From contig NZ_JAUSQV010000001.1 in assembly GCF_030811475.1 (NCBI RefSeq), positions 3,483,001 to 3,547,000 on the forward strand: a stretch of DNA of 64,000 bases, read 5' to 3'. The stretch is from Nakamurella flavida. GTDB lineage: Bacteria; Actinomycetota; Actinomycetes; Mycobacteriales; Nakamurellaceae. Positions 1-64,000 of the stretch are shown here, piece by piece. A program made the translations under genes and the position numbers. Within the stretch, counting starts at the first letter, position 1. Each line of letters begins with the position of its first letter. The notes under the pieces were generated by a model. It saw only the letters and a list, made by a program, of their open reading frames with translations, did no database searches and had not been told where the DNA came from.

Positions 1-134
1 CCTCGGGACAACGTTAGCCCCCCGACCCGGAAGATCGTCCCGCGGCCGCCGGGAGGGACGGTGCGGCCGGGGCCGGGCGGCCGGATCGTCGGTACCGGAG
101 CAGTGCTGTCGGTGTCGATGGCTACCGTCGCCGC

Positions 135-860
135 ATGCCCCGAGCGTTCGATCGCCTGCCGGTCCGCCGGGTCGACCGCGCCCCCACGGTCGCCCTCGGC
201 GACCACTGGCCGCACACCCTGCCGGCCGTCCGGCACGTGCTGACCGACGGCCTCGACCTGACCCCGGTGACCGTGCTGGTGGGCGAGAACGGTTCGGGGA
301 AATCCACTCTCGTGGAGGCGCTGGCCCTGGCCTTCGGAATGTCACCGGAGGGTGGTTCGACCGGAGCTCGGCATTCCACCCGGGCCACCGAGTCGGACCT
401 GTTCGACGATCTGCGGCTGACCCGTGGTGTCGGCGGCGCTCGGCGCGGTTTTTTCCTGCGGGCCGAGACGATGCACGGCTTCTACTCCTACCTGGAGGAG
501 CACCCGGGCGATCGGCCGGAGCCGCGCTTCCACGAGATGTCCCACGGGGAGTCGTTCATCTCGCTGCTGCAGTCGGGTCGTTTCGACGGTCCCGGCCTGT
601 ACGTGTTCGACGAGCCGGAGTCGGCGCTGTCGTTCTCCGGGTGCCTGGCCCTGGTCGCCCTGCTCAAGGAGATCGCGGCCCGGGGCACGTCGCAGGCCGT
701 GGTGGCCACCCACTCGCCCCTCGTCGCGGCCGTCCCGGGGGCCGTCGTCCACGAGGTCGGGGAATGGGGACTGCGGCGCAGCGAGTGGGCCGACCTGACC
801 CTGACCCGCACCTGGCAGGCCTTCCTGCGCGACCCGGATTCGGTCCTGCGGCACCTCTGA
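135..860 (+). CDS. ABC/AAA-type ATPase, RecF/SMC-like, single-domain
   Basis: A 241-residue soluble protein with a complete ABC-type nucleotide-binding site: Walker A GENGSGKST at residues 50-58, a signature-like SHGES at 136-140, Walker B LYVFDEPES at 155-163 and an H-loop ATHSP at 191-195. There is no membrane domain and no second ATPase domain. The order of motifs and the short spacer match the predicted-ATPase group (COG3910-like) that contains RecF/SMC-like stand-alone proteins, not transporter subunits. Its partner and substrate cannot be read from the sequence. The first ATG in frame is used; there is no strong ribosome site in front of it, so the start may be shifted. It stands alone, converging on the small minus-strand gene downstream. 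Confidence 0.85.
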   Translation: MPRAFDRLPVRRVDRAPTVALGDHWPHTLPAVRHVLTDGLDLTPVTVLVGENGSGKSTLVEALALAFGMSPEGGSTGARHSTRATESDLFDDLRLTRGVGGARRGFFLRAETMHGFYSYLEEHPGDRPEPRFHEMSHGESFISLLQSGRFDGPGLYVFDEPESALSFSGCLALVALLKEIAARGTSQAVVATHSPLVAAVPGAVVHEVGEWGLRRSEWADLTLTRTWQAFLRDPDSVLRHL

Positions 861-909
861 GCCGGGCTGTCGCCCATGACGGACAGCGACCGGGCGCGGG
901 AGGGGCGGA

Positions 910-1086
910 TCAGGCGGCGGCGTCGTCCCGACGGCCCAGCGCGTCCAGGATGTCCCGGGAGATCCGGGCGGCGTCAGCGGCGTCCAGGACGATCGTCAGG
1001 TCCTGTCCGGGCAGGTGGACGGCGATGTCGCCGAACGAGGTGCGTTCGACCCTGGCGGTGTAGGAACCGTCGATCTCGGTGGTCAT
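910..1086 (-). CDS. Small conserved-looking protein, 58 aa, unknown
   Basis: A 58-residue reading frame starting at ATG 1086, with a good ribosome site (AGGGAGA, about 5 bases upstream). The protein begins MTTEIDGSYTARVERTSFGD and ends in an acidic Ala/Asp-rich helix. Alternating hydrophobic residues in the first half suggest a small beta sheet followed by a helix. Codon third positions are nearly all G or C, as in real genes here. No family is recognised. It has no partner in an operon and converges with the ATPase gene. Confidence 0.55.
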   Translation of the reverse strand: MTTEIDGSYTARVERTSFGDIAVHLPGQDLTIVLDAADAARISRDILDALGRRDDAAA

Positions 1087-1317
1087 GGCATCTCCCTGTG
1101 GGGCCGGCTCGTCGTGCGGCGGTCCGGTTCGGTCGCGTCCACCGGGTAGGTGAATCGATCAAGTGTCACTCACGGAGATGACGAGGAGGCTACGTGTGAG
1201 TAACCGCACGGGCGTCGGGACGCCGGGAAACGCCTCGTCCGCGAACAGCGGGCTCATGGGCCGCGCACAGCTCCGACCGGCTGGATGAACGGAGCGCAAA
1301 CCCCAGGAGGACCCCCC

Positions 1318-1911
1318 ATGACGCAACTCGCCGTCTTCGCCGCCGATGTCGTCGCCATCGGCCTGCTCACCTTCGCCCTGTACTTCCCGCGCCACCGGCG
1401 CCGCGATCTGGTCGTCTCGTTCATCGGGGTGAACGTCGGCGTGCTGGCGGTGGCCGGGGTGCTGGCCACGACCACGATCGGCGCCGGGGTCGGGCTCGGC
1501 CTGTTCGGGGTGCTGTCGATCATCCGGCTGCGCAGCACCGAACTGGAACAGCACGAGGTCGCCTACTACTTCTCGGCCCTGGCTCTCGGCCTGCTGGCCG
1601 GGCTGTCCACCGCCGCGCCCTGGATCACCCTGAGCCTGATGGCGATGATCCTGGTCGTCATGTTCGTCGGCGACCACCCACGGATGCTGCCGCGCTACCG
1701 CCACCAGGTGGTCGTGCTGGACCGGGCCATCCCCGACGAGGCTCAGCTCGTCGCCCACCTCGAGCAGATGCTGGGCGGGCGGGTTCACCGCGTCGTCGTG
1801 CAGAAGCTCGACCTGGTCAACGAGACGACCACCGTCGAGGTGCGGTACGAGATCGGCCGCCGGGTGAGCACCGCGACGCCGCAGGAGCTCACCGAGGCGT
1901 TCGCCCGGTGA
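1318..1911 (+). CDS. DUF4956 integral membrane protein
   Basis: A 197-residue membrane protein with four hydrophobic segments in its first 115 residues, followed by a soluble alpha/beta tail of about 80 residues (VVVLDRAIPDEAQLV onwards). This is the architecture of the DUF4956 family. I start it at ATG 1318 because AGGAGG lies 9 bases before it; an upstream in-frame ATG at 1285 lacks such a site. Its stop overlaps the next start by 4 bases (GTGA), so it is translationally coupled to the VTC-domain protein. In many bacteria DUF4956 genes travel with VTC-domain, CotH-kinase and polysaccharide-binding genes; here three of these four occur in a row. The molecular role is unknown. Confidence 0.85.
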   Translation: MTQLAVFAADVVAIGLLTFALYFPRHRRRDLVVSFIGVNVGVLAVAGVLATTTIGAGVGLGLFGVLSIIRLRSTELEQHEVAYYFSALALGLLAGLSTAAPWITLSLMAMILVVMFVGDHPRMLPRYRHQVVVLDRAIPDEAQLVAHLEQMLGGRVHRVVVQKLDLVNETTTVEVRYEIGRRVSTATPQELTEAFAR

Positions 1912-2699
1912 GTACCGCCCTGCGCACCCGTTGTCCGGTGGAGACTCTCGACCCGATCGGGCTTGCCGAGCTGCTCGAGAACGCGGCCCTGCAGGAGCGG
2001 GTGGACTGCAAGTACCTGGTGCCGTCATCGTTCCTGCCCGTGCTGATCGGTGGTCTCGATCGCGTCGGGGCCCGAGCTCTGGACATCGACGGACAGCGGG
2101 CCTTCCGGTACGCCTCGGTGTACTTCGACACCGCCGATCTCACCTGCTATCGCCTGGCCGCGCACCGCCGGCCGCGCCGGTTCAAGCTCCGCACCCGCAC
2201 GTACCTGGACTCCGCAGAGACCTGGTTCGAGGTGAAGACCCGGGACGTGCGCGGTCGCACGCACAAGGTCCGTCGACCGCACACCGACCCGCGCACCGAC
2301 CGGATGGACGCAGCCGCCCGGGCCTTCACCGTGCAGGCGGCGGCGTGGCCCGGGGTGGCTGAGCTGGACTTCGCCGCCGTCCTGTCCAACGGCTACCTCC
2401 GCAGCACGCTGTACCTGCCCGGGGACGACAGCCGGGTCACCGTCGACACCGGTCTGCACTGGCACCTGCCCGACGGGGCCGGCCTCGCCCGCCCCGACCT
2501 GGTCGTCGTGGAGACGAAGTCGCCGGGGCGGCTGTGCGCGGCCGACCGGGTGCTGTGGCGGCACGGCATGCGGCCCAGTTCGATCTCCAAGTACGCCACC
2601 GGGCTCGCGGCGCTCCGCCCCGACCTGCCCGCCACGACCTGGCGCCGGACCCTGCGCCGGCTCGCGCCCGTGGCCGACCCCCTGGACCGCGCGGCCTGA
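1908..2699 (+). CDS. VTC-domain protein (polyphosphate-polymerase fold)
   Basis: A 263-residue cytosolic protein of the VTC superfamily, the triphosphate-tunnel fold that in yeast Vtc4 makes polyphosphate. Visible family marks are the ExxCKY-type segment ERVDCKYLV (30-38), basic strand patches (RRPRRFKLRTRTY), the acidic strand VVVETKSPG and the C-terminal SSISKYATG. It starts with GTG inside the stop of the DUF4956 gene. Bacterial VTC proteins in such operons have not generally been shown to make polyphosphate, and the neighbourhood (membrane protein plus glycan-binding lipoprotein) fits a surface or matrix function as well. The fold is fairly certain; the substrate is not. Confidence 0.85.
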   Translation: MSTALRTRCPVETLDPIGLAELLENAALQERVDCKYLVPSSFLPVLIGGLDRVGARALDIDGQRAFRYASVYFDTADLTCYRLAAHRRPRRFKLRTRTYLDSAETWFEVKTRDVRGRTHKVRRPHTDPRTDRMDAAARAFTVQAAAWPGVAELDFAAVLSNGYLRSTLYLPGDDSRVTVDTGLHWHLPDGAGLARPDLVVVETKSPGRLCAADRVLWRHGMRPSSISKYATGLAALRPDLPATTWRRTLRRLAPVADPLDRAA

Positions 2700-2788
2700 T
2701 CGGCCCCCGTTCCTGACCCCTGCTGCGCCGGACACCGGCGCGGCTGCCGTCCGCCCCGATGCCCCCTGAAGAGAACCGGAGTTCCGCC

Positions 2789-4531
2789 ATGCGCGCCCTC
2801 ACCCGCCGCTTCGTCCTGCCCGTCGCCCTGTCCCTCGCCCTGGTCACCGGCGCCTGCGCCGCCCAGACCGACACCACCGCCACCTCCGCCGCCACCTCGA
2901 CGAACGCGGCCACGTCCGCCGCGGCGGCGGCCAGCACCCCCACCTCGGCCGCCGCCACCCTGGCCGCGAACGCCGAGGTGATCGACCTGAGCAGCAGCAC
3001 CGCAGCCGCGGCCGACACCGCGGAGGTCGCCATCACCCTCTCCGGGGACTCGGCCAGCAGCGATTCCGCCGCGGTGACCGTGGCCGGCTCGACGGTGACC
3101 ATCACCGCTGCGGGCACCTACCGGATCAGCGGCACCCTCACCGACGGGCAGATCGTCGTCGACTCCGCCGGGGACGGCGTGGTCACCCTCATCCTGGACG
3201 GCGCCGACATCACCAGCAGCACCACCGCCGCGGTGCTGGTCAGTGATGCCGAGGCCGCCGTGGTCGACCTCGCGGACGGGACGCAGAACTCGCTGACCAC
3301 CACGGGCACGGCCGCCGCGACCGCCGCAGCCGGGACGGAGACCGAGACCGACGTCCCCGACGCGGCGCTCTACAGCACCGCCGACCTCACCATCTCCGGT
3401 ACCGGCGCGCTGACCGTGAGCGGCGACGTCGACGGCATCACCGGCAAGGACGGCCTGGTCGTGGCCGCCGGCACGATCACGGTGACGGCCGCGGACGACG
3501 GTATCCGCGGCAAGGACTACCTGGTCGTCGACGGCGGCACCGTCACCGTCACCGCCGGCGGCGACGGGCTGAAGTCCGACGACGAGGACGACGTGGCCGA
3601 CGGCTTCGTCTCGATCACCGGCGGTTCCGTCGCCATCACCGCCGGCGGCGACGGCATCGACGCCGTCACCGACGTGGTCATCACCGGCGGCACGGTCACC
3701 GTGCAGGCCGGCGGGGGAGCGACCGCCGCCGTCTCCGACGCCGTGTCGACCAAGGGCGTCAAGGGCGGGGTCAGCGTCGTCGTGGAGGGCGGCGAGGTCT
3801 CGGTCGACGCGGCCGACGACGCGGTGCACTCCGACGGCTCCGTCGCGGTGAACGGCGGCACGCTCACCGTCGCGTCCGGCGACGACGGCTTGCACGCCGA
3901 CGGCGAGGTGGCGATCACCGCCGGCACGGTCGCGGTGACCTCATCGTACGAAGGGGTCGAGGGCGCCACGGTGACCGTGGCCGGCGGCGACACCACGGTC
4001 CTCGCCAGCGACGACGGCCTCAACGCCGGCGAGCTGCTCACCGTCAGCGGCGGCACCCTCACCGTCGATTCCGGCGGCGACGGCCTCGACTCCAACGGTT
4101 CGGCCGTCATCTCCGGCGGCACCACCGTGGTCGCCGGCCCCGTCCAGCAGGGCAACGGCGCACTGGACAGCAACGGCGGGATCACCGTCACCGGCGGCAG
4201 CCTGATCGCGGTGGGGACGTCGGGCATGGTGGAGGCGCCGACCACCGACTCGGCCCAGGGCTGGGTCGCCGCCACCCTCACCAGCACCGTGCAGGCGGGC
4301 TCGGCCGTCCAGGTCACCGGAGCCGACGGCGCGGTGGTCGCCGAGTTCACCGCCACGAAGGCGTTCACCTCGGTCGTCGTCTCCACCGATGCCGTGACCA
4401 GCGGCGCCGGCTACACGGTCGTCGCGGACGGAGCGACGGTCGGCACGGCCACCGCGGGCGAGCCCCCGGCCGGCGGCATGGGGATGGGTGGAGGCATGGG
4501 CGGCGGGCGGCAGGCGCCGAACGGCGGCTGA
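2789..4531 (+). CDS. Carbohydrate-binding beta-helix lipoprotein (Cthe_2159-like)
   Basis: A 580-residue secreted lipoprotein. The first 23 residues are a signal peptide ending in the lipobox LVTGAC (lipidated Cys23), then an Ala/Thr/Ser linker to about residue 70. The rest is many imperfect repeats of the form GGTVTV-x-A-GGDG-L/I, rich in Gly, Asp and Val, as in the right-handed beta helix of the Cthe_2159 family, whose founding member binds cellulose and pectin and carries calcium. The tail is Gly/Met-rich (GGMGMGGGMGGG). ATG 2789 is chosen over an upstream ATG at 2759 because it begins a proper lipoprotein signal. It is probably the last gene of the DUF4956-VTC operon, 89 bases after it, and may act at the cell surface or in a matrix. 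Confidence 0.85.
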   Translation: MRALTRRFVLPVALSLALVTGACAAQTDTTATSAATSTNAATSAAAAASTPTSAAATLAANAEVIDLSSSTAAAADTAEVAITLSGDSASSDSAAVTVAGSTVTITAAGTYRISGTLTDGQIVVDSAGDGVVTLILDGADITSSTTAAVLVSDAEAAVVDLADGTQNSLTTTGTAAATAAAGTETETDVPDAALYSTADLTISGTGALTVSGDVDGITGKDGLVVAAGTITVTAADDGIRGKDYLVVDGGTVTVTAGGDGLKSDDEDDVADGFVSITGGSVAITAGGDGIDAVTDVVITGGTVTVQAGGGATAAVSDAVSTKGVKGGVSVVVEGGEVSVDAADDAVHSDGSVAVNGGTLTVASGDDGLHADGEVAITAGTVAVTSSYEGVEGATVTVAGGDTTVLASDDGLNAGELLTVSGGTLTVDSGGDGLDSNGSAVISGGTTVVAGPVQQGNGALDSNGGITVTGGSLIAVGTSGMVEAPTTDSAQGWVAATLTSTVQAGSAVQVTGADGAVVAEFTATKAFTSVVVSTDAVTSGAGYTVVADGATVGTATAGEPPAGGMGMGGGMGGGRQAPNGG

Positions 4532-4573
4532 TCCACCGGCTGCCGAACCAGCCGACCACCGGCCCTCCGGTGA

Positions 4574-4616
4574 CCCGCCCGGGAGCCCGTCCTACTGGAT
4601 GGCACTCCCGGGCGGG
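4574..4616. terminator. Bidirectional terminator hairpin
   Basis: A perfect 12-bp inverted repeat (CCCGCCCGGGAG at 4574-4585, complement at 4605-4616) with a 19-base loop. It lies between the convergent lipoprotein gene and the small propeptide-like gene, whose TAG stop falls in the loop. No T-run follows, as is usual in very GC-rich actinobacteria. Confidence 0.6.
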
Positions 4617-4828
4617 GCCACCTGGAAGGTCACCGGGCTGTCGACCGCGGCCACGCCGGGGACCTGCCGCATCGCCTGCCGCATGCCGGAGGGCACCGAG
4701 CCGGAGATGATGCCGATGGAGCCCATGACCTGGTCGACCTGCATGCCGCGGGCCCGGAGGCGGTCGGCCACCCCGGCGACGTCCTGCAGGTGGTCGTCGT
4801 CCACCGTGATCGAGATCTGCTGTTCCAT
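4592..4828 (-). CDS. Stand-alone subtilase propeptide/I9-inhibitor-like protein
   Basis: A 78-residue protein starting MEQQISITVDDDHLQDV at ATG 4828 behind a GGGAGAG ribosome site; a longer upstream frame lacks one. The pattern strand (ISITV), helix (DVAGVADRLRARGM), strand (VDQVMGSIGIISGSV), helix (MRQAMRQVPGV), strand (AAVDSPVTFQV) is the ferredoxin-like layout of subtilase propeptides and I9 inhibitors. It follows the S8 peptidase gene by 40 bases on the same strand, so it is probably co-transcribed. Small proteins like this are often found beside actinobacterial S8 peptidases and are sometimes labelled ketohydroxyglutarate aldolase in databases, a name the sequence does not support. Likely role, by inference: inhibitor or folding chaperone in trans for the peptidase. 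Confidence 0.75.
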   Translation of the reverse strand: MEQQISITVDDDHLQDVAGVADRLRARGMQVDQVMGSIGIISGSVPSGMRQAMRQVPGVAAVDSPVTFQVAPPGSAIQ

Positions 4829-4868
4829 GGCCGCACTCTCCCGTCCCGGGTGGGAGTGGCGGCCTCGC

Positions 4869-6200
4869 TCACTGCGGCGCCTGGACCAGGCCCGACCCGA
4901 CATCGGTCGCGGGAGCGGTGAGCCCGAGCGCCGATCCCGTCAGGGTAGTCCAGAGCTCCTTGCCGCGGAGGCCCGAAGCCTGGGCGTGCAGGGCCGCGAC
5001 GCCGGACACGTGCGGAGTGGCCATGGAGGTACCGCTGATGGTGTTGTACCGCTCGGGCATCAGCCAGCTGGAGAACACGTCCACCCCCGGCCCGGCGATG
5101 TCCACCTCCCCGCCGTCCACCCCACTGCTGCGGGCGGAGAAGTCGGCCACGGCCAGCGCTCCGTCGACGGCGGCCACCGCCATGATCGACGGGCTGTTGG
5201 CCGGGACGCCGACGAACCCGACGTCGCCGGAGGACCGGGAGGCGTTGTTGCCGGCTGCGGCGACGATCAGCGAGCCGGCCTGCAGGGCCCGGCGGCCGAC
5301 CGTCTCGTAGCGCTGGACCACCTCGTCCAGGTCGGCGCCCAGCGACATCGAGATGACGGCGCACCCCTGGGCGACCGCCCAGTTGATGCCGGCCAGGATG
5401 TTCGTGTCGGTCCCCGAGCCGGAGTTGCCGAGCACCTTGCCGACGAAGATCTCGGCGTCGGGGGCCACCCCGTAGCGGCGGACACCGTCCGGGGCGGCCG
5501 GGCCGCACGACGTGCCCACGCAGTGGGTGCCGTGGCCGTGGGCGTCCTGCGCGTCCTCGCCGGCCACGAACGACTTCGCCGTCACGGTGCGCCCGACGAA
5601 GTCGGGGTGGGCCAGGTCGAACCCGGTGTCCAGCACGGCGACCTTGATCCCGGCCCCGGTGGCCGGGCTGGTGGGGGCGAGGACCGCCTGCAGCCCCCAG
5701 GTGAGCGAGTCGGTGTCGGTGAACGGACCGGCGGCCTCCGCCCGGGCCGAGACCGATCCGGCGAGGCGGTCGTAGACATCGCTCACGCCGTCGCGGTAGC
5801 CCCGGACGTAGTCCAGGGACGGGCCGGGGACGCCAGGAACGTCCGGGGCGGCAGGGCTGCCGTCGAGGACGTGGAAGATCAACTCGGGCTCGATCGACTC
5901 GACCCGGTCGTCGCCGGCGGCCAGCTCGCGCAGCGCGGCCAGCTCGCCCGGGCCCGCGGTGACGACGGCGACGCCCAGGTCGGTGAACAGGACGGCGGGG
6001 TCGCCCTGCGCGTCGGACATCTGGAGCGCGGTGTCCCCGTACTCCCGGGTCCCGGTGGCCGGGGTCATCGGGCCGCGCACGGCCTGCATCGCGCTCGTCA
6101 TCTGCTCGGGGGTGTCGACCCCGTCGGCGAAGACCAGGACCCACCGGCCGGTGGCGCTCGTCCCCTGCGACCCGGTCGGGGTGGTGTCGTCGGAAATCAT
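4869..6200 (-). CDS. S8 family serine peptidase (subtilase), no signal peptide
   Basis: A 443-residue subtilisin-type protease. The catalytic triad is complete: Asp191 (VLDTGFD), His223 (HGHGTHCVG) and Ser392 (SGTSMATPH), with the oxyanion Asn at about 318-319 (AAAGNN). Residues 20-115 look like a built-in propeptide ending in a typical RVESIEPE segment. No secretion signal or membrane anchor is visible, so by sequence it should stay in the cytoplasm unless exported unconventionally. The start at ATG 6200 has a GAAGGGA ribosome site. It is followed by the small I9-like gene and preceded by a 46-residue peptide gene from which a strong terminator separates it. The physiological substrate is unknown. 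Confidence 0.9.
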   Translation of the reverse strand: MISDDTTPTGSQGTSATGRWVLVFADGVDTPEQMTSAMQAVRGPMTPATGTREYGDTALQMSDAQGDPAVLFTDLGVAVVTAGPGELAALRELAAGDDRVESIEPELIFHVLDGSPAAPDVPGVPGPSLDYVRGYRDGVSDVYDRLAGSVSARAEAAGPFTDTDSLTWGLQAVLAPTSPATGAGIKVAVLDTGFDLAHPDFVGRTVTAKSFVAGEDAQDAHGHGTHCVGTSCGPAAPDGVRRYGVAPDAEIFVGKVLGNSGSGTDTNILAGINWAVAQGCAVISMSLGADLDEVVQRYETVGRRALQAGSLIVAAAGNNASRSSGDVGFVGVPANSPSIMAVAAVDGALAVADFSARSSGVDGGEVDIAGPGVDVFSSWLMPERYNTISGTSMATPHVSGVAALHAQASGLRGKELWTTLTGSALGLTAPATDVGSGLVQAPQ

Positions 6201-6291
6201 GCTGGTTCCCTTCGCCTGCTCACCGCCCCACCACGGACGGGGCGACGGTGGGCCCGTGGGCCCCTGATGCACGCAGTTGTACCGCCGGACA

Positions 6292-6329
6292 CCGACAGCC
6301 CGTCACCCGAGGGGGTGACGGGCTGTCGG
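6292..6329 (-). terminator. Strong rho-independent-type hairpin
   Basis: A perfect 17-bp stem (6292-6308 with 6313-6329) and a GAGG tetraloop. It stands just after the stop of the 46-residue gene and 92 bases before the start of the subtilase gene, so it should end most transcripts from the small gene before they reach the protease. It could also act as an attenuator or processing site giving unequal expression. Confidence 0.75.
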
Positions 6330-6365
6330 ACGAGCGCGTCGAGCGGGCACCTGCCCGCCGGTCGG

Positions 6366-6506
6366 TCAGGCCGCGTCGGCGGCCTCGACGACGTCGACGG
6401 GGGCCGCGGGAACCGCGGTGTCCTCGACGACGACCGGGGTGGTGGGGGTGGCCTCGTCCGGAATGCCGGCCGGGCGGGTGGCCTTGATGTGGTCTCCCAT
6501 GGTCAT
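6366..6506 (-). CDS. 46-residue peptide, unknown
   Basis: A short frame from ATG 6506 with a strong ribosome site (AGAGGAG, 5 bases ahead). The peptide begins MTMGDHIKATRPAGIPDEAT and continues as a Pro/Val/Ala/acidic stretch without Cys, Ser, Trp or Phe. It is probably disordered. It is followed at once by a 17-bp terminator, the mark of an independently expressed small gene, and then by the subtilase gene on the same strand. It could be a protease substrate, a modified-peptide precursor or a small regulator; nothing in the sequence decides this. No family recognised. Confidence 0.55.
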   Translation of the reverse strand: MTMGDHIKATRPAGIPDEATPTTPVVVEDTAVPAAPVDVVEAADAA

Positions 6507-6830
6507 GACGACTCCTCTGTCTGGGCGGGATGGCTCGGTCGTGGTCGATCGCGGGATCGACCCGGTCGGTCTCGGTCCGGACACCCGCACGTCGTCGGGA
6601 GAGCGCCTGATCCGCCGTGCTTCTCCCGACGTCCGGATCGGGGGAATGCGTTCCCGAACGGTGCGGAGAATGGTGACTTTCGGTTACTTCATGATTCTGA
6701 TCTTCATTCTATCCCATGGCCCCGGACGTCCTCGGGTTCATTTCACACGGATACCGATTCGTGATGTCTACATTTGCGCTGCCCCACCCGGCGGACGGAC
6801 CGTCCGCTCGACGAGCCCCTGGAGGTCGAC
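6507..6830. promoter_or_regulatory. Intergenic control region with two hairpins and an AT-rich patch
   Basis: This 324-base divergent gap holds an 8-bp hairpin (GGTCGATC at 6543-6550 with 6555-6562), a perfect 10-bp hairpin (CGTCGGGAGA at 6593-6602 with 6622-6631, 19-base loop) and an unusually AT-rich patch at about 6660-6775. On the minus strand the patch contains TAGAAT, matching the TANNNT -10 pattern, which could drive the 46-residue gene with the hairpins in its leader. On the plus strand TACATT at 6769-6774 lies 57 bases before the start of the membrane-protein gene. Promoter calls are tentative. Confidence 0.4.
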
Positions 6831-7400
6831 ATGGCGGGAGGACCCGTGATCGCCGAGCCCGTCGAACCCGGGGCGGGCACGTCCAGCGGGGCGACGGTCG
6901 CTCCGCTGCGCCCCCGCCATGCCGTGGACCCGGCCGGGTACCTCTACGGCGCGCTGGTCGCGGCCGCCGTGCTGACCCTGGTCGACGATCCCCAGGGCGA
7001 GCCCGGCAGTCGGGGACAGACCTCCGGGGAGGTGATGGCGCACCTCGCCGTGGTCGTCGGCACGCTGCTCATCTACTTCGTCGTGCACGTCTACACACGG
7101 GTGCTGGGCACCCGGGCGACGGCCGAGCCGACGGATCGGCGGGTGTGGTCCGGAGTGGTCCACGAGTGCTCGATCCTCGCCGGCGGGGTGCCGGCCATGG
7201 CCGTCTACCTGGCCTGCGCGCTGGTGAACCCGGAGCACGCCGGCACCTGGGCTTTGTGGGTGACCACCGTCCTGTTCGGCGTCCTGACCTGGCTGCTGGC
7301 CCGGCGGGCCGGTGTCCGGGGCTTCCTGCTGGGCCTGGAGGCGGTGGCCATGACCATGCTCGGCTACCTGATGATCGTGCTGAAGGCGGCCCTGCAGTGA
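6831..7400 (+). CDS. Four-helix integral membrane protein, unknown
   Basis: A 189-residue protein starting at ATG 6831, chosen because GGAGG lies 5 bases ahead; the first in-frame ATG at 6774 lacks one. After about 40 polar residues come four hydrophobic segments: near YLYGALVAAAVLTLV, VVVGTLLIYFVVHVY, ILAGGVPAMAVYLACAL and a final pair around ALWVTTVLFGVLTWLL and MTMLGYLMIVLKAAL. A His in VVHVYT and one in VHECS lie at membrane edges. No family is recognised. It converges with the Ter locus and shares no operon. Confidence 0.65.
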   Translation: MAGGPVIAEPVEPGAGTSSGATVAPLRPRHAVDPAGYLYGALVAAAVLTLVDDPQGEPGSRGQTSGEVMAHLAVVVGTLLIYFVVHVYTRVLGTRATAEPTDRRVWSGVVHECSILAGGVPAMAVYLACALVNPEHAGTWALWVTTVLFGVLTWLLARRAGVRGFLLGLEAVAMTMLGYLMIVLKAALQ

Positions 7401-7444
7401 CGCCGGGCCGCCCCCGACCCGATTCGGCCCACCTCAGGCCGCGA

Positions 7445-8170
7445 TCACTTGCGGCCGGGCGCCCACTGCATGCCCCAGCCGTACATCTTGTCCAGCACCG
7501 ATTGGCCGCCGTTCACGTACTGCACCTCGCGCTGGACCTCCAGCTCGCCACCGTTGTCGGTGAGCTGGGCGACGGCACAGATGCGGGCGGAGGCCTCGGT
7601 GGCGTCGAGCGTGACCTCGATCTGCGGGCCACCCACCGGGGTCAGGGTGACCACCCCGTCGGCGGCGCCCCAGTTCGGCACGCCCTCGTAGATCATCGCG
7701 AAGATCAGCACCCGCTTGAACCGGCCGGGCCGGCCGAGGTTGACCGACATGGTCTCCCCGCCGGTCACCGATCCCGAGCGGTCGTCGCCGTCCAGGGCGA
7801 TCCACGGGGCCTCGTCCAACGACCCGAACGCCCCGCCCAGGGCCTGGATGACGCCCTTGCGGCCGTCGGCCAGCTCGTAGAGGCAGCCCAGGTCCAGGTC
7901 GATGCCCTTCGCGGGGGCGGTGGCCGCCGCGGCCAGCTTGGCCAGGAACCCGCCGCGCGGCTTGTCCGGCGCCGCGGGCGGTCGTGCCGACCAGTTCAGG
8001 TTGACCGTCAGCACGCCGCCGGTGCCGCCGGTCTTGCTCAGCGACACCCGGGGGGCGCTCTTGGTCAGGGTGACCTTGGACAGCGAGACCGGGGCACCGC
8101 CACCCGCTGCGGGCGGGGGTGCCGCCGCCGGGGGCGGGGTGGTCGGGCGCTTCGTGTAGTCGATGGCCAT
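7445..8170 (-). CDS. TerA-like protein (TerD superfamily)
   Basis: A 241-residue protein with a Pro/Ala-rich N-terminal spacer (to about residue 27), short TerD-type VSLSK strands, then a TerD/TerA beta-sandwich marked by GIDLDLGCLYEL, the calcium-type acidic turn ALDGDDRSGS, and RVLIFAMIYEGVPNW. TerD-family proteins bind calcium and take part in tellurite and stress responses. The ATG at 8170 gives the MAIDYTKRP start; the ribosome site GAGAGGA lies rather far upstream. It lies 61 bases after the DUF475 gene on the same strand and likely shares its transcript. The length and the long insert after the first strands fit TerA better than TerD. Confidence 0.8.
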   Translation of the reverse strand: MAIDYTKRPTTPPPAAAPPPAAGGGAPVSLSKVTLTKSAPRVSLSKTGGTGGVLTVNLNWSARPPAAPDKPRGGFLAKLAAAATAPAKGIDLDLGCLYELADGRKGVIQALGGAFGSLDEAPWIALDGDDRSGSVTGGETMSVNLGRPGRFKRVLIFAMIYEGVPNWGAADGVVTLTPVGGPQIEVTLDATEASARICAVAQLTDNGGELEVQREVQYVNGGQSVLDKMYGWGMQWAPGRK

Positions 8171-8231
8171 GACGCGGTGTGCCGTCCTCTCTGGGATGGG
8201 GACTGGTGCGGATGGTGCGGGTCGACCGGGG

Positions 8232-9437
8232 TCAGTGCGAGGCGGCCCCGACGGTCGCCGGGTCCTCGCCCCGCGCCCGCAGGGCCTTGTTGCGCCGCAC
8301 GCTGGACAGGAAGGCGGCACCGATGAACGCCACGCCCAGCAGGCCGGTGATGATCTCGTTGACGTGCACGCCGATGGAGACCATGAGGATCGCGGCCAGT
8401 GCGCCGATCGCCCAGTGCGCGCCGTGCTCCAGGTAGACGTACTCGGCGAGAGTGCCCTTGCGGACCAGGAACACCGTCAGCGACCGGACGAACATGGCGC
8501 CGATGAGGCCCAGGCCCAGCGCGATGATGATCGGGTCCGAGGTGATCGCGAAGGCGCCGATGACTCCGTCGAAGGAGAACGAGGCGTCCAGCACCTCGAG
8601 GTACAGGAACAGGAAGAAGCCGGCCTTGCCGGTGGCCCGGACCAGCTGGGTGGGCCCGCCCGACCTGGCCTTGGACTGCACCGCGGACGGGTCGGCCGTC
8701 GGGTTGTCGGTGGTGTCGGTCCCGTTGGCACCGGCCAGGGCCTTGTCGACCGCGGTGTCCGCGGTGGTCTCGTCGTCCTCCTGGCCGGCCTCGAACAGCG
8801 TGCCCAGGCCGTTGACGGCGAGGTACAGCACGATGCCGACGACCCCGGAGAACAGGACCGTCTCGGCGTCCTCGGCGAGGGTCTCGGAGACGACGAGCAG
8901 CACGATCATGGAGACCAGGACGGCCATCGCGTCGAGCTTCCCGGCCTTGGCCAGCGGACGCTCCAGGGCGCTCAGCCAGGTGTGCTCGCGCTCCTCGAAG
9001 ACCCAGCTCAGGAACAGCATGAGCAGGAACATGCCGCCGAAGGCCGCGATGATCGGGTGCGCGTCGGTCAGCAGGGTCTCGTAGCTGGCCCGGCCGTCCG
9101 GGAAGTAGGCGGCCCCGTCGGCGGGCGGGTTCATCGCGAGATCGAAGGCGGCGATCGGGTTCAGCCCGGCGGCCAACCACACGATGACCAGCGGCAGCAC
9201 GAGGCGCATGCCGAACACGGCGATGACGATGCCGACGGTGAGGAAGATCTTCTGCCAGAAGTCGCTCATCCGCTGCAGGATCGTGGCGTTGATGACGGCA
9301 TTGTCGAAGGAGAGCGAGATCTCCAGGATGCCGAGGATGACGCACAGGAACAGCGCGGACGGCCCGCCGTACAGGAATGCGACCACCAACGAGACCGCGG
9401 TGACGATGTAGGACCACTTGAAGATGCTCAGGTGCAC
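8232..9437 (-). CDS. DUF475 / TerC-like integral membrane protein
   Basis: A 401-residue polytopic membrane protein with about nine to ten hydrophobic helices in two halves separated by a charged loop (about residues 215-262, Asp/Thr/Ala-rich). Each half carries the acidic membrane motif typical of TerC/DUF475 proteins: ILEISLSFDNAVINATIL in the first and LEVLDASFSFDGVIGAF in the second. TerC-like proteins are thought to handle metal ions, notably manganese, across the membrane and often sit in ter loci. It lies between TerD and TerA-like genes, all on the minus strand, with a terminator hairpin in front. Confidence 0.85.
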   Translation of the reverse strand: MHLSIFKWSYIVTAVSLVVAFLYGGPSALFLCVILGILEISLSFDNAVINATILQRMSDFWQKIFLTVGIVIAVFGMRLVLPLVIVWLAAGLNPIAAFDLAMNPPADGAAYFPDGRASYETLLTDAHPIIAAFGGMFLLMLFLSWVFEEREHTWLSALERPLAKAGKLDAMAVLVSMIVLLVVSETLAEDAETVLFSGVVGIVLYLAVNGLGTLFEAGQEDDETTADTAVDKALAGANGTDTTDNPTADPSAVQSKARSGGPTQLVRATGKAGFFLFLYLEVLDASFSFDGVIGAFAITSDPIIIALGLGLIGAMFVRSLTVFLVRKGTLAEYVYLEHGAHWAIGALAAILMVSIGVHVNEIITGLLGVAFIGAAFLSSVRRNKALRARGEDPATVGAASH

Positions 9438-9465
9438 GACGGGCCTTCGGTTAGCAGGGGGCGGA

Positions 9466-9500
9466 CCGACGGGGCCGGGTGGATGACCCGGCCCCGTCGG
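9466..9500 (-). terminator. Hairpin between terD and the DUF475 gene
   Basis: A perfect 15-bp inverted repeat (CCGACGGGGCCGGGT at 9466-9480 with 9486-9500) and a 5-base loop. It follows the terD stop and precedes the next start by 28 bases, so it may end or reduce readthrough from terD and leave TerD in excess over the membrane protein. Confidence 0.6.
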
Positions 9501-9530
9501 GGCAGTGCTCGCCGCGGCCGGGCCGCGGGT

Positions 9531-9600
9531 CGTGCTGGATCCGACGTGCCGGATCAGTCGTGCTGGATCAGACGTGCTGGATCAGACGTGCTGGATCAGA
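9531..9600. repeat. Five tandem 14-bp repeats at the 3' end of terD
   Basis: Five head-to-tail copies of a 14-bp unit: CGTGCTGGATCCGA, CGTGCCGGATCAGT and then three exact CGTGCTGGATCAGA. The last copy (9587-9600) contains the terD stop codon, so each exact copy repeats a TGA on the minus strand. The spacing is constant with no spacers, which suggests slippage duplication of the gene end. Confidence 0.9.
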
Positions 9601-10171
9601 CGCTGACGCCGAAGTCGCGCGCGATACCGGTCAGGCCACTGGCATAGCCCTGGCCGACGGCGCGGAACTTCCACTCGGTGCCGTTGCGGTACAGCTCGCC
9701 GAAGACCATCGCGGTCTCGGTCGAGGCGTCCTCGGAGAGGTCGTAGCGGGCCAGCTCGGCGCCGTCCGCGTCGTTGACCACGCGGATGAAGGCGTTGCGG
9801 ACCTGGCCGAACGACTGGCCGCGGCTGTCCCCGTCGTAGATGGAGACGGGGAAGACGATGGAGGCGATCTCGGCGGGCACGGCGGCCAGGTTGACCGCGA
9901 CCTGCTCGTCGTCGCCGTCGCCCTCACCGGTCAGGTTGTCGCCCTTGTGGGTGATCGAACCGTCCGGGGAGGCCAGGTTGTTGAAGAACACGAAGTACTG
10001 GTCCGACAGGATCTTCTTGCTCTCGCCCAGACCCAGCGCGCTGGCGTCCAGGTCGAAGTCCGTGCCGGTGGTGGTGCGGACGTCCCAGCCCAGGCCCACG
10101 GTGACCGCGGTCAGGCCGGGGGCCGCCTTGGTCAGGGAGACGTTGCCGCCCTTGGAGAGACTGACACCCAT
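9596..10171 (-). CDS. terD: Tellurium/stress resistance protein TerD
   Basis: A 191-residue TerD, the usual full length. It opens [20 protein letters not shown], has the acidic strand [12 protein letters not shown] and the calcium loop [15 protein letters not shown], and ends RDFGVSV. TerD is a small cytosolic calcium-binding beta-sandwich protein needed for tellurite and general stress tolerance in ter systems. ATG 10171 has an AAAGGAT ribosome site; longer upstream frames do not. It heads the minus-strand arm of the locus and is divergent from the enzyme arm across a 422-base gap. Its stop codon lies inside a 14-bp tandem repeat. Confidence 0.95.
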
Positions 10172-10593
10172 GAGGAAGATCCTTTCGACGGTGTGCGGAG
10201 CTGTTCCGGATCGACCACCGGCCCCGGGAGGGGCGGTGGCGCCGATCGTCGTCGGGCAGCGGGGCGCCCGGCGGGATGCCCCGGGCGGTACCGACGCTGA
10301 ACGACGGCGACGAGGGTGCAACTCCGGCGACGCGGACATCGTTCCCGGCCCCGGCGTGCAACCCCCGGCGAGGGCCGACCCCCGGTGATCGGCCCCGTCC
10401 GATCCTGCGCCCTGTCCCGGGCCCGCGCATCCCGGCCCAGGCACCCGGCGGGCGACCGGATTCCGTCGGGCGGGTGAATTCCTGCGCCCGGGCCGCCGAC
10501 CGCGGCGCGGGGGCCCCTATCGTGATTCACCCCGCTGCCGTTCCCGCCGGCCGCTCAGCTCTACGCAGGCCCCGTCGGCGACAAGGAGATCAG
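10172..10593. promoter_or_regulatory. Divergent control region of the Ter locus
   Basis: A 422-base gap without a convincing gene, between terD (minus) and the CitE-like enzyme gene (plus). It should hold the promoters of both arms. On the plus strand TATCGT near 10520 fits TANNNT, and GGGTGAAT/ATTCACCC form a widely spaced inverted repeat around 10470-10535. No consensus operator is recognised. Confidence 0.4.
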
Positions 10594-11751
10594 GTGCGTC
10601 ATTTCGGGCAGCTCCCGTCCGCCGTGCGTCAGGAACTGTTCTTCGCCGACCCCCGGCCGTTCCACGCGCACAGCGATCCCGCCGTGCTGGCCCAGGCGTT
10701 GGGCGCCACGCTGTACGTCCCGGCGATCCGCGACGACCTGGCCGGCACGATCCGGCGGCGGGCCCGCGGCGGGGTCCGGTCGATGGTGATCGACCTGGAG
10801 GACTCCGTCCCCGACGAGCGCGTCGAGGAGGGTCTGGTGCTGGCCCGGGACGCGCTGGCCGATCTGCACGCCGATCCGCCCGAGGCGCTGCTGTTCGTCC
10901 GGGTGCGCACCCCGGAGATGGTGGTGACGCTGCTGGAGAAGCTGGACGCGACCGCCGGCGTGCTGACCGGTCTGGTGCTGCCGAAGTTCTCCTACCAGCG
11001 CGGCGAGCAGTACCTGGACGCGATGGTGCGCACGGCGGACGACGCCCGCCCGCCGTTGCTGATCATGCCGGTGCTGGAGACCCCGGAGGTGCTGTACGCG
11101 GAGACCCGGGCGGCCGAGCTGCAGGCCATCCGCACCCTGCTGGCCCGGCACCGCGACCGGGTGCTGGCCGTGCGCATCGGCGCCACCGACCTGTGCGGGC
11201 TCTACGGGATCCGCCGCGACCGGGACCTGACCGTCTACGACGTCGGTATCGCCGCGCTGTTCATCGCCGACGTGGTGAACCACCTGGGCCGGTCCGACGG
11301 CACCGGCTACCCGATCACCGGTCCGGTCTGGGAGTACTTCGCCGGCCACGAACGGATGTTCCGGCCCCAGCTTCGGCAGACGCCGTTCGAGGACCGCGAC
11401 GCCGAGCGGCTCCGCGCCGACCTGCTGCTGCGCGACATGGACGGCCTGCTCCGCGAGATCGTGCTGGACCGGGTCAACGGGCTGACCGGGAAGACCGTCA
11501 TCCACCCCTCGCACGTGGACGTGGTGCACGCGCTCTCGGTGGTGCCGCACGAGGAGTTCGTCGACGCGCAGGACGTCCTCGGCGCGGTGTCCGGCGGGGC
11601 GCGATCGTCGGAGTTCCGCAACAAGATGAACGAGTCCCGTCCGCACCGGGTGTGGGCCCAGCGCATCGCGCTGCGTGCCGAGGTGTTCGGGGTGTCCCGG
11701 CCCAGCATCTCCCACGTGGACATCCTGTCGGCCCTGTGGACCCAGCCGTGA
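10594..11751 (+). CDS. CitE-like HpcH/HpaI aldolase/citrate-lyase family enzyme of Ter module
   Basis: A 385-residue TIM-barrel enzyme. The family marks are VIDLEDSVPDE (65-75, metal-binding acidic pair), LVLPKF and RIGATDLCGLYG. Members of this group cleave or form C-C bonds on CoA or keto-acid substrates; those tied to ter loci form a separate branch of unknown substrate. I start it at GTG 10594, where AAGGAG lies 6 bases upstream. Its stop overlaps the next GTG by 4 bases, making it the first gene of a four-gene coupled operon. Published comparative genomics of ter systems proposed that this enzyme set makes a nucleoside-like metabolite; that remains a hypothesis. Confidence 0.88.
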   Translation: MRHFGQLPSAVRQELFFADPRPFHAHSDPAVLAQALGATLYVPAIRDDLAGTIRRRARGGVRSMVIDLEDSVPDERVEEGLVLARDALADLHADPPEALLFVRVRTPEMVVTLLEKLDATAGVLTGLVLPKFSYQRGEQYLDAMVRTADDARPPLLIMPVLETPEVLYAETRAAELQAIRTLLARHRDRVLAVRIGATDLCGLYGIRRDRDLTVYDVGIAALFIADVVNHLGRSDGTGYPITGPVWEYFAGHERMFRPQLRQTPFEDRDAERLRADLLLRDMDGLLREIVLDRVNGLTGKTVIHPSHVDVVHALSVVPHEEFVDAQDVLGAVSGGARSSEFRNKMNESRPHRVWAQRIALRAEVFGVSRPSISHVDILSALWTQP

Positions 11752-13061
11752 CCATCGAGGCGGAACAGGTGACCGGCCCGGACGGCGACGAGCAGTCGTC
11801 CTGGGTGACCCGGGAGTTCGGGGTGCACGTGCGTCCGGTCGGACCGGTCGCGGCGGGGGAGCCCGGCCTGGACGGGCTGATCCGCATCGCGCTGCGCCGC
11901 AACCCGCGGCGGGCCCAGCTGCTGGTCTCCACCGTGCTGGGCAAGCACATCCCGGCCGACCCGGCCGTGATCACCGCGGCCGGGCACGCGCTGGGCGACC
12001 GGGTGCGCGACGCGTTGGGCGGCGAGCGGCCCCGCCTGGTGCTGGGGTTCGCCGAGACGGCGACCAGCCTGGGCCACCTGGTCCACGACGCGGTCGGCGC
12101 CGATCTCTACCTGCACTCGACCCGCCGCACCGTGCCCGGGGTCCCGGTGACGGCGGAGTTCTCCGAGAACCACTCGCACGCCACCGGTCACCTGCTCACC
12201 CCGTGGCCGGTGGACCCGCTGACCGCGCCGGAGGAGCCGAGCGAGCGGAGGCCGGTGGTGCTGGTCGACGACGAGCTGTCCACCGGGGCGACCGCGCGGG
12301 CCGTCATCGCCGAGCTGCACCGGTTGCGGCCGGCGTCGCGCTACGTGCTGGCCGGTCTGGTCGACCTGCGCGGACCCGCCGACGAGCGGACCCTGCAGGA
12401 CCTGGCCCGTCGGCTGGGTTGCCCGATCGACGTGGTCTCGCTGGCCCGGGGCGAGGTGGAGCTGCCGGACGACGTCATCGCGCAGGTGGCGGCCCGGCTG
12501 CCCGACCCGGCGGACTCCCTGGCGGCGGCCGCTGTCACGGTGACCAGGCTCGATCTGCCCTGGCCGGCCGGTCTGCCGCAGGGCGGGCGACACGGGTTCG
12601 CCCACGCCGACCGACCCGCCTTCGACGACGCCGTCCGCGGTGCCGCCGAGCGACTGGGCGCCGAGCTCGGCGACCTGCGCCCCGGCCCGCTGCTCGTGCT
12701 GGGCAGCGAGGAGCTGATGTACCTGCCGCTGCGGCTGGCCGCCGAGCTGGCCGCGGTCCGCCCGGAGCGGGCCGTGCTCTTCCAGTCCACCACCCGCTCG
12801 CCGGTGCACGCGCTGGACGTGGACGGCTACCCCGTCCGTCGCCGGGTCGTGCTGCCCGCCTTCGACCCGGCCGACGACGTTCCCCGGTACGTCTACAACC
12901 TCGCCGACCCCGACCGGCCCGTGCCGCCCGCGGCGGTGGTCCTCGTGCTGGACACCACCGATGCCGCCGACGCAGCCGTGGTCGAGCGGGTGGCCGCCGC
13001 CCTCACCGCGGCCACCGGCGCCCCGGTGCTCACCGCCGTGCTGGCGCAGGAATCCCGGTGA
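11748..13061 (+). CDS. Phosphoribosyltransferase with C-terminal TRSP domain
   Basis: A 437-residue two-domain protein. The N-terminal half is a type I PRTase with the PRPP loop VLVDDELSTGATA (171-183). The C-terminal part carries the TTRSPVHALD segment (about 345-355) that names the TRSP domain, always found with this PRTase. It starts at GTG 11748 inside the stop of the CitE-like gene and ends in the GTGA overlap with the next gene. Expected reaction type: transfer of a phosphoribosyl group to an unknown base-like acceptor, or the reverse. Part of the Ter-associated enzyme operon. Confidence 0.88.
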   Translation: MTIEAEQVTGPDGDEQSSWVTREFGVHVRPVGPVAAGEPGLDGLIRIALRRNPRRAQLLVSTVLGKHIPADPAVITAAGHALGDRVRDALGGERPRLVLGFAETATSLGHLVHDAVGADLYLHSTRRTVPGVPVTAEFSENHSHATGHLLTPWPVDPLTAPEEPSERRPVVLVDDELSTGATARAVIAELHRLRPASRYVLAGLVDLRGPADERTLQDLARRLGCPIDVVSLARGEVELPDDVIAQVAARLPDPADSLAAAAVTVTRLDLPWPAGLPQGGRHGFAHADRPAFDDAVRGAAERLGAELGDLRPGPLLVLGSEELMYLPLRLAAELAAVRPERAVLFQSTTRSPVHALDVDGYPVRRRVVLPAFDPADDVPRYVYNLADPDRPVPPAAVVLVLDTTDAADAAVVERVAAALTAATGAPVLTAVLAQESR

Positions 13062-14188
13062 CGCCGGCCCCGCTGACCGGCCCGAGGTTCGGCAGCTACC
13101 GCGCCGACGAGGTGTCGTGGCTGCTCACTGATCTCTCCCGCCTCGACCTCGAGGCCGATCTGGCCGTCCGGGAGGCCGCCATCCAGGCGGGGACCGCCCA
13201 CTATGCGGAGTCCCTGCCGGTCGAGTACCAGCCCGACGCGGCCTACCGGGCGCTGTTCGACGCCGTCCTGATCGAGACCGCCCCGCGGCTCGCCGAGGCC
13301 GTCGGCATCGTCACCGAGCTGGTGCTGGCCGAGCGGGGCCCGGACATCGTGCTGGCCTCGCTGGCCCGGGCGGGCACCCCGATCGGCATCCTCATGCGCC
13401 GGTGGGCCCGGGCCCGGCACGGGATCGAGCTGCCGCACTACGCGCTGTCCATCGTGCGCGGGCGGGGCATCGACCGGGTCGCCCTGGCGCACCTGGCCGA
13501 GCACCACGACCCGGCGTCGGTGGTCTTCGTGGACGGGTGGACCGGCAAGGGCGCCATCGCCAAGGAGCTCACCGCAGCCCTGCAGGAGGTCGCCCGGGAC
13601 GGCGGCCCGGTCTTCTCCGACAAGCTGGCCGTGCTGGCCGACCCCGGGCACAGCGTGCGCACCTTCGGCACCCGCGACGACTTCCTCATCGCCTCGGCCT
13701 GCCTGAACTCCACCGTCTCCGGGCTGGTCTCGCGCACCGTGCTCAACCCGCGGATCCTGCGGCCCGGGCAGTACCACGGGGCGAAGTTCTACGCCGAGCT
13801 GGCCGACGGGGACGTCTCCAACCGGTTCCTGGACACGGTCGGCGCGGCCTTCGTCGGGGTGGCCGATCGCGTCGCGCAGGCCTGGCCGCAGGTGCGGGAC
13901 GGCGACCGGGAGGTGACGTTCGCGGGGTGGCGGGCCGTCGAGGGCATCGCCCGGCGTTACGGCATCGACTCGGTCAACTTCGTGAAGCCGGGGGTGGGGG
14001 AGGCGACCCGGGTGCTGCTGCGCCGCGTCCCCGAACGCATCCTCGTCCGCGACCCCGACCACCCCGATCTCGCCCACCTGGCCGTGCTCGCCGCCGGGCG
14101 CGGGGTCCCGCTGGAGACGGTGCCCGACCTGCCGTACACCTGCGTCGGCCTGGTCCGGCAGCTGCCGGGGGTGTCCGGTGAGGGCTGA
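13058..14188 (+). CDS. StiP-type PELOTA/PRTase-like protein of the Ter module
   Basis: A 376-residue protein of the family often annotated as cysteine protease StiP, which by sequence is a second PRTase-like fold: VFVDGWTGKGAIAKEL (around 155-170) is the PRPP-loop equivalent. Other marks are IVLASLARAGTPIGILM and FSDKLAVLADPGHSV. No credible Cys-His protease dyad is evident, so I regard the protease label as doubtful. GTG 13058 overlaps the previous stop (GTGA) and its own end overlaps the HAD start by 11 bases. It probably acts after or with the preceding PRTase. Confidence 0.8.
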   Translation: MTPAPLTGPRFGSYRADEVSWLLTDLSRLDLEADLAVREAAIQAGTAHYAESLPVEYQPDAAYRALFDAVLIETAPRLAEAVGIVTELVLAERGPDIVLASLARAGTPIGILMRRWARARHGIELPHYALSIVRGRGIDRVALAHLAEHHDPASVVFVDGWTGKGAIAKELTAALQEVARDGGPVFSDKLAVLADPGHSVRTFGTRDDFLIASACLNSTVSGLVSRTVLNPRILRPGQYHGAKFYAELADGDVSNRFLDTVGAAFVGVADRVAQAWPQVRDGDREVTFAGWRAVEGIARRYGIDSVNFVKPGVGEATRVLLRRVPERILVRDPDHPDLAHLAVLAAGRGVPLETVPDLPYTCVGLVRQLPGVSGEG

Positions 14189-14987
14189 CCTGCTCGTCGC
14201 CACCGACCTGGACCGCACCATGATCTACTCCGCGGCCGCTCTCGACCTGCCCGGACCGGACGAGCAGGCACCCACGCTGATCTGCGCAGAGGTGCTGGAC
14301 GGGGTGCCGCTGTCGTTCCTGACGATGGCGGCGCTGGACTCCCTGCGGCAGGTGGACGCCCGTCGTGCCCTGGTCCCGATCACCACCCGCACCGACGCGC
14401 AGTACCGGCGGATCCGCTTCCCGGGCGTGCACCCGGGGTACGCGGTCACCACCAACGGCGGGTCGATCCTCGTCGACGGCGTCCGCGACCCGCAGTGGCG
14501 GGCGGCGATGGACGCGGCCGTGGCGGCCTCGGCCGTCCCGCTGACCGTCGTCGTCGACCACCTGGCCGAGGCGGCCGTCGGGGACTGGGTGCTCAAGCGG
14601 CGGCTGGGGGACGAACTGTTCTGCTATCTGGTGGTGGAGCCCGCCGCTCTGCCCGCCGGATTCGTCGCCGAGCTGGACGGCTGGTGCCGGGCCCGCGGCT
14701 GGTGGGTCTCCCGGCAGGGCCGCAAGATCTACGCGATGCCGCTGACGTTGACCAAGGAACGGGCGCTGGCCGAGGTCGCGGACCGGACCGGCGCGCGCGG
14801 CTGGCTGGCGGCGGGTGACGGCGCGCTGGACGCCGGCTTCCTGGCCGCCGCGGAGCAGGCGATGCGGCCGCCGCACGGCGAGTTGGCCGCCCTGGGCTGG
14901 ACCGCGCCCCGGGTGAGCATCGCCACCGCGACCGGGGTGCTGGCCGGGGAAGAGATGGCCGCCTGGTTCGTCGACCGGCTCGGCTGA
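14178..14987 (+). CDS. HAD family phosphatase of the Ter module
   Basis: A 269-residue HAD hydrolase. Motif I is TDLDRT (Asp10 and Asp12), the nucleophile and general acid. Thr52-region PITTRTDAQY gives motif II, Lys in LTKERALAEV motif III, and GDGALDAGFL motif IV. The cap is of the Cof/MPGP type, suggesting a phosphorylated sugar or nucleotide-like substrate. It starts at GTG 14178 and overlaps the StiP-like gene. As last gene of the operon it could remove the phosphate from the product of the two PRTases; this is inference from context. Confidence 0.85.
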   Translation: MRADLLVATDLDRTMIYSAAALDLPGPDEQAPTLICAEVLDGVPLSFLTMAALDSLRQVDARRALVPITTRTDAQYRRIRFPGVHPGYAVTTNGGSILVDGVRDPQWRAAMDAAVAASAVPLTVVVDHLAEAAVGDWVLKRRLGDELFCYLVVEPAALPAGFVAELDGWCRARGWWVSRQGRKIYAMPLTLTKERALAEVADRTGARGWLAAGDGALDAGFLAAAEQAMRPPHGELAALGWTAPRVSIATATGVLAGEEMAAWFVDRLG

Positions 14988-15045
14988 CCTGCCGCCGACG
15001 CCGGTCCGACGCCCGCCCGCGCTCCGGGCGCGGCAGACTGCGGTC

Positions 15046-16119
15046 ATGCGTATCGCCGTGGTCGGGGCCAGCGGGAACATCGGGACGGCCCTGTTGCGGG
15101 CCCTGCAGGCCGACGGCCGACAGCACGAGGTCATCGGCGTGGTGCGGCGTCCGCCGCCGCCCGAGCCGCCGTACGACGCGGTGCTCTGGCACGCGCTGGA
15201 CATCGCCGATCCGGTCGCCCCCGAACGCCTGGCCGCGATCGTCGCGGGTGTCGACGTGGTGGTGAACCTGGCCTGGGGCTTCCAGCCGTCGCACGACCCG
15301 GCGTACCTGGAGCGGGTCGGGGTCGGCGGGACCCGGGCCGTGCTGGACGCGGTGCGCACCGCGGGCGTCGGGCACCTGGTGCACATGTCCTCGGTGGGCA
15401 CCTACTCCCCGGCCCGCTCGGGGCAGCGGGTCACCGAGGACTACCCCCGCGACGGCATCCCCTCATCCCCGTACAGCCAGCACAAGGCCGCCGCCGAGCG
15501 GCTGCTGGACCGGGCCGAGCGCGACGCCGGCGAGGACCTGCTCATCGCCCGGATGCGGCCGGGCCTGGTGCTGCAGCGCGCGGCCGGCAGCTCCCTGCTG
15601 CGGTACGGGCTCCCCGCGCTGGTGCCCGCCGCGGTGCTCCGCTGGCTGCCGCTGCTGCCGCTCGACCAGCAGTTCTGCGTCCCCGTCGTGCACTCCGACG
15701 ACGTGGCCGACGCGATCGTCCGGGTCGTCGAGCAGCGGGCGGGCGGTGCGTTCAACCTGTCCGCCGAGCCGTCCATCGGTCGCCGCGAGGTGGCCGCCGC
15801 GCTGGGTGCCAAGGCCGTGCAGCTGCCGGCGAAGGTGCTGCGGGGCGCGGCCGACCTGGCCTGGCGGCTGCACCTGCAGCCGCTGGACCCGGGGTGGATC
15901 GACCTGGCTTTCGGGGTGCCGCTGCTGGACACCACCCGGGCCCGGGACGTGCTGGGGTGGGCGCCGACGGTGGACGCCCGGCGCGCGTTGGGCGAGCTGA
16001 TCGAGGGCATGCGGGACCGGGACGCCACGGCCAGCCCGGTGCTGCGCCGCCGGTCGACGCGCGAACAGCTGACCGACCTGCTCACCGTCGGACCGATCAC
16101 CCGCCGCCGGAAGTCCTGA
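15046..16119 (+). CDS. NAD-dependent epimerase/dehydratase (extended SDR)
   Basis: A 357-residue extended short-chain dehydrogenase. The Rossmann motif is GASGNIG (7-13) and the active-site YSQHK lies near residue 143. The middle and C-terminal parts (NLSAEPSIGRREVAAALG) match sugar-nucleotide epimerase-like proteins of actinobacteria, but the substrate pocket is not diagnostic. It lies 58 bases after the HAD gene without an obvious ribosome site; it may be independently transcribed. It converges with the CHAD gene, 9 bases away. Confidence 0.8.
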   Translation: MRIAVVGASGNIGTALLRALQADGRQHEVIGVVRRPPPPEPPYDAVLWHALDIADPVAPERLAAIVAGVDVVVNLAWGFQPSHDPAYLERVGVGGTRAVLDAVRTAGVGHLVHMSSVGTYSPARSGQRVTEDYPRDGIPSSPYSQHKAAAERLLDRAERDAGEDLLIARMRPGLVLQRAAGSSLLRYGLPALVPAAVLRWLPLLPLDQQFCVPVVHSDDVADAIVRVVEQRAGGAFNLSAEPSIGRREVAAALGAKAVQLPAKVLRGAADLAWRLHLQPLDPGWIDLAFGVPLLDTTRARDVLGWAPTVDARRALGELIEGMRDRDATASPVLRRRSTREQLTDLLTVGPITRRRKS

Positions 16120-16128
16120 CCGACCCGG

Positions 16129-17691
16129 TCAGCTCAGCCAGCGCCGCAGCTTCTTGTGGTCCAGGTCCGCCCAGGCCGGGGCGAACGCGGCCTCGGCCCG
16201 CTCGGCCCGGACCTGCTCGAGGGCGTGCAGCCGGCCGAGGGTGAACGGATTGCCGCCGTCCAGGAACGACCGGACGGCCAGGTCCCGCAGGGTGGCGCGC
16301 AGCACGACGCTGTCCTGGTGATCCCCCAGGATCTCCTGGAGGTTCTCCGCCGCCTCGGCCAGCGCCACGGCCGGCTTGCCGAACGCCGGGGCCAGCGCCT
16401 GGGCGGCGTACCGCAGCCGCTTGGCCGCCTTGCGGGTCTCGTGGAAGAGCTCGTCCGGTCCCTTCGTCGCGATCACCGGTGAGCCGATCTGCGGGGTCCC
16501 GGCGCGGGCGGCCTGCTCCTGCATGGTCTCCACGGCCCGCTTGAGCCGGCGGAAGGCCGCGCCCACCCGGGCGGTGGCCACCTTCTCGGCCGGCCCCTGG
16601 GCCTCGGCGGTGAACGGCGCCCCGGCGGCGAGGGTGTCCAGGGCGTCGCGGAGCCGGAAGTACCGCCGGTCGTCCAACGCGGCCAGCACGGCCTCCCGCG
16701 CCGTGGCGTAGGTCCGGGCGAAGTGCTCGTCCAACTCGGCGCGCACCGGCCCGATGACCAGCTCGACCGGTTCGGCGGCGAGCACCGCGGCCAGGTGGTC
16801 CCGCTGCACCTCGGCGTCCCGCGCCCCGCCCAGCACTCCGGCCAGCCAGGCCAGCTCGCTGCGCAGCGGGTCGGTGACGGCCCGGTCGAGCAGCGGCCCG
16901 AAGGTGGACAGCGCGCTGCGCAGTCGGCGGGTGGCCACCCGCATCTGGTGGACGCTGTCCGGGGCGTCCGTCCGCACCGGCCAGTCCTGCGCGGCCAGCG
17001 CCTCGACCTGGGCGGTCAGGTGGGCCTGGACGACCAGGGCGGCCGGGCCCCGCCGGGTGGGCGTGGGAGCGGCGGTGGGTGCGGGATAGCGGTCGCCGAG
17101 CGCCCGGGCGAGCGGGTCGGCGGTCGCCCCGCGGCGCCCGCCCCGGTCCAGCAGCGCCTCGACCTGGGCGGTCACCTTGCCGGCCGACCCGCCGGTGGCC
17201 ACGGGGACGTCCCCGCCGGTGGCCGGCTCGACCCACCAGCGCCGCCAGGAGGTCAGCACGGCGACGGCGTCCAGCGTCGCGTGGGAGGAGGAGACGGCGT
17301 CGACGACGGTGAGCAGCAGCCGGCCCCGGTCGTCGAGCAGGCGGTGGGCCGTGCGGGTGCTCTCGACGGTCGCGATGGACTGCAGCCGACCCCCGCGGAT
17401 CTGGCCGCGGACAGCGGCCAGGACCTCGTCGGGCGGCTCGGCGGAGTCCGTCGCCGGGCGACGCAGCTCCGCGCCGGTCGGCAGCCCCTGCAGGATCCAC
17501 TCGTCGGACTCCCCGCTGGTCCGGCGCAGGGTGAGCCCCTGCCGGAGCAGGGCGGCGCCGGCGGTGTCCCGGAAATCCTCGGTGATCCGGGCGACGTCGA
17601 TCGCGACCCGGGACACCCCGGGCACCGAGCCCAGGGCGGGCAGGGACGCGGCGGGGGTGACCTCCCGCACGGACAGCTGCGGTGCCGTCAT
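16129..17691 (-). CDS. CYTH-CHAD domain protein
   Basis: A 520-residue protein. The N-terminal 190 residues are a weakly conserved CYTH (triphosphate tunnel) domain, with basic and acidic strands such as GLTLRRTSGESDEWILQ. The rest is a helical CHAD domain opening with VHQMRVATRRLRSAL (about 243-258) and containing the second repeat FHETRKAAKRLRYAAQAL. CHAD domains bind polyphosphate through these rows of Arg, Lys and His. The CYTH part lacks the usual ExExK start, so its catalysis is uncertain. ATG 17691 has a short-spaced CGGAG site. It is on the minus strand downstream of sixA. Confidence 0.85.
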   Translation of the reverse strand: MTAPQLSVREVTPAASLPALGSVPGVSRVAIDVARITEDFRDTAGAALLRQGLTLRRTSGESDEWILQGLPTGAELRRPATDSAEPPDEVLAAVRGQIRGGRLQSIATVESTRTAHRLLDDRGRLLLTVVDAVSSSHATLDAVAVLTSWRRWWVEPATGGDVPVATGGSAGKVTAQVEALLDRGGRRGATADPLARALGDRYPAPTAAPTPTRRGPAALVVQAHLTAQVEALAAQDWPVRTDAPDSVHQMRVATRRLRSALSTFGPLLDRAVTDPLRSELAWLAGVLGGARDAEVQRDHLAAVLAAEPVELVIGPVRAELDEHFARTYATAREAVLAALDDRRYFRLRDALDTLAAGAPFTAEAQGPAEKVATARVGAAFRRLKRAVETMQEQAARAGTPQIGSPVIATKGPDELFHETRKAAKRLRYAAQALAPAFGKPAVALAEAAENLQEILGDHQDSVVLRATLRDLAVRSFLDGGNPFTLGRLHALEQVRAERAEAAFAPAWADLDHKKLRRWLS

Positions 17692-17766
17692 GGCACTCCG
17701 TTCGTCGTGGGCGGTCTCCGGTCGCCCCCATGATTCTCCCCGGCCCGGCCCACCGGGCCCGCGGGG

Positions 17767-18282
17767 TCAGTCCCGGGCGATGTGGAAGGCGGCCAACCGG
17801 GCGCCGGTGGCCGGTCCGTGGCCGGTCAGGTCCGACCAGGGTCCGGCGATCCGGAGCACGGCGATGGCCGAGGTGGGGAAGTGCCCGTCGACACCGGCCA
17901 CCGCGTCCGCGTCCGACCCGGGGCCGGCCAGCGCGAGGGCCAGGGCCGGGATGCCGGGGGCGTGCCCGACGAGCAGCACGGATCGCAGGTCCGGATCGAG
18001 CGCGGCCACCAGCTCGCGGAGGTCACCGGGGGCGGCCTCGTAGATCTCCCCGCGGAACTCGGCCGGCGCACCCAGGCCGGTGTGCTCCAGCGTCTGCCGG
18101 GTGCGCAGGGCCGTCGAGCAGAGCACGGCGTCGAGCGGCGGCACCTGCTCGTCGATCCAGGCTCCGGCCAGCGCCGCCTCCCGGCGTCCCCGCGCGGCCA
18201 GCGGCCGGTCGTGGTCGTCGACACCCGGCGGGTAGCCGGACTTGCCGTGCCGGAGCAGGACCAGCGTGCGGTCAGCCGTCAT
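17767..18282 (-). CDS. SixA-like histidine phosphatase
   Basis: A 171-residue histidine phosphatase superfamily protein. The catalytic motif RHGKS (11-15) uses His12 as nucleophile; the second His107 lies in LLVGHAPG, and Arg in ALRTRQTL completes the pocket. Length and the RHGK variant fit SixA/phosphohistidine phosphatases. ATG 18282 lies inside the end of the AI-2E transporter gene (11-base overlap), so the two are probably co-transcribed and coupled. The natural substrate could be a phosphohistidine protein or a small phosphate ester. Confidence 0.85.
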   Translation of the reverse strand: MTADRTLVLLRHGKSGYPPGVDDHDRPLAARGRREAALAGAWIDEQVPPLDAVLCSTALRTRQTLEHTGLGAPAEFRGEIYEAAPGDLRELVAALDPDLRSVLLVGHAPGIPALALALAGPGSDADAVAGVDGHFPTSAIAVLRIAGPWSDLTGHGPATGARLAAFHIARD

Positions 18283-19513
18283 GACTGCTCGCCGCCTCAC
18301 GGGCCTGCTCGCCGGTGGGGCTCGCGTCCAGGGCCGGCTGGTCGTCCGGGGCCTCGTCGGGGTCCAGCGTGCCCACCGGTGGTGGCGCCTCGTCCACCAC
18401 CTGCGACCGGAGGTACTGCGCGATGACGATGGACGTGGCGATGACCGGGACGGCCAGGAACGCGCCGATGATGCCGAACAGCGAGCCACCCGCCGTGACG
18501 CCGGCGATGACGACGGCGGCGTTCAGCTTGAGGGTCTTGCCGACCAGGATCGGCTGCAGCACGTTGCCCTCGATCTGCTGCACGGCGAGCACGACGAGCA
18601 GCACGAAGAACGCCGTCCACACCCCGTTGGAGACCAGGGCCACGAGGACGGCGACACCGCCGGCCACGAAGGCGCCGACGATGGGGATGAATCCGCCGAG
18701 GAAGGTGATGACGCCGATCGGCAGGGCCAGCGGCACGCCGAGCAGGAAGACGCCGAGCCCGATGAAGATGCCGTCCACCGCGGCGACGGCGGCCTGCGAC
18801 CAGATGTACTGGGCCAGCGCCGACCACACCCGGCCGGCCACCTCGTCGAGGTGGTAGCCGGTCCGCACGCCGACCCACCGCTCGAGCCACGGCAGGAACT
18901 TCGGGCCGTCCTTGAGCATGAAGAAGGTCAGGATCAGCGCGAGCACCACGGTGACCAGGAGCGACCCGATCGCGGCCAACGAGGTCAGCGCGGTGGTGGC
19001 GATGGTCTGCGCGTTGTCCTGCAGGTAGCTGGTGGCCTGGCTGATCAGATCGCCCAGCCCCTTGTCGTCCAGGTTGAACGGCGGCTCGCTGAGCCAGGTC
19101 TGCAGCGAGGCCAGCCCGGCGGACGCCTGGTTCGCCAACGGCTGGGCCTGCGCGGTGACGACCGGGACGATCAGCCAGATCGCCGCGGCGATGAGCGCGA
19201 ACAGGCCGATCAGGCCGAGGGCGGCGGCCAGGGCGGGCGGCAGCTTGCGCCGCATCCAGCGGACGGGCGGCCACAGGACGGACGACAGGACCAGGGCGAG
19301 GAGCACCGGCAGCAGGATCGGCCACAGCCAGGCGAAGAGCTGGGCCAGCACCCACAGGCCGGCCGCGATGATCAGCAGGCGCAGTGTCCAGCGGGCGCTG
19401 GTGTGCACCCCGTCCGCGAGGCGTCGGCGGGCGGCCGGGTCGTCGGCGGACAGGTCGACCCCGCTGCCGGGAGCAGGGGTGTCGCTGCCGCCGGTTGAGC
19501 GTCGTCCGAACAT
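18272..19513 (-). CDS. AI-2E family transporter
   Basis: A 413-residue membrane protein of the AI-2E (PerM/TqsA-like) family with about eight hydrophobic helices, a soluble middle region (residues about 120-190) and the conserved end IGGVTAGGSLFGIIGAFLAVP-like segment. Polar tails flank the core. ATG 19513 has a strong GGAGGGA site. Members export autoinducer-2 in some bacteria, or ions such as Na+ in others; the sequence does not choose between these. It is the first gene of a pair with sixA. Confidence 0.85.
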   Translation of the reverse strand: MFGRRSTGGSDTPAPGSGVDLSADDPAARRRLADGVHTSARWTLRLLIIAAGLWVLAQLFAWLWPILLPVLLALVLSSVLWPPVRWMRRKLPPALAAALGLIGLFALIAAAIWLIVPVVTAQAQPLANQASAGLASLQTWLSEPPFNLDDKGLGDLISQATSYLQDNAQTIATTALTSLAAIGSLLVTVVLALILTFFMLKDGPKFLPWLERWVGVRTGYHLDEVAGRVWSALAQYIWSQAAVAAVDGIFIGLGVFLLGVPLALPIGVITFLGGFIPIVGAFVAGGVAVLVALVSNGVWTAFFVLLVVLAVQQIEGNVLQPILVGKTLKLNAAVVIAGVTAGGSLFGIIGAFLAVPVIATSIVIAQYLRSQVVDEAPPPVGTLDPDEAPDDQPALDASPTGEQAREAASSHDG

Positions 19514-19632
19514 GGGTCTCCCTCCGGGGCGGAGGGATCCGCCGGACCCATCCTCCCCGGCGAGGCATCCCGAGCCGACCAGGTCGCCACGGAGAGTTGC
19601 CGAAGGACGCGCTGCGGAGTGTGCTGGCGGGC

Positions 19633-20154
19633 ATGGTGCAATCGGTGGAGTTGCTGTTCGAGGGCCCGGCGGAGGAATGCGTCCGGGAGCAGTGGGCGGT
19701 GCTGGAGGCGGCGGGGTTGCCCAGCCAGGCCCGGCACACGGCCGTGTCGAACCGGCCCCACGTGACCCTGGCCGTCGCGGAGGAGATCCCGCACGCGGTG
19801 GAACGGGACATCGCCGCGGCGGTCGGGGATCTGCCCCTGGAACTCGTCCTCGGCGGGTTGCTGGTGTTCGGCTCCCGCTCCTGCGTGCTCGCCCGCCTGG
19901 TCCTGCCGACCGCGGAGCTGCTGGAGCTGCAGGCCCGGCTGGCCGCCGTGCTCGAGCAGGCCGGCATCGCCCGGCGGCCGCACCTGGAACCCGGCCGGTG
20001 GACCCCGCACGTCACCCTGGCCCGGCGGATGCGCCCCGAGCAGCTCGGCGAGGCGGTCGGCCTGGTCGGTGACGACACCGCCGTGGAGATCCTCGGCCAC
20101 CAGGTGCGCCGCTGGGACTCCGACGCGCGGCGCACGTGGACCGTGCTGCCCTGA
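19633..20154 (+). CDS. 2'-5' RNA ligase / 2H phosphoesterase family protein
   Basis: A 173-residue protein with the two HxT motifs of the 2H phosphoesterase superfamily: HVT at 43-45 and HVT at 126-128, each after a short basic or Pro turn. Such proteins ligate or open 2',5' or cyclic phosphodiester bonds in RNA or nucleotides. The start is uncertain: ATG 19633 is chosen, with GTG 19621 as a near alternative. It is divergent from the AI-2E gene and converges with the LysR gene. Confidence 0.8.
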   Translation: MVQSVELLFEGPAEECVREQWAVLEAAGLPSQARHTAVSNRPHVTLAVAEEIPHAVERDIAAAVGDLPLELVLGGLLVFGSRSCVLARLVLPTAELLELQARLAAVLEQAGIARRPHLEPGRWTPHVTLARRMRPEQLGEAVGLVGDDTAVEILGHQVRRWDSDARRTWTVLP

Positions 20155-20166
20155 GCGGACCGGGCG

Positions 20167-21096
20167 TCAGCCGCGCCGGGCCGCCAGGGCGACGAGCTCG
20201 CGTGCCGGCCCGGCGGGTGGGTGCGGACCGGAGCGCCACACCGCGCGCAGCTCTCGGTGCAGGTCGAGCCCGGCCACCGGGACGCGCCGGAGCCGGCCGA
20301 GAGCAAGGTCGTCGGCCACGGCCAGCGCGCTGAGCACCCCCGGCGCGGTGCCCGCGGTGATCGCGGCCCGCATGGCGGTGCTGCTGGACACCTCCAGGGC
20401 GGGTGGGGCGGGAACGACGTCGGGCAGGGCGACGTGCAGGGCGCCGGCCAGTGCGTCCCGGGTGCCGGACCCCGGTTCCCGGCTGACCAGCGCGGTCCGG
20501 GCGAGCAGCGCCGCGGTGATCGCTCCCCGCCGCCGGGCCCATGGGTGGGTGGGCGGCACCACGACGACCAGGTCGTCCCCGGCCACCACCCGCGACGGCA
20601 GTCCGTCCGGTGCCCGGGGAGTCTCGACGAAGCCCAGGTCCGCCTGGCCGGCGGCCACCTGCCCGGCAACGGCGTCGCTGTTGGCGGCGACGAGCCTGAC
20701 CTCGGTGGGACTCCCACCGGCGGCCCGCTGCTCGTCACGGAGCCGGACCAGCCAGCGCGGGATCAGGTGCTCGGCGACGGTGAGGCTGGCCGCCACCCGC
20801 AGATGGGCGTCCCGGTCGGTCCGCAGCGACTCCACCCCGGCGTCCAGTTCGGCCGCTGCCCCGATCACCGGCCCGGCCCACTGGGCGAGCAGTCCGCCCG
20901 CCTCGGTCAGCGTCGAACCCCGCCGGCTGCGGGCCAGCAGCGGCACGCCGACCTGGGCCTCCATCGACCGCATCCGCAGTGACGCGGCCTGCTGGGTCAT
21001 CCCCAGCCGGACTCCGGCTGCGCCCAGGCTGCCGGTGCTCTGCACGGCCAGCAGGAGCTGCAGGGCGACGAGATCGGGGACCCGGGACGAGAGCAC
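20167..21096 (-). CDS. LysR family transcriptional regulator
   Basis: A LysR protein of 309 residues from GTG 21096, the normal family length. The helix-turn-helix occupies about residues 10-30 (ALQLLLAVQSTGSLGAAG then TQQAASLRMRSMEAQVG), followed by a type-2 periplasmic-binding effector domain (VRLVAANSDAVAGQVAAGQADLGFV). A TTG at 21135 would add 13 residues but would place an inverted repeat inside the gene. It is divergent from the TDT transporter gene, the classical arrangement for a LysR regulator and its target. The inducer is unknown. Confidence 0.85.
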   Translation of the reverse strand: MLSSRVPDLVALQLLLAVQSTGSLGAAGVRLGMTQQAASLRMRSMEAQVGVPLLARSRRGSTLTEAGGLLAQWAGPVIGAAAELDAGVESLRTDRDAHLRVAASLTVAEHLIPRWLVRLRDEQRAAGGSPTEVRLVAANSDAVAGQVAAGQADLGFVETPRAPDGLPSRVVAGDDLVVVVPPTHPWARRRGAITAALLARTALVSREPGSGTRDALAGALHVALPDVVPAPPALEVSSSTAMRAAITAGTAPGVLSALAVADDLALGRLRRVPVAGLDLHRELRAVWRSGPHPPAGPARELVALAARRG

Positions 21097-21109
21097 GGAC
21101 CGATCGCAC

Positions 21110-21126
21110 CACAAGCCGAGCTTGTG
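21110..21126. promoter_or_regulatory. Inverted repeat between lysR and the TDT transporter gene
   Basis: A perfect 7-bp inverted repeat CACAAGC-CGA-GCTTGTG in the divergent gap. Its position 57 bases before the transporter start fits a LysR binding site. It is not the classical T-N11-A pattern. Confidence 0.4.
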
Positions 21127-21182
21127 AGCTGACAAGGCGCGGCCGGCTACCGACGCGGCGGCGTCGGCGGGAGGGTCGGGAC

Positions 21183-22316
21183 ATGACCAGCACCGCCGTC
21201 CGGGTTCCCGCCGTCCCGCTCTCCACCGTCCGTCCCGTCGCCCGGGTCGGTCGGCCCACGGCGGCGCACATCACCCCCAACGTGTTCGCCATGGTGATGG
21301 GCACCGGCATCGTCGGGACGGCGGCCGCCGGTCTGCCGCTGCAGGTCCCGGGCCTGCGGACGGTGGCCACGGTGATCTGGCTGCTGGCCGCCGCGCTGCT
21401 GGTCGTGCTGCTGGCCGCGTTCGTCACGCACTGGGTGCGGTACGCCGAGAACGCCCGGGCGTATCTCGCGGACCGGGTGGCCGTGCAGTTCACCGGGGCG
21501 CTGCCGATGGCCCTGCTCACCGTGGGGTCCGGGACGCTGATCCTCGGGGCGCCGGTGCTGGGCACCGGTCTCGCGGTCGGCGTCGACGCGGTGCTCTGGG
21601 TGACCGGCACGCTGCTGGGGCTGGCCACCAGCGTGCTCGTGCCGTTCGCGATGATCACCCGCCGGCTGCGCGGCGAGGGCGAGGTGACGGCCCTGCCGGC
21701 CTGGCTGATGCCGGTCGTCCCGCCGATGGTCTCGGCCACCGGGGGAGCGCTGCTGCTGCCGCACGTGCCCGCCGGTGAGCTGCGGCTCACCCTGCTGCTG
21801 GCCTGCTACGGCCTGGTCGGGCTGAGCCTGCTCGTCGGGATGATGACCCTCACGCTGGTCTGGTCACGCCTGCTGCACGGTGGGGTCCTGCCCACCCAGG
21901 CCGCGCCCACCGTCTGGATCTCGCTCGGCATGATCGGCCAGTCCGTCACCGCGGTGAACCTGCTGGGCGCCGGTGCGGCCGGGGTGGTGCCCGCGGCCAC
22001 CGCCGCCGGCCTGCACGTGTTCGGCGTGGTGTTCGGTCTGCTCATGGGTGGGTTCGGGGCCCTGGTGTTCGTGCTGGCCGTCCTGCTCACCGGGCACGCG
22101 GCCCGCACCGGCCTGAGTTTCTCGCTGACCTGGTGGAGTTTCACCTTCCCCATCGGCACCTGCGTGACCGGGGCGACGGCCCTCGGGGCGGCCACCGGGT
22201 CCGTGGTGATCCGTGGGCTGGCGGTGGTGCTCTTCGTGGTGCTCGCCGGGGTATGGGCCACGGTGGCCACCGGGACGGTGCGTGGCGTGCTGGCCGGGCG
22301 GCTGTTCCGCGGCTGA
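21183..22316 (+). CDS. TDT family transporter (TehA/SLAC1-like anion channel)
   Basis: A 377-residue protein with ten hydrophobic helices in five pairs, starting with the family mark PNVFAMVMGTGIVG. TDT proteins include TehA (tellurite), Mae1 (malate) and sulfite exporters; plant SLAC1 channels share the fold. The start at ATG 21183 has GGGAGG 7 bases ahead. The divergent LysR gene suggests induction by the transported anion. A tellurite role is tempting because of the Ter locus 7 kb away, but nothing in the sequence links them. Confidence 0.85.
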   Translation: MTSTAVRVPAVPLSTVRPVARVGRPTAAHITPNVFAMVMGTGIVGTAAAGLPLQVPGLRTVATVIWLLAAALLVVLLAAFVTHWVRYAENARAYLADRVAVQFTGALPMALLTVGSGTLILGAPVLGTGLAVGVDAVLWVTGTLLGLATSVLVPFAMITRRLRGEGEVTALPAWLMPVVPPMVSATGGALLLPHVPAGELRLTLLLACYGLVGLSLLVGMMTLTLVWSRLLHGGVLPTQAAPTVWISLGMIGQSVTAVNLLGAGAAGVVPAATAAGLHVFGVVFGLLMGGFGALVFVLAVLLTGHAARTGLSFSLTWWSFTFPIGTCVTGATALGAATGSVVIRGLAVVLFVVLAGVWATVATGTVRGVLAGRLFRG

Positions 22317-22374
22317 CCCATCGGGGTCCGCTCGGCCGGAACCCGGTGGCGCACGCGCCTATCCTGGACCGGTC

Positions 22375-25300
22375 ATGGCCACCGTCACCGCTCCGCCCGA
22401 TCTCACCGGTCTCTCCATCGCCGACGAGCGCAGACTGGGCCGCCGGTGGCAGCGCCTGAGCGGGCTGCGCGACCCGGCCCGCCGGGACCGGGAGCAGAAC
22501 CAGCTGCTCGGCCAGACCGAGGCGGCCCGGAACAAGATGGTCCGCCGCCGGGCCGCGGTGCCGGCGCTGAACTTCCCGCCCGAGCTCCCGGTGTCCGAGC
22601 GGGTGGACGACCTGGCCGCCGCCATCGCCGAGCACCAGGTCGTGATCGTGGCCGGGGAGACCGGCTCGGGGAAGTCCACCCAGCTGCCCAAGGTCTGCCT
22701 GCAGCTCGGCCGCGGGGTGCGCGGCACCATCGGGCACACCCAGCCACGACGGATCGCGGCGCGTGCCCTGGCCGAGCGGATCGCCGAGGAGACCGGCACG
22801 GAGCTGGGCGGGGCCATCGGCTACACCGTCCGCTTCGGCGACCACACCGGCCCGGACACCCTGGTCAAGCTGATGACCGACGGCATCCTGCTCGCCGAGA
22901 TCGGCCGCGACCCGGACCTGCTCGCCTACGACACGATCATCCTGGACGAGGCCCACGAACGCAGCCTCACCATCGACTTCCTGCTCGGCTACCTGGTCCG
23001 GCTGCTGCCGCGCCGCCCCGACCTGAAGGTGATCATCACCTCGGCCACCATCGACCCGGAGCGCTTCTCCCGGCACTTCGGCGACGCCCCGATCATCGAG
23101 GTGTCCGGGCGGACCTATCCGGTCGAGATCCGCTACCGGCCCTGGGGTCTGGACGCCGAGGACGCAGGCGACGGCGACGACCCGGACGATCTCGCCGACG
23201 ACCTCGCCGAGGTGCCGGGCGACCCCGACCGGCCCGCTCCCGTCCGCACCCGGGCCCGGTCCGCGGCGCGACCGGCCGGCCAGGACCGGGCCGCCCAGCC
23301 CGACCAGGCCCAGGCCATCTGCGCCGCGGTCGACGAGCTGGAGGCCCAGCGCGACGGGGACATCCTGGTGTTCCTGTCCGGGGAACGCGAGATCACCGAC
23401 ACCGCCGAGGTGCTCCGCGGCCACCTGGCCGGCCGGCCGGGTCGGTACGAGGTGCTCCCGCTGTACGGACGGCTGTCCGCGGCCGAGCAGCACAAGGTGT
23501 TCAGCGCGCACACCGGCCGGCGGATCGTGCTGTCCACCAACGTGGCCGAGACCTCGCTGACCGTGCCGGGCATCCGGTTCGTCATCGATCCCGGCACGGC
23601 CCGGATCTCCCGCTACTCCTCGCGCACCAAGGTGCAGCGGCTGCCCATCGAGCCGATCTCGCAGGCCTCGGCCGGGCAGCGGGCCGGCCGGTGCGGCCGC
23701 GTCGCCGACGGCATCTGCATCCGGCTCTACAGCGAGGAGGACTTCCTGGGGCGCCCGGAGTTCACCGATCCGGAGATCGCCCGGACCTCATTGGCCTCGG
23801 TCATCCTGCAGATGGCCTCGCTGGATCTCGGTGACATCGCCGACTTCCCGTTCCTGGACCCGCCGGACCGGCGGCAGATCACCGACGGCATCACCGTTCT
23901 CACCGAGCTGGGCGCCCTGGAGACGGGCGGCGACCGGGTGCTGCTCACCCCGACCGGCCGGTCGCTGGCCGCGCTGCCGGTGGACCCGCGGCTGGCCCGG
24001 ATGATCGTCGAGGGCGACCGACGCGGCTGCCTGGCCGAGCTGCTCGTCATCGTCTCCGCGCTGTCCATCGTGGACGTCCGCGAGTACCCGCTGGAGGACC
24101 GCGAGAAGGCGACCGCGTCGCACTCCCGGTTCGTCGAGCCGCACTCGGACTTCCTGTCCCTGGTCAACCTGTGGCGCTATCTCGGCGAGCAGGGGAATAC
24201 CCTGTCCGGCAACGCGTTCCGCCGCATGTGCAAGCAGGAGTACCTGCACTACCTGCGCATCCGGGAGTGGCAGGACCTGCACTCCCAGCTGCGGCAGATC
24301 GCCCGCGGGCTGGGCATGGACGTCGAGGCCAGCGCGCGCATCGTGGACGTGCCAGCGCCCGCCGCCGCGGAGGGGGAGGAGGCCGGCGCGCCCGAGCAGG
24401 CGCCGGTCAGTGCGACCGGGGTGAGCCGGGGCCGGCGTCGGCACGGCCGCCGCGGCCAGCAGCTGCCCACCACGGTGAAGCCTGCCGCCGGGACCGCGGC
24501 GACGCAGGCCGGCAAGGGGTCGCTGGCCACCGGGATGGACGTGGCGCGCATCCACACCGCCCTGCTCGCCGGGCTGCTCTCGCACATCGGGTTGCGGCTG
24601 GAGCCGGGCCGGGAGTACCAGGGCACCCGCGGCACCAAGTTCGTCATCTGGCCGGGGTCCGCGCTGGCCAAGTCCGGCCCACGCCTGGTGGTGGCCGGTG
24701 AGCTGGTGGAGACCTCCCGGCTGTGGGGCCGGCTGGCCGCCCGGATCGAGCCGGAGTGGGTGGAGACGGTCGGCGGGGAGCTGTTGCGCCGCAACTACTC
24801 CGAGCCGCACTGGAGCGCCCGTCGCGGGGCCGTGGTGGCCAGCGAGAAGGTCACCCTGCTCGGCGTGACCCTGGTCGCGGCGCGCAGTGTGGCCTTCGAC
24901 CGGATCGACCCCGAGCTCTGCCGGGAGCTGTTCATCCGGCACGCCCTGGTCGAGGGCGACTGGCAGACCCGTCACGCGTTCTTCGCCGCCAACCAGGCCG
25001 CGCTGGCCCAGGTGCAGGACTGGGAGGACCGGGTCCGGCGGCGCGACCTGGTCGACGACGAGGCCCTCTTCGCCTTCTACACCGCACGCATCCCGGCCGA
25101 CGTCACCTCGGCCCGGCACTTCGACTCCTGGTGGAAGAAGGTCTCCCGGGAGGACCCCGGTCTGTTGACGGTCACCGCCGAGCAGCTCGTCGCGGCCGGG
25201 GCCGACGCGGTGGACCCGGCCGAGTTCCCCGACCGGTTCACCTCCGGCGGGGTCGATCTCGACCTGGACTACACCTTCGACCCCACGTCCGAGCAGGACG

Positions 25301-26595
25301 GGGTGGGTGTCACGATCCCGCTGGCCGTGCTGGCCCGGGTCGACGCGGGAACCTTCGACCAGCAGGTCCCGGGTCTGCGCCAGGAACTGGCCGTGGCCCT
25401 GCTGCGCACGCTGCCCAAGACGCTGCGCCGGTCGTTCGTCCCGGCGCCGGACTTCGCCCGGGCCGCGCTGGCCCACGCCGGCGGGGCGGCGGGTGCGTCC
25501 GGCTCGGCCGGGATGGCCGCCGAACTGGCCCGCGCCCTCACCGCGCTCACCTCCATCACCGTGCGGGCGTCCGACTTCGACGTGGAGAAGGTGCCCGCAC
25601 ACCTGCGGATGACGTTCACCGTCGTGGACGAGCGGGGCCGGGCGGTGGGCACCGGCAAGGACCTGGCCGGCCTGCAGCAGCAGCTGGCGGTGGACTCCCG
25701 GCAGGCGGTGGCCAAGGCGTCCGGCACCGTCGAACGCTCCGGGTTGACGGCGTTCCCGGCGGACGGGGTGCGGCAGAGCGTGACCAGTACCGTCGACGGG
25801 CACCGGATCACCGGCTACCCCGCCCTGGTCGACGACGGGGACAGCGTCAGCCTGCGGATGTTCACCTCCCGCGACGAGCAGCTCGCCGCGATGCGCGGCG
25901 GGGTGCGCCGACTGCTGGTGCTGCGCTCGCGGTCACCGCTGGCCCACCTGCGGTACGCGTTGACCCGCACCCAGCTGATGACCCTGGCCACCAGCCCGCA
26001 CGGCAGCATGGGCGCACTGGTGCAGGACGCGGTGGAGGCGGCGGTCGACGCCCTGCTCGACTGGTCCGGCGGGCTGGCCTGGACGGTGGCGGACTTCGAG
26101 GTGCGGGCCACCCGCATCGCCGGTCAGCTCGACCGGGCCGTCACCGATGTACTCGCCGCCGGGGAGCAGATCCTGCGGGCCGCCAACGACGCGCAGGAGG
26201 CGATCGCCGCGGTGAAGGGCACCGCCCTGACCGAGCAGGTCGCCGATCTGCGTGCGGAACTGGCGCGGTTGGTGCACCCGCGGTTCCTGGCCGAGACCGG
26301 CGCCGCGGGGCTGCCCGACCGGTTGCGGCATGTCCAGGCCCTGGCCCGGCGGGCCACCCGGCTGCCGGAGAACCCGGGCCGGGACCGCGAGCGGATGGTG
26401 GAGATCGCCGAACTCCGCAGCGAGATCGACGCGGCCGCCGACCGGCTCGGTCCGCGGGGGCGGCCGGGGGTGGCCGCCGTGCGTCAGCTGCTGGAGGAGT
26501 ACCGGGTCGCGGCGTTCGCGCAGCCGATGCGCACCGCGGTGCCGGTCAGTGCCAAGCGGATCCGCTCGGCACTGACCGATCTGCTCGCCGACTGA
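22375..26595 (+). CDS. hrpA: ATP-dependent RNA helicase HrpA
   Basis: A 1406-residue DEAH-box helicase, the length of HrpA rather than HrpB. Walker A is GETGSGKST (94-102), Walker B DEAHERS (about 192-198), the helicase C domain holds LSTNVAETSLTVPGI and QRAGRCGR, and the HA2/OB regions and a long DUF3418-type C-terminus follow. Two low-complexity inserts stand out: an acidic then basic one between the RecA domains (about residues 261-312) and an Ala/Arg-rich one near residues 660-705. HrpA acts on mRNA and, in E. coli, rescues stalled ribosomes. ATG 22375 is the first start after the transporter gene; no strong ribosome site is seen. Confidence 0.95.
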   Translation: MATVTAPPDLTGLSIADERRLGRRWQRLSGLRDPARRDREQNQLLGQTEAARNKMVRRRAAVPALNFPPELPVSERVDDLAAAIAEHQVVIVAGETGSGKSTQLPKVCLQLGRGVRGTIGHTQPRRIAARALAERIAEETGTELGGAIGYTVRFGDHTGPDTLVKLMTDGILLAEIGRDPDLLAYDTIILDEAHERSLTIDFLLGYLVRLLPRRPDLKVIITSATIDPERFSRHFGDAPIIEVSGRTYPVEIRYRPWGLDAEDAGDGDDPDDLADDLAEVPGDPDRPAPVRTRARSAARPAGQDRAAQPDQAQAICAAVDELEAQRDGDILVFLSGEREITDTAEVLRGHLAGRPGRYEVLPLYGRLSAAEQHKVFSAHTGRRIVLSTNVAETSLTVPGIRFVIDPGTARISRYSSRTKVQRLPIEPISQASAGQRAGRCGRVADGICIRLYSEEDFLGRPEFTDPEIARTSLASVILQMASLDLGDIADFPFLDPPDRRQITDGITVLTELGALETGGDRVLLTPTGRSLAALPVDPRLARMIVEGDRRGCLAELLVIVSALSIVDVREYPLEDREKATASHSRFVEPHSDFLSLVNLWRYLGEQGNTLSGNAFRRMCKQEYLHYLRIREWQDLHSQLRQIARGLGMDVEASARIVDVPAPAAAEGEEAGAPEQAPVSATGVSRGRRRHGRRGQQLPTTVKPAAGTAATQAGKGSLATGMDVARIHTALLAGLLSHIGLRLEPGREYQGTRGTKFVIWPGSALAKSGPRLVVAGELVETSRLWGRLAARIEPEWVETVGGELLRRNYSEPHWSARRGAVVASEKVTLLGVTLVAARSVAFDRIDPELCRELFIRHALVEGDWQTRHAFFAANQAALAQVQDWEDRVRRRDLVDDEALFAFYTARIPADVTSARHFDSWWKKVSREDPGLLTVTAEQLVAAGADAVDPAEFPDRFTSGGVDLDLDYTFDPTSEQDGVGVTIPLAVLARVDAGTFDQQVPGLRQELAVALLRTLPKTLRRSFVPAPDFARAALAHAGGAAGASGSAGMAAELARALTALTSITVRASDFDVEKVPAHLRMTFTVVDERGRAVGTGKDLAGLQQQLAVDSRQAVAKASGTVERSGLTAFPADGVRQSVTSTVDGHRITGYPALVDDGDSVSLRMFTSRDEQLAAMRGGVRRLLVLRSRSPLAHLRYALTRTQLMTLATSPHGSMGALVQDAVEAAVDALLDWSGGLAWTVADFEVRATRIAGQLDRAVTDVLAAGEQILRAANDAQEAIAAVKGTALTEQVADLRAELARLVHPRFLAETGAAGLPDRLRHVQALARRATRLPENPGRDRERMVEIAELRSEIDAAADRLGPRGRPGVAAVRQLLEEYRVAAFAQPMRTAVPVSAKRIRSALTDLLAD

Positions 26596-26613
26596 GCCGG
26601 TCGGCGGACCTGC

Positions 26614-26994
26614 TCAGTACCGCCCGGTCGCGGACGGCGACCCGGGCTGCTCGGGCAGCGTGGGCTCGACCGGGGTGGTGGGGGCGGGGCCGGCCGGCGG
26701 GGTCGGCGCCGGGGCGGGCACGGTCGGCTCCGGACCCGGGTCGGTGGGGGTGGGCTGCTGGGCCGTCGGGGCCGTGGGTGCCTGGTCTCCGGTGGTCTGC
26801 TCGGCCGCCGGGTCGGTGTCGCCCTTGAGCCGGTCGACCAGGCCGTGCAGCTTCTGCTCGATGGGGTCGGCCTTGTCGTGCCCGACCTTCCTGCCGACGA
26901 CCTCGCCGACCTTGTCGATGCCGCTCTTCACCTGATCGGAATGCTCGGAGAGCAGCGACTGTGCCTTGTTCCGCAGTTCGTTGAAGTCGACCAT
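26614..26994 (-). CDS. MT0933/Rv0909-like antitoxin-family protein
   Basis: A 126-residue protein. Residues 1-60 (MVDFNELRNKAQSLLSEHSD, then QVKSGIDKVGEVVGRKVGHD) form amphipathic helices matching the MT0933-type antitoxin family; the remainder is a Pro/Thr/Glu-rich disordered tail ending in GRY. No toxin gene lies next to it, so a toxin-antitoxin function is unproven, and related proteins are widespread single genes in actinobacteria. ATG 26994 has a GAGAGGA site. A TAGGGT -10-like sequence on the minus strand lies about 50 bases upstream. Confidence 0.7.
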   Translation of the reverse strand: MVDFNELRNKAQSLLSEHSDQVKSGIDKVGEVVGRKVGHDKADPIEQKLHGLVDRLKGDTDPAAEQTTGDQAPTAPTAQQPTPTDPGPEPTVPAPAPTPPAGPAPTTPVEPTLPEQPGSPSATGRY

Positions 26995-27198
26995 GGTGCA
27001 GTCCTCTCCTCGTCGCCGAGCTCGTTCGCGGCGGTTGGGGCCACCCTAGGTGACCGCCCCCGGTGTCGTCATCGGAGCGTCACCCGTCGGGGCCGGGCGG
27101 GTCGCCCGAAGTGGTGAAGCCGGTCGACCCCGTGCAGCACATCTGACCGTGGGTCATGTCGTTTGACGCCCGGACCCGGACCCGGCGACGCTGCCCCG

Positions 27199-28890
27199 GT
27201 GGGATACATCGAGTTCGCCGGCATCGGCCAGTGGTTGCCCGACGGGCGGCCCCTGCTGGCCGACGTCTCCTTCCGGGTCGGGCAGGGCGTGGTGGCCGCG
27301 CTGATCGGCCCGAACGGCACGGGCAAGACCACGCTGCTGCGGATCGCGGCCGGGGAGATCCCCGCGGACGAGGGCGTGGTGACCTCGGCCGGGGAGCTCG
27401 GCGTGATGCCGCAGTTCATCGGGTCGGTGCGCGACGACTCCACCGTCCGCGACCTGCTGCTGACGGTGACCCCGGGCCCGGTGCGGGAGGCCGCCGCCGC
27501 GTTGGACGCCGCGGAGCTGGCCATGATGGCCGACGACAGCGACGCGGTGGCGATGACGTACGCGCAGGCGTTGGCCGACTGGGGCGACGTCGGCGGCTAC
27601 GACTGGGAGACCCGGTTCGATGTCGCCACCGTGGCCGCCCTGGGTGTCCCCTACGACCGGGCGAAGTTTCGGGCGGTCACCAGCCTGTCCGGCGGTGAGC
27701 AGAAGCGGGTGGTGCTGGAGCTGCTGCTCGACGGGCCGGCGCAGGTGCTGCTGCTGGACGAGCCGGACAACTATCTCGACGTGCCCGGCAAGCAGTGGCT
27801 GGAGCGGCGACTCGCCCAGGTCGGGGAGTCCGGGCGGAGCGTGCTGTTCGTCTCGCACGACCGCGAGCTGCTGGCCGCGGCCGCGACCCGCATCGTCACC
27901 CTGGAGCCGGGAGCCGCCGGCGCGACGTCGTGGGTGCACGGCGGTTCCTTCACCGGCTACGTCACCGCCCGCGACGAGCGGAACTCCCGGCTGGAGGAGC
28001 TGCGGCGGCGGTGGGACGAGGAGCGGGCCAAGCTCGTCGCCCTGGTGCTGATGTACAAGACCAAGGCCGCCTTCAACGACGGGCTCGCCTCCCGGTACGC
28101 GGCGGCGCAGACCCGGCTGGCCCGGTTCGAGTCGGCGGGCCCGCCGCAGGCCGTGCCGATGGTGCAGTCGGTGACGATGCGGCTGCGCGGCGGGCGCACC
28201 GCGAAGCGCGCGGTGGTCGCGGAGGGCCTGGGGCTGACCGGGCTGATGGATCCGTTCGATCTCGAGGTGTTCTACGGCGACCGGCTGGCCGTGCTCGGGT
28301 CGAACGGATCGGGCAAGTCGCACTTCCTGCGGCTGCTGGCCGCCGGCGGGAGCGACCCCGACCCGGCCGCGACACCGGTCGGGGCGGCCGATCTCGCGCC
28401 GGTCGCGCACACCGGAACGGTGGCCCTGGGCTCCCGGGTGCGGCCGGGGTACTTCCGGCAGACCCACGCCCACCCGGAGCTGCACGGGCGGACGCTGCTG
28501 GAGATCCTGCACCACGGCGACGACGACCGGGCCGGGATGGGCCGGGAGCAGGCGGCCCGCGCGCTGGACCGGTACGGCCTGGCCCGGGCGGGCGAGCAGA
28601 CCTACCAGACGCTGTCCGGCGGGCAGCAGGCCCGCCTGCAGATCCTGCTGCTGGAGCTCTCCGGAGCGACGCTGCTGCTGCTGGACGAGCCGACGGACAA
28701 CCTGGATCTGCATTCGGCGCAGTCGTTGGAGGCGGCGCTCGCCGCGTTCGACGGCAGCGTCATCGCCATCACCCACGACCGCGCCTTCGCCCGCACGTTC
28801 GACGCGTTCCTCGTCTTCGGCGCCGACGGGTCGGTGGTGGTGTCCGACCAGCCGGTCTGGGACGTGCAGCGGGTGCGCCGGGCGCGATGA
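27199..28890 (+). CDS. ABC-F family ATP-binding protein
   Basis: A 563-residue protein with two ABC domains and no membrane part, hence ABC-F, the class that works at the ribosome and in some members protects it from antibiotics. Domain 1: Walker A GPNGTGKTT (37-45), LSGGEQKR, LLLDEPDNYLD. Domain 2: Walker A GSNGSGKSH (367-375), LSGGQQARLQ, LLLDEPTDNLD. The linker between them (about residues 255-340) is helical and charged. GTG 27199 is taken as start; TTG 27163 would add 12 Pro/Gly residues. It is followed 52 bases later by the CopD gene. Whether it is a housekeeping translation factor or a resistance factor cannot be told. Confidence 0.85.
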   Translation: MGYIEFAGIGQWLPDGRPLLADVSFRVGQGVVAALIGPNGTGKTTLLRIAAGEIPADEGVVTSAGELGVMPQFIGSVRDDSTVRDLLLTVTPGPVREAAAALDAAELAMMADDSDAVAMTYAQALADWGDVGGYDWETRFDVATVAALGVPYDRAKFRAVTSLSGGEQKRVVLELLLDGPAQVLLLDEPDNYLDVPGKQWLERRLAQVGESGRSVLFVSHDRELLAAAATRIVTLEPGAAGATSWVHGGSFTGYVTARDERNSRLEELRRRWDEERAKLVALVLMYKTKAAFNDGLASRYAAAQTRLARFESAGPPQAVPMVQSVTMRLRGGRTAKRAVVAEGLGLTGLMDPFDLEVFYGDRLAVLGSNGSGKSHFLRLLAAGGSDPDPAATPVGAADLAPVAHTGTVALGSRVRPGYFRQTHAHPELHGRTLLEILHHGDDDRAGMGREQAARALDRYGLARAGEQTYQTLSGGQQARLQILLLELSGATLLLLDEPTDNLDLHSAQSLEAALAAFDGSVIAITHDRAFARTFDAFLVFGADGSVVVSDQPVWDVQRVRRAR

Positions 28891-28942
28891 ACCCCGTCCC
28901 ACGGCCGGGTCCGGGCGGGTACCGGCGTGTCACGATGGTCCG

Positions 28943-30052
28943 GTGACCCGCTCCCACCCGCCCCGGACCGGCGCGCCCCGCGTGCTGGCGCGTCGAGCGC
29001 CCGCCGGGAGCCCGGGGGGTTCCGTCCAGCCGGTGTTCGCCGGGGTGACCCGGTCGGCGGCCGTCTTCGCCCTGCTGGTCGGGGCGGCCGCCCTGGTCGC
29101 GGTGCTGGTCAGCTCCGGGGTGACCCGCATGCCGCCCATCGCCGGGTTGGCCGAGCCGTCCCCGGTGGTGCGGTGGGGCATCCCGACCGCGCGCATCCTG
29201 GTCGATCTGGCCGCGGTCACCACGGCCGGACTGGCCCTGCTGGCCCGCTTCATCGGGTTCGACCGACCGGAACGCTCCGAGCCGGTGCTGCGCCGCACCT
29301 ACCGCGTCGCGGAGTGGTCGGCGTGGACGTGGACGGTCGCCGCCGTCGTCTCCGTCGTCCTGTTGACCGCCGAGCTGCAGCCCGGGTCCGTCCCGTCGCC
29401 CGGTGACGTCTGGACCTACGTGGCGTCGATCGCCGCCGGCAAGGGTCTGCTGCTGTCCGCAGGGTGCGGGCTGCTCTCGGTGTGGCTGGTCCGGCTGACC
29501 CGCCGGCACGGCGAACGGGTGCCGGCCGAGCTGCGCGCCGGCGTCGCCCTGTTCGGTCTGCTGCCGCTGCCGTTGACCGGGCACGCCACGAACTGGGACT
29601 ACCACGACCTGTCGATGGTCTCCATGGAGCTGCACGTCGTCGCGGCCAGCGCGTGGGCCGGTGGGCTGGGCGCGGTGGTGGTGTTCCTGTCCGGCCGGGC
29701 CGACCTGCTCGCCGTCGCCCTGCCGCGGTTCTCGCGCCTGGCCACCTGGTGCGTCGTCGTGGTCGGCCTGTCCGGGGTGTTCAACGGTCTGCTGGAGCTG
29801 GCCGTCTCCCCGGTGACCAACCTGCCCGAGTCGTTGTGGCAGACCCGGTACGGGGTGCTGATCCTGGCCAAGACGGCGCTGATGATCGTGGTCGCCGCCA
29901 TCGCCGTGGTGGTCCGGCAGCGTCTGCTGCCGCGCATCCTCGACCGGCGGCGCACCGCGGTCGCCGTGTGGTGCGGGTGGGAGCTCGTCGTGCTGGGCAT
30001 GGCCTTCGGCGTCGCCGTGGCGCTGACCCGCTCGTCGGTCCTGCCGTTCTGA
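28943..30052 (+). CDS. CopD domain membrane protein
   Basis: A 369-residue membrane protein with about eight hydrophobic helices. The CopD signature is seen in LTGHATNWDYHDLSM and ELHVVAASAWAGGLGAVV, with the His residues that in this family may bind copper or heme. CopD proteins bring copper across the inner membrane or serve cytochrome oxidase assembly. There is no CopC domain and no CtaG domain in the protein. GTG 28943 is the start. The gene end is repeated in tandem, and it converges with an unknown polytopic membrane protein. Confidence 0.8.
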   Translation: MTRSHPPRTGAPRVLARRAPAGSPGGSVQPVFAGVTRSAAVFALLVGAAALVAVLVSSGVTRMPPIAGLAEPSPVVRWGIPTARILVDLAAVTTAGLALLARFIGFDRPERSEPVLRRTYRVAEWSAWTWTVAAVVSVVLLTAELQPGSVPSPGDVWTYVASIAAGKGLLLSAGCGLLSVWLVRLTRRHGERVPAELRAGVALFGLLPLPLTGHATNWDYHDLSMVSMELHVVAASAWAGGLGAVVVFLSGRADLLAVALPRFSRLATWCVVVVGLSGVFNGLLELAVSPVTNLPESLWQTRYGVLILAKTALMIVVAAIAVVVRQRLLPRILDRRRTAVAVWCGWELVVLGMAFGVAVALTRSSVLPF

Positions 30053-30087
30053 CCCTGCGTGACCTGACCCTGGTCGGCCTGACCCTG
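30049..30087. repeat. Three 15-bp-period repeats at the 3' end of the CopD gene
   Basis: CTGACCCTG occurs at 30049, 30064 and 30079, exactly 15 bases apart; the first copy contains the stop codon TGA of the CopD gene. The six bases between copies vary. This is a short tandem duplication of the gene end, like that behind terD. Confidence 0.75.
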
Positions 30088-30103
30088 CTCGGTCCGGAAC
30101 GGC

Positions 30104-31468
30104 TCAGCCGCTGACGCGTTCTCCGGTGCGCCGGTCGGTCCGCGCCGGGCGGGCGGTACGACGGGCTTGCGACGTTGCGGGCTTGGCCGCCCACCCGGTG
30201 AGCACCCCGCGTGCGTCCCGCTCGGGCTCCGTCTCGTAGCCCACCGGCGCGGGCGGCCGGCGCGTGTCGAGCCCGATGCCGCGCCGGACGAGGAGCGTCA
30301 CCGCGGACCACGTGGCGGCGAGCAGCAGGAAGCTGATCCAGAACGTGCCCCAGGCGACGGGCACCGTGTAGAGGTTCGCGCCGGCCTCGAACGCCTGGCG
30401 CATCTCCACGATCGTCCAGGATCCGAGGGCCAGCGGCGTGCCGAACGCGACGGCCTGCAGGGCCAGTGCCCCGTACCCGACGGCGGTGAGCACGGCGGCG
30501 CCGACGACGGCACGCAGGTAGGGCTGCATCCTGGGCAGGAACATCAGGTCGACGGCCAGCCCGACCGGCAGCAGCCACAGCGGCACGGAGCTCGGCGGGA
30601 AGATGGTGAACGTCAGCAGCGGCCAGATGACGCAGCGGTAGGCGACGTACAGGGCGATGACGATGGTCGCCGTCCAGCGGCGGCCGACCATGAGCCGGGC
30701 GAAGACCAGCAGGGCCACGCAGATGCCGATCACCCACACCGGGTACACCCAGGACTTGATCGGCATCGCGAACGTCTCGAGCGCGATGTCGTCGACCGGG
30801 CGGCCGATCTGGCCGGCGGCGAAGCTGAGCAGCTCGGGCTCGGCGTAGGGCCGGCCACGCAGCCACGACTCGACCTCGAGGATCCCGTACTCCTGCTGGC
30901 CCGTCGGGAAGAAGGTGTTCTCGAACATGAACGCCCAGAGGGCGATCAGGCCGGCCGACCACTGCTTCGCGAAGCGGCCCTCGCGGGGGAACGAGTGGTA
31001 CCAGTTGCGGATGACCCCGGCGATCATGATCGCGGTGCCGATGTAGAGGAGCAGGTGCGAGGGCGACCACGCCGTCAGATCGAGGCCGTTGACCCGGTGG
31101 TTGATGACGTCGATGGGGCCGGCGACCACGAAGATGCCGGTGCCGATCTGCATGATCCGCAGCGAGCGCCGGTCGGCGCCGTAGCCGGTGAAGGTGTGCG
31201 CGAGCACCAGGCCGATGGCGATGCCGGTGCCGACGGTGTTCAGGATGTGGGCGGCGGCCAGGTCGTCGCGCAGCCACTTGAAGTGCCAGGACACGTCCCA
31301 GGACGAGCCGAGCAGCTTGAACAGCAGGGCCAGCAACCACATGCGGTTCATGAAGACGACGAGGGAGCGCGGGGTGGGCCGGCCGGCCTCACCGCGCGAC
31401 CAGTAGGTGTGCATGAAACCGGACACCCGGGAGCGGGGCGCCCGCATCATCGAGACCTGGTGCGCCAT
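30104..31468 (-). CDS. Polytopic membrane protein, unknown
   Basis: A 454-residue protein with about eleven hydrophobic helices and a basic C-terminal tail of about 55 residues. Conserved-looking charged and His positions sit at helix ends: SSWDVSWHFKWLRDDLAAAH, HTFTGYG, DVINHRVNG and RNWYHSFPREGR. These suggest metal or heme ligands or a catalytic site at one membrane face. ATG 31468 has a GAGGGAGA site. No family is recognised with confidence. It converges with the CopD gene, so a link to copper or respiratory oxidases is possible but rests only on proximity. Confidence 0.7.
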   Translation of the reverse strand: MAHQVSMMRAPRSRVSGFMHTYWSRGEAGRPTPRSLVVFMNRMWLLALLFKLLGSSWDVSWHFKWLRDDLAAAHILNTVGTGIAIGLVLAHTFTGYGADRRSLRIMQIGTGIFVVAGPIDVINHRVNGLDLTAWSPSHLLLYIGTAIMIAGVIRNWYHSFPREGRFAKQWSAGLIALWAFMFENTFFPTGQQEYGILEVESWLRGRPYAEPELLSFAAGQIGRPVDDIALETFAMPIKSWVYPVWVIGICVALLVFARLMVGRRWTATIVIALYVAYRCVIWPLLTFTIFPPSSVPLWLLPVGLAVDLMFLPRMQPYLRAVVGAAVLTAVGYGALALQAVAFGTPLALGSWTIVEMRQAFEAGANLYTVPVAWGTFWISFLLLAATWSAVTLLVRRGIGLDTRRPPAPVGYETEPERDARGVLTGWAAKPATSQARRTARPARTDRRTGERVSG

Positions 31469-31554
31469 GGACCGTTCTCCCTCGTCACGCCACTGGTGGA
31501 AAGCCCGAGCGTACGGCGTCGGGTGTCCAGGACGGGTGCTCGGCGATGCGTGGG

Positions 31555-32565
31555 TCAGCCGTCGGTGGGGAAATGCGCGCGCACGACCGGGCCGCCCGCA
31601 CCGGCACCCACCCCGGTGACGTGGCCGCCGGCGGCGCCGATGGACAGCAGCTGCTCGATGAGGTCGGCGCCCTGCAGGGTGACCGGGACGAGGGTGCCCG
31701 GGCCGGCGTCGTACCGCATCCGCCCGGCGTGGCCGGCCTCGGCGAGCTTGGCCAGGGAGCCGGTGGAGGCCAGGGAGCCGCGGGCGACGCCGAGGATGCC
31801 CAGCGCGTCGTCGACGGCGTCGAGCAGCGAGTCGCGGTTCGTCTCGCACATGGCGCGGATGAGCTCGGGGCGGGTGCCGGCGACGCGGGTGCCGTCGCGG
31901 AACGAGGACGCGGCCAGCGAGAGGGCCAGGGTGCCGCCGGCCGCGCCGACCTGGGCGAGGACCAGGGCGAGGAGGTGGGGCAGGTGGGACACCCGGGCGA
32001 CGGCCTCGTCGTGGGCGAGTGCCTCGGCCGGGACGACCCGGGCCCCGGTGGCCAGGGCCATGGCGGCGACGGCGGCCCAGTCGGCCGGGTCGGTGTCCTC
32101 GGTGAGCGTGGTGACCCAGGCGGCGTCGGTGAACAGGTCGGCGGATCCGGCCGCCCACCCGGACTGCGCGGTCCCGGCCATGGGGTGGGACCCGACGAAA
32201 CGGGCCTGCGGGGCCAGCTCGGCGACCTGGGTCTCCACCGGTGCCTTGACACTGGCCACGTCGGTCAGCGCCAGGGTGGGGGCGACGGCGTCGATACGTC
32301 GCAGCACGGAGGGGAAGGACGTGACCGGCCCGGCGAGCACGGTGAGGGCGCCGGTGGCGTCGGCGCGTTCCAGGGCGGCGTCGAGATCACCGAGCACGTC
32401 CACCCCGTCGGCGGCGGCGGCGGTGCGGGTGCCCTCGCTGGGCGACCAGCCGAAGGTGGTGGTCCGGCTGTCCAGGGCGCGGACGAGCGACCCGCCGATC
32501 AGCCCCAGCCCGAGGACGCAAATGCCCCCGGGTAGCAGGTCCCCGTTGTCGCCGGTCGTCGCCAT
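31555..32565 (-). CDS. tyrA: Prephenate dehydrogenase
   Basis: A 336-residue TyrA-type dehydrogenase of tyrosine biosynthesis, converting prephenate to 4-hydroxyphenylpyruvate with NAD. It has the Rossmann motif GLGLIGGS (19-26), the substrate-site segment GSHPMAGTAQSGW, the second conserved HLPHLLALVLAQV helix, and an all-helical C-terminus. There is no chorismate mutase or ACT domain. I begin at ATG 32565; a GTG a few codons earlier is possible. It lies 86 bases before the next minus-strand gene and is divergent from the TadA pair. Confidence 0.85.
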   Translation of the reverse strand: MATTGDNGDLLPGGICVLGLGLIGGSLVRALDSRTTTFGWSPSEGTRTAAAADGVDVLGDLDAALERADATGALTVLAGPVTSFPSVLRRIDAVAPTLALTDVASVKAPVETQVAELAPQARFVGSHPMAGTAQSGWAAGSADLFTDAAWVTTLTEDTDPADWAAVAAMALATGARVVPAEALAHDEAVARVSHLPHLLALVLAQVGAAGGTLALSLAASSFRDGTRVAGTRPELIRAMCETNRDSLLDAVDDALGILGVARGSLASTGSLAKLAEAGHAGRMRYDAGPGTLVPVTLQGADLIEQLLSIGAAGGHVTGVGAGAGGPVVRAHFPTDG

Positions 32566-32782
32566 CACAGCCCCCAGTGTCGTCACCTGATCATCATGAC
32601 CATTCCGGTGTCTGGTGTCAGCTTGTTCGGCGTCGGATCGAAGGATTGTTGCTCCCCCGAACGGGGGTGAGGCTGCCCACACGGGGGAAGGCCGGTGGGA
32701 CGGAGCGAAGGACGGGCCGCCGGGGGGTCGGCGGACGGCCCAGGCGTCGAGATGAGGGCCCGGAGGCCGTAACGTCTGCACC

Positions 32783-33268
32783 GTGACATCCGGGAACACC
32801 GAAGGTTTTGCCGTTGCGGTCGTCCACGAGGACGGCAAGTGGAAGTGCTCCCTGCTGGCCGCGGAGCTGCTCGACGACCTCGACGGGGTGATCACCGCGC
32901 TGCGGCGGGTCGCCGCGACGGGGGCCGTGTTCGGGCTGCTCGCCGTCGACGACGAGTTCTTCGTCATCGTCCGCCCCGTTCCCGGGGGCGCCTCTCTCGT
33001 CCTGTCCGACGCCACCGCCGCCCTGGACTACGACATCGCCGCGGACGTGCTGGACCTGCTGCACCTGCCCACCCCGGACGAGGACGACCTCGACGAGGAT
33101 CCGTGGCCGGAGGGCGACCTGGCCCTGCTCGCCGACTTCGGCATGTCCGAGCAGGAGATGCACGTCGTCATCGACGAGGACGACCTGTACCCGGACGAGC
33201 AGCTGACGATGATCGCCCAGCGGTGCGGCTTCGGCGACCAGTTCGCCCGGCTCGTCGAGAAGTCCTGA
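32783..33268 (+). CDS. tRNA adenosine deaminase-associated protein
   Basis: A 161-residue acidic protein of the actinobacterial family that nearly always precedes tadA. It begins TSGNTEGFAVAVVHEDGKW after GTG 32783 and has the acidic middle LPTPDEDDLDEDPWPEGDL. The end, QRCGFGDQFARLVEKS, is typical. Its biochemical role is unknown; the fixed neighbourhood suggests support of TadA. It is separated from tadA by only 11 bases and co-transcribed with it. Confidence 0.9.
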   Translation: MTSGNTEGFAVAVVHEDGKWKCSLLAAELLDDLDGVITALRRVAATGAVFGLLAVDDEFFVIVRPVPGGASLVLSDATAALDYDIAADVLDLLHLPTPDEDDLDEDPWPEGDLALLADFGMSEQEMHVVIDEDDLYPDEQLTMIAQRCGFGDQFARLVEKS

Positions 33269-33279
33269 GCTGACCCGTC

Positions 33280-33744
33280 GTGGCTGCCGGTGCGGCTGAC
33301 GCCGCGCTGATCCGCCGGGCCCTCGCGGTGGCGCGGACGGCCCCACCGGGGGATGTCCCGATCGGCGCGGTCGTGCTGGACGCGTCCGGGCGAGAGCTCG
33401 CCACCGGCGTGAACGATCGCGAGGCCACCGGCGATCCGACCGGTCATGCCGAGATCGTCGCCCTGCGCGCGGCGGCGGCGGCCACCGGATCCTGGAATTT
33501 GGCCGGCTGCATCCTCGCGGTGACGGTCGAGCCCTGCACGATGTGCGCCGGCGCGTTGGTCGCCGCGCGGGTGGCCCGGCTGGTGTTCGGCTGCTGGGAG
33601 CCCAAGACCGGAGCGGTCGGCTCGCTCTGGGACGTGGTGCGGGACCGCCGGGTGATGCACCGGGTGGAGGTCCGCGGAGGCGTCCTCGAGCAGGAGTGCG
33701 CCGCACCCCTGCTCGAGTTCTTCACCGGCCTGCGTCAGCGCTGA
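33280..33744 (+). CDS. tadA: tRNA adenosine(34) deaminase TadA
   Basis: A 154-residue zinc deaminase that converts the wobble adenosine of tRNA-Arg(ACG) to inosine. The active site is HAE (56-58, zinc His and catalytic Glu) and PCTMC (85-89, the two zinc Cys). Normal family length. GTG 33280 start, 11 bases after its associated protein. Its last 10 bases overlap the end of the convergent MFS exporter gene. Confidence 0.95.
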   Translation: MAAGAADAALIRRALAVARTAPPGDVPIGAVVLDASGRELATGVNDREATGDPTGHAEIVALRAAAAATGSWNLAGCILAVTVEPCTMCAGALVAARVARLVFGCWEPKTGAVGSLWDVVRDRRVMHRVEVRGGVLEQECAAPLLEFFTGLRQR

Positions 33745-35312
33745 GCGCGCGCCTGCTGCGGCCGCATGGCCACGAGGACCAGCACCGACGCGGCCAGGGC
33801 CACGACGACACCCAGTGCCGAGGTGGTGACCACGCCGGTGTCGAAGGCCTGGCGGGCCGTGGACATCAGCTGTATCGCGGCGCCCTGCGGCAGCTCGGCG
33901 GCCACCGTGGAGGCCCCGCCCAGCGTCTCGCCGGCCGCGGCCGCCTGCTCGGCGGTCAGGCCGGCGGGCAGCTGCACCGCGCTGCGGTAGGACGCGGTGA
34001 GGATGCTGCCCAGCACCGCGGTGCCGAGCACGGCGCCCAGCTCGTACGCCGTCTCGGAGATGGCCGACGCGGCGCCGGCTCGGGCCGGCGGGGCGGCGGT
34101 GAGCACGGCGTCGTTGGACAGCGTCTCGGCGGCACCGATGCCGGCGGACAGCACGACGAACGCGGCGGTCAGCCCGGCGGCCGTCGGGTTGTCGGCGACC
34201 ACGATGACGATCCCGTAGGCCACCGCGGACAGGGCGAACCCGGCGGCCATGATGATCCGCGGGCTGATCCAGCGGGTCAGCGGGACGACGGCCAGCCCGG
34301 CCGCGACGCTGCCGACCAGGCCCGGCAGCAGGGTGAGCCCGGCCTGCAGCGGGCTCAGGCCGAGCACCAGCTGCAGGTGCTGCGAGACGAAGAACAGGAA
34401 CCCGACCAGCGCGAAGATGGACAGCAGGTTGGCCAGCACCGCAGCGCTGAACACCCGGCTGTTGAACAAGCGCAGGTCGAGCATCGGCTGGGCGCGGTGC
34501 AGCTGGCGGCGCACGAACGTGACGCCGGCGGCCAGGCCGATGCCGACCGAGACCAGTGCGACATCGGTGACACCGTGCTCGGCGACGGTCTTGATGCCGA
34601 ACACCAGCGGCGCCATCGTGGCCAGGCTCAGCCCGATGCTGACCGGGTCGATCGGCGACGGGTTCGGGTCACGGGACTCCGGGACGAAGATAGGTGCGAG
34701 GACCAGCAGCACCAGCAGGACCGGGACGGCCATGAGGAAGACCGAACCCCACCAGAAGTGCTCGAGCAGCACACCGCCGACGACGGGGCCGAGGGCGGCG
34801 CCACCGGCGAACCCGGCGGCCCAGATGGCGATGGCCAGCCGACGCTGCTCGGCGTGTACGAACAGCGCGCGCAGCAGCGACAGCGTGGACGGCATGAGCA
34901 TGGCGCCGAAGAAGCCCAGCGCGGCGCGGCCGGCGATCAGCCAGCCGGTGGTCGGGGCGAACGCGGCCAGCGCGGAGACCACAGCGAAGCCGGCCGAGCC
35001 GATGAGCAGCAGCCGGCGCCGGCCGATGCGGTCGGCCATGCTGCCCATGGAGACCAGCAGGGCGGCCAGAACCAGGGGATAGATGTCGACGATCCACAGC
35101 AGCCCGGTGCCCGAGGGGGACAGGGCAGCGGCGATCGACGGGAGCGCGAAGCTCAGCACGGTGTTGTCGACCGCGACGAGCAGCACGGGAAGCATCAGGA
35201 CGGCCAGGGCGATCCACTCGCGCACGCCGGCGCGGGGGGTGTCGTGGCTGGTCAGGGCTCGCTCGTCGCGGACGGCGGTTTCGCCGGAGACGCGGGAGAG
35301 GGCGGTGGACAT
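33735..35312 (-). CDS. DHA2-type MFS multidrug exporter (QacA/EmrB-like)
   Basis: A 525-residue exporter with fourteen predicted helices. Motif A is GSMADRIGRRRLLLIG and motif C-like Gly/Pro patterns follow (GAALGPVVGGVLL). The DxT of VAVDNTVLSFALP in helix 1 is the typical D1 mark of drug:H+ antiporter family 2. ATG 35312 has a GAAGGAA site. The divergent TetR gene with a palindrome between them indicates repression by that regulator. Likely substrates are lipophilic cations or antibiotics, not known here. Confidence 0.88.
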   Translation of the reverse strand: MSTALSRVSGETAVRDERALTSHDTPRAGVREWIALAVLMLPVLLVAVDNTVLSFALPSIAAALSPSGTGLLWIVDIYPLVLAALLVSMGSMADRIGRRRLLLIGSAGFAVVSALAAFAPTTGWLIAGRAALGFFGAMLMPSTLSLLRALFVHAEQRRLAIAIWAAGFAGGAALGPVVGGVLLEHFWWGSVFLMAVPVLLVLLVLAPIFVPESRDPNPSPIDPVSIGLSLATMAPLVFGIKTVAEHGVTDVALVSVGIGLAAGVTFVRRQLHRAQPMLDLRLFNSRVFSAAVLANLLSIFALVGFLFFVSQHLQLVLGLSPLQAGLTLLPGLVGSVAAGLAVVPLTRWISPRIIMAAGFALSAVAYGIVIVVADNPTAAGLTAAFVVLSAGIGAAETLSNDAVLTAAPPARAGAASAISETAYELGAVLGTAVLGSILTASYRSAVQLPAGLTAEQAAAAGETLGGASTVAAELPQGAAIQLMSTARQAFDTGVVTTSALGVVVALAASVLVLVAMRPQQARAQR

Positions 35313-35362
35313 GCTGCACTTCCTTCGATCTGGACGGAGCAAGGTGGCTCCGGTCGTTACTG

Positions 35363-35378
35363 TACCGTCTGGTCGGTA
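35363..35378. promoter_or_regulatory. TetR-type operator palindrome
   Basis: TACCGTCTGGTCGGTA, a 5-bp inverted repeat TACCG/CGGTA with a 6-base centre. It resembles the TACCG-type operators of QacR/LfrR-like TetR regulators. It lies 50 bases before the exporter start, within the divergent gap, and close to a TACTGT -10-like sequence. Confidence 0.65.
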
Positions 35379-35477
35379 TTGGGATCAACAGAGCCGTGGT
35401 CACGTCTATTCCTGGAGCTCAGCGGCGGCTCGGTGATACGCGCAGGTCCGGCGCCTACCGGCCGGTACGGTGACCGC

Positions 35478-36023
35478 ATGCCGCCCCCGCCCCTCGCCCG
35501 GGACAAGGTGCTCGACGCGTTCGAGCACCTGCTCGTGGAGAAGGGGGAGCGGGCCGCGACCATGGAGGCCATCGCCGCACAGGCCGGGGTGTCCAAGGGC
35601 GGGCTGATCTACCACTTCAACTCCAAGGACGCGCTGGTCGAGGGCCTGGACCAGCGGCTCCGGGTGCGGTGCGAGGAAGACCTCGAGCTGATGAAGGTCG
35701 CGCCCGAGGGGCAGGTCGGCTACTTCCTGCGGACCTCCGCGCTCGCCGACACCCCGTTCGACCGCACCCTCGTCGCCGCCACCCGACTCCGCTCGCACGC
35801 GGTGGCCCGGGAAGGGCTGGTCTGGGTGCAGCGGCGGTGGTTCGACACCCTGATGGAGGTCGTCCACGACGAGGACGTCGCCCGCACCGTGATGCTCATC
35901 GGCGACGGCCTGTACTACAACGCCGCCTCCACAGCCCTGCCCGACGCCGGCCTCGGCGTGGGCGACATCGACGGCATCGTGCGGCTCGTGGAGAAGCTCG
36001 TCGGGCAGTCCACAGCGGGCTGA
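35478..36023 (+). CDS. TetR/AcrR family repressor
   Basis: A 181-residue TetR protein. The helix-turn-helix is in residues 20-45 (MEAIAAQAGVSKGGLIYHF), followed by a helical ligand domain including the YYNAAST segment common in TetR_C subfamilies. ATG 35478 is the first good start. It is divergent from the DHA2 exporter and likely represses it and itself through the palindrome at 35363. It lies 54 bases before tRNA-Ser. Confidence 0.88.
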   Translation: MPPPPLARDKVLDAFEHLLVEKGERAATMEAIAAQAGVSKGGLIYHFNSKDALVEGLDQRLRVRCEEDLELMKVAPEGQVGYFLRTSALADTPFDRTLVAATRLRSHAVAREGLVWVQRRWFDTLMEVVHDEDVARTVMLIGDGLYYNAASTALPDAGLGVGDIDGIVRLVEKLVGQSTAG

Positions 36024-36077
36024 GCGGGGGCCGCCGGTGGTGCTGGCGGGCTCTTCGGATCGAGTAAGCTTCCGCCC

Positions 36078-36167
36078 GGTAGCGTGTCCGAGCGGCCTAA
36101 GGAGCACGCCTCGAAAGCGTGTGAGGGGGAGACTCCTCCGTGGGTTCAAATCCCACCGCTACCGCCA
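36078..36167 (+). tRNA. tRNA-Ser (anticodon CGA), CCA encoded
   Basis: A full cloverleaf can be folded: acceptor GGTAGCG/CGCTACC, anticodon stem CACGC/GCGTG with loop CTCGAAA (anticodon CGA, reading UCG), a long variable arm typical of tRNA-Ser, T-arm GTGGG-TTCAAAT-CCCAC, discriminator G and a genome-encoded CCA (36165-36167). TAAGCT at 36065-36070 could be its -10 box. Confidence 0.97.
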
Positions 36168-36178
36168 CTGAGCAGCAC

Positions 36179-36215
36179 GAACGCCGGGAGTCCTCATCAG
36201 AGGGTCCCGGCGTTC
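36179..36215 (+). terminator. Terminator hairpin after tRNA-Ser
   Basis: A perfect 11-bp stem (GAACGCCGGGA at 36179-36189 with 36205-36215) and a 15-base loop, 12 bases after the tRNA CCA end. Confidence 0.75.
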
Positions 36216-36564
36216 TGCGTTGCCCAGGGGTATGGACGCAAACTCTCGCCCAGGCGAAGTGTCCCTGTTGATCACCTGACCCTCGGCGCCTCTCACCTCC
36301 GCGAACCTGTCAGGCATGCGTCGTCAGTCCTCTCGTCCGCCCCGGTTCTCGCCAGGTCTCGAGTGCTCCGGGTGAAAGCGGCCGAGCCCGGCTGGGGCGG
36401 TCGAGCGAAGCCGCCGTGATCGGCCCAGCCCTTGCTGACGGGGCCGGCCGCGCCAGGGTCGCCGGAAGGTCACGCTGCTGCGCGCCTGCTTCAGACCGCC
36501 CCTGACCCCCTCTGGGCGTCCTCGGCTGGCCCGCCCACCGAGCCGGAGGGGAGTACCACGGGGC

Positions 36565-36594
36565 TTGACATCGGCCTTGGTATATCGAAATACT
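36565..36594 (+). promoter_or_regulatory. Promoter of the catabolic cassette with overlapping operator-like site
   Basis: TTGACA at 36565-36570 is a perfect -35 box; AATACT at 36589-36594 is an acceptable -10 with an 18-base spacer. GGTATATC at 36579-36586 lies inside the spacer, where a bound repressor would block RNA polymerase. It resembles GGTATACC upstream of the LacI gene at the far end of the cassette. Confidence 0.5.
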
Positions 36595-36642
36595 CCCACC
36601 ACGACCAGCCAGACAGCGAAGCAGCTGGACGATCAGGAAATC

Positions 36643-36650
36643 GGTACACC
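36643..36650 (+). promoter_or_regulatory. Second GGTAYACC site before the cassette
   Basis: ATCGGTACACC (octamer at 36643-36650) matches ATCGGTATACC at the LacI promoter in 10 of 11 bases. It lies 37 bases before the first ATG, a suitable place for a second repressor contact. Confidence 0.4.
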
Positions 36651-36686
36651 TTTACTTCCGACAACGATGACGGAGTGACACGGACG

Positions 36687-37583
36687 ATGGCGTCGATCGG
36701 ATTCGTCGGCTTGGGGGTCATGGGCCTGCCCATGGCCACCCGGCTGGCCGGGGCAGGGCATCGCGTCGTGGGGTTCAGCCGCGGGTCGAAGAACCGCAAG
36801 CGTGCCGCGGCGGCAGGCCTGGAACTCGCCGACAACGCCGGCGGCGTGGCCAACGGTGCCGACGTCGTCATCACGATGCTTCCGGACACTCCCGACGTCG
36901 AGGCCATCGCGCTCGGCCCGGACGGAGTCATCGCCGGGATGCGGCCGGAGGCCGTCTTCGTCGACATGAGCACCATCCAGCCTTCGACCGCCCGGGCCCT
37001 GCACGCAGCGGGGGCCGAGGCCGGCGTCGCCGTGCTGGACGCCCCGGTCAGCGGGGGTGAGGCGGGCGCCCTCGCCGGTGAGCTGTCGATCATGGTCGGC
37101 GGGGAGGCGGACGCCCTGGCCTCGGTGACACCCGTCCTGCAGGCGATCGGAACGACGATCGTGCTGGTCGGCGGCCCCGGCAGCGGGCAGGTGGTCAAGG
37201 CGGCGAACCAGATGATGGTCGCCGCCCACCTCCAGTCCCTTGCGGAAGCACTGGTCTTTCTGCGAGCCCACGAGGTGGACCTGGAGTCCGCCACCACCGT
37301 GCTGGCCGGCGGTCTGGCCGGCAGCACCGTCCTGAACCGCAAGAAGCGGGCTTTTCTGGACGCCGACTTCACCCCCGGGTTCCGGCTCGCCCTGCACCAC
37401 AAGGATCTCGGCATCGCCGCCCAGGCGGCCCGACGGGCCGGCGTGGCCCTCCCGCTGGCCGGCCTGATCGGCCAACTGGTGCAGGCGACCATCGCCCGCG
37501 GCGCGGGCGAACTGGACCACTCCGCCCTGTACGACCTGACCCTCGAGTTGAACGGCCACTCGTCGAACGGATCCCACCTGTGA
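36687..37583 (+). CDS. Beta-hydroxyacid dehydrogenase (3-HIBDH / tartronate semialdehyde reductase family)
   Basis: A 298-residue NAD(P)-dependent oxidoreductase. The nucleotide site is GLGVMG (8-13), the substrate site DAPVSGG (118-124), and the catalytic lysine Lys171 lies in VVKAANQMM. This family covers 3-hydroxyisobutyrate, tartronate semialdehyde (GarR) and similar reductases; the sequence alone does not pick one. First gene of the cassette operon, with a GGAG site about 10 bases before ATG 36687. Its stop overlaps the GTG of the GHL6-like gene (GTGA). With the hydroxyacid dehydrogenase two genes on, it suggests sugar-acid breakdown. Confidence 0.85.
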   Translation: MASIGFVGLGVMGLPMATRLAGAGHRVVGFSRGSKNRKRAAAAGLELADNAGGVANGADVVITMLPDTPDVEAIALGPDGVIAGMRPEAVFVDMSTIQPSTARALHAAGAEAGVAVLDAPVSGGEAGALAGELSIMVGGEADALASVTPVLQAIGTTIVLVGGPGSGQVVKAANQMMVAAHLQSLAEALVFLRAHEVDLESATTVLAGGLAGSTVLNRKKRAFLDADFTPGFRLALHHKDLGIAAQAARRAGVALPLAGLIGQLVQATIARGAGELDHSALYDLTLELNGHSSNGSHL

Positions 37584-39676
37584 CCATCGTGCAGCCCACG
37601 GCCCACGCGCCGGAAAGTCCTTCCCGAACGAGAACAACGTGGTGGCAGGACCCCTTCCGCATGTTCCAGACCAACCTCCGGGAGGTCGATGCGGATCTCG
37701 ACGAGGAGCGGGTGCTGGACTTCGTCCAGGACTTCGGTGCCGACGCCTGGCTGGTGAACGGCGGAGGGATCCTGTCCTTCTACCCGACCGACCTGCCCTT
37801 CCAGACGCGCAATCCCTACCTCGCTGCGCGGGACGGCGGAGACCTGCTGGGCGACGCGGTGGCCGCCGCGCACCGCCGGGGCATGAAGCTGATGGCCCGG
37901 ATGGATTTCTCCAAGGTCAGCATGGCCATCGCCGAGCAGCATCCGGAGTGGTGTTTCGTCGGTCCGGACGGCGAGTGGCAGGTGATCAACGGCCAGGTCA
38001 GCGTGTGCCCGAGTGCGGGCTACTACCAGGAACGCGTCTTCGACATCCTGGACGAGATCCTCGACCGCTACCCGGTCGACGGGTTCTTCTTCAACTGGTT
38101 CGGCTTCAACGAGATCGACTACAGCGGCAGTTACCGCGGCGTCTCCCAGTCGGCGTCCTCCCAGCACGGTTTCGCGAAGTTCAGCGGCGGCCGGCCCCTG
38201 CCGACGGGCCCGGAGTCCGAGGACTACGCCCTCTGGCAGGCCTGGTCCGGCGGGGTCATCCGGGATCTGGCCGCCCGGTTCCGGGCGCACCTGCACGCCC
38301 GCCGCCCGGACATCTGCCTGATCCGCTCGGCCGATGTCACGTTCTACGAGGCGAACAACCAGGTGGGACGGGAGCTGTGGCACCACGCCACCGGCGAGGC
38401 GGTCAGCGCGTTCCGGGCGCACCGGCCGGGCACCCCGGTCCTGGTCAACTCCGTGGCGTTCGTGGACATGCCGTACCGGATGGCCGGTGAGCAGCCCGAA
38501 CACTTCGCGCAGTACCTGATCCAGACCATCGCGCGGGGCGGGAACCCGTCGACTTACATCATGGGGGCGCCTGGCGAGATCCCCTACGCCGCACTGGACG
38601 TGGCGTCCGAAATCATCCGGTACCACCGGAAAAACACGGACAGCTATCGCGGGCTGGTGCCTGCCGCGCACCTCGCGCTGGTGCGTCCGGACCGGTTGTC
38701 CCAGATCGAAGGCCGGCACGAGACGTCGACCGCCGAGTTCCGCGGCCTGTACGCGGCGTTGCAGCAGTGCCACCTGCCCTTCGACGTGGTCGCGCTGGAG
38801 TCGGTGACGGACATGGGCCGCACGGGGGGCCTGGATCGTTACGCGGTGCTGGTGCTACCCGATGTCGGTGAGCTCGACTCCCCCACGATCGCGGTCCTGG
38901 AGGCGTTCGCCCTGGCCGGCGGCCGGTTGCTGCTGACCGGGGCGTCGGGTTTCGATTCCGCCGGACATGCGCAGTTGGCCGGGATGCCCGCCGAGCGGAT
39001 CGTGGACAGCGTCACGAACGCCCTGGATCTCAAGTCCACCTATATGTCGTCCCGGGATCCCGAGGGCGGCCGCCACTTCTTCAGTCCGGTGGCGCCCGTG
39101 TTGGGCGCTCACCACCGCATCGAGGTTCGCGGAACGGTGGAGTCCGGGTTCGTATTCCTCCCACCCGCCCCCTACGGACCCCCGGAGAAGGCCCACGGTC
39201 ACCGGTCGGACGGCCAACCGGGCTACGTGGCGAGCGACAGCGGTGACGGCCGGGTGGTTCTCGTCCCGTGGACGGTCGGTCGCTCCTATCACGAGGTCGG
39301 CCTGACCTCCCTGCGCGACTTCGTGGTGCGCCTGGTGCGCGACCTGCTCGGCGATGCCGAATCGGTGAGCGCCCACCTGCCGGAGCACATCGAGATCACC
39401 CTGCAGCAGCGGCCCGGGGCCACCCTGGTCCACTTGATCAACCTGTCCGGCGCACGCCGGAAGAGCTTCGGGCCGCCGGTCGTCACTCGTGGCGGAATCC
39501 TCCGGCTGCGAGGGGCGGCGGACTCCGAGACGCCGGTGTCAGCCACCGCGCTCGTCGCCGGAGAGCCGTGCACGACGACCGTCGACGGCGCCGACGTCCT
39601 CGTCCACCTCCCGGACATCCACCGATTCGAAGCCGTCGAGATCCAGAACGCAGAGGGTGAAGGGGCACAGCGATGA
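37580..39676 (+). CDS. Glycosidase-like protein, GHL6-type TIM barrel with beta-galactosidase trimerisation-like domain
   Basis: A 698-residue cytosolic protein without signal peptide. It begins with a TIM-barrel resembling hypothetical glycosyl hydrolase family GHL6: WWQDPFRMFQTNLREVDADL (21-40), KLMARMDFSKV, PVDGFFFNWFGFNEIDY (acidic residues at strand ends). A Rossmann-like middle domain (YAVLVLPDVGELDSPTIAVLE) matches the trimerisation domain of GH42 beta-galactosidases, and a beta-rich tail follows. GTG 37580 is coupled to the preceding gene. Because it is intracellular and beside an importer, it probably hydrolyses an imported oligosaccharide or glycoside. The activity of GHL6 proteins is, to my knowledge, not established. 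Confidence 0.75.
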   Translation: MTIVQPTAHAPESPSRTRTTWWQDPFRMFQTNLREVDADLDEERVLDFVQDFGADAWLVNGGGILSFYPTDLPFQTRNPYLAARDGGDLLGDAVAAAHRRGMKLMARMDFSKVSMAIAEQHPEWCFVGPDGEWQVINGQVSVCPSAGYYQERVFDILDEILDRYPVDGFFFNWFGFNEIDYSGSYRGVSQSASSQHGFAKFSGGRPLPTGPESEDYALWQAWSGGVIRDLAARFRAHLHARRPDICLIRSADVTFYEANNQVGRELWHHATGEAVSAFRAHRPGTPVLVNSVAFVDMPYRMAGEQPEHFAQYLIQTIARGGNPSTYIMGAPGEIPYAALDVASEIIRYHRKNTDSYRGLVPAAHLALVRPDRLSQIEGRHETSTAEFRGLYAALQQCHLPFDVVALESVTDMGRTGGLDRYAVLVLPDVGELDSPTIAVLEAFALAGGRLLLTGASGFDSAGHAQLAGMPAERIVDSVTNALDLKSTYMSSRDPEGGRHFFSPVAPVLGAHHRIEVRGTVESGFVFLPPAPYGPPEKAHGHRSDGQPGYVASDSGDGRVVLVPWTVGRSYHEVGLTSLRDFVVRLVRDLLGDAESVSAHLPEHIEITLQQRPGATLVHLINLSGARRKSFGPPVVTRGGILRLRGAADSETPVSATALVAGEPCTTTVDGADVLVHLPDIHRFEAVEIQNAEGEGAQR

Positions 39677-40731
39677 CCACGACCACGACCGCGACTGCAG
39701 CCGGCGCACCGACGGACGGGACGCCGCGGACCATCTCCCGGGTGCTGGCCACCGTGCCCTACCGTCCGGACGAGCTCGATCAGCTCCGGGCCGCGTTCGC
39801 GCCGGCCACCCTGATCCACTGCGCCTCGACCGACACCGAAGCCATCGCCGAAGCGCTCGAGACGGTCGACGTGGCTGTCCTGGAGGGCGATCTCGACGAC
39901 AGGTTCGTGGTCGCACCCCATCTGCGGTGGGTGCACTGCGACCACGCCGGGCTGAACAAGTCGGCCCGTCCCGATGTCTTCGCCAGGGGTCTGCTCGTCA
40001 CCGGTTCGGCCGGACGGTCGGCTCCGGCGCTGGCCCAGCACGGCTTCTACTTCGCGCTGTCCCTGACCTACGAGGCGCAGCGCATGTTCCAGATGCAGGC
40101 GCAGCACGTGTGGCGGGGCATCCCGGGATACGTGGACAAGGTCGGGCTGTGGGGCAAGACGCTGGGGGTGGTCGGCCTCGGCCACACCGGTCGTGAGATG
40201 GCCGCCCTGGGCAGGGCCTTCGGCATGAGGGTGATCGCGTACCGGCGGAGCACCACCCCGGTCCCGGAGAACGTCGACGTCCTGTTGTGCGCGGACCGGG
40301 ACGACAGCATCGACCCCCTGGTCGAGGAGGCCGACGTGATCATGCTGGCCACGCCGCTCACCGACGACACCTTCCATCTCTTCGCCGCCCCACAGTTCGA
40401 GCGGATGAAGTCCACGGCGCTGATCGTCAACATGGCCCGCGGCCCCGTCATCGACGAGGACGCCTTGCTCGTCGCCCTGCAGACCGGCCAGATCGGTGGC
40501 GCGGGACTGGATGTCTTCGCCACCGAACCGTTGCCGGCCGACTCGCCCCTGTGGGACGCGCCGAACATCGTGCTGACACCCCACGCGACGCCCCGCATGC
40601 CGGACAAGACCCAGCGGTCCATCGACACGATCGTCGAGAACGCCCGCCGCTACCGCGCCGGCCTGCCGATGCTGAACGCGATCTCCGAGAAGGACGTCTT
40701 CACCCACACCGCCGTCACCACCGCCCGCTGA
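39673..40731 (+). CDS. D-2-hydroxyacid dehydrogenase
   Basis: A 352-residue enzyme with the family triad Arg256 (NMARGPVIDE), Glu285 (FATEPLP) and His304 (LTPHATPR), and the Rossmann motif GLGHTG (168-173). The YRRST after the second strand (190-194) suggests NADP(H) preference, as in glyoxylate/hydroxypyruvate reductases. ATG 39673 overlaps the stop of the glycosidase-like gene. It would reduce a 2-keto acid, or oxidise a D-2-hydroxy acid, made from the imported compound. Confidence 0.87.
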   Translation: MTTTTTATAAGAPTDGTPRTISRVLATVPYRPDELDQLRAAFAPATLIHCASTDTEAIAEALETVDVAVLEGDLDDRFVVAPHLRWVHCDHAGLNKSARPDVFARGLLVTGSAGRSAPALAQHGFYFALSLTYEAQRMFQMQAQHVWRGIPGYVDKVGLWGKTLGVVGLGHTGREMAALGRAFGMRVIAYRRSTTPVPENVDVLLCADRDDSIDPLVEEADVIMLATPLTDDTFHLFAAPQFERMKSTALIVNMARGPVIDEDALLVALQTGQIGGAGLDVFATEPLPADSPLWDAPNIVLTPHATPRMPDKTQRSIDTIVENARRYRAGLPMLNAISEKDVFTHTAVTTAR

Positions 40732-40780
40732 CCGAGCCCCGGCGACGACGGATCTCCGTTCCGCCAGACAGGAGTAGTCC

Positions 40781-42322
40781 ATGACAAGGAAGTCATTGAT
40801 CGCCGCAGGGCTGGCCGTGGTGGTGGTCTCGGCCACCGCGTGCGGGGGCGGGGGCGGAACGGCCGGCGCACCGACCGGATCCGACCGCCCCGTCACGGTG
40901 GCGATCGCGGTCGAACCGGTGTCCCTGGACCCCTGTGACACCCAGGACGCCACCAATGCGATCGTCGTGCGGGGCAACGTCACCGAGTCGCTCACCCGCA
41001 TCGACCCGGAGAACGGCACGGTCGTCGGGCTGCTGGCCGAGTCATGGGAGCAGAAGGACCCGACCACCTGGGTCTTCACCCTCAAGTCGGGCGTCACCTT
41101 CCAGGACGGCGCTCCGTTCGACGCAACCGCGGCGGCGACGAGCATCACCAGGCTGCTGGACCCGGAACTGAACTGCCAGAACCTCGACCAGTTCCCGCAG
41201 ACGATGACCTTGACCGCGGTGGACGCCACGACGTTGCAGGTCACCACGCCCGAGCCCGACCCGATCCTGCCGCTGCGCATCAGCTACGCCGACATCAGCT
41301 CGCCCAACACACCGGCCGACAGCAAGACCAGCTCCCCGATCGGCACCGGTCCGTTCTCCTTCGTCTCCAGCAGCCAGGGCCAGTCGATCCAGCTCAAGCG
41401 GAACGACAGCTACTGGGGTGACGCGCCGGAGGCGACCGCGGTGACGTACCTGTTCCGCGCCGAGCCCTCGGTCCGGGCCGGCATGGCCAGGACGGGGGAG
41501 GCGAGCATCGCCTCCGCCATCGCCGTGCAGGACGCCACCGATGACGACCGCACCCGCGAGTACAACGACAACCGCGTGTTCTTCCTGCGAACCCAGACCG
41601 ATCGGGCGCCGTTCGACGACATCCGGGTTCGCCAGGCGGTGGCCTACGCCATCGACAAGAACACCATCGTGCAGGCCCTGATGGAGCGGTCCGGAACGCC
41701 CACAGATCAGATCATCACCTCGACCGTCAACGGGTTCGTCCCCGGGTACACCGCACCCGTCTTCGACCCTGCGAAGGCCAAGAGCCTGATCGCCGAGGCC
41801 GCCGCGGACGGGGTCGCGGTGACCACCGAGTTTGACCTGGTCACCCGACCCGACCTGTTCCCCGGCGCCGACGAGGTCATCCAGGCGATCGTCCAGAACC
41901 TCCAGCAGGTCGGCCTGAACGTCAAGATCGTCAGCCTGGACACCGATGCCTGGCTGCAGTTGCTGCGGGCGCCGTTCCCCCCGGACCAGCGCCCGACCAT
42001 CGTGGCCATCTCGCACGACAACGTCTCCGGTGACGCCAGCTTCACCTTTCCGAAGTACATGGCCAGTGACGGCACGAACTCCACGATCCGCAGCCCGGAG
42101 ATCGACGACCTGCTCGCCCGGGCGGATGTCGCCGGGGGCGAGGAGCGGGCCGCGCTGTACCAGCAGGCCAATGCGTTCGAGCAGCAGGAGGTGGCCGCGA
42201 TGATCCCGATCGCGTCGCAGTCCAAGCTGATGATGCTGGCCGAGGGCATCGAGTACCAGCCCAACAGCCTGTCCGGGGTGGAACTCCGCATCGCCGACGT
42301 GCACTTCACCACCGACAACTGA
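40781..42322 (+). CDS. ABC transporter substrate-binding lipoprotein, family 5 (Dpp/Opp type)
   Basis: A 513-residue lipoprotein: signal peptide with lipid-attachment Cys21 (SATAC), a Gly/Thr spacer, then the SBP_bac_5 fold with VSLDPCDTQDATN, YLFRAEPSVRAGM and VRQAVAYAIDKNTI. Family 5 proteins bind peptides, nickel or oligosaccharides; some in thermophiles bind plant-cell-wall sugars. It has its own leader (49 bases) with GGAG before ATG 40781. A strong hairpin follows the gene, as often between binding protein and permease genes. Confidence 0.9.
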   Translation: MTRKSLIAAGLAVVVVSATACGGGGGTAGAPTGSDRPVTVAIAVEPVSLDPCDTQDATNAIVVRGNVTESLTRIDPENGTVVGLLAESWEQKDPTTWVFTLKSGVTFQDGAPFDATAAATSITRLLDPELNCQNLDQFPQTMTLTAVDATTLQVTTPEPDPILPLRISYADISSPNTPADSKTSSPIGTGPFSFVSSSQGQSIQLKRNDSYWGDAPEATAVTYLFRAEPSVRAGMARTGEASIASAIAVQDATDDDRTREYNDNRVFFLRTQTDRAPFDDIRVRQAVAYAIDKNTIVQALMERSGTPTDQIITSTVNGFVPGYTAPVFDPAKAKSLIAEAAADGVAVTTEFDLVTRPDLFPGADEVIQAIVQNLQQVGLNVKIVSLDTDAWLQLLRAPFPPDQRPTIVAISHDNVSGDASFTFPKYMASDGTNSTIRSPEIDDLLARADVAGGEERAALYQQANAFEQQEVAAMIPIASQSKLMMLAEGIEYQPNSLSGVELRIADVHFTTDN

Positions 42323-42329
42323 CCCGTCC

Positions 42330-42360
42330 GCGGCGCCCGCACCGATGGTGCGGGCGCCGC
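42330..42360 (+). terminator. Intercistronic hairpin between binding-protein and permease genes
   Basis: A perfect 14-bp stem (GCGGCGCCCGCACC at 42330-42343 with 42347-42360) closed by a GAT triloop, 7 bases after the stop. No T-run follows and the operon continues 16 bases later. It is likely a partial terminator or mRNA 3'-end stabiliser keeping binding protein in excess over the permeases. Confidence 0.7.
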
Positions 42361-42376
42361 CGGCCAAGGAGATGCC

Positions 42377-43294
42377 ATGCTCCCCTTCCTGCGGCGGCGC
42401 GTTCTCTCGAGCGTGGTGACGGTGCTCGGCGTCCTGGTCATCGTCTTCTTCCTGGCCCGGCTGACCGGCAGCCCGGCCAGCCTGTACCTCCCGGAGGGCG
42501 CCAGCCAGGAACGGTACGACCAGTTCAACCGGCAGTACGGCTTCGATCAGCCCCTGTGGGTGCAGTTCCTGACCTTCCTGAAAGGTGCGGTGCAGCTGGA
42601 CTTCGGCGAATCGATCTGGCAGCAACGGCCCGCCCTGCAGGCTGCCGTCGCGGCCATGGGACCGACGCTCGAGTTGTCCGCGGTGGCGCTCGGGTTGTCC
42701 ATCGTGGTGGCCGTCGTCCTCGGGTCCATCGCGGCGACCCACCGGTTCCGCGCCGCCGACCGACTGATCACCCTGTCCTCGCTGACCACGGCGAGCATTC
42801 CCGACTTCTGGTTCGCCCTGGTCGGTGTGCTGATCTTCGCGGTCAACCTCCGGATGCTGCCCACCTCCGGTGACGCCACCGCATCGGCCTGGATCCTGCC
42901 GGTGCTCACCCTGATGCTGAGCCCGGTGGGCGTCCTCACCCAGGTCGTCCGTGGGGCCATGATCGAATCGCTGACCTCCGGGTACGTGCAGAACGCTCGC
43001 GCGCGCGGGTTCGCCCCCGCACGACTGACCTATCGGCACGCCCTGCGCAACGCCGCACTGCCCATCATCTCGGTGGCCGGCGACAAGGCCGCCGGCATGG
43101 TCAACGGCGCAATCATCGTGGGCACCGTGTTCGCGTTCCCCGGGATCGGCACCCTGATCGTCGGTGCGGTGCTCAACCGGGACTTCGCCGTCATCCAGGC
43201 CAGTGTCTTCGTCGTCGGCATCGCGGTCGTGCTGCTCAACATCGTGGTGGACCTGATCTACGCGATCGCCGATCCCCGCGTCCGGATCAGCTGA
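42377..43294 (+). CDS. ABC transporter permease, DppB type
   Basis: A 305-residue inner membrane permease with six helices. The EAA-type loop that contacts the ATPase is around YVQNARARGFAPARLTYRHA. The first helix and the following periplasmic segment (FNRQYGFDQPLWVQFLTFL) are typical of DppB/OppB. ATG 42377 has AAGGAG 7 bases ahead. Partner of the DppC-type gene that follows after 9 bases. Confidence 0.92.
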   Translation: MLPFLRRRVLSSVVTVLGVLVIVFFLARLTGSPASLYLPEGASQERYDQFNRQYGFDQPLWVQFLTFLKGAVQLDFGESIWQQRPALQAAVAAMGPTLELSAVALGLSIVVAVVLGSIAATHRFRAADRLITLSSLTTASIPDFWFALVGVLIFAVNLRMLPTSGDATASAWILPVLTLMLSPVGVLTQVVRGAMIESLTSGYVQNARARGFAPARLTYRHALRNAALPIISVAGDKAAGMVNGAIIVGTVFAFPGIGTLIVGAVLNRDFAVIQASVFVVGIAVVLLNIVVDLIYAIADPRVRIS

Positions 43295-43303
43295 AAGGAA
43301 GCC

Positions 43304-44257
43304 ATGACCCTCTCCACGGCCGCTCCGGCCGGACCGACGGACGCCGGCCCGCCACCGGTCCGCCGAGCCAGGCAGTTCCCCCGGCTGCGCCTCCTGGTGC
43401 GGTCACCGCTGGTGCTGATCAGCGTGGGGTGGCTGGTCCTGCTCGTCCTGGTGGCGGTGATCGTGCCGTTCTTCGTCACCGGCCAGGCCAACCTGCAGGA
43501 TCTCTCCCTGCGGTTCGCGCAGCCGTTCCGCACCGACAATGGGCCGGCCTTCGTCCTCGGCGCGGACAGTCTCGGTCGGCCGATCCTGCTCCAGATCATC
43601 GTGGGCGCCCGGACCTCGTTGATCGTCGCGGTGTTCTCAGTGGGTCTGTCGGCGATGGCCGGCTTCGCGATCGGGTTGGTGTCCGGCTTCTTCGGGGGGT
43701 GGGTGGACAACGTGCTCATGCGTATCGCCGACATCATGCACACCGTCCCGTCCCTGCTCCTGGCCCTCGCCGTGCTGTACGTCCTGCAGCCCAGCGTGTT
43801 CAATCTCATCGCTGTCCTGGCGGTGACCCGGATCCCGGTCTACCTCCGCACCAGCCGGGCCCAGGCCCTCGAACTCCGGGAACGGGTGTTCGTCGAATCC
43901 AGCCGGGCCATCGGGGCGTCCAGTTGGCGGATCATCCGTCGTGACCTCGCGCCGATGGTGGCGCCCACGATCCGGACGCTGGCGATGCTGGAGGTGGCCA
44001 CCGTCATCCTGGCCGCGGCGAGCCTCAGCTTCCTCGGCATCGGTCTGCAACGCCCCGATGTCGACTGGGGGATGATGGTCTCCGACGGCAAGGCCTACCT
44101 CAGCTCGGCCTGGTGGGTGACCGTCCTGCCCGGCCTGGTCATCGTCCTCACGGCGCTGGCGGCGAACATCCTGTCGAACTGGCTCCGCGCGGTGGAGGAC
44201 CCGGCGCAGCACGGCCAGTTCCTGCGCAGGCGCCGCCAGGGGAGGGCGGCGTCGTGA
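43304..44257 (+). CDS. ABC transporter permease, DppC type
   Basis: A 317-residue permease with an N-terminal OppC-N region and six helices. It carries FVLGADSLGRPILLQIIVGA, the family mark, and the EAA loop ESSRAIGASSWRIIRRDL. ATG 43304 with a GAAAGGAA site. The last four bases overlap the GTG start of the first ATPase gene. Confidence 0.92.
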   Translation: MTLSTAAPAGPTDAGPPPVRRARQFPRLRLLVRSPLVLISVGWLVLLVLVAVIVPFFVTGQANLQDLSLRFAQPFRTDNGPAFVLGADSLGRPILLQIIVGARTSLIVAVFSVGLSAMAGFAIGLVSGFFGGWVDNVLMRIADIMHTVPSLLLALAVLYVLQPSVFNLIAVLAVTRIPVYLRTSRAQALELRERVFVESSRAIGASSWRIIRRDLAPMVAPTIRTLAMLEVATVILAAASLSFLGIGLQRPDVDWGMMVSDGKAYLSSAWWVTVLPGLVIVLTALAANILSNWLRAVEDPAQHGQFLRRRRQGRAAS

Positions 44258-45162
44258 GCCCCCTCCTCCACGTGGGCGACCTGGAGATCGACTTCCACAC
44301 CGTTAGCGGACCGGTCGCCGCCGTGCGGGGCGTCAGCTTCACCCTGGATGCCGGCGACTCGCTGGCCATCGTCGGGGAGAGCGGCTCCGGCAAGACCGTC
44401 ACCAACCGAGCACTGCTCGGCCTGGTCGATGCGCCGGGGGAGGTGCGGGGGTCCATTCGATTCGACGGCACCGATGTCGTCGGGCGCAGCGAGTCCGATC
44501 TCCGCAAGATGCGGGGCACCGGCATGGCGATGGTCTTCCAGGACTCCCTGGACAGCCTGAACCCGGTCTTCAGCGTGGGCTCCCAACTGACCGAAATCCT
44601 CCGAGTGCGAACAGGTCTGCCCCGCAGGCAGGCCCGGACCCGGGCCCTCGAGCTCATGACGCAGGTCGGAATCGTCGACCCGGAGAACCGGATCGACGAC
44701 TACCCTCACCAGTTCTCGGGTGGGATGCGGCAGCGGATCTGCATCGCGATGGCCATCGCCCTGAACCCCCGTCTCCTCATCGCCGACGAGCCCACCACCG
44801 CACTGGACGTGACCGTCCAGGCCGGCATCCTCCGGCTCCTGCGCCGGCTGCAGGACGAGCGCGGCATGGCCCTCATCTTCGTCACTCACGACCTGGCCGT
44901 GGCCCGGCTGGTTGCCCGACGCGTGTTGGTGATGTACCAGGGCCGGATCGTCGAGCAGGGGGTCACCGAGGACGTCTTCCGCGATCCCCGCCACCCCTAC
45001 ACGCAGGCACTGCTCGCCGCGCACCCCGCCCGGGCCCGGACCTGGCGCGACCTGACGCCCATCCCCACGGACTTCGCGACGGAACCCGATCTGGAAGCGC
45101 AGCTGCTCGAGATCACCCTCAGCCGTTCGGTTCTCGACAAGGAAGTGGCCCATGACTCCTGA
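44254..45162 (+). CDS. ABC transporter ATPase, OppD/DppD type
   Basis: A 302-residue ATPase: Walker A GESGSGKT (41-48), signature FSGGMRQR, Walker B LLIADEPTTALD, H-loop FVTHDL. The C-terminal oligopeptide-transporter region (RHPYTQALLAAHP) is shortened and lacks the usual Cys cluster that binds an iron-sulfur centre in DppD. GTG 44254 is coupled to the permease gene and its end overlaps the next ATPase by 11 bases. Confidence 0.92.
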   Translation: MSPLLHVGDLEIDFHTVSGPVAAVRGVSFTLDAGDSLAIVGESGSGKTVTNRALLGLVDAPGEVRGSIRFDGTDVVGRSESDLRKMRGTGMAMVFQDSLDSLNPVFSVGSQLTEILRVRTGLPRRQARTRALELMTQVGIVDPENRIDDYPHQFSGGMRQRICIAMAIALNPRLLIADEPTTALDVTVQAGILRLLRRLQDERGMALIFVTHDLAVARLVARRVLVMYQGRIVEQGVTEDVFRDPRHPYTQALLAAHPARARTWRDLTPIPTDFATEPDLEAQLLEITLSRSVLDKEVAHDS

Positions 45163-45973
45163 GCTCCCCGTCGACCATCCGCTGCTCGAAGTGCGTCACC
45201 TGGTCAAGACGTTCCCGGCAGCACGGGGTCGCGGACGGACGCCCGTGCGGGCGGTCGACGACGTCAGCTTCACCGTTCGTGCCGGGGGGTGCCTGGCCGT
45301 CGTGGGGGAGTCCGGATCCGGGAAGTCCACCCTCGCCCGCACCGTCCTGCGGCTCATCGAGCCGGATGCCGGCGAGGTGCTCTTCCGCGGGGAGGATCTG
45401 GTCGGGCTCTCGCGTTCCCAGTTGGCCCCCCGGCGTCGACACTTCCAGATGATCTTCCAGGACCCTTACGCCTCGCTTCACCCGAGACAGACCGTGCGGC
45501 AACTCATCTGCGAGCCGTGGAGCGTCCACCGCGACGTCGTCCCGCGCGCCGCGCAACCGGCTCGGGTGGCCGAGTTGCTGGACCAGGTCGGCCTGCCCGC
45601 CTCCTACGCCGACCTGTACCCGCAAAGGCTGTCCGGGGGCCAGCGTCAGCGGGTGGCCATCGCCCGGGCTCTGGCGCTCGAACCCGACATCCTCATCCTC
45701 GACGAGCCGGTATCCGCGTTGGACGTCTCCATCCAGGCCCAGGTGATCACCCTGCTGATGAAGCTGCAGGAACGGCTGGATCTGGCCTACGTCTTCATCT
45801 CGCACGATCTCGCACTCGTCCGGTTGATCGCCGATCGTGTTGCGGTCATGTACCACGGGTCGTTCGTCGAGGTGGGGCCCACCGACCAGGTGTATGCCGA
45901 TCCCCAGGACGACTACACCCGAACACTACTGGCGGCCTCACCCGGTCTCGGGGATCCGGTGCCCGGCCGCTAG
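45152..45973 (+). CDS. ABC transporter ATPase, OppF/DppF type
   Basis: A 273-residue ATPase: Walker A GESGSGKST (52-60), signature LSGGQRQR, Walker B ILILDEPVSALD and H-loop FISHDL. It forms the ATPase heterodimer with the preceding protein. It is shorter than usual OppF (about 320), ending just after TRTLLAASPGL. ATG 45152 lies in the end of the OppD-type gene with GGAA ahead. Last gene of the operon; the LacI gene converges 16 bases beyond. Confidence 0.92.
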   Translation: MTPELPVDHPLLEVRHLVKTFPAARGRGRTPVRAVDDVSFTVRAGGCLAVVGESGSGKSTLARTVLRLIEPDAGEVLFRGEDLVGLSRSQLAPRRRHFQMIFQDPYASLHPRQTVRQLICEPWSVHRDVVPRAAQPARVAELLDQVGLPASYADLYPQRLSGGQRQRVAIARALALEPDILILDEPVSALDVSIQAQVITLLMKLQERLDLAYVFISHDLALVRLIADRVAVMYHGSFVEVGPTDQVYADPQDDYTRTLLAASPGLGDPVPGR

Positions 45974-45989
45974 AACCACCCGCGGCGGG

Positions 45990-47033
45990 TCACTCCGGCG
46001 CGGCGGCGGTGGAGCCGCGGACCACCAGGTACGGCCGGCTGAGCAGCGGCGGTTCCTCGAGCGACTCGCCCAGCAGATCGAGCATCCGCATGGCGACAAT
46101 GCGTCCCCGTTGAACGGCGTCGCGCTGGACCGTGGTGAGGGCGGGATCGACCCAGACTCCGAGGGGCAGCCCGTCGAATCCCACGATCGAGAGGTCCTGC
46201 GGCACCGAGTACCCCGCCTCCCGGGCCGCCTGCATGCCGCCGATCGCCATGGTGTCGGATCCGTAGAGGATGCCGGTGGGGCGCACCTCGCGGCGCAGGA
46301 GCGCTGCGGTGTGCGCGGCCGCGGAAGCAGGCGAGTAGTCCGTCGCGACCGTGGCCGTCGGCACCAGGCCGGCGGCGGACATGCTCTCCTCGAAGGTGAT
46401 CCGTCGCAGGACCGCCTGCACGCGGTCGACAGGTCCGCCCACATAGGCGATCCGCCGGTGACCGAGCTCGACGAGGTGTCGGACCGAGTCGTCCACACCG
46501 GCTCCCGGCGGGTCCGAGTCCACGTGGGGGATCACGTCGTTCTCCCAGGGCGTGCCGATGAGCACGGCGGGCAGGCCGAGGGATCGGGTGAGGGAGAAAC
46601 GGTTGTCACCGACCCGGCTGTCGGTGAGGATCACGCCGTCCACCCGACGGTTGTCCGAGAGTCGCTGATAGGTCCGCGCCTCCTCGTCAAGACCACGGTC
46701 GACCAGGTACATCAGCAGGCCGTAGCCGCGCGGGGTGAGCACCGACTCGACCCCGGAGATCAACAGGGAGCTCGTCGCGCCGACCTCCAGCTCGCCCGGA
46801 CGGTTCAGGACGAGACCGACCGTCTGCGTGCGGGTCTTGCGGAGTGCCACCGCGGTGCTGCTCGGTGTCCAGTGCAACTTCGCAGCGGCATCACGGATGC
46901 GCAGCGCGGTGGGTTCGGAGATCCGGCCGGAATCGTTGAACACCTTGGACACCGCCGCGCGCGACACCCCGGCCAGTGCCGCCACGTCCGCGATGGTCGG
47001 TCGCTTCGCGGGCCGTCCGCGTTCCTCGTCCAC
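45990..47033 (-). CDS. LacI family repressor
   Basis: A 347-residue LacI protein. The DNA-binding helix-turn-helix spans residues 13-33 (TIADVAALAGVSRAAVSKV) with a hinge helix (STAVALRKTRT). The rest is a periplasmic-binding-type sugar-sensing domain ending in the VSIVGFDGLPLG-like strand. GTG 47033 is the start. It closes the catabolic cassette and, by position and the shared GGTATACC-type sites, probably represses both the cassette and itself until the sugar or a product appears. Confidence 0.9.
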   Translation of the reverse strand: MDEERGRPAKRPTIADVAALAGVSRAAVSKVFNDSGRISEPTALRIRDAAAKLHWTPSSTAVALRKTRTQTVGLVLNRPGELEVGATSSLLISGVESVLTPRGYGLLMYLVDRGLDEEARTYQRLSDNRRVDGVILTDSRVGDNRFSLTRSLGLPAVLIGTPWENDVIPHVDSDPPGAGVDDSVRHLVELGHRRIAYVGGPVDRVQAVLRRITFEESMSAAGLVPTATVATDYSPASAAAHTAALLRREVRPTGILYGSDTMAIGGMQAAREAGYSVPQDLSIVGFDGLPLGVWVDPALTTVQRDAVQRGRIVAMRMLDLLGESLEEPPLLSRPYLVVRGSTAAAPE

Positions 47034-47087
47034 CGTCGACCCTCCCGCCGCTGTGCCCGTCAGTCACCGGTCGGCTGCGGTGGATTC

Positions 47088-47108
47088 ACCCTAGTAGATC
47101 GGTATACC
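47088..47108 (-). promoter_or_regulatory. LacI gene promoter with GGTATACC site
   Basis: On the minus strand TAGGGT (47088-47093) is a TANNNT-type -10 box 55 bases before the GTG. The palindrome GGTATACC (47101-47108) lies just upstream in the spacer, consistent with autoregulation. Similar octamers occur at 36579 and 36643 before the operon. Confidence 0.45.
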
Positions 47109-47288
47109 GCAGGCAGGGGATGATCCGCATCAGGCTGGGCGCGGGCGCACTCACGCCCCTCGGGAGCCTGCAACGTGGCTCGGTTCGGGCGGTGCAACGG
47201 TGTTGTGGTCGGTGGCACTCCACGGGGGTTGGCCCACGGTCATCGTGGACAGTGATGTTCGCCGTAGGCCGGACCACGAGAGGACCTG

Positions 47289-47504
47289 ATGACCACCAAG
47301 CCCCCGCGCTACTCCGAGAACGAGGAGAAGCGGCTGACCGCGATGGCCGTGGCAAACCTGGCCATCGGCGTCCTGTGGATCCTGCTGTACGTGCTCGGCA
47401 GTTCGGCCTGGTGGCAGCTGGCGGCGGCGGTCGTGTTCCTCGGATTGGGGGTAGTCCTGCTCGTCGACATCAACCGGCAGCGGGCCAAGCGCACCCAGCT
47501 GTGA
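47289..47504 (+). CDS. Small two-helix membrane protein, 71 aa
   Basis: A 71-residue protein with a charged start (MTTKPPRYSENEEKRL), two hydrophobic helices (MAVANLAIGVLWILLYVLG and WWQLAAAVVFLGLGVVLLV) and a basic end. AGAGGA lies 4 bases before ATG 47289. Small proteins of this shape are common in actinobacteria and have no known role. It stands alone between the LacI gene and a hairpin. Confidence 0.7.
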   Translation: MTTKPPRYSENEEKRLTAMAVANLAIGVLWILLYVLGSSAWWQLAAAVVFLGLGVVLLVDINRQRAKRTQL

Positions 47505-47509
47505 GGGGC

Positions 47510-47549
47510 GTTGTGGGCGTGCGGGCTTATCCCGATCTCGCGCCACAAC
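47510..47549. repeat. Palindromic intergenic element after the small membrane protein gene
   Basis: A 40-base element bounded by GTTGTGG (47510-47516) and its complement CCACAAC (47543-47549), with further GC-rich complementarity inside (GGGCTTATCCCG). It begins 6 bases after the stop. It may be a terminator, or one copy of a dispersed palindromic repeat; one copy is seen in this window. Confidence 0.5.
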
Positions 47550-47622
47550 CGCGCACTCCGCAAGGTCGCCGGCCAACCCGTCTGACAAGCTGGCCGCAGA
47601 CCCCGCGGAGCCGGGACGACGG

Positions 47623-48378
47623 TCACTGAGCCGTGTAGCCGCCGTCCACCAGGTGGTAGCTGCCGGTGATGAATGACGCGGCGTCGCTGACCAGGAACGC
47701 GACCAGGGCGGCCACCTCGTCCGACGTGCCCAGGCGACCCAGCGGGTGCTTGCCGGCCAGGTAGGCCAGGGTTTCGGCGTCCATGTGCGCCTCGACCAGC
47801 GGGGTGGCGATGAAGCCCGGGCCCACCGAGTTCACCCGTACCCCGGCCGACGCGTACTCCAGTGCCGCGTTCTTGGTCAGCCCGAGCACGCCGTGCTTGG
47901 CCGACACGTACGCCGCGGACTGGGCGAAGCCGACACTGCCCAAGATCGACGCCACGTTCACCACAGCGCCGCCGCCGGCCGCGATGATCGCCGGGATCTC
48001 CGCCTGCAGGCAGGTGAACACCGACGTCAGGTTCACCCCGATCACCGCGTCCCAGCCGCCGGTCGGGTAATCGGCCACGGTCGCGGCCGGTCCGCCGATG
48101 CCGGCGTTGTTCACCGCGATGCGCAGCGGACCCAACTCGCCCGCCGCAGCCACCATCGCCTGCACGGCCGAGGCGTCGGTGACGTCCACCGTGAACGCCC
48201 GCGCCGTCCCGCCGGCAGCAACGATCTCCGCGGCCACCGACTCGGCCGACTCCGCGGCCAGATCGGCGACGAGCACCGCCGCGCCGCTCGCCGCGAGGGT
48301 CATCGCCACTGCCCGGCCGATGCCGGAACCGGCCCCGGTCACCACTGCGGAACGGTCGGACACGTCGTAGAGAGCCAT
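47623..48378 (-). CDS. SDR family oxidoreductase
   Basis: A 251-residue classical short-chain dehydrogenase: cofactor motif TGAGSGIG (14-21), NNAG (90-93), catalytic Ser144, Tyr157 and Lys161 (YVSAK). Asp39 in VLVADL points to NAD(H) use. ATG 48378 start with a weak ribosome site. No operon partner; the substrate is unknown. Database annotation as a 3-oxoacyl-ACP reductase would be a guess. Confidence 0.88.
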   Translation of the reverse strand: MALYDVSDRSAVVTGAGSGIGRAVAMTLAASGAAVLVADLAAESAESVAAEIVAAGGTARAFTVDVTDASAVQAMVAAAGELGPLRIAVNNAGIGGPAATVADYPTGGWDAVIGVNLTSVFTCLQAEIPAIIAAGGGAVVNVASILGSVGFAQSAAYVSAKHGVLGLTKNAALEYASAGVRVNSVGPGFIATPLVEAHMDAETLAYLAGKHPLGRLGTSDEVAALVAFLVSDAASFITGSYHLVDGGYTAQ

Positions 48379-48542
48379 GCCCCGAGGGTAGGACGGGCGC
48401 ACCGGGCTGCCCAGCGCCGGCGCCCCCGGGTGGCGCGTGCGGGAGCGAAGCGCCCGGTCAGGCGGCCGGCGTCCCTCCGACCCTGTCGGCAGATTCACTT
48501 CTGCGACCTGCCGGCAGGCGGGCTGCGCCGCATACTGCGGTC

Positions 48543-48890
48543 ATGATCGACGCGCACGGATGGGCGTGGGCGCTCCTGGTGGCTGGGGGGTGGCTGCAGG
48601 TGTTCGGCCATGTGGTCGAGCTCGGGCGGACCGCGGCGAACCCGACCGCTCGCCCGGTGCACCCGTGGCCGGCCGACCCGATGCCGCCGTCGTTCGTCCT
48701 GCTGGAGATGCCGGGTCAGCTGGCGATGCTCGCCGGCCTGTGGCTGCTGCACCCGGACATCGGGTGGACGGCGACCATCGCCCTGTGGATGGCGACCATC
48801 CTGATCACCCGCCGCGCGGGCCTGGCGTTCCGGGACGAACGGGAACGCACCGCGATGGAGCCGTTCGACCGCGCCCCGGTCAGTTGCTGA
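48543..48890 (+). CDS. Small membrane protein, 115 aa, unknown
   Basis: A 115-residue protein with three hydrophobic segments (WAWALLVAGGWLQVFGHVV, FVLLEMPGQLAMLAGLWLL and a third around ATIALWMATILI) and a polar end. The sequence lacks a recognised family mark. ATG 48543 start. Its last 11 bases overlap the end of the convergent binding-protein gene. Confidence 0.6.
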   Translation: MIDAHGWAWALLVAGGWLQVFGHVVELGRTAANPTARPVHPWPADPMPPSFVLLEMPGQLAMLAGLWLLHPDIGWTATIALWMATILITRRAGLAFRDERERTAMEPFDRAPVSC

Positions 48891-50025
48891 GCGTCGAGAT
48901 CAGCTGCTCCAGCACCTCGTTCGCCGCCGTCGGCCCCGCGTTGAGGTACCAGGGGTCGTCGTCCACCGTCACCACGTGTCCGGCGGCGACCGCGGCCAAC
49001 GTGCCCCACAACGGGGCGGCGGTCTCCGCGGCGAGATCCGTTCCCGGCTGGGCACCGGCGAAGATCCAGTCCGCGTCGGCCACCTCGATCTGCTCGTCGG
49101 CCACGTCCTGCGAGGTGCCGGCGAACTGCTGCGCCTCGGGCCGGGTCAGCCCGGCATCCTGTGCGATGCCCCCGGCGAAGGACGCCACCCCGAACACCCG
49201 GGTCTGATCGCTGGTGAACCGCACCAGCGACACCGTCGGCGCCGCCCCCTCGAACCGGGCGCCGAAGTCGACGGCCCGCTGGTGGTAGGCATCCAACTCG
49301 GCCTGCGCCTGCTCGGTGGCCCCGACGGCATCGGCGATGAGCGGGAAGTCCTGCTTCCAGTTCACCCCCGTGCCTTCGGCCAACACCGTCGGCGCGATCT
49401 GCGACAACTGGTCGTAGATGCCCTCCGCGGCCGCCGAGTTCGACAGGATCAGGTCCGGCCCGACCGCCGCGACTGCCTCCAGGTTCGGCTCCAGCCGCAA
49501 CCCCACGTCGGCCATCGCGGCCAGATCCGGCTGCAGCTCCGGGTACGCCTGCGCCAGGTACGGCGGCACCAGCTCCGCCTTCGCGGCCTTCGCCGAACCG
49601 ACCGGAACCACCCCCAGCAACAGCAGACCGTCCAACTGCCCGGTGCCCATCACCACCACCCGCTGTGGCCGGGCCGGGATCACCGTCGTCCCGCCGAAGT
49701 GCACGACCGTCCGGGGGAACACCCCGTCAGCGGCCCCCGAGCCGATCCCGGCCGGAAGGGTGCGCGGTGCAGCGGTGGCGGGCGTCGAGGCGGCGGACGG
49801 CGACGTGGCGGACGGCGAGGTGACGGACGGCGAGGTGGCCGAGCCGGTCACCGCGGAACCCGTGTCCCCGGCGACGGGGGAGCTGACCGCGGCGGTCGGA
49901 GAGGTGGCGGCCGGCGAGGTCGCGGCAGGGGACCCGGCGGAGCAGGACGTCAGCAGGACGCCGACCACCAGGCAGGCCAGCGGGCCGGAGGGCGGACGGG
50001 CGGGGCGGGGTCGGCGGGCGATCAC
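48880..50025 (-). CDS. Iron-siderophore-type ABC substrate-binding lipoprotein
   Basis: A 381-residue lipoprotein starting at GTG 50025: signal peptide with lipobox LLTSC (Cys28), a long low-complexity Ser/Thr/Ala/Pro linker (to about residue 95, built from repeated TSPS-type units), then a TroA/FepB-like domain: RVVVMGTGQLDGLLLLGVVPVGS, NLEAVAAVGPDLILSN, WYLNAGPTAANEVL. Proteins of this class bind iron-siderophores or heme. Its permease and ATPase are not next to it. A palindrome of DtxR-like design lies just upstream, suggesting iron control. Confidence 0.85.
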   Translation of the reverse strand: MIARRPRPARPPSGPLACLVVGVLLTSCSAGSPAATSPAATSPTAAVSSPVAGDTGSAVTGSATSPSVTSPSATSPSAASTPATAAPRTLPAGIGSGAADGVFPRTVVHFGGTTVIPARPQRVVVMGTGQLDGLLLLGVVPVGSAKAAKAELVPPYLAQAYPELQPDLAAMADVGLRLEPNLEAVAAVGPDLILSNSAAAEGIYDQLSQIAPTVLAEGTGVNWKQDFPLIADAVGATEQAQAELDAYHQRAVDFGARFEGAAPTVSLVRFTSDQTRVFGVASFAGGIAQDAGLTRPEAQQFAGTSQDVADEQIEVADADWIFAGAQPGTDLAAETAAPLWGTLAAVAAGHVVTVDDDPWYLNAGPTAANEVLEQLISTLSN

Positions 50026-50040
50026 GCACAGACGGTAGCA

Positions 50041-50064
50041 GGGAGTAAGGGTGCCCTAACTCCC
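50041..50064. promoter_or_regulatory. Palindrome upstream of the iron-type binding-protein gene (DtxR/IdeR-like candidate)
   Basis: A 24-base near-perfect palindrome with core TAAGGGTGCCCTAA (50046-50059) and outer arms GGGAGT/ACTCCC. The TAAGG...CCTAA core resembles the ends of the DtxR/IdeR iron box, but the spacing is shorter than consensus. It lies 16 bases before the GTG, so a bound repressor would block initiation; it could also be an mRNA hairpin. Confidence 0.45.
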
Positions 50065-50270
50065 AGGCGCGGCGGTGGACGGCGGTGGTCGCGGCGCTCA
50101 CGCACGCGGGTCCCCGCCCGCGCCGATTCCCGATCCGTCATCCCATCGCCACTGTCGGAGGGGTTCCCTAGTCTGTCCCCACCCCGCAGTCTGGGGTGGC
50201 ACCTCGACCGGTCGACCGGCCAGCACTCGGCCCGACCAGCCCGACCGACACAGTCAGCAGAGGGAGTGGC

Positions 50271-51251
50271 ATGACGACCACCGTCATCGAACCCGGACCG
50301 GCCCTGACCCTGGACGTCCACCGGCCCGAACTGACCGGGTACTGCTACCGGATGCTCGGCTCCGCGTTCGATGCCGAGGACGCCGTGCAGGAGACGATGA
50401 TCCGCGCCTACCGCGCGCTGGACCGCTTCGAGGGGCGCTCGTCGCTGCGCACCTGGCTCTACAAGGTCGCCACCAACGTCTGCCTGGACTCGCTGAACAG
50501 CAAGAAGCGGCGTGCCCGACCGATGGACCTCTCCGACACCTCCTGGCAGCCGGTCGAGGCCTCGCTGGCCGCCCGGCACGCCGAGGACACGTGGCTCGAA
50601 CCGATGGTCGACTCCGTCATCCGCCCCGTCGACCCGGCCGACGCCGCCGTCGGCAAGGAGTCCATCCGGCTCGCGTTCGTCGCCGCCCTGCAGTACCTGC
50701 CGGCCCGGCAGCGGGTCGTGCTCATCCTCCGCGACGTGCTGAACTTCCGCGCCGCCGAGGTCGCGGAGCTGCTGGAGACCACCGTCGCCTCGGTGAACAG
50801 CGCCCTGCAGCGCGCTCACGCCACCCTGGCCGAGCGGCCGGCCTCGGCCGCCGAGGCGCACGACCCTCTCGACGCCCGCCAGCAGGATCTCCTGCGCCGG
50901 TACGTGACCGCGTTCGAGGACTACGACATGGAGGCGTTCCTCGAGCTGCTGCAGGAGGACGCGACGCAGAACATGCCGCCGTTCGCGATGTGGCTGCAGG
51001 GGCGCGACGACGTCGTCGCCTGGATGCTCGGCCCCGGCGGGGAGTGCCGCGGGTCGCGCATCCTGCCGACCGTCGCGAACGGGCAGCCCGCCTTCGCCCA
51101 GTACCGGCCGAGCGGCCCGGACGGGCGGCACGAGCCGTGGGCCCTGCACGTGCTGGACGTCCGCGAGGGCCGGATCGCCGGTATCAGCTCGTTCCTCGAC
51201 ACCGGGCTGTGGCCGCTCTTCGGGCTGCCCGCGAATCCCGATGGTGACTGA
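50271..51251 (+). CDS. ECF sigma factor with C-terminal SnoaL-like domain (SigG-like)
   Basis: A 326-residue extracytoplasmic-function sigma factor. Region 2 is GYCYRMLGSAFDAEDAVQET and LRTWLYKVATNVCLD; region 4 is LPARQRVVLILRDVLNFRAAEVAELL. The last 120 residues form a SnoaL/NTF2-like domain (YVTAFEDYDMEAFLELLQED) which in such sigma factors modulates activity in place of a separate anti-sigma factor. ATG 50271 has GAGGGA 5 bases before. The 5' leader has a CCACCCC/GGGGTGG hairpin at 50179-50199. No anti-sigma gene lies beside it. Its stop overlaps the pseudouridine synthase start. Confidence 0.88.
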   Translation: MTTTVIEPGPALTLDVHRPELTGYCYRMLGSAFDAEDAVQETMIRAYRALDRFEGRSSLRTWLYKVATNVCLDSLNSKKRRARPMDLSDTSWQPVEASLAARHAEDTWLEPMVDSVIRPVDPADAAVGKESIRLAFVAALQYLPARQRVVLILRDVLNFRAAEVAELLETTVASVNSALQRAHATLAERPASAAEAHDPLDARQQDLLRRYVTAFEDYDMEAFLELLQEDATQNMPPFAMWLQGRDDVVAWMLGPGGECRGSRILPTVANGQPAFAQYRPSGPDGRHEPWALHVLDVREGRIAGISSFLDTGLWPLFGLPANPDGD

Positions 51252-52203
51252 GGACGAGGCCGACGCGGGGGAGGAGGACCGATACCGTCGACGGGTGCGC
51301 TCGCCCCTGCCCGTCCGTGACGGCCTGAACCCCAGCCGTATCCGCCTGCCGGAGAGCGGGCACTGGGCGACCACGCTGGAGTACCTGTGCCAGCGGTTCC
51401 CGGACGACGAGGTACGCGTTCGCGAGAAAGTCGCCACCGGCGAGGTTCTCGCGCAGGACGGCACGGTTATCGCCGCGGACACCCCGTTCGTGCCGGACGC
51501 GTTCGTCTTCCTCTACCGCGACCCGGCACCCGAGCAGCGGGTGCCGTTCGAGATCGGCATCCTGCACCGGGACGACAGCCTGCTCGTCATCGACAAGCCG
51601 CACTTCCTGGCCACCATGCCGCGCGGGTTCTACATCGTCGAGTCCGCGCTCGTCCGGCTGCGGCGCGACCTCGATCTGCCCGACCTGAGCCCGCTGCACC
51701 GCCTGGACCGGGTCACCGCCGGGGTGCTGATGTTCTCGCTGCGCCCCGCCGAACGTGGTGCGTACCAACAGATGTTCGCCCATCGGAAGGTCACCAAGTA
51801 CTACGAGGCCGTCGCCCGGCACGACCCGGAGCTGGCCTTCCCGCGCACCGTGCGCAGCCGGATCGTCAAGGAACGCGGCACTCCCACCGCCGACGAGGTG
51901 TTCGGCGAACCCAACGCCGAGACGCACATCGAGCTGCTCGACGTCCGCGGCGACGACGCCCTCTACGGGCTGCATCCGGCCACCGGGAAGATCCACCAGC
52001 TCCGCCTGCACATGGCCTCGCTCGGCCTGGGCATCCGCAACGACCACTTCTACCCGCGCTTCGACGACGTCCCGCCCTACGACTACTCCACGCCCCTGCA
52101 GTTGCTGGCCAAGTCGGTGTCGTTCACCGACCCAATCAGCGGCCGGCCGCGGGAATTCACCAGCGCACTCACGCTGAGCTGCTGGGCGCAGGCCACCGGG
52201 TGA
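51241..52203 (+). CDS. RluA-type pseudouridine synthase
   Basis: A 320-residue enzyme of the RluA family that isomerises uridine to pseudouridine in rRNA or tRNA. The catalytic motif is HRLDRVTAG (153-161) with Asp157. DKPHFLATMPRG and ATGKIHQLRLHMASLG are the other family blocks. There is an N-terminal S4-like region. It overlaps the sigma factor gene by 11 bases and is probably co-transcribed. Target RNA not evident. Confidence 0.88.
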   Translation: MVTEDEADAGEEDRYRRRVRSPLPVRDGLNPSRIRLPESGHWATTLEYLCQRFPDDEVRVREKVATGEVLAQDGTVIAADTPFVPDAFVFLYRDPAPEQRVPFEIGILHRDDSLLVIDKPHFLATMPRGFYIVESALVRLRRDLDLPDLSPLHRLDRVTAGVLMFSLRPAERGAYQQMFAHRKVTKYYEAVARHDPELAFPRTVRSRIVKERGTPTADEVFGEPNAETHIELLDVRGDDALYGLHPATGKIHQLRLHMASLGLGIRNDHFYPRFDDVPPYDYSTPLQLLAKSVSFTDPISGRPREFTSALTLSCWAQATG

Positions 52204-52322
52204 CCGGCGAGCACACCGCCCACGCCCCGGTCGTCGGCGAGATGGAGTGGACCCTGGCCGACGGCCGGCTCCACCTGACCGGCGACGCGGTCCCCACCGT
52301 CGAACTCGTCCTGCTGGGCTGA
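52200..52322 (+). CDS. Possible 40-residue coupled protein
   Basis: A short frame that starts with GTG inside the stop of the pseudouridine synthase (GTGA overlap) and ends at TGA 52322. The predicted product runs MTGEHTAHAPVVGEMEWTLA to VPTVELVLLG. Start/stop coupling of this type is common in this window and the composition fits coding sequence. It has no family recognised and could be chance. Confidence 0.35.
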   Translation: MTGEHTAHAPVVGEMEWTLADGRLHLTGDAVPTVELVLLG

Positions 52323-52380
52323 GTCGGGCGACGTCGCCCCGTCCGGTTCCTCCTGTTTCGTCAGGGTTACGCTGGCGGTC

Positions 52381-52815
52381 ATGGCCATCATCTCCAGCAC
52401 TGGGTACGCCCATGTCCGCATCACCGTGACCGACATCGCCCGCTCCAAGGCGTTCTACGACAGCGTGTTCGGCTGGCCCACCGCCGTCGACAGTTCCGAC
52501 CGCATCGACGAGCCCGGGATCAAGCAGTCCCAGCAGGACTTCTACGGCGGCACCGTCTACCAGACCCCCAGTGGGGCTCTCTTCGGCCTGCGCCCGGTCG
52601 CTGCTGCCGGTGACGCGTTCGACCCGGACCGGACCGGGCTGGACCACGTCAGCTTCGTCGTCGACTCCCGGGATGCCCTGGTCGCCGCCGCCGCGGGTCT
52701 GGACGAGCTGGGCATCGAGCACGGTGAGGTCACCGACCTGACCGAGGCGGGAATGGCCATCCTGTCGTTCCAGGATCCCGACGGCGTGAATCTGGAGCTC
52801 GCCGCCGCGCTCTGA
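52381..52815 (+). CDS. VOC family (glyoxalase/dioxygenase-like) protein
   Basis: A 144-residue vicinal-oxygen-chelate fold protein with two beta-alpha-beta-beta-beta units. The potential metal ligands are His in YAHVRITVTDI, Glu-bearing TLDHVSFVV and the C-terminal DGVNLELAA. Members act as glyoxalases, dioxygenases or antibiotic-binding proteins; function is not predictable. ATG 52381 is taken, with no clear ribosome site. A strong terminator follows. Confidence 0.8.
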   Translation: MAIISSTGYAHVRITVTDIARSKAFYDSVFGWPTAVDSSDRIDEPGIKQSQQDFYGGTVYQTPSGALFGLRPVAAAGDAFDPDRTGLDHVSFVVDSRDALVAAAAGLDELGIEHGEVTDLTEAGMAILSFQDPDGVNLELAAAL

Positions 52816-52832
52816 GTCAGCTGCGCCCCACC

Positions 52833-52865
52833 CCGCCCCCGTTGCCGTCCCGGCAGCGGGGGCGG
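52833..52865 (+). terminator. Terminator hairpin after the VOC gene
   Basis: A 14-bp stem (52833-52846 with 52852-52865, one G-T pair) and a 5-base loop, 17 bases after the VOC stop and ahead of tgt. Confidence 0.7.
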
Positions 52866-52883
52866 CGGCGTCTCCCGGTCTGA

Positions 52884-54158
<1,275 letters not shown>

Positions 54159-54159
54159 G

Positions 54160-55392
54160 TCAGGACCGGGCCTTCTGCGGACCGATCCCCCGGCAGGCGA
54201 TGACGCCGGCGGTGATGAGCACGGCCAGCGAGGCCGTCAGGCCCAGGAGCGGGACCGTCCAGCCGCCGGTGGCGTCGTGCAGGCCACCGATCACCGACGG
54301 ACCGGTGGCGGCGAGCACGTACCCGAAGGTCTGCACGATGGACGACAGACGCCGGTTCTCCCGCTGGGTGCTGGTGCGCACCACCACCACCGTGAAGACG
54401 AGGGTGAACGCGGACCCCTGCGCGATGCCGCCGAAGCTCGCCCACAGCGGGAACAGGCCGGGCGCGAAGAGCAGTCCCAGGGGTACCGACAGCCAGAAGA
54501 AGCCCAGCGCGATCATCCCGGGCAGCGGGCCACGCCGGTTGATGATCACCGGCATCCCGAACGCACCGACGATGGCGAACACCTGGAACAGCGACGACGC
54601 GAGCCCGGCCGAACCTTCGGACAGGCCGCGGGTGTCGGCCAGCAGCTTGGGCAGCCAGGCGGTCAGCCCGTAGTAGGAGAACGCCTGGGCGGCGAAGGCC
54701 AGGGTGAGCAACCAGGTCAGCGGCCGGCGCCACAGCGGTGCCGTCGGGGGTGCGGGCGGCGCCGGTTCCCCGGCGGGTCCCGGCCGGACCGTTCGTTCGA
54801 CGGCCGCCGGTCGGGTACGGCGGCGCACCAGCAGGAACGTCCACAGCACGGCCGCGAGCACGGCGGGCACGAGCCACGCGGCCAGCGCGATGCGCCAACC
54901 GAACGTGGCCGTCAGCCCGGGGGAGAGGATCAGCGCGGCCATCGAGCCGACGTTCATGATCGCCGTGTAGGCACCGGTCACCATGGCGACCTGGCCGCGG
55001 AAGTCCCGGCCGATGATGACCGGGGTGGCCACGTTGCCGACCGTGATGCCCGCGCCGATGAGCGCCGTCCCGATGAGCGCGGTGACGTACCCACCGGAGG
55101 ACCGCACGCCCAGCCCGGCCGCGAGCAGGGCCAGGGCCAGCAGGACGGACCGGTCCAGGCCCAGGCGACCGATGGCGGCGGAGGCCGCCGGGGCCAGCAG
55201 TCCGAAGCACAGCACCGGCAGGCTGGTCAGCAGGCCGAGTGCCGCCCCGCTCAGGGCCAGGTCGCCGCTGATCGGGCCGGTCACCGCCGAGACGGAGACC
55301 ACCGGTCCCCGCAGGTTCGACGCGAAGAGCAGCACCGCGACGAGCAGCAGGACCGGGAAGGCCGCCGGGGCGAGGCGTTCCCGGTTCGTCAC
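54160..55392 (-). CDS. CynX/NimT-type MFS transporter
   Basis: A 410-residue protein with twelve helices in two halves. The CynX/NimT marks are ASNLRGPVVSVSAVTGPI in helix 1 and GNVATPVIIGRDF, with the second half starting PLTWLLTLAFAAQAFSYYGL. GTG 55392 overlaps the stop of the YhhQ-type gene (GTGA), so the two are coupled. CynX/NimT proteins take up or expel small anions and nitrogen compounds. Because it is coupled to a queuosine-precursor transporter, it may also handle a purine-like compound, but that is inference. Confidence 0.85.
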   Translation of the reverse strand: MTNRERLAPAAFPVLLLVAVLLFASNLRGPVVSVSAVTGPISGDLALSGAALGLLTSLPVLCFGLLAPAASAAIGRLGLDRSVLLALALLAAGLGVRSSGGYVTALIGTALIGAGITVGNVATPVIIGRDFRGQVAMVTGAYTAIMNVGSMAALILSPGLTATFGWRIALAAWLVPAVLAAVLWTFLLVRRRTRPAAVERTVRPGPAGEPAPPAPPTAPLWRRPLTWLLTLAFAAQAFSYYGLTAWLPKLLADTRGLSEGSAGLASSLFQVFAIVGAFGMPVIINRRGPLPGMIALGFFWLSVPLGLLFAPGLFPLWASFGGIAQGSAFTLVFTVVVVRTSTQRENRRLSSIVQTFGYVLAATGPSVIGGLHDATGGWTVPLLGLTASLAVLITAGVIACRGIGPQKARS

Positions 55393-56096
55393 CCGCGCGC
55401 GGCCGTCCCGGCGAGCGCCTGCGCGTAGCTCGGCTCCCGCCGCTTGACCAGCGCGATCACCCGGTAGGTGACCGGCAGCAGGATGACCTCGAGCAGGCAC
55501 TTGTAGACGAAGCCGACCACCACGTAGCTGATGAAGTCGCCGGTGGTGACGATGCCGATGACCCCCGCGGCGATCGCGCAGAACACCAGGGTGTCGCCGA
55601 ACTCGCCGACCACGGTCGAACCGATCAGCCGCGCCCAGAGGTGCTTCTCCTTGGTGCGCTCCTTGATCTTCACCAGCACCACGGCGTTGAGGAACTGGCC
55701 GATCAGGTACCCGCAGACGCTGGCCAGCACGATGCGCGGGACGAAGCCCAGCACCGCCTCGAACGCGGCCTGATTCGGGTAGCCGTCCACCGCCGGGGAG
55801 ATCTGCACCAGGTAGAAGGTCACCGAGGCGATCACCGCCATGACGAAGCCGACCAGGATGGTGCGGCGCATCGCCTTGAGGCCGTAGACCTCGGCGATGA
55901 CGTCACCGATGACGTAGGTGAGCGGAAAGACGAAGGCGCCGCCGTCGGTGATGATCGAGCCGAAGGCGATGCCCTTGGTGGCGGCGATGTTGGAGATGAG
56001 CAGCAGCGAGCAGAAGGCGGCCATCAGCACCGCGAACGAGCTGGACCCGATGCGGGCGAAGGCGGGGCCGGGGGCGGCGGTGTCGGGAGTTGTCAC
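55389..56096 (-). CDS. yhhQ: Queuosine-precursor transporter (YhhQ/VUT family)
   Basis: A 235-residue membrane protein with six to seven helices. Family signatures: ISNIAATKGIAFGSIITDGGAF-type first block, PLTYVIGDVIAEVYG, VGEFGDTLVF and the FVYKCLLEV end. YhhQ-type proteins import preQ0, preQ1 or queuine. Start: GTG 56096 with AGGGGG upstream (spacing long), or TTG 56108. It lies between gluQ and the CynX-like gene and close to tgt, supporting the assignment. Confidence 0.9.
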   Translation of the reverse strand: MTTPDTAAPGPAFARIGSSSFAVLMAAFCSLLLISNIAATKGIAFGSIITDGGAFVFPLTYVIGDVIAEVYGLKAMRRTILVGFVMAVIASVTFYLVQISPAVDGYPNQAAFEAVLGFVPRIVLASVCGYLIGQFLNAVVLVKIKERTKEKHLWARLIGSTVVGEFGDTLVFCAIAAGVIGIVTTGDFISYVVVGFVYKCLLEVILLPVTYRVIALVKRREPSYAQALAGTAARG

Positions 56097-56147
56097 CGGG
56101 TCATCCAACCCCCTCGGCGGGCACTCCTCCGCACCCGACCGCGAGGG

Positions 56148-57068
56148 TCACAGCAGGGCGGGGTCGACGATCCACGGCCCGGCGGGCAGGGCGGCCGGAT
56201 CGAAGCCGTCGAGCATGTCCTGCGGGGTCCCGGTCAGGCCGACGGACGCGGCGATGACGGCCAGCACCTGCTCGGCGTTCCGGCCCCGGGCGGCCAGGTC
56301 GGCGAGCGTCACGGCGCCGTCCCGCTTGGCCAGCCGCCGGCCGTCGCCGTTCAGGGCCAGGGGCACGTGGGCGTAGGTGACGGGCGGCAGCCCGAGCAGG
56401 TGGCCCAGGTAGGCCTGCCGCGGGGCTGAGGTGAGCAGGTCGTCGCCGCGCACCACCTGGTCGACGCCCTGGGCCGCGTCGTCGACGACCACCGCCAGGT
56501 TGTAGGCGGCGAGCCCGTCGTTGCGGCGGAGCACCACGTCGTCCACCCGGCCGGTGAACGAGCCGTGCAGCAGGTCGGCCACCGTCCAGGTCTCCCGGGC
56601 GGCCCGGAGCCGCCAGGCCGGCCGGCGTCCCGCCGCGACCCGGTCGGCGATGTCCGCGGGCGTGAGCGATCGGCAGGTCCCCGGGTAGGCCAGGTCCGCG
56701 GCGGGCGCGGCGTCCCCCACCACCTGGGGGGCCGAGGCCGCCTCCCGGATCTCCCGCCGGGTGCAGAAGCACGGATAGGCGAACCCGTCGGCGGACAACG
56801 CGTCCACCGCGGCGTCGTACCGGTCGGTCCGCGCCGACTGCCGGACCACCGGTGGGTCCCAGTCCAGGCCGAGAGCGGCCAGGTCGCTCAGCTGACGCTC
56901 CTCGGCGCCCGCGGCGACCCGGTCCAGATCCTCCACCCGCAGCAGGAAGGCCCGGCCGGTCGACCGGGCGAACAGCCAGGCGAGCAGGGCCGTCCGCAGG
57001 TTGCCGACGTGCAGATCGCCCGACGGGCTGGGCGCGAACCGCCCGGCGCCCGGGGCCGGAAGCGTCAG
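56148..57068 (-). CDS. gluQ: Glutamyl-Q tRNA(Asp) synthetase, apparently CTG start
   Basis: A 306-residue truncated glutamyl-tRNA synthetase that attaches glutamate to queuosine in tRNA-Asp. Blocks: GRFAPSPSGDLHVGN with the HIGH-equivalent HVGN (20-23), the zinc set C100-x-C102 and Y128-x3-C132, and RRLAKRDGAV as KMSKS-equivalent. No ATG, GTG or TTG occurs in frame before codon 45; starting there would delete the ATP-binding HVGN motif. A CTG at 57066-57068 overlaps the TGA of the preceding gene (CTGA), exactly as GTGA and ATGA overlaps do elsewhere here, so CTG is the likely start. Confidence 0.88.
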   Translation of the reverse strand: MTLPAPGAGRFAPSPSGDLHVGNLRTALLAWLFARSTGRAFLLRVEDLDRVAAGAEERQLSDLAALGLDWDPPVVRQSARTDRYDAAVDALSADGFAYPCFCTRREIREAASAPQVVGDAAPAADLAYPGTCRSLTPADIADRVAAGRRPAWRLRAARETWTVADLLHGSFTGRVDDVVLRRNDGLAAYNLAVVVDDAAQGVDQVVRGDDLLTSAPRQAYLGHLLGLPPVTYAHVPLALNGDGRRLAKRDGAVTLADLAARGRNAEQVLAVIAASVGLTGTPQDMLDGFDPAALPAGPWIVDPALL

Positions 57069-57574
57069 AACGGCATCCAGGGCGTGGCCACGGTGAGATC
57101 GCCGACCCGGCAGCGGATGCGGACCGGCCCGGCGTCGCGCGGCCGGTCCAGGCTGAACATGCCCTCCTCGTCGGACTGCACCTCCACGGCGAAGCCCGAC
57201 CCGAACTCGACGGTGGCCGTCCCCGCCGCGGCGGGGATCAGCTGGCCGCGGAGCACGTCCGCCTCGACCTCGACGTCCAGCGTGAGCGATGGTGAGGCGA
57301 AGGTCAGCTGCCGGGGTTCGTCCACGGAGGTGGTGCGCACGAGGGCCGGATCGTCCAGGGCCGAGTCGTAGGTCAGGGCCAGCGTCGCGGCGGTCAGCTC
57401 GGCGAGCTCCGCGTCGACGGTGCGCCAGGTGAAGGCGGCCTGCGCCGATCGGCGGTAGCGCTCCGGGACGTCCTGGGCCTCCCGGGCCGCGGCGGCGATC
57501 TCGGCCAGCAGCGCGGCGTCGGCGGCATCCCGACCGGCCGAACCGTCCTGGCCGTCGTCCTGGTGCTCCGTCAT
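57065..57574 (-). CDS. Uncharacterised 169-residue protein, coupled to gluQ
   Basis: Starts at ATG 57574 with GGAGG upstream; an earlier TGG-rich extension is dropped. The first third is helical and Ala/Asp-rich (AALLAEIAAAAREAQDVPERY, a region of about 20), then ALVRTTSVDEPRQLTF, and a beta-rich half ending RIRCRVGDLTVATPWMPF. From memory this pattern recurs in actinobacterial loci that carry CHAT and subtilase genes, where it may be a regulatory partner; I cannot verify this here. Its TGA overlaps the gluQ CTG. Confidence 0.6.
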   Translation of the reverse strand: MTEHQDDGQDGSAGRDAADAALLAEIAAAAREAQDVPERYRRSAQAAFTWRTVDAELAELTAATLALTYDSALDDPALVRTTSVDEPRQLTFASPSLTLDVEVEADVLRGQLIPAAAGTATVEFGSGFAVEVQSDEEGMFSLDRPRDAGPVRIRCRVGDLTVATPWMPF

Positions 57575-57759
57575 CTCCTCCACCTCCCGTCGGACTGCCA
57601 TTCTGCGCGACCGGCCCGCCCGGGGCGGCTTCCGGGTGGGGCGTGGCGCACCCTCACGACCGGACGGAGGTGCGGCGGCCCCCGGTGATACATCCCCGGG
57701 ACCTGCGCCGGGGCCGCCCCCGTGCCAGGCTGGGCGACCGGCAGACCAGGAGGATCGAC

Positions 57760-58161
57760 ATGCCCGTGACCCTGTCCCTGTTCACCCTGTACCGGGACCC
57801 CGCCGCAGCGGTCCGGTGGCTCGTCGAGGCGTTCGGCTTCGAGGTCGTCGCCCGGTTCGGCGCGGAGGACGGCAGCGTGGCCCACGCCGAGCTGCGGCTC
57901 GGCGACGCCGTGGTGATGGTGCAGGCGGCCGACGGGCACGCCCCGGCCCCGCTGGTGGGCACGTCGACCAGCCGCGCTCCCGTCCTCACGCTGGACGACG
58001 ACGCCGCCGTCGACGAGCTGTTCGCCCGGGTCGAGCGGGCCGGCGCCACGGTGCTGATCCCCCCGGAGACGACGGAGTGGGGCAACCATCGGTTCGAGGT
58101 CCTGGACCCGGAGGGTCACCAGTGGTCGGTCGGTACCCACCGGCCAGGCGCTGCCTGGTGA
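57760..58161 (+). CDS. VOC family (PhnB/glyoxalase-like) protein
   Basis: A 133-residue VOC protein, starting at ATG 57760 behind AGGAGG (6 bases). It has the YRDPAAAVRWLVEAFGFEVV opening of the PhnB/glyoxalase-resistance group, AELRLGDAVVMV, and the final FEVLDPEGHQWSVGTH. It lacks enough diagnostic residues to name a substrate. It is inserted on the plus strand between the 169-residue gene and the subtilase gene, converging with the latter at 4 bases. Confidence 0.85.
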   Translation: MPVTLSLFTLYRDPAAAVRWLVEAFGFEVVARFGAEDGSVAHAELRLGDAVVMVQAADGHAPAPLVGTSTSRAPVLTLDDDAAVDELFARVERAGATVLIPPETTEWGNHRFEVLDPEGHQWSVGTHRPGAAW

Positions 58162-58165
58162 CGGA

Positions 58166-59578
58166 TCAGCTGCCGGGCAGGATCTCCACGGCCACACCCA
58201 GCCCGGGGACCGGGACGCCGCGGGAGAGCACCTCGCGCAGGGCCGCTCTCGGGGTGAGCGTGGGATCGGCGCCCAGCAGCCGGGCGAGCGCGCCGACGAT
58301 CTGCGGGGCGGCGAACGACGTCCCGGTCCACGTGGCCCACGGGTCGGGCCCGTAGGTGTCGGGCGACGGGTCGACCGCGGGGGACAGCTGCGGGTTCTCC
58401 GTGCCCTCCACGTAGGTCGACAGCACCCCGCTGCCGACGGTCGCGCAGTCCACCCAGTGGCCGTGGTTGGAGTACGGGGCGCGCCGCCGGTCCACCCCCA
58501 GTGCGCCGACGGCGACGACGTCCCGGAACGCCGCCGGCCAGCACGGGTGGGTGGAGTCGCTGTTGCCCGCCGCGGCCACCACCAGCACGTCGGGGTGACG
58601 CTCGGCCAGCAGGTCCAGCGCCACCCGGAGCGCCGGCGGCGGCTGGTCGTCCTCGGTCTCCGAGCCCAGGGAGAGGTTGAGGATCCGGGCACCGTCGGCG
58701 GCCGCCCGCAGCATGGCGACGGCCACCGTCACCTCCGAACCGATCCCGTCGCTGTCCACCGCGCGCAGCACGCGGATGTCGGCGGACGGGGCGATCTGCT
58801 GCACGATGCCGGCCACGAAGGTGCCGTGGCCGGCGCCGAAGTCCAGGTAACCGTCCGGGGCGTCCAACGGGAACGCGTCCAGCGGGTCGGTGTTGGTCCC
58901 GGTGGCCAGACCGGTCAACCAGCCGTCGGTGCGGGGGATCGCGGTGACCCCCGAGTCGATGACGGCCACCGCCATCGCGGGGCTCCACACACCCACGTCG
59001 CCCGGGAACGGCAGCCCTTCGGCCGGTTCCGCCGCGCCCTCGCCCTTGAGGATCGGGCCCAGCGGGGTCACCGTGGTCAGCGACGCCGGGTACCCCAGCG
59101 CGCGCAGCCGGGCGGCCACCTCGCGCAGGGTGTCCACGGGCAGCGGCTCGGGCGTCCGCTGCAGCCGCACGATCCGCCCGTCGAGCTCGGGGACCGGGGT
59201 GGCGGACAGTCCGTGGTCGGCCAGCAGGTCGTCCACCGGGCCGCGGCGGAACCCGCGGTAGGACCCGTCGACGTCGGCGGCCAGCATGAGCAGTTCGTTG
59301 ACCACCAGCAGGGGCTCGGCCCGCCCGCGGTCCACGATCTCGAAGGCGATCGCGTCCCCCGGCTCCTCGTGGTCCAGTCCCCGACGCCGGCGTCGCTCCT
59401 GGACCAGATCGATCTGCCGGCGGAGGGCGGCCTGCGCGGCGGACGACGAACCCAGCAGGGCGGTCTGCCGGCGGGTGGCGGGGCCGGGTGCGGTGTCGGC
59501 ATCACCCGGCACGGCCCGACGGGTGTGGCCCAGGTCCGGGAACGGCACGCCCGGGGTGTCGGTGGAGTCCAGGCTCAC
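58166..59578 (-). CDS. S8 family serine peptidase (second subtilase), CHAT-linked
   Basis: A 470-residue subtilase with Asp208 (VAVIDSGV), His251 (GAGHGTFVAG), oxyanion Asn339 (AAAGNS) and Ser421 (TGTSFAAP). Residues 1-195 form an N-terminal extension: an Arg-rich helix (RRQIDLVQERRRRRGLDH) and a propeptide-like alpha/beta region ending near LGPILKGEG. There is no signal peptide, so it is probably cytosolic. GTG 59578 has a GAAGGA site; an earlier ORF start is less likely. It follows the CHAT gene by 117 bases on the same strand. Pairing of a caspase-like CHAT protein and a subtilase suggests a proteolytic cascade (inference). Confidence 0.9.
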   Translation of the reverse strand: MSLDSTDTPGVPFPDLGHTRRAVPGDADTAPGPATRRQTALLGSSSAAQAALRRQIDLVQERRRRRGLDHEEPGDAIAFEIVDRGRAEPLLVVNELLMLAADVDGSYRGFRRGPVDDLLADHGLSATPVPELDGRIVRLQRTPEPLPVDTLREVAARLRALGYPASLTTVTPLGPILKGEGAAEPAEGLPFPGDVGVWSPAMAVAVIDSGVTAIPRTDGWLTGLATGTNTDPLDAFPLDAPDGYLDFGAGHGTFVAGIVQQIAPSADIRVLRAVDSDGIGSEVTVAVAMLRAAADGARILNLSLGSETEDDQPPPALRVALDLLAERHPDVLVVAAAGNSDSTHPCWPAAFRDVVAVGALGVDRRRAPYSNHGHWVDCATVGSGVLSTYVEGTENPQLSPAVDPSPDTYGPDPWATWTGTSFAAPQIVGALARLLGADPTLTPRAALREVLSRGVPVPGLGVAVEILPGS

Positions 59579-59695
59579 GGCGGGTCCTTCGTTCTGTCTC
59601 GGTGCCCCGTCAGCTCGGTGCTCCCGACAGGCGGGTGGCGGCACCCTATCGCCGCTCGTCCCGCGGGGCGACGGCAGTTTCCTGCCGGGTCCGGG

Positions 59696-62308
59696 TCAGG
59701 AGCCGCCGTAGGCGTTGAAGGCGCACCAGCTGACGAAGTCCGCCGGATCCTCGGGGTCCATCCCGGTCCGTGCGGCGAACAGGGCGTCGGTGATCGTCTC
59801 GCCCGCGGCCAGGCCGGTGTGCAGGCGGCGCATCAGCGGGACGGCGGCCAGATCCGGGACCACCACGATGCTGGCGGCCAGACCGGCCGTGCCCCGGGCG
59901 ATCAGGGCGCTGACGAAGCCCAGCACCTCGTTCGCGGCGTACCCCGTGTCGGCCGCGGTGTTGCAGGCGGCGAGCACCATCCGGCGGGGGGCGATGCCGC
60001 GCAGGCCCATCTCGTGCAGGGTCAGCGGGCCGTCGGAGAGCTGCAGGGCGGAGAACATCGGATTGTCGGTGCGCAGGTGGCTGTGGCAGGCCAGATGGGC
60101 CAGGTCGGCCCGGCGCAGGGCCGCGGCCGCGGCTGCGGCCGTGCTGTCCGGGGGGAGCAGGACGAGGGGATCGGGGTGCGCCGTCCGGATGGCCGCGACC
60201 TCCTCGCGGGCCCCGGGGAGGTCGGGCCCGGCGATGAGTGCCACCGCGCCGGGCCCGTCGGGCGGTCGGGGCAGGCTGCCCCACCAGGACGCGGCCGACG
60301 GCGCGACGGTGACGGGCGACGACCACAGTGCCGACCACGGGATCCTCCGCAGCGCCCCCACCGGCACGGCCACCACCGGCACGTCCGTGGCCGTCCGCAG
60401 CGGCTCGACCAGCAGGGTGCGCAGGCCGGCCAGGCAGCGGTCGGCGGCCCGGCGGGCCGGTTCGGCCGGACCGCCCGGGCGGCTCAGCCGGCGGAGCGCG
60501 AACAGCAGGTCCCCGACCCGGGCGCGGACCTGGGCGACCGGCCCGAGCCGGACCACCCGGGTGCGCCGCGGTTCCACCACCGCGGCCAGGAGCTCGCCGT
60601 CCAGCACCGCGTACTCCACGAGCACCCGGCCGCCCAGGGTGCGGCGCAGGTCGGCGGGGGACACCACCGTCCGCGACCCGGACCGGTCGGCCCGGGCGCC
60701 GCGGGTCAGCCGGGCGATCCCGTCCTCGATCTCCCGCACCCGCGCCTGCAGCGGGGTGAGGTCGCCCGCGCCGGCCACGGTGGCCTCGGCCAGCTCGGTC
60801 TGCGCCGCCCGCAGCGCGACCAGGTCGTCGTCCACCGCCGGCCCGTCCACCGGTTCCACCGCCAGAAGGGCGGCCGCCCGGGTGCGCTCCATCCAGTCCA
60901 GTGCCCGGGAGCCGCTGCCGTCCCGCACCGCCTGGGTGAGCCCGAGCCGGCCCAGCTCGGCGCCGTGCGCCGAGGCGAGCACCCGCAGCTCCAGCGAGGC
61001 GAACGCCGCCCGATGACGGTCCAGGTCGGCCAGGCCCGCCCGGGCCTGGCGCAGCACACCGGCCCCGTCCCGGTCCAGCTCGGCGCTCAGCCCGGCGGCG
61101 ATCCGGCCCCGGATGCGGACCAGCACCGGGGCCGGCGCGGCCAGGGCCGCGGCCCGCTCCAGGTGCCGCCGCGCGACGGCCGGGCGGTGCAGACCGACGG
61201 CGAGCCGTCCGCTCACCAGATGCGCCTCCACCGCGGCGCTGGCGGCCCCCAGCCCGTCCAGCGTGCGGGCGGCCCGCACGGCGCGCACCAGGTCGGCCCC
61301 GTCGGGACCCGTGTCCGACAGACGTGCCTGCACGCCGATGACCGCGGCCCGGGCGGCCAGCACCCCGCGGCGCTGTCCGCGCAGGGTGCGTTCGGCCCGG
61401 TCCGCGGCCGTAGCCGCCCCGAGGTGGTCACCGGCCAGCAGGGCCAGCGAGGCCACCCGCAGCTCGCCGTCCGCGGCCATCAGGTCGACGCCGTGGGCCC
61501 GGAACTCCCGCACCGCGCGGTCGGCCACTGCGCGCGCCTCGTCGATCAGGCGCAGGTCGGCGAGCGCGTCGACGTACTCCAGGTGGTGCTCACCGGGCGG
61601 GATGCCGGCGGCCGCGTAGAGCGGCACCGCCGCCTCGAACGCCGCGACGGCCTCCAGCAGTCGGCCGGCCTGCAGCGTCGCCCATGCCCGGCTGGTCGCC
61701 ACCCCGGCCCGCAGCCCGGGCAGCTCACGGGCGTGCCCCTCGGCGGCGTCCAGGTAGCGCGACGCCAGCGCCGGGCGACCGGCCTGCGCGTGGATCAGGG
61801 CGAGGTTGTTGGCCGCGACGGCGAGGGCGCGGGCCGAACCGCCGCGCTCCCGCAGCACCCGCTCGTAGAGCCCGCGGGACTCGGCCGACCGCCCCAGGTT
61901 CTGCAGCAGCACCGCCCGGGCCAGCCAGAGATCGGGGGTGGCCCGCGCGGTCAGCGTGCCGGCCGCCCGGACGTCGGCGGCCGCGGCGGCGGACCGACCC
62001 CGCTCCAGGTTCACGCTGGCCCGGCTGAGCAGGATCTCGACCAGGGGTTCGACGAGCGCGTGCCGCCTCGCCAGCCGGACGGCCCGGTCCAGCCGGCGGG
62101 CGGCCGCGGTGTGGTCCAGCGCGGACCGGTCCGCCCAGGCCAGCGCCCGCAGGGCGAGGACCAGGGCTTCCGGGACGGAGTCCGGACCGGCCTCCAGTTC
62201 GTCGACCAGGGCCTCGACGGCGGCCCGCTGACCCGCCGGATCGGCGGCGACCGCCGTGAAGGCGGCCCGGGCCCGCGCGAGCAGGGGGACCTCCGCCGTC
62301 ACCGTCAT
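59696..62308 (-). CDS. CHAT domain protein with TPR-like helical repeats
   Basis: An 870-residue protein. Residues about 1-560 are all helical, with TPR-like repeats (e.g. AVAANNLALIHAQAGRPALA; LLEAVAAFEAAVPLYAAAG). The C-terminal 270 residues are a CHAT domain, a caspase-type protease: the dyad is His742 (LAHLACHSHL) and Cys782 (MVLAACNTA). ATG 62308 overlaps the stop of the membrane protein gene (ATGA). The TPR part would be a sensor or scaffold which controls the caspase-like part. Known CHAT proteases act in eukaryotic separase-like and bacterial immunity systems (for instance the gRAMP-associated TPR-CHAT); this one has no CRISPR partner here. Confidence 0.9.
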   Translation of the reverse strand: MTVTAEVPLLARARAAFTAVAADPAGQRAAVEALVDELEAGPDSVPEALVLALRALAWADRSALDHTAAARRLDRAVRLARRHALVEPLVEILLSRASVNLERGRSAAAAADVRAAGTLTARATPDLWLARAVLLQNLGRSAESRGLYERVLRERGGSARALAVAANNLALIHAQAGRPALASRYLDAAEGHARELPGLRAGVATSRAWATLQAGRLLEAVAAFEAAVPLYAAAGIPPGEHHLEYVDALADLRLIDEARAVADRAVREFRAHGVDLMAADGELRVASLALLAGDHLGAATAADRAERTLRGQRRGVLAARAAVIGVQARLSDTGPDGADLVRAVRAARTLDGLGAASAAVEAHLVSGRLAVGLHRPAVARRHLERAAALAAPAPVLVRIRGRIAAGLSAELDRDGAGVLRQARAGLADLDRHRAAFASLELRVLASAHGAELGRLGLTQAVRDGSGSRALDWMERTRAAALLAVEPVDGPAVDDDLVALRAAQTELAEATVAGAGDLTPLQARVREIEDGIARLTRGARADRSGSRTVVSPADLRRTLGGRVLVEYAVLDGELLAAVVEPRRTRVVRLGPVAQVRARVGDLLFALRRLSRPGGPAEPARRAADRCLAGLRTLLVEPLRTATDVPVVAVPVGALRRIPWSALWSSPVTVAPSAASWWGSLPRPPDGPGAVALIAGPDLPGAREEVAAIRTAHPDPLVLLPPDSTAAAAAAALRRADLAHLACHSHLRTDNPMFSALQLSDGPLTLHEMGLRGIAPRRMVLAACNTAADTGYAANEVLGFVSALIARGTAGLAASIVVVPDLAAVPLMRRLHTGLAAGETITDALFAARTGMDPEDPADFVSWCAFNAYGGS

Positions 62309-63153
62309 CGTGGTGGCGCGGTCCGGGTGTCGGCGGGCGCTGAACCCTCGGTGGGTACGGAGCCGTCGGCGGGCAGGGTCACCGGGCTGCTGGGCAGGGC
62401 ACCGGGCGGCGGGGACGGGACGGCCAGCGACGGGCTGCCGGCCACGAGGTCGCCGAGCCATCCCCACCGCGGATCCCACCGGGCGTCGGTCTTCGCGGCC
62501 CGGGCCACGGCCCTGGCCATGCGCTTGGGCCCGTAGTTGTGGCGGGCCCACCACGAGCCGGGGCGGGCCAGGCGGACCGCGGTCACCCAGGCCACGATCG
62601 GGACGAACGTGCTGATCAGCGCGGAGCGGTACTTGCCCTTCAGGACGGCGACCAGGGCCAGGACGCCGTGCAGGATCAGGGCGGCGGTGAAGGTCAGCTG
62701 CAGGACGATGCCGCTCACCGAGACGTCCAGCTCGCCGAACGGGCTGAACCCGATGAGCCACAGCCCCAGGACGGCCGTGGTGAGCCCGATGAGCTCGACC
62801 GAGACGCGGCCCTCGGCCGACCAGTAGACGTCCTGCAGGTGCAGGATCAGCGCGAACTCGTCGAGCACCAGCGACATGCCGACACCGACCACCACGGCGG
62901 CCGACTCGATCCACGGGCTGCCCGGCGCCGCGATGGCCGTGATGGCGCCCGCGATGAGCAGGATGATGCCCGGGACCGCGTGGTGGACGTGCGTGCCGGA
63001 CGCGGAGACGTTGTTGCGGAACGGGCCCACGCCGGCCCGGATGGACCGGGTGATGATCCGGGTGAGCAGGAACGTCAGGACGAACGCCGCGAGCATCAGC
63101 AGCAGCGGCAGCTTTCCCTCGGCGATGATGTCGTTCCGCCACCAGCTGCCCAC
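62305..63153 (-). CDS. Integral membrane protein coupled to the CHAT gene
   Basis: A 282-residue protein with about six hydrophobic helices in residues 15-195 and a polar, basic then Pro/Ser-rich tail of about 80 residues. The loop GTHVHHAVPGI gives a HxHH motif at the start of helix 2, and DEFALILHLQDVYW carries further His and Asp at a membrane face, a possible metal or redox site. GTG 63153 start. ATGA overlap with the CHAT gene makes it the first gene of that operon, so it may be the membrane sensor or anchor. No family function known to me. Confidence 0.7.
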   Translation of the reverse strand: MGSWWRNDIIAEGKLPLLLMLAAFVLTFLLTRIITRSIRAGVGPFRNNVSASGTHVHHAVPGIILLIAGAITAIAAPGSPWIESAAVVVGVGMSLVLDEFALILHLQDVYWSAEGRVSVELIGLTTAVLGLWLIGFSPFGELDVSVSGIVLQLTFTAALILHGVLALVAVLKGKYRSALISTFVPIVAWVTAVRLARPGSWWARHNYGPKRMARAVARAAKTDARWDPRWGWLGDLVAGSPSLAVPSPPPGALPSSPVTLPADGSVPTEGSAPADTRTAPPR

Positions 63154-63354
63154 GCGAGCACTGTAGCCAGCGGTCCGTCCGCGTGGTGGGAGTTCGCCAT
63201 GCTCCTGCGGGCGCCGGTGCAGCCGTCGTCCGGGGGGTCACGGGCGGTCCGCCGGGATGGGGACAACCGGGTGGGGCTGTCGGGGGGAACCCCTACGGTG
63301 CAGGGACACCCGCCGGTCCCTCCGGTCGGGTCCCGTCCGCTCCGGAGGCCCGCC

Positions 63355-64000
63355 GTGCCCGCCGTATCCCCAGCTCCTGCGGTCGATTCCGCACCCGCGG
63401 TCGACTCCGCCGTCCGGGAGCGGGCCGAGCACCACCTGCGGGCCCTGGTCGGCTCGTCGGACGCCCGGCTGCGGGACGACCAGTGGACGGCCATCGAAGC
63501 GCTGGCCGAGCACTCCCGGCGGGCCCTGGTGGTGCAGCGGACCGGGTGGGGCAAGTCCGCGGTGTACTTCGTGGCCACCGCCCTGCTGCGGGAGCGGGGT
63601 GCCGGTCCGACGGTGATCATCTCGCCGCTGCTGGCCCTGATGCGCAACCAGATCGCCGCCGCCCAGCGCGCCGGCATCCGCGCGGTGACGGTCAACTCGA
63701 CGAACGCCGAGCAGTGGGCCCAGGTCTACGCCTCGGTCCGGGACGGCGAGGTCGACGTCCTGCTGGTCTCTCCGGAGCGGCTGAACAACCCCGGTTTCCG
63801 GGACGAGGTGCTCGGGGCGCTGGCCGCCTCGGCCGGCCTGGTCGTGGTGGACGAGGCGCACTGCATCTCCGACTGGGGCCACGACTTCCGGCCCGACTAC
63901 CGGCGGATCGCCACCATGCTGGCCGCGCTGCCGCAGGGCACGCCGGTGTTGGCCACCACGGCCACCGCCAATGCCCGGGTGGTCACCGACGTGGCCGAGC
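63355..64000 (+). CDS. RecQ-like DEAD/DEAH helicase, partial (runs off the window)
   Basis: The first 215 codons of a helicase start at GTG 63355 with GGAGG 6 bases ahead. Walker A is QRTGWGKSA (61-69), motif Ia SPLLALMRNQ, motif II DEAH (166-169) in VVDEAHCISDWGHDFRP, the RecQ-specific extension, and TATAN motif III. It is divergent from the membrane-CHAT-subtilase operon, 201 bases away; TACGGT near 63294 may be its -10 box. Downstream domains (RQC, HRDC, or a nuclease fusion) cannot be seen. Confidence 0.9.
   Translation, partial: MPAVSPAPAVDSAPAVDSAVRERAEHHLRALVGSSDARLRDDQWTAIEALAEHSRRALVVQRTGWGKSAVYFVATALLRERGAGPTVIISPLLALMRNQIAAAQRAGIRAVTVNSTNAEQWAQVYASVRDGEVDVLLVSPERLNNPGFRDEVLGALAASAGLVVVDEAHCISDWGHDFRPDYRRIATMLAALPQGTPVLATTATANARVVTDVAE

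What the first reader, a model, noticed from the sequence alone, without database searches (positions are those of the whole stretch)
58166..63153. Membrane protein - TPR-CHAT - subtilase operon
Seen: a six-helix protein with a HxHH motif, an 870-aa TPR-like protein with a CHAT dyad (His742/Cys782) and a subtilase with intact triad lie on one strand, the first two with an ATGA overlap. Known: CHAT domains are caspase-like proteases, and TPR-CHAT proteins act in some immunity systems. Inferred: a membrane-sensed proteolytic relay in which CHAT may activate the subtilase or both cut cell targets (stress or abortive response). No CRISPR or NLR partner is visible.
Basis: partly seen in the sequence, partly recalled or inferred. 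Interest (0 to 1): 0.7.

Follow-up and report, generated by a model that had tools for sequence, protein, structure and literature searches.

The report
Caspase-like protease sigma-factor switch cassette
A caspase-like protease gene and a subtilisin-like protease gene in this bacterium belong to a recurring actinobacterial gene set that also contains a gene-switching sigma factor and its likely inhibitor, so they probably form a protease-controlled gene switch similar to the one attached to some CRISPR systems, but without CRISPR.

Summary
The three genes are real and correctly described, but they are not the conserved unit. The membrane gene looks like a bystander: beside CHAT here and in one same-genus genome, and in 0 of 80 named loci fetched by CHAT alone. 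Of the 80 loci, P4 is in 72, subtilase in 70, sigma in 64, all four in 57. Across 61 genomes P4 occurs in 28 of 28 CHAT-positive and 2 of 33 CHAT-negative genomes. Sigma and P4 are adjacent on one strand in 65 of 67 cases. A spacing-specific promoter-like motif, TGTATCA-N15/16-GCTC, points into sigma and subtilase genes, and (one mismatch) into P4 in the window. CHAT resembles Csx29 of Craspase and the CHAT anti-sigma factor DdvA. Best reading: TPR-CHAT gates a sigma/P4 pair by proteolysis; free sigma induces itself and the cytoplasmic subtilase. Module membership is well supported; cleavage and inhibition are inferred.

The parts
59696..62308 (-). TPR-CHAT caspase-like protease, 870 aa; proposed sensor protease of the module
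58166..59578 (-). S8 subtilase, 470 aa, intact triad, no signal peptide or membrane segment found; proposed induced effector or second protease
57065..57601 (-). P4, 178 aa (a second ATG at 57574 follows a purine-rich stretch): N-terminal helices plus C-terminal Ig-like beta sandwich; proposed sigma-factor inhibitor and candidate CHAT substrate
57667..57692 (-). promoter-like motif TGTATCA-N15-CCTC upstream of P4 (10 of 11 positions of the motif TGTATCA-N15/16-GCTC)
62305..63153 (-). six-segment membrane protein with HVHH, overlapping the CHAT start by ATGA; probably a bystander
57760..58161 (+). VOC/glyoxalase-like gene (name recalled, not searched) lying between subtilase and P4; not seen as part of the module
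   Evidence: position only

Best explanation
The TPR-CHAT and subtilase genes are half of a four-gene regulatory module. The other half is an ECF-type sigma factor and P4, a small protein normally encoded directly behind it. Proposed mechanism: P4 binds and holds the sigma factor; the TPR-CHAT protease senses an unknown signal through its TPR superhelix and cleaves P4 (directly, or through the subtilase); the freed sigma factor transcribes its own sigma-P4 unit and the subtilase gene from TGTATCA-N15/16-GCTC promoters; the cytoplasmic subtilase then amplifies or executes the response. In the window genome the sigma gene sits about 0.77 Mb from the rest. Shown: gene content, co-occurrence, gene order, catalytic residues, the spacing-specific motif, fold similarity. 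Inferred: P4 inhibits the sigma factor, CHAT cleaves P4, the sigma factor reads the motif, what the subtilase does, and what the signal is.
For: (1) Linkage: in 80 loci chosen only by CHAT, P4 72, S8 70, sigma 64, all four 57. (2) Phylogenetic profile, 61 genomes: P4 in 28/28 CHAT+ and 2/33 CHAT-; sigma in 26/28 and 6/33 (Fisher in 108, not corrected for relatedness). (3) The split is bridged: the window genome has one CHAT, one P4 and one strong sigma match, 252 bits against 54 for the next; G009 and G048 also have their sigma on another contig than CHAT. (4) Sigma followed by P4 on the same strand in 65 of 67 cases, gap at most 41 bp in 58 of 65, the usual layout of sigma/anti-sigma pairs (general knowledge). 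(5) Motif: 41 sites at spacings 15/16, 0-3 at every other spacing from 8 to 25, shuffles mean about 2, 32 of 41 inside module spans; score 9 or more of 11 upstream of sigma in 35/67 forward, 5/67 reverse, 23/600 random stretches. (6) Precedents: the CHAT profile matches DdvA (E=6e-13) and Craspase TPR-CHAT (E=7.5e-7) in PDB sequences; the model matches Csx29 (8eey, 8e-13) and DdvA (8rw5, 1.2e-12) by Foldseek. In the Csx29 system the protease cleaves Csx30, an inhibitor of an ECF sigma factor (PMC10028731, passages). (7) Sequence distances pair sigma with P4 and CHAT with S8.
Against: No binding, cleavage or transcription was measured. P4 matches no anti-sigma family: its own Pfam and NCBIfam scans are empty, and family members match mainly CarboxypepD_reg (33 of 71, best 3.8e-7). 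The strongest distance correlations are within the pairs sigma-P4 and CHAT-S8 (0.68 and 0.80 on distant pairs); CHAT-P4 is only 0.40, which fits separately exchanged halves as well as a protease-substrate pair. The window's own sigma gene lacks the motif (6/11), and the window's S8, CHAT and membrane genes score 7, 0 and 7 of 11. Genome-wide the exact motif shows no clear excess: 19 matches against 14 for the reversed control in 20 genomes, and 4 in G003, which has no CHAT. Some loci keep CHAT and S8 without sigma and P4 nearby (6 of 80). Sigma genes without CHAT occur in 6 of 33 CHAT-negative genomes.
Confidence: 0.5

Rival explanations
1. Protease cascade: CHAT directly activates the subtilase (or the reverse), and the subtilase, not CHAT, destroys P4 or other cell proteins. 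The sigma factor only supplies feedback.
For: CHAT and S8 are the best-correlated pair (r=0.80 on distant pairs), are divergently adjacent in 59 of 70 loci with S8, and travel together when the module is split (window genome and G048). The subtilase has about 190 residues in front of the catalytic domain.
Against: Adjacent genes co-inherit anyway. The sigma factor and P4 are then left without an explained input. Some CHAT loci lack S8 (10 of 80), and in two loci a LuxR-type regulator (my reading of its sequence) stands in the place between P4 and CHAT.
Confidence: 0.25
2. An abortive-infection or stress-death system in which CHAT and S8 are toxic effectors and sigma/P4 merely controls their expression.
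For: Some CHAT members match the PADLOC BovA models (29 of 54, best 7.1e-8), and the subtilase matches a PADLOC subtilase model (7.3e-19) and weakly IetS. A myxobacterial sigma factor, DdvS, whose anti-sigma partner is the CHAT protein DdvA, controls an antiphage island (PMC12288465, passage).
Against: The window CHAT itself has no PADLOC match. The motif does not point into CHAT in most loci: score 9 or more forward in 4 of 80. No toxicity or phage data were available, and defence-island context was not tested.
Confidence: 0.15
3. One reading: the membrane protein senses and CHAT and subtilase respond.
For: ATGA overlap of membrane gene and CHAT; the same neighbour in G009.
Against: 0 of 80 named loci have the membrane gene in the flanks. 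It occurs in 13 of 28 CHAT+ and 11 of 33 CHAT- genomes, at other places where I compared coordinates.
Confidence: 0.05

Closest known systems
Craspase output arm (type III-E CRISPR: Csx29 TPR-CHAT, Csx30 inhibitor, CASP-sigma)
   Different: No RAMP-family protein in the whole genome and no array-like repeats in 54000-64000. The partner is P4, not recognisably Csx30, and a subtilase is added. Cleavage is not shown.
DdvS/DdvA, sigma factor and transmembrane CHAT anti-sigma factor (Myxococcus xanthus; organism from PMC4374960 and PMC12288465)
   Same: CHAT domain tied to an ECF sigma factor; best PDB sequence match of the CHAT profile (8rot, E=6.2e-13).
   Different: DdvA is described as transmembrane and is itself the anti-sigma factor (PDB title; passage). 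Here CHAT shows no membrane helix in the model, and the candidate anti-sigma is a separate protein.
Borvo (BovA), a single-gene CHAT defence system (function recalled)
   Same: 29 of 54 family members match PADLOC BovA models.
   Different: The window protein does not match; here CHAT comes with three partner genes.
Separase
   Different: Eukaryotic, different partners; only weak sequence similarity (E about 0.005).
ECF sigma/anti-sigma pairs regulated by proteolysis (RseA, RsiW type)
   Same: Sigma with the next gene coupled on the same strand, autoregulatory-looking promoter motif.
   Different: Proposed soluble cytoplasmic inhibitor and caspase-like protease instead of membrane anti-sigma and DegS/RseP-type proteases.

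Membership tests
CHAT proteases (clan CD) | CHAT domain above Pfam cut-off with His-Cys dyad | tested here: met
   96.1 bits against cut-off 24; H742 and C782 invariant in 54 aligned proteins
S8 subtilases | Asp-His-Ser triad in an S8 domain | tested here: met
T7SS mycosin | NCBIfam equivalog score, signal peptide and membrane anchor | tested here: not met
   95 bits against cut-off 278.75; highest 19-residue hydropathy 1.36 in the window protein
Type III-E CRISPR Craspase | RAMP-type Cas7-11/gRAMP effector in the genome | tested here: not met
   PF03787: 0 matches in the own genome, the control rings in 4 of 14 genomes
Type III-E CRISPR Craspase | TPR-CHAT (Csx29) architecture | tested here: met
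Type III-E CRISPR Craspase | Csx30-like substrate | tested here: inconclusive
   P4 profile against PDB sequences and P4 model against PDB gave no specific relative
ECF sigma factors (partner gene outside the window) | sigma region 2 and region 4, no more, about 200 aa | tested here: met
   Sigma70_r2 in 14 of 14 members, region 4 models in only some at E<=0.001; PDB matches to ECF sigma factors across both regions; own-genome member 252 bits
Anti-sigma factors | gene directly behind the sigma gene | tested here: met
   65 of 67; in the window genome itself P4 and sigma are apart
Anti-sigma factors | binds and inhibits its sigma factor | not testable with these tools
   no complex prediction or assay available
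Anti-sigma factors | known anti-sigma domain | tested here: inconclusive
   no anti-sigma family among Pfam or NCBIfam matches of 71 P4 proteins at E<=0.1
DdvA-type CHAT anti-sigma | transmembrane segment between anti-sigma part and TPR-CHAT | tested here: not met
   model shows helical repeats and CHAT domain without a separate membrane helix; the only hydrophobic stretch of note starts at residue 808, inside the CHAT domain
Borvo (BovA) | match to PADLOC BovA model | tested here: not met
   window protein 0 matches, although 29 of 54 relatives match

The most novel reading that the evidence does not exclude
A CRISPR-free counterpart, possibly the ancestral form, of the Craspase output arm: a TPR-CHAT caspase-like protease that switches on an ECF sigma factor by destroying a small soluble inhibitor (P4), with a sigma-induced cytoplasmic subtilase as second protease. 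It would recur across actinobacteria as two exchangeable halves (sigma+P4 and CHAT+subtilase).
Probability: 0.4. Interest if true: 0.85.

Novelty: new variant of a known kind. Interest (0 to 1): 0.7.

Why it matters
Craspase has been read mainly as a CRISPR curiosity in which a caspase-like protease frees a sigma factor. If the same protease/sigma/inhibitor logic exists without CRISPR in many actinobacteria, the output arm may be an older, general signalling device that CRISPR borrowed, and DdvA would be a third form of it. It gives two unannotated families (P4 and this sigma subgroup) a testable role, names a promoter motif to test, and asks what the TPR superhelix senses when there is no guide RNA.

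Tried and rejected

Promoter motif: first read in the wrong direction (GAGC-N-TGATAC pointing away from the sigma gene); the reverse reading puts it 5' of sigma and subtilase genes. Limits: found and scored on the same 80 loci, near-identical loci not removed, score thresholds chosen after seeing the data, and the random stretches come from the same loci. Loci outside that set, tested afterwards: P4 and S8 of G009 10/11, sigma of G048 11/11, S8 of G048 10/11, S8 of G036 10/11, window P4 10/11; against: own sigma 6/11, G009 sigma 8/11, window S8 7, CHAT 0, membrane gene 7. G048, G036 and G009 had already shown motif-like sites, before the scoring. A genome-wide regulon was looked for and not found. 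The other motif-bearing genes outside modules share nothing I could name. Early tetramer/pentamer counts upstream of CHAT were at shuffle level.

Distance correlations are not corrected for the species tree, and all six pairs beat all 500 permutations.

Literature: ten searches of the held open-access library gave no paper on this gene set; subscription papers and preprints are mostly not held. The ECF classification paper and the DdvS paper that I wanted are not held. Papers seen: PMC10028731, PMC4374960 and PMC12288465 as passages; the others as listings with abstract beginnings.

Full report
OBSERVATION. The window's end is a high-GC actinobacterial chromosome stretch (G000 in the tool, one contig of 4.32 Mb). 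The CHAT dyad His742/Cys782, the ATGA overlap, the six hydrophobic segments with HVHH and the subtilase triad are all there.

THE MEMBRANE GENE IS PROBABLY NOT PART OF IT. Among 20 CHAT neighbourhoods from the window genome and relatives (chosen as the best of the matches), the membrane gene is beside CHAT in two: the window genome and G009 of the same genus. It is absent from the flanks of all 80 named loci. Across 61 genomes it is present in 13 of 28 CHAT-positive and 11 of 33 CHAT-negative genomes (p=0.43).

THE REAL PARTNERS. The same neighbourhoods carry a small protein, P4, and a sigma factor. The window has P4 at 57601-57065, just beyond the subtilase and separated from it by a gene on the other strand. 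In these, profile searches give P4 in 72, subtilase in 70, sigma in 64, all four in 57; six have CHAT and subtilase only, two CHAT only, and several of these lie near contig ends while others (for example L064, L082) do not. Profiles for these searches were built from the relatives' loci.

PRESENCE AND ABSENCE. In the same 61 genomes (thresholds: CHAT 1e-30, sigma 1e-30, P4 1e-6) CHAT is in 28, sigma in 32, P4 in 30. P4 is in 28 of 28 CHAT-positive and 2 of 33 CHAT-negative genomes; sigma in 26 of 28 and 6 of 33. The two CHAT genomes without sigma are G023 (460 contigs) and G024, where part of a sigma gene lies fused in frame with P4. One of the 28, G049, has only a weak CHAT match (3e-33) that is not next to its P4. 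These genomes are related, so the Fisher values (2e-15 and 3e-9) are overstated.

A SPLIT MODULE. The window genome has one CHAT of this family, one P4, and one strong sigma match at 4308607-4309170, 252 bits against 54 for the next sigma factor. It is about 0.77 Mb from CHAT and has no module gene beside it. G009 has its sigma on another contig, and G048 has sigma+P4 on one contig and CHAT+subtilase on another. The nearest relative of the window CHAT by score, L062 (48% identity), keeps sigma, P4, two CHAT genes and a subtilase together. The own sigma is closest to same-genus copies (66, 61 and 59% in L182, L179, L042), whereas CHAT is closest to L062, L034 and L033 from other families. The halves may therefore be exchanged separately. 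The distance correlations agree: on 51 loci, distant pairs, CHAT-S8 0.80, P4-sigma 0.68, the four cross pairs 0.24-0.41.

PROMOTER-LIKE MOTIF. GAGC-N-TGATAC, read in reverse as TGTATCA-N-GCTC, occurs 28 times with spacer 15 and 13 times with spacer 16 in the 80 loci, and 0-3 times at each other spacer from 8 to 25. Simple shuffles give about 2, and 32 of the 41 are inside module spans. Scored against TGTATCA-N15/16-GCTC, 35 of 67 sigma upstream regions reach 9 of 11 (5 of 67 on the reverse strand, 23 of 600 random stretches), 22 of 75 subtilase regions reach 10 (1 of 75 reverse, 20 of 600), while CHAT has 4 of 80 at 9 or more in its own direction. This suggests that the sigma factor drives itself, P4 and the subtilase, and that CHAT is expressed independently. 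In the window, P4 is preceded by TGTATCA-N15-CCTC at 57692-57667. Against: the window's own sigma gene has no such site, and no genome-wide excess was seen (19 matches, 14 in the reversed control, 20 genomes).

HOW IT MOST LIKELY WORKS. In type III-E systems Csx29 cleaves Csx30, which inhibits an ECF sigma factor (PMC10028731, passages). In Myxococcus a CHAT protein, DdvA, is itself the anti-sigma factor of DdvS (titles; PMC4374960 passage), and DdvS controls an antiphage island (PMC12288465 passage). The module here has a TPR-CHAT protease, an ECF sigma factor and a small protein coupled to it. The simplest reading is that P4 restrains the sigma factor and that proteolysis started by TPR-CHAT releases it; the subtilase is then induced and either finishes P4 (feedback) or acts on other targets. 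I put this at 0.5. That the four genes are a functional module I regard as well supported, about 0.9. The signal is unknown.

NOVELTY. Ten searches of the held library found no description of this gene set (listed under Tried and rejected). It works like the Craspase output arm but is not a member: the effector is absent and a Csx30 relation could not be shown. Hence new variant of a known kind.

Noticed in passing
window 52896-57050: Genes that look (by reading the translations, not searched) like tgt, a YhhQ-type transporter and a glutamyl-Q tRNA(Asp) synthetase lie next to P4, as in L035; a queuosine-salvage neighbourhood beside the module in this genus.
   Followed up: no
L038:2324-3010 and L045:7062-7943: A LuxR-type DNA-binding regulator (by reading its sequence) stands between P4 and CHAT in loci where no subtilase was found, so the fourth gene may be replaceable.
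   Followed up: partly
L173, L180 (genomes G027, G049): Sigma-P4 pairs with a diverged P4 and no CHAT or subtilase of this family in 16-18 kb; another small sigma-like reading frame lies just in front.
   Followed up: partly
L175, L176: Sigma factors of this subgroup without P4, next to large ATPase-like proteins of 924-985 aa.
   Followed up: no
L111 and L062: Two CHAT genes facing each other tail to tail; in L111 each has its own subtilase, sigma and P4.
   Followed up: no
L043:10496-11419: One open frame holding part of a sigma factor and a complete P4, a possible natural fusion or a decayed gene.
   Followed up: no
window 33735-35342 and 35415-35439: One exact motif copy lies just upstream of a transporter-like gene (MFS by reading); at 0.12 expected per window it may be chance.
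   Followed up: partly
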